This document shows, piece after piece, positions 1 through 8,945 of a stretch of DNA of 8,945 bases; position 1 is the stretch's first letter; every line of letters begins with the position of its first letter. Origin of the DNA: Dehalococcoidales bacterium (GTDB taxonomy: Bacteria > Chloroflexota > Dehalococcoidia > Dehalococcoidales > UBA3254); NCBI GenBank assembly GCA_016926695.1, contig JAFGOB010000087.1:1-8945 (forward strand), written 5' to 3'. The notes under the pieces were generated by a model, which did no database searches, was not told the DNA's origin, and saw only the letters and a list, made by a program, of their open reading frames with translations. The position numbers were made by a program, and so were the translations under genes.

Positions 1-924
1 GGCGCTTCACAGACGGCCATGGCGTTGATGAACCTGCTGAACGAAGACCGTATGGGGGCGACCAGTATGGCCGCCGGCGCGTATCTTCTCTCACCGCCAA
101 AGACCATTTTTACCAATTATCCGCTCTATACCGATGAACTCGGCGCAATAGCCGACTGGTTCCTGGAGCAATGGAAAAAAGAAGGAAAGACGACCAAACC
201 GAGGGTCGCCTACCTCACCGCTGACAGTTCCGCCGGAAGGTCGATCGATATTCCGGAAATGGAGGCCTATCTGACCGGCATCGGATACGAATTCGTCGGC
301 AAGCAATTCGTCCCGATGGTGCCGACCACTCCTCCCACCACGCAGTTGGCCTGGTTGAAAGACAATAAGGTCGACCTGGCGCTCGGCTGGATGATCAATC
401 CCGGGTCTCAGCCGACCATCAAGGAAGCGGTAAGGCTCGGCATGGGACCTCACCTTGATTACAAGATAACCTTCGGGTTTGCGGCGCCGAGCCATACGCC
501 GGTGTTTGCCGATGCCATGGGCACTACCGGCGACGGTGTCCTCGTCGCGGGCAGCTACGCTCCGTTAACCTACACTGACGTTCCGGGAATCGCTTTCTAC
601 CAAAAGCTCCAGAACGACTACCGGCCCAATGACAAGGTTAATCACATCATGTATCTCGGCGGTCTTGTCGAAGCCATGATACAGACCGAAGCGCTACGGC
701 TGGCCATGCTTGAAAAAGATGCCGATAAACTGACATGCGCCGACGTGCTGGAGAACGGTTTCTTCAAGATCAAGGAACTCAACACCGGCGACCTGACCCC
801 GCCGCTGACCTTCGGTCCAACCGATGTTGAAGGGGCGGACATGATGCGCATCGACCAGGTCCAGAACGGGAAAGTCGTCTTGCTGGGAATGTATCCGATC
901 CACGGCATATATACTCACGAATAA
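1..924 (+). CDS. ABC transporter substrate-binding protein, branched-chain amino acid type (5'-truncated by window edge)
   Basis: The reading frame is open from base 1 (first codons give GASQTAMA) to a TAA at 922-924, so the gene starts upstream of the window. The visible 307 residues look like the C-terminal two thirds of a type I periplasmic binding protein (Peripla_BP_6 / LivJ-like). Alternating strand-helix units include PRVAYLTADSSAGRS, typical of the central strand and following turn, then a late YLGGLVEAMIQTEALRLA helix and a C-terminal beta segment ending in GMYPIHG. Proteins of this kind capture amino acids, amides or other small polar ligands outside the membrane and pass them to an ABC permease. 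The signal peptide or lipoprotein box would lie upstream and is not visible. The ligand cannot be predicted. The gene is the last of its strand's run and is followed by a strong hairpin. It seems richer in G+C than the hydrolase genes further along. Family assignment is fairly firm; an amide or urea ligand is equally possible. Confidence 0.8.
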   Translation, partial: GASQTAMALMNLLNEDRMGATSMAAGAYLLSPPKTIFTNYPLYTDELGAIADWFLEQWKKEGKTTKPRVAYLTADSSAGRSIDIPEMEAYLTGIGYEFVGKQFVPMVPTTPPTTQLAWLKDNKVDLALGWMINPGSQPTIKEAVRLGMGPHLDYKITFGFAAPSHTPVFADAMGTTGDGVLVAGSYAPLTYTDVPGIAFYQKLQNDYRPNDKVNHIMYLGGLVEAMIQTEALRLAMLEKDADKLTCADVLENGFFKIKELNTGDLTPPLTFGPTDVEGADMMRIDQVQNGKVVLLGMYPIHGIYTHE

Positions 925-934
925 GTACCCACTC

Positions 935-962
935 CCCGGGAGCTCCGCGAGGAGCTCCCGGG
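935..962 (+). terminator. Strong hairpin after the binding-protein gene (terminator-like, no U-tract)
   Basis: A perfect 12-bp stem (CCCGGGAGCTCC at 935-946 with GGAGCTCCCGGG at 951-962) closes on the tetraloop GCGA, a GNRA loop. It begins 10 bases after the stop codon. The sequence after the stem is AAACTGCC, without the U-run of a classical intrinsic terminator, so it may instead be a 3'-end-protecting stem or a pause site, or it may act on either strand because it is symmetrical. Confidence 0.55.
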
Positions 963-964
963 AA

Positions 965-1142
965 ACTGCCTCATTGGTATTAGGGGCCCAGGCCCCACAT
1001 CAGAGCAGTAATACCGCTAAGGGTAATGGGTTCAGAACCGATGGTGCACCCATCCGGGCTGGACCGGCATCTGCCGGTGACAGAAGAGGTTTCACAGAAC
1101 CTAGAAGATAACTAAAATGTCCCCGGGTAATCCGGGGCATTC
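965..1142. other. Non-coding, hairpin-dense region, unrecognised
   Basis: I see no credible gene here. The stretch contains a series of short perfect stems. GGTATTA (976-982) pairs with TAATACC (1009-1015) and encloses GGGGC/GCCCC (983-987/992-996). GGTT/AACC lies at 1029-1039, GATGG/CCATC at 1040-1054, ACCGGC/GCCGGT at 1063-1078, AGGTT/AACCT at 1087-1102, and CCCCGG/CCGGGG at 1121-1137. This spacing suggests a folded RNA, or a mosaic of palindromic debris at an integration boundary. It does not show the conserved cores of RNase P RNA, SRP RNA or the cobalamin riboswitch. The strand is undetermined because the stems are symmetrical. Confidence 0.4.
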
Positions 1143-1194
1143 TGGTGGAGACGGGGGAGAGTCGAACTCCCCCTAAAACAATGCTCTGCTTTGT
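1143..1194 (-). repeat. tmRNA (ssrA) 3'-end-like direct repeat, copy A
   Basis: Read on the minus strand, this 52-bp segment ends in GTCTCCACCA, preceded by a T-arm with a 7-bp stem GGGGGAG/CTCCCCC and loop TTCGACT. This is the usual shape of the 3' end of transfer-messenger RNA. Upstream of the T-arm is ACAAAGC-AGA-GCATTGT, itself able to fold. No alanine-type 5' acceptor half, tag-peptide frame or pseudoknot region was found upstream, where the cupin gene lies, so it is a fragment and not a complete ssrA. Copy B lies about 600 bp away in the same orientation. Such 3'-end duplicates are what integrases using ssrA as attachment site leave behind. Confidence 0.6.
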
Positions 1195-1229
1195 ATAGGA
1201 CTGAAATCTATAACGTACTCGGAAAAACC

Positions 1230-1706
1230 CTAATGTTCCCAGTGTTTGTATTTTTCGGGTACATCTCCAACGAATTTAAGTGGCCAATCGTTAGGACCAA
1301 ACCTGGCATCGATGAAAATGAGCGGCTTATCCACCCGCAGGATTTTCAACGGCTCGTGACTCATTCCCGCCGGGATATAGGCGTAAAAGGGATAGTTAAT
1401 CTTATGCCATTCATCGTCCAGGTAGAATTCCACATCGGCATCGAACTCTACAAAATTTTTCGCACCGAAGAGGAATATCCACTGGTCGCGGTCCGGGTGG
1501 ATGTGAGGAGCCATGCCTATCTCGTCTTCCGGTTTATCGATATAGGCGAATCCCAGGCACAGTTGAGAGCCCGGAATATCCCTCTCTCCCCCTGCCCCGA
1601 TCATCGGCAGAGTGATACTCTCGTGTACGGATTTCCCGGGTTTGAACTCAACTAGATTAGACTCGTGCCTCAAATTTCCCATTCGTACTTTTCCTGGTTC
1701 TGGCAT
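1230..1706 (-). CDS. Small single-domain cupin protein
   Basis: This encodes about 158 residues with a single cupin beta-barrel. Numbering from the upstream Met at 1712, motif 1 is G66-MAP-H70-I-H72 followed by PDRDQWIFLFG (Q77, G83), and motif 2 is P114-A-G116-MS-H119. H70, H72 and H119 are the expected metal-binding histidines. The glutamate usual in motif 1 appears to be replaced by Gln77 (or Asp76). Cupins of this size may be metal-dependent isomerases, dioxygenases, lyases or sugar/ligand-binding proteins; the substrate is not deducible. No signal peptide is seen, so a cytoplasmic protein is likely. The start is set at 1706 because the GGAGG at 1715-1719 lies 8 bases from that ATG, but only 2 bases from the upstream in-frame ATG at 1712. 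The gene stands alone on the minus strand, between two tmRNA-3'-like repeats, which suggests it travelled as cargo of an integrated element. Confidence 0.85.
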   Translation of the reverse strand: MPEPGKVRMGNLRHESNLVEFKPGKSVHESITLPMIGAGGERDIPGSQLCLGFAYIDKPEDEIGMAPHIHPDRDQWIFLFGAKNFVEFDADVEFYLDDEWHKINYPFYAYIPAGMSHEPLKILRVDKPLIFIDARFGPNDWPLKFVGDVPEKYKHWEH

Positions 1707-1714
1707 ACGCATTA

Positions 1715-1719
1715 CCTCC
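1715..1719 (-). promoter_or_regulatory. Ribosome binding site that decides the cupin start
   Basis: On the minus strand GGAGG is followed by TAATGCGT and then ATG at 1706, giving an 8-base spacer. The other in-frame ATG (1712) would leave only TA as spacer, which is too short for efficient initiation. Confidence 0.7.
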
Positions 1720-1744
1720 GCATAATTGATATCGTTAGTTTACA

Positions 1745-1794
1745 TGGTGGAGAGGAGAAAGTCGAACTCTCCCGGAAACAATGCTCTGCTTTGT
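1745..1794 (-). repeat. tmRNA (ssrA) 3'-end-like direct repeat, copy B
   Basis: This is a 50-bp imperfect copy of the repeat at 1143-1194, in the same orientation. On the minus strand it reads ACAAAGCAGAGCATTGTTT, then a T-arm with loop TTCGACT, then CTCTCCACCA. The first 19 bases on that strand match copy A exactly, and it is two bases shorter near the acceptor strand. The T-stem differs from copy A but still pairs (GGGAGAG with TTTCTCC, allowing two G-U pairs). It sits just upstream of the cupin gene. No complete ssrA was found extending from it toward 2100, so it too is a fragment. Confidence 0.6.
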
Positions 1795-1843
1795 CATATA
1801 AAACAACTTCTTTGACTGTTCGTACCATTCCTATAGGATCAGC

Positions 1844-1860
1844 TTGGGATATCTTCCCAA
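1844..1860. repeat. Inverted repeat, 6-bp stem
   Basis: TTGGGA (1844-1849) and TCCCAA (1855-1860) pair around the loop TATCT. It lies in the gap between tmRNA-like copy B and the carboxylesterase gene. No U-run follows on either strand, so its role is unknown. Confidence 0.35.
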
Positions 1861-1870
1861 TCCAAACGCA

Positions 1871-1895
1871 AGCAGATTTGAACTCCCGACCTTCT
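1871..1895 (-). other. tRNA T-arm-like fragment
   Basis: On the minus strand the sequence reads AGAAGGTC, then GGGAG, the loop TTCAAAT and CTGCT. This matches the variable loop and T-arm of a class I tRNA, with one mismatch and one G-U pair in the stem. No paired anticodon arm, no acceptor stem and no CCA follow, so no functional tRNA is present. It may be a decayed tRNA 3' fragment of the kind left by integration, or a chance match. Confidence 0.3.
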
Positions 1896-1979
1896 GAACA
1901 CCATGTAACCCTGAAAAATGGCGGAGGTCGCTTGCCTCCTTTTCAAATCTCGATTATATTACTGTTTTCTTTAATTTTC

Positions 1980-2000
1980 AAGCATTTTATCCAAATGCTT
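1980..2000. repeat. Perfect 8-bp inverted repeat
   Basis: AAGCATTT (1980-1987) and AAATGCTT (1993-2000) flank the 5-base spacer TATCC. It could be an operator-like palindrome or a weak hairpin. No U-run follows on either strand and no gene abuts it. Confidence 0.4.
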
Positions 2001-2415
2001 GCCTTATAACCAAAAGCTACTAATCGTCTAAAAAGATGAGTGAAACAAAGATATCGACTTGAATAAAAGATACGGAATTTCTTTAAAATTATGCTTAATA
2101 CTTCCGTGAAAAATATTACAATTCGCATTTTGCTTTTTTCACATTTCAGCATCGGATAACTCATTTCAGGTATTGCATATCCTGTCAAGTACAGGTATAT
2201 TCAGGTGAATTGAGCCTTTCTGATTGCTCGGCATGGAAAACATACTCCCGAAGGCTATTGGTATTAAACCCATCTTGAGTTGCCTCTAGAAGAAATATCA
2301 GCTAATACCCGAAAGTATAAAAATCTATGACTGTTTATCCTTTGTGTATACTGGCGGGAAGGAATAGTAACATTCTGCTAGTATTGCGTAGATACGGGAA
2401 TATAGGAGGTTAACT

Positions 2416-3903
2416 ATGCCTGCAAATTCCAGACAGAATAACCAGCGGTCAACTATCGTTAAAACACAACAAGGCCAGGTCGAAGGGTTTCAGAAGGACG
2501 GTTTATTCAAATTTTACGGCATTCCCTTCGCCCAGCCGCCAGTCGGCGAATTACGCTGGAGGGCTCCACGGCCGGCTAAACCATGGAAAGATGTTAAGAA
2601 AGCAGTTGCGTTTAGTCCTATAGCATACCAGATCTCCCGGATTGAAGCCTCAAACGATGCAGATAAAGATCTGATACAGAGCGAAGACTGTCTGTACGTA
2701 AATATATGGACGCCTTCAATAGACGCCGGGGCAAAAATGCCGGTGATGGCGTGGATTCACGGAGGCGGTTACTTAAACGGGTCCGGATCTTTATATGAAT
2801 ATGACGGTTCGGAATTAGCAAAAAGGGGAGTTGTCGTTGTCGGCCTTAATTATCGTTTGGGCCCGCTGGGATTTTTAGCTCATGATGAATCTGCATCTGA
2901 AAATGAAAGAGATGCCTGCGGCAATTACGGCATAATGGACCAGATCGCCGCCCTGGAATGGGTAAAAAGTAATATCTCGAATTTCGGCGGGAATCCGGAA
3001 AATGTAACGATTTTCGGAGAATCGGCCGGGGCTATGAGCGTGGGGTTATTATCAGGATCGCCCCGGGCCGCAGGATTATTCCACAGGGCGATATGCGAAA
3101 GCGGAGGCATGCTTTATTTCCCCAGGGAAATAACCCGTAAGCAGGCATTAGCCTACACGCGCGAATTTCAGAAAGCTTGCAGAGCACAAAATTTCAACGA
3201 TATGCGTTCCTTGATGCCGGAAGAAATTATCAAGATAGCAAGACAGGTATCCGCTAATGATGAGATGCCAAGAGTAGCAAGGTTTACGCCAATTATCGAT
3301 AACAACATCATTAAGGATCAAGATACTACTTTAAGCGAGAGAGCAAAAATACCGCTGATCATCGGTTCTAACAGGCATGAAGCTACATGGTTTATGCAGA
3401 TGATGCCCCCGATAACCAGGAGCAACTACAGGGAAATTCTACAAAGGAATTTCGGCGAAAAGGCGATGCAAATGTTGAAATCTTTTTCGATCAACTCAGA
3501 TGCAGAAGCAAAGAAAGCCTTCATCGCTATTTACACCTGTAACCTGTTTACTTTACATGTTCACGAATTGGCTGCCGAGCTCAGTCGGCTCAACGGAGAA
3601 GTATACGTATACCGTTTTGACCGGGTTGCGCCTAAAAACCAGAAAAACGGGTTTGGCGTAGGTCATGGGGAGGAGATCGCTTACGTGCTGGGACATGTCG
3701 ATGTTGAAGGCTATATGGAAACGGACAAGATGGTTTCAGAAATAACGATGAAATATTGGACCCAGTTTGCCAGGACAGGCAATCCAAATCCCGTTGGCCT
3801 GCCGAAATGGCCGAAATATATTCAGGGGAAAAATGAATTCCTGATAATCGGTGATGAAGTATCGGTTGGGAATTATCATGAAGACAATCCCTTGGTTGAG
3901 TGA
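2416..3903 (+). CDS. Type-B carboxylesterase (alpha/beta hydrolase)
   Basis: This 495-residue protein hydrolyses carboxylic esters by the serine-hydrolase mechanism. The family marks appear in order: FYGIPFAQPPVGELRW (33-48), EDCLYVNIW (90-98), the oxyanion hole HGGGY (115-119), the nucleophile elbow GESAG with Ser203, the acid in GSNRHE (Glu322) and the base in GVGHGEE (His417). All three catalytic residues are present and the length is normal for bacterial members (about 490-540). The N-terminus (MPANSRQNNQRST) is polar with no hydrophobic signal, so a cytoplasmic enzyme is likely. The ATG at 2416 is supported by AGGAGG at 2404-2409, six bases upstream. The natural ester is unknown; pNB-esterase-like breadth is common in the family. 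It is first of four co-oriented hydrolases but is separated from the next gene by 164 bases and a small hairpin, so it is probably its own transcript. Confidence 0.92.
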   Translation: MPANSRQNNQRSTIVKTQQGQVEGFQKDGLFKFYGIPFAQPPVGELRWRAPRPAKPWKDVKKAVAFSPIAYQISRIEASNDADKDLIQSEDCLYVNIWTPSIDAGAKMPVMAWIHGGGYLNGSGSLYEYDGSELAKRGVVVVGLNYRLGPLGFLAHDESASENERDACGNYGIMDQIAALEWVKSNISNFGGNPENVTIFGESAGAMSVGLLSGSPRAAGLFHRAICESGGMLYFPREITRKQALAYTREFQKACRAQNFNDMRSLMPEEIIKIARQVSANDEMPRVARFTPIIDNNIIKDQDTTLSERAKIPLIIGSNRHEATWFMQMMPPITRSNYREILQRNFGEKAMQMLKSFSINSDAEAKKAFIAIYTCNLFTLHVHELAAELSRLNGEVYVYRFDRVAPKNQKNGFGVGHGEEIAYVLGHVDVEGYMETDKMVSEITMKYWTQFARTGNPNPVGLPKWPKYIQGKNEFLIIGDEVSVGNYHEDNPLVE

Positions 3904-3911
3904 TTTCGAAT

Positions 3912-3926
3912 GCCGGGGTTACCGGC
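3912..3926 (+). terminator. Small hairpin after the carboxylesterase gene
   Basis: GCCGG (3912-3916) pairs with CCGGC (3922-3926) around GGTTA, 9 bases after the stop. No U-run follows (CAACAATTAAG), so it would be at most a weak or Rho-assisted end. Confidence 0.3.
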
Positions 3927-4023
3927 CAACAATTAAGTGAAAGAAATCTAAAATGCGGCTTATCAAGCAATCAAGGCAATCCATGCACACTTCAATCCGG
4001 AGTCATATCCCTGGTTGCATTCT

Positions 4024-4032
4024 TGATATAAT
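4024..4032 (+). promoter_or_regulatory. Extended -10 promoter candidate for the agmatine deiminase gene
   Basis: TGATATAAT matches the extended -10 form TGN-TATAAT exactly. No good -35 element is found at 16-18 bases upstream, which is tolerated by extended -10 promoters. A start about seven bases downstream would give a leader of roughly 30 bases containing AGGAG at 4054-4058. Confidence 0.45.
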
Positions 4033-4067
4033 CATCTCGAAATTTCATATAGCAGGAGCATCTGTGG

Positions 4068-5174
4068 ATGGTTACGGTCAATTCCACACCTAAAAAAGAC
4101 GGATTTGGAATGCCTGGCGAATTCGAGCCTCACAAAGGCTGCTGGATGATTTGGCCCGAAAGGAACGATAACTGGCGAAACGGAGCTAAACCCGCCCAGA
4201 AAGCATTTGCCGCCGTGGCAATTGCCATCGCAGGTTTTGAACCGGTTACGATGTGTGTATCTAAAAAACAATGGCACCATGCCCGGGCGATGTTACCGGA
4301 ATCAATCCGAGTAGTTGAGATTTCCAACAATGATGCCTGGATGCGGGATGTTGGCCCTACCTTTGTTACTAATGATAAAGGACTGGTCAGAGGTATTGAT
4401 TGGGATTTTAATGCCTGGGGAGGCCTTAAAGGCGGATGCTATTTCCCCTGGGACCAGGATGAGTTGATAGCCCAAAAGGTCCTTGAGCTGGAACAAATAG
4501 ACCGGTATAAATGTAGCCTCATCATGGAAGGCGGTTCTATCCACGTTGACGGTGAGGGGACGCTTATAACCACGGAAGAATGTCTGTTGAACCCTAATCG
4601 GAACCCCCAGCTTACCAGGGAACAAATCGAAGAGAATCTCAAGGAGTACTTAGGCGTTGAAAAAATCATATGGCTTGGCGAGGGTATCTATATGGATAAC
4701 GATACCAATGGTCATGTTGATAATCTTTGTTGTTTCGTAAAGCCCGGAACGGTATGTCTTACCTGGACCGAAGATAAAAATGACCCGCAGTATGAAATTT
4801 CTATGGATGCTTACAAACGTCTCAGTAGCACAACTGACGCCTTGGGGCGGCGGTTGGAAATTTACAAAATTAATCAACCTGCCCCGCTTTTTATAACCAA
4901 GGAAGAAAGCGAGGGCGTTGATTCTATTAAAGGTGCAATGCCCCGTGAACAAGGCAGCCGTTTATCGGCTTCTTATATTAACTTTTATATCGCAAACGGA
5001 GGTATCATGGTTCCGGGATTCGGTGACCCTAACGACAGCGAAGCTCGGAATATTTTGCAGAGCCTTTTTCCTGATTACAAAGTTGTGCAGATACAAACCC
5101 GGGAAATTTTACTTGGCGGGGGCAATATTCATTGTATTACCCAGCAGCAACCCTTGGGTAAAATATCAAAATGA
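4068..5174 (+). CDS. aguA: Agmatine deiminase (agmatine iminohydrolase)
   Basis: This 368-residue enzyme of the guanidine-group-modifying superfamily (PAD_porph) converts agmatine and water to N-carbamoylputrescine and ammonia. The family marks are [18 protein letters not shown] (15-32), [11 protein letters not shown] (87-97, with Asp94), [13 protein letters not shown] (153-165, Glu154), DTNGHVDN (212-219, His216) and [13 protein letters not shown] (350-362). Cys356 is the nucleophile, matching the near-identical position in the Enterococcus enzyme. Length is that of the family (about 365-380), and the absence of a signal peptide fits a cytoplasmic enzyme. The start has AGGAG nine bases upstream. 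In known routes the product is handled by N-carbamoylputrescine amidase (aguB), or by putrescine carbamoyltransferase with carbamate kinase; none of these is in the window. The neighbours are unrelated hydrolases. The assignment to the family is firm; the exact substrate is inferred from motif conservation. Confidence 0.92.
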
Positions 5175-5189
5175 GAACGTTTGAAATAC

Positions 5190-5226
5190 TTTTTAGAGGA
5201 TCTCCTTCCCTAAAAACCGCTTTTTA
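5190..5226 (+). promoter_or_regulatory. Overlapping inverted repeats between agmatine deiminase and amidohydrolase genes
   Basis: CTAAAAA (5210-5216) can pair with TTTTTAG (5190-5196) upstream or, as TAAAAA (5211-5216), with TTTTTA (5221-5226) downstream around CCGC. The two folds exclude each other. The A/U stems are weak. This could be a weak terminator or a chance effect of A/T runs. Confidence 0.25.
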
Positions 5227-5271
5227 AAATCATTGCAGCACTCTACTTAATAAACATAATAGGGAGAATAC

Positions 5272-6837
5272 ATGGAAAAGCATCCTGATCTTATTCTTAA
5301 GGGTAATGTTATTACTATGGTCAATTGGAAGCCCCGGGTGGAGGCGATCCGGATAAAGAACGGCAAAATCATTGCCGTTGGGTCAATGGAGGAAGTGGTA
5401 AAAGGAACCCCTGAATCTACGCAAATGATTGACTTTAAAGGAAAAACCATTGTCCCCGGTTTTATTGATACTCATACTCATTTATTAGCGACCGGAAGGG
5501 CAAGGGCCGGCGTAGATTTGTCTTCCGTGACCTCAATCAACGACGCCGTCGCCTTGATAAAACAAAGAGTGAAAATCACTCCACCGGGGAAATGGGTGTT
5601 GGCATGGGAGTTTAACCGCCTCAATACTAAAGAAAAGAGATTCCCGTATATAACAGAACTGGATGCTGTTTCCACGGAGCATCCTGTATTCATCCAGCAC
5701 TATGATACTCATTTTTTGATGCTTAATAGCCTGGCTTTTAAACAACTCGGCCTTTCACGGGAAATGGAGGGCATCGTTACGGATGAAAAAGGAGAGCCTG
5801 CGGGACTGATCGAAGACCCGACATCAACCGATCTGTGGTATAAAATCGTCGGCCTGGCAGATAAAAAAGAACTCCTTGAAGCTTTGAGAATAGCGACCAG
5901 GGAATCCGTTAGTGTCGGTATTACTTCCATTTACACCAAGGAAAGTCTGCAGGACGCCGAACTTATCTTAAAAAACCAAGATAATGTGCCGGTTCGGATC
6001 AAACCTATTTTGTTTTTCCACCCTCTGAGAGAAGAAGATATAGACGAGGTGCTCAGGGCTGATATCGTGAAGGGAAAAACCTGCGTGGCCACTTATGCCG
6101 ACGGATCCATTGAAGGCCACACCGCCGCTCTTTACGAACCGTATACCGATAGGCCTGACACACTGGGTATGCTGTATTATACCGATGAGGAAATGCATCG
6201 TTTCGTCGAAAAAGCGCACCGGGCCGGCCTGCAAATTTCCATCCATGCCGAATCTGACAGGTGTATCGAACAAGTCCTTAGCACGTATCAAAAAGTCCTT
6301 GAAAAATACCCCCTTAACGACCATCGTCATCGTCTCGAGCATTTCGAACTCGGCACTAAAAAACAGATCAAGCTCGCGGCAAGACTTGGGATCATTCTGG
6401 CCATGCAGCCGATATTCATAACTGTTTGTGAAGGCCCTGACCTGGATTATTACCGGTCGTTATTAGGCGATGATAGAGTAAAAAGGGCGCATACATACCG
6501 TGCGATTCTTGATGAAGGAATAACTGTTGCCGGCGGTTCTGACACTCCGGTGACAAGAATGAGCCCTTTAAATGGTATCCATGCCTGCGTTAACCATCCG
6601 CTTAAAGAACAGCGCGTTGATGTCCATGAAGCAATCGAGATGTTCACGGTTAACGCGGCTAAAGCTGGTTTTGAAGATGATATTAAGGGGAATATCGAAC
6701 CGGGAAAGTTGGCGGATTTTACGGTCTTGTCAGATGACCCGTATCGTGTCCCCCGGGAGAGGATAAAAGATATTGAGGTTGAGGCAACCATCATTGGCGG
6801 GGAGATAGTGTATCAAAAAAAGAAAAATACGCCGTAG
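5272..6837 (+). CDS. Amidohydrolase, YtcJ/LAF3-like (Amidohydro_3)
   Basis: This 521-residue metal-dependent hydrolase has the amidohydrolase TIM-barrel between two parts of a small beta domain. The N-terminal strands (DLILKGNVITM, KNGKIIAVG) lead to VPGFIDTHTH with metal ligands His68 and His70. Further ligands are His325 in ISIHAESD, His357 in RLEHFEL and Asp424 in AGGSDTPV. The C-terminal closure is NIEPGKLADFTVL (474-486). The motif YADGSIEGHTAAL (275-287) corresponds to the YtcJ-type ADGS...TA signature. Most members I know have a lysine four residues before that Asp; here it is Ala273. Relatives act on N-substituted formamides and other amides or cyclic amides; the substrate here is unknown. 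AGGGAG lies five bases before the ATG. No signal peptide is seen. It follows agmatine deiminase by 97 bases in the same direction. The gene downstream starts 163 bases after its stop with no strong terminator between, so they may share a transcript. Confidence 0.9.
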   Translation: MEKHPDLILKGNVITMVNWKPRVEAIRIKNGKIIAVGSMEEVVKGTPESTQMIDFKGKTIVPGFIDTHTHLLATGRARAGVDLSSVTSINDAVALIKQRVKITPPGKWVLAWEFNRLNTKEKRFPYITELDAVSTEHPVFIQHYDTHFLMLNSLAFKQLGLSREMEGIVTDEKGEPAGLIEDPTSTDLWYKIVGLADKKELLEALRIATRESVSVGITSIYTKESLQDAELILKNQDNVPVRIKPILFFHPLREEDIDEVLRADIVKGKTCVATYADGSIEGHTAALYEPYTDRPDTLGMLYYTDEEMHRFVEKAHRAGLQISIHAESDRCIEQVLSTYQKVLEKYPLNDHRHRLEHFELGTKKQIKLAARLGIILAMQPIFITVCEGPDLDYYRSLLGDDRVKRAHTYRAILDEGITVAGGSDTPVTRMSPLNGIHACVNHPLKEQRVDVHEAIEMFTVNAAKAGFEDDIKGNIEPGKLADFTVLSDDPYRVPRERIKDIEVEATIIGGEIVYQKKKNTP

Positions 6838-6861
6838 CTTTTCCATTCTACCCGGGAGTGT

Positions 6862-7011
6862 GTGCAAATCAAAGTAAATCGCAAACTTAATTCCAATAAC
6901 GTCATTCTGCTGGGGGCAGGTCAGGCATCCTCAAAGGAGCCGTTTGTCCCTCATGTTGAAGGCTTAATTATCGGCGCTAAAAATGAAGGAGGTATTCTTG
7001 ATGTTACCTAA
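6862..7011 (+). CDS. Possible 49-codon small ORF or gene remnant ahead of the CocE-type gene
   Basis: The frame opens directly after the amidohydrolase stop codon (it is in register with it) and runs to a TAA at 7009-7011. A GTG at 6862 is the first plausible start, with GGGAG at 6854-6858 but a spacer of only 3 bases. The translation contains NVILLGAGQASSKEPF and HVEGLIIGAKNEGGILDVT, which has protein-like composition. It runs across the ribosome binding site and first codons of the next gene, so it could act in translational coupling. Alternatively it is the decayed C-terminal end of an older gene. I recognise no family. Confidence 0.25.
   Translation: MQIKVNRKLNSNNVILLGAGQASSKEPFVPHVEGLIIGAKNEGGILDVT
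6986..6993 (+). promoter_or_regulatory. Ribosome binding site that decides the CocE-type gene start
   Basis: AAGGAGGT is a near-perfect anti-16S match. An in-frame ATG at 6983 overlaps it and so cannot be served by it, while the ATG at 7001 follows GGAGG by 8 bases. This argues for a start at 7001. Confidence 0.75.
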
Positions 7012-8734
7012 TGAGTCTATCAAAATCGAATTTAATGTTCCAAGCCGCTTGCGAGATGGTACGATATTATACTCTGATGTCTACCGCCCGGAGGCACATG
7101 GCCGCTATCCAGCTATTATCACCCGCCTCCCTTACAATAAGGACCTTGAATTTCCCAGCGGCACCAACGCCTATATGAATCCGGTAGCATTCGCCAAGGC
7201 TGGGTACGCCGTGGTCATCCAGGATGTCCGGGGCACCGGCTCTTCAGAGGGAGCCGCAGCTTACTGGCAGCAGGAAGTTGAAGACGGCTATGACTCGGTC
7301 GAAGCGATAGCCGCTCAGCCATGGTGTGATGGGAATGTAGGTATGTTTGGCTATTCTTACTTTGGTTACACCCAGTGGGCAGCTGCAGTGGCCCAGCCCC
7401 CCCATCTCAAAACTATATGCCCGGGCTTCACCGACACGGAATTCCACCGGTTCCCCTTCACGATCAGAGGCGATAAACTAAAGCATAAGACCCATTATTA
7501 CTGGACCCTATTTATGAGCCTTCTGGGGATGATCAGAAGCAAAGAATCCCCCGAGCAAATTAAAGCTGTGACGGACCGGCTAATCTACCTGAATGATCAC
7601 CTCGACGAACTGGTTAATTATTTACCTTTGAAAGATTCTGAAGTGATTAAGACCGTCGATGACCTGGGGATGGTGCCCCGCTTTTACGATCTTTTGACGC
7701 ATACCGAAGATTTTGAGTTCTGGGAAAAAACCGGCGGACAGCTGCCGCTGGATAAGGTAACGGTTCCGGCATTTCACATTGTTGGCTGGTTTGACATAGA
7801 TTTTTGTCCGGCTATAATCAATAACTACCTTGAGCTGGAAAGGCTGGGCGCGCTAACAGGTAAAAAAATCAAACAAAAACTGATTATCGGGCCGTGGGTC
7901 CATACCGGGGAAATGCCGAGTACAACCGGTGAAATGCAATTTGGAGGAAGCGCCTCAGGGGCCATGGACAATATTATCGGCAGACAAATCAGCTGGTTTG
8001 ATCATTGGCTCAAAGGCAATAATAACAGTGTTGAGAATGAGCCCCCGGTACACATTTTTGTCATGGGTGAGAACCGCTGGCGAGATGAGAACGAATGGCC
8101 TTTAGCCAGGACCCAATACCGTGAATATTATTTTCACAGCCATGGTTGCGCGAATACCCTCTCAGGCGATGGTTCTTTGAACGAGACTCCCCCCGGAGAA
8201 GAAGCTTTCGACGGCTATCTTTACGACCCGAGAAACCCGGTCAAGACACATAAAATGGGGACGGGGTGCTACGATCAAAGGGAGGTTGAGAGCCGGAGCG
8301 ATGTCCTGGTTTATTCTACAGAGCCGCTAACCACCAACCTGGAGGTAACCGGCCCAGTCAAGGTTAAACTATGGGCATCCACTTCAGCGATAGATACGGA
8401 TTTTACCGCCAAGCTGGTCGATGTTTTCCCTGACGGCCGGGCGTTTAACATGGCGGAAGGAATTATCCGGGCTGGGTACCAGCCCAAAATAGGCCTCAAG
8501 CCGCTTATCCCGGGGAAAATATATGAGTATGAAATTAACCTGGGGCCCACCAGTAATGTCTTCCAGGCAGGGCACCGTATTCGAGTGGAGATCTCCAGTA
8601 GCGATTTCCCCAAGTGGGACCGGAACCTGAACACCGGCGCTCCTCTAGGTGTGGGGACAGAAATAAAAACCGCGATGCAGAATGTGTTTCACCAGAAACA
8701 GTTTGCTTCCCATATCGTGCTCCCTGTAATCTAA
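7001..8734 (+). CDS. CocE/NonD family serine hydrolase (X-Pro dipeptidyl-peptidase S15 fold)
   Basis: This 577-residue acyl hydrolase uses a Ser-Asp-His triad. The alpha/beta domain begins with RDGTILYSDVYRP (18-30), then TRLPYN (41-46), whose Tyr45 lies where the oxyanion-hole Tyr of cocaine esterase sits. Next come DVRGTGSSEG (75-84), the nucleophile elbow GYSYFG with Ser119, GWFDID with Asp265 and GPWVHTG with His301. A helical lid occupies about 150-245. From about 345 to the end is the C-terminal jelly-roll (PepX_C), ending in the typical SSSDFPKWDRNLNTG (531-545). Length fits the family (about 550-600). Members cleave cocaine-like esters, glutaryl-7-ACA side chains or X-Pro peptides; residue patterns alone do not choose among them. 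No signal peptide is seen. The start at 7001 is chosen over an in-frame ATG at 6983 because the latter overlaps the ribosome binding site. It is last of the four hydrolases, with a large hairpin 21 bases after the stop. Confidence 0.92.
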   Translation: MLPNESIKIEFNVPSRLRDGTILYSDVYRPEAHGRYPAIITRLPYNKDLEFPSGTNAYMNPVAFAKAGYAVVIQDVRGTGSSEGAAAYWQQEVEDGYDSVEAIAAQPWCDGNVGMFGYSYFGYTQWAAAVAQPPHLKTICPGFTDTEFHRFPFTIRGDKLKHKTHYYWTLFMSLLGMIRSKESPEQIKAVTDRLIYLNDHLDELVNYLPLKDSEVIKTVDDLGMVPRFYDLLTHTEDFEFWEKTGGQLPLDKVTVPAFHIVGWFDIDFCPAIINNYLELERLGALTGKKIKQKLIIGPWVHTGEMPSTTGEMQFGGSASGAMDNIIGRQISWFDHWLKGNNNSVENEPPVHIFVMGENRWRDENEWPLARTQYREYYFHSHGCANTLSGDGSLNETPPGEEAFDGYLYDPRNPVKTHKMGTGCYDQREVESRSDVLVYSTEPLTTNLEVTGPVKVKLWASTSAIDTDFTAKLVDVFPDGRAFNMAEGIIRAGYQPKIGLKPLIPGKIYEYEINLGPTSNVFQAGHRIRVEISSSDFPKWDRNLNTGAPLGVGTEIKTAMQNVFHQKQFASHIVLPVI

Positions 8735-8755
8735 CCGCATGAACAAATAGGTTTT

Positions 8756-8808
8756 CAGGCAGGGCTCTCGGAGTGGTTAGGCCGAGTGCCGATCTGGAGC
8801 CCTGCCTG
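8756..8808 (+). terminator. 53-nt hairpin after the CocE-type gene, with a tRNA D-arm-like inner stem
   Basis: CAGGCAGGGCTC (8756-8767) pairs perfectly with GAGCCCTGCCTG (8797-8808). Inside, TCGG (8768-8771) pairs with CCGA (8782-8785) around the loop AGTGGTTAGG, which has the shape of a tRNA D-arm. No U-run follows. Placement after the last gene suits an RNA 3'-end structure. There is no anticodon arm or T-arm, so it is not a tRNA gene. Confidence 0.45.
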
Positions 8809-8898
8809 GCATCTAAATACACGGCTGTTCAATTTACACTCCGGCTTGTTTTGTTCAATCAGAACATTTTTTATTATAAAGAGATGCATCATGCGGCC

Positions 8899-8928
8899 TT
8901 AAAAATCCCCCTCAATTAATAATATAAT
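8899..8928 (+). promoter_or_regulatory. Promoter candidate for a gene beyond the window
   Basis: TTAAAA (8899-8904) and a perfect TATAAT (8923-8928) are separated by 18 bases. The region is AT-rich, so a chance match is possible. No gene start is visible in the remaining 17 bases. Confidence 0.3.
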
Positions 8929-8945
8929 TCACTTGGTCCCTTATA

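Follow-up and report, generated by a model that had tools for sequence, protein, structure and literature searches.

The closest described counterparts of the locus reported here are the ssrA-associated genomic islands (ssrA-GIs) of Dehalococcoides, in which tandem direct repeats of the ssrA 3' end lie downstream of ssrA (McMurdie et al. 2011, PMC3146451). In these islands, the crossover was inferred to lie in the T-loop, and dsiB overlaps the repeat; the encoded protein, DsiB, shares about 22% identity with CcrB (PMC3146451). The integration module (dsiB/dsiA) is present in 16 of the 31 published islands and missing from the other 15, and thus is not obligatory (PMC3146451). The passage of that paper devoted to dsiB considers the ssrA end unlikely to encode a functional part of DsiB, leaves the dsiB stop codon unclear, and suggests that full function of dsiB might be restricted to the circle or to a position behind a neighboring island (PMC3146451). 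The ssrA-associated dcpA island of Dehalogenimonas, large at about 23 kb by its coordinates, also combines direct repeats downstream of ssrA with recombinase genes (PMC13390414); its coordinates in NSZ-14 apparently coincide with the positions of ssrA and of the scars in genome G212 of the present set. Among the titles and abstract openings of the open-access literature, we recognized neither single-gene ssrA cassettes nor a follow-up of the dsiB tail, which is no proof of absence.

The window, that is, the entire 8,945-nt stretch of DNA analyzed here (contig JAFGOB010000087.1 of a Dehalococcoidales bacterium), contains a minimal version of such an island, a known kind of element, although its scars can be read in a new way. 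Two composite repeats, W1 and W2, bracket a single gene:

1121..1137, minus strand: terminator-like hairpin that starts 6 nt past the CCA end of W1 (z -3.76 for 1105-1145)
1143..1194, minus strand: scar W1, 52 nt, consisting of an ssrA 3' end (1143-1172) and an element end (about 1173-1194)
1160..1198, plus strand: opposite strand of W1, reading SRTPPKTMLCFV and a stop, an apparent orphan tail of a DsiB-like recombinase
1230..1712, minus strand: cupin gene, 160 codons, the sole gene of the unit, with GGAGG before the ATG
1745..1794, minus strand: scar W2, 50 nt, consisting of a decayed ssrA 3' end with a 2-nt deletion in the acceptor part and the same element end as in W1
1760..1801, plus strand: opposite strand of W2, reading SRTLPETMLCFVI and a stop, an apparent orphan tail of a DsiB-like recombinase

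As in the Dehalococcoides ssrA-GIs, the unit is bounded at both ends by direct repeats of the ssrA 3' end, the one in W2 being decayed, and the dsiB frame crosses the repeat in W1 and W2, with a full dsiB extending over ssrA in the related genome G190. The ssrA-GI motif TTCAGRSMGMRKCCA beside the repeat is matched, by eye, at 14 of 15 positions at the first site of genome G378, at 12 of 15 in W2 and at 11 of 15 in W1. Unlike the published islands that carry the module, the window unit contains no dsiB/dsiA, and it further differs from the Dehalococcoides islands in its size (0.6 kb), its content (one cupin gene and no rdhA), the greater length of its conserved element half, which spans about 22-28 nt in scars of the sub-type found in the window, and the presence, in relatives with this sub-type, of scars away from ssrA. 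Moreover, the element half is shown here to be conserved as coding sequence, which is raised as a mere possibility in the account of the Dehalococcoides islands (PMC3146451). The single gene of the window unit likewise sets it apart from the dcpA island, a large one with recombinases, with which it has the direct repeats of ssrA in common (PMC13390414). The Staphylococcus SCC elements (CcrA/CcrB) are alike in having two serine recombinases, in being inserted close to where a single-copy gene ends and in occurring in tandem; given the different target gene and host, the element works like SCC but is not a member. Integrons employ a tyrosine recombinase and folded attC sites. Their cassettes resemble the units described here in being short, arrayed and equipped with one recombination site each, a likeness of working at most, because the site in the present units belongs to both ssrA and the gene of a serine recombinase, and the genes do not all point the same way. 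All things considered, W1 and W2 very likely are the junction scars of tandem islands of the Dehalococcoides type, the cupin unit being one non-autonomous island that lacks a recombinase.

The arrangement reported in the first-pass annotation of this DNA, namely, two direct minus-strand repeats of 52 and 50 nt with one gene of about 160 codons between them and right ends 600 bp apart, was reproduced exactly. W1 and W2 have the same orientation, and their alignment shows five substitutions as well as an indel of 2 nt that falls in the acceptor part, with AAACAATGCTCTGCTTTGT, in the element half, identical in both; for the ungapped 36/41 match between them, a uniform-base estimate gives a chance expectation of about 1.6e-9 per window of this size. 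In the tmRNA sense, the repeats read ACAAAGCAGAGCATTGTTT.., followed by the T-arm, the acceptor strand and CCA. The first-pass identification of the repeats as ssrA 3' ends holds for only about 26-30 nt of each; the remainder is element sequence. A tmRNA covariance search, the check envisaged at first pass, matched W1 only weakly in Rfam, at 15.6 bits (E 0.0048) where the gathering score is 47, and W2 was absent from the tmRNA matches of the window scan at E<=10; three further Rfam matches in that scan were far below their gathering scores and were judged to be due to chance. ARAGORN found no tRNA gene and no tmRNA gene in the window. An alternative that these observations address is that the repeats are functional tmRNA-like or other small-RNA genes, for example, parts of a split tmRNA, rather than scars. 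The T-arm of W1 indeed folds better than most shuffled sequences (-17.1 kcal/mol, z -2.45) and is followed by the terminator-like hairpin, but W2 folds no better than its shuffles (z -0.63), and the acceptor strands, counted by eye, are one base too long in W1 and one base too short in W2. Together with the weak Rfam match of W1 and the negative ARAGORN result, this makes functional RNA genes an explanation that can practically be dismissed.

Intact ssrA genes of relatives delimit the two parts of each repeat. The first 30 nt of W1 are identical (30/30) to the intact ssrA 3' end of G001, a Dehalococcoidaceae metagenome-assembled genome; the ssrA 3' end of G378 is the same, and in the G293 gene a single base is different. 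By itself, the W1 match points to the class of the host, Dehalococcoidia, but not to a species. The element half (~22 nt, AAACAATGCTCTGCTTTGT) is missing from all three, and because these genes diverge from the repeat at that half, each repeat is a junction between an element end and an ssrA end. The match to intact ssrA ends of these nearest relatives supports the integration footprint proposed at first pass. At the second site of G001 and the second site of G378, the ssrA half is missing, and in the ssrA downstream flanks of G001 (5.1 kb), G378 (3.2 kb) and G293 (8.4 kb), all genomes that carry the scar sub-type of the window, no junction was found; in G298, which has the same sub-type, the sites and ssrA are on different contigs.

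Two sites without the ssrA half and some copies far from ssrA are what might be expected of a dispersed repeat unrelated to ssrA mobility. However, the ssrA half of the scars corresponds to the real ssrA ends of relatives, the sites across the class cluster downstream of ssrA in direct orientation (see below), and the long repeat-derived pattern, when run over genome contigs, matched a single stretch (L001, a 3.7-kb contig of G001), so that we consider a dispersed repeat very improbable. The same long pattern had no matches in viral contigs. The Rfam scan of L001 gave a snoRNA match below the cut-off and nothing else. About 100 bp from the first G001 scar, at positions 361-370 of L001, there is a further truncated TGGTGGAGA-like ssrA end without the element half.

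The junctions were then followed through the Dehalococcoidia using two class sets, of 393 and 386 genomes, both drawn from a larger group. A strict pattern detected 5 sites in 3 of the 393 genomes, and the reversed-pattern control none. R1, a sequence-only model built from 7 sites including W1 and W2 (63.2 and 55.3 bits, respectively, as training sites), matched 166 of the 393 genomes, but many of the matches listed span the ssrA half only, that is, ssrA itself or ssrA-like sequence; among the matches listed, the long element half was present only in G001, G378, G293 and G298, nearly whole in G308, and weakly matched in G385 and G369. R2, a junction-core model built from 47 sites, again including W1 and W2, yielded 66 sites in 29 of 386 genomes; both models re-found their own training sites, and some weaker sites that are known, such as the second sites of G001 and of G378 (contig C32), fall below the threshold applied with R2. 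Neighboring R2 sites within 6 kb of each other are direct in 14 of 15 pairs and inverted in one. In six essentially single-contig genomes, 16 of 27 sites are located within 100 kb downstream of ssrA on the same strand (7/9 in G190, 5/7 in G201, 2/5 in G084, 2/3 in G212, 0/2 in G125 and 0/1 in G147, the latter on the presumption that its ssrA-half match is ssrA). In G146, both sites lie downstream of ssrA on the ssrA contig; G099 has a site as well, with an ssrA position outside these counts. Junction arrays are also found away from ssrA in some genomes. The tandem occurrence of the junction motif downstream of ssrA in the single-contig genomes agrees with the serial insertions that the first-pass annotation had suspected. 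Dehalococcoides islands are likewise located within 100 kb downstream of ssrA (PMC3146451).

The only inverted pair belongs to G033 (contig C3, locus L104). Its scars, at 2175-2210 (+) and 4569-4606 (-), point towards one another, and the 615-aa ORF in between resembles, to our eye, a TypA/BipA-type GTPase, which is usually encoded by a core gene; the pair may reflect an inversion between scars. Dehalogenimonas-like genomes also contain a second type of scar (L100 at 2303, 2411, 3283, 3387 and 4910; L097 at 2701; L103 at 2356; L105 at 10596; L069 at 18069), in which the element tail is joined to a shared sequence rather than to an ssrA half. In the dsiB frame, the shared sequence gives (S)SSSESRT or a close variant, and a hairpin frequently comes after it; the sites may be of the circle type and unused, or they may mark a different target.

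A search for a recombinase beside ssrA, again a suggestion made at first pass, led to a serine recombinase of the DsiB/CcrB kind. In G190, the gene for a 551-aa serine recombinase begins downstream of ssrA and is directed towards it, with its last ~22 codons located within ssrA on the other strand. Relatives of this protein (tblastn; at least 309 aa aligned, 60-100% identity) adjoin ssrA at 7 of the 14 loci examined (G190, G212, G084, G201, G146, G033 and G308); at the G293 ssrA, there is a C-terminal recombinase piece only (a 119-aa ORF). The examined ssrA flanks of G001, G378, G298, G125, G013 and G144 contain no recombinase beyond short matches at the ssrA end, with the G144 ssrA lying at a contig end, so that its flank is not visible. 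Of six genomes tested with PF07508 and PF00239, G308 and G212 encode such recombinases, and G001, G378, G293 and G298 gave no match to either domain. The window itself, as noted at first pass, is without an integrase and a full ssrA: none of its six main ORFs is a recombinase, and tblastn with DsiB at E<=1e-3 found no match in it, ARAGORN likewise having found no tmRNA. The lack of a recombinase in the window ORFs and the scars of the window sub-type away from ssrA in relatives count against the island reading, as do the negative domain searches in G001, G378, G293 and G298, the two sites without an ssrA half, the one inverted pair and the zero counts downstream of ssrA in G125 and G147.

On the strand opposite to ssrA, the dsiB frame runs through both window repeats, as SRT..KTMLCFV-stop in W1 and SRT..ETMLCFVI-stop in W2. 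After ..SRT, the tail is MLCFV-stop in the lineage of the window and ET(M/R)..L.WL in Dehalogenimonas-like genomes. The frame table, in which 54 of 55 sites were anchored via a GAAACA-like codon pair, is not independent evidence of coding because the anchor is the codon pair itself and lies at a fixed distance from the TCGAAC core at the DNA level. Among nine window-type sites (from 11 sites of the window, G001, G378, G293 and G298 with a long element half, leaving out L061, which has a 3-nt insertion, and the diverged L062; the weak G385 and G369 matches were also unused), 95 of 141 pairwise differences fall at third codon positions (permutation p 0.005). In a second group of 14 sites, which are related to one another and not independent (from 16 sites of G190, G084, G212, G201 and G125, two with very short tails being omitted), the in-frame protein score is 20.1, whereas the other frames of the same strand give 6.6 and 8.0 and no frame of the reverse strand exceeds 12.8, and none of 300 column shuffles reached the in-frame score; stops interrupt 1 of 14 tails in frame and 10 and 11 out of frame. 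The third-position bias of this second group is not significant (p 0.18). From the third-position bias in the first group and the in-frame score and stops in the second, we conclude that the tail has been under selection as protein, and the element half looks like the C-terminal tail of DsiB, a CcrB-like serine recombinase, encoded on the opposite strand. Such protein-level selection supports the 2011 suggestion on dsiB. Coding on the opposite strand speaks against reading the ~22 nt as purely a recombinase-binding arm; binding of the recombinase may nevertheless contribute to the conservation of the element half.

A mechanism can be outlined in which a CcrB-like serine recombinase (DsiB, with DsiA) would cross over in the T-loop of ssrA, at a site that would lie within the dsiB reading frame on the strand opposite to ssrA. 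As the site is inside that frame, insertion would sever the last dsiB codons and leave them at the far end of the island; these codons, PETMLCFV-stop in the lineage of the window, would be the non-ssrA half of each scar. Each scar would then combine the right end of one island with the copy of the ssrA 3' end from the left end of the next island, and the cupin unit would extend between the T-loops of W2 and W1, a distance of about 0.6 kb. The exact crossover point, catalysis by DsiB/DsiA and the origin of the window array at ssrA are what we infer from these comparisons. The proper 3' end of dsiB, then, probably is the conserved tail at the far end of the island, not the ssrA antisense, which bears on the puzzle, left from 2011, of where dsiB ends. 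A more far-reaching version, which we regard as rather unlikely, holds that, in uncultured Dehalococcoidia, cassettes of one to three genes form arrays because the serine recombinase inserts them at ssrA as well as at the scars of other cassettes, each crossover swapping the recombinase C-terminus; on the same doubtful footing, the free circle would encode the element's own tail (PETMLCFV-stop in the window's lineage), and the form inserted at ssrA would end in ssrA-antisense residues. If true, the swap would explain why a conserved coding tail is kept in each scar, and could report the free versus the inserted state to the recombinase.

The gene between the scars was called a cupin in the first-pass annotation, a name with which the predicted fold (pLDDT 89.7) and Foldseek agree, the top hits being cupins (first hit, E 5.3e-06, TMt 0.63). 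From this structural model, we are confident in a predicted cupin beta-barrel fold. The only Pfam match, Cupin_2, is below the cut-off (E 0.17), and a profile search of the PDB gave no match. An alignment of 36 relatives shows conservation of His70, His72 and His119, a pattern compatible with a metal site. There are 155 relatives in the protein database at E<=0.001, and at E<=1e-20 there is a single relative in 393 class genomes (50%, in G378), as expected for cargo. In G378, 38 first-look cupin candidates were noted (9 scored, 1 match), compared to 0 to 2 in the other listed genomes. Seven pattern stretches for the cupin in viral contigs were considered and none was confirmed. The ATG is located 32 nt past the CCA end of W2, with the GGAGG in between, which leaves no room for a promoter, so that the cupin gene may depend on upstream transcription, for example, from ssrA on insertion or from a promoter-like site further upstream:

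1953..1981, minus strand: putative promoter-like site (11/12 consensus bases), directed towards W2 and the cupin gene

Six promoter-like sites were found in 900-2450, compared to 2.8 expected.

Between one and three genes are present in each of the scar-bounded units that were inspected gene by gene, a set that leaves aside the two G084 pairs, the G190 pairs of 106 and 860 bp and most of the G201 pairs:

Window: one cupin gene, 0.6 kb
G001: one 742-aa protein between two scars
G378: an FAD-binding protein and a ferredoxin (a pair defined by Pfam domains)
G190: one RdhA (PF13486), L097 2701-4719, sites 1.98 kb apart
G125: one 89-aa ORF
G033: one 214-aa ORF in the first unit, two ORFs in the second
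G144: one 327-aa ORF
G013: DUF1214 and DUF1254 proteins
G146: the same DUF1214 and DUF1254 pair as in G013 and a 710-aa ORF

Gene direction differs among the units. To our eye, the G378 pair looks AprAB-like, Pfam assigning FAD-binding and ferredoxin domains only; a second copy, 70% similar, is present beside another scar half, and each copy (L020, L065) adjoins a scar or scar half. Further ORFs similar to the lone rdhA-family gene of G190 flank it on either side. Past the first G001 scar, there is a fragment of a distantly related cupin (37% over 71 aa), and just outside the second one, at 2976-3466 of L001 on the minus strand, there is a HicA toxin gene (PF07927) with a probable HicB, the latter label being our reading without a Pfam hit. 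The first-pass view of the cupin gene plus a 3' end as one module was upheld, the independent mobility of this unit being putative. The mechanism of the ssrA islands of organohalide-respiring Dehalococcoides and Dehalogenimonas thus has also left scars on either side of small genes other than dehalogenase genes in further Dehalococcoidia, and the scars are a cheap marker of island ends in fragmented metagenome assemblies.

Within the island reading, the cupin unit can be understood in two ways. One, for which the arguments are about evenly balanced, is that it is what remains of a larger autonomous island that lost the integration module and most of the cargo and kept the right-end tail. Such loss fits the absence of a recombinase from the main window ORFs and, by the domain searches, from four of the six genomes tested, as well as the decayed ssrA half of W2, the 119-aa recombinase piece at the G293 ssrA and the short C-terminal pieces of dsiB beside the ssrA half at the scars of L100, L104, L098 and L053, as deletion derivatives would have; the G146 unit, too, has a gene that is missing from the related G013 unit. 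Yet, neither W1 nor W2 has a remnant of the dsiB body, and short units of one to three genes recur in several genomes. Their recurrence, in the window, G001, G378, G190, G125, G033, G144, G013 and G146, is rather what would be expected if such units were cassettes with one scar each, mobilized in trans by DsiB/DsiA, accumulating integron-like and also inserting at scars away from ssrA, where arrays are indeed found. The units of G013 and G146 bear on this possibility: they share 95.2% identity over 1477 nt, compared to 87.2% for the ssrA loci, where the similarity extends only 4 nt beyond the ssrA 3' end, and a unit more alike than the ssrA-side locus is expected for recent transfer. The match ends at a scar on one side, but, on the other side, it stops 77 nt inside the G013 unit, where G146 has no scar, and over 155 nt at their left ends the two units are only 76% alike; apart from the unit, the left ends and the scars, the two stretches have no other match. 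With the varying gene direction and with no empty site or circle seen, we consider cassettes mobilized in trans possible, although less probable than loss from a larger island.

To the right of W2, the window carries four genes that are probably the cargo of a neighboring unit:

2416-3903, plus strand: carboxylesterase
4068-5174, plus strand: agmatine deiminase
5272-6837, plus strand: amidohydrolase
6983-8734, plus strand: CocE/NonD-family hydrolase

Of 393 class genomes, one contains a match to the agmatine deiminase at E<=1e-60, with 40% identity. To the left of W1, the ORF at 19-924, which had no Pfam or NCBIfam hit, looks to us like a branched-chain amino acid binding protein. The G+C content drops from 55.6% in this left gene to 47.5% in the cupin unit, with 47.1% in the genes to the right, a shift consistent with foreign DNA from W1 rightwards. 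Shortly upstream of W2, at ~1854-1890 on the minus strand, there is a T-arm-like stretch (GGTCGGGAGTTCAAATC) without an Rfam or ARAGORN match, which is possibly a decayed tRNA or an island remnant.
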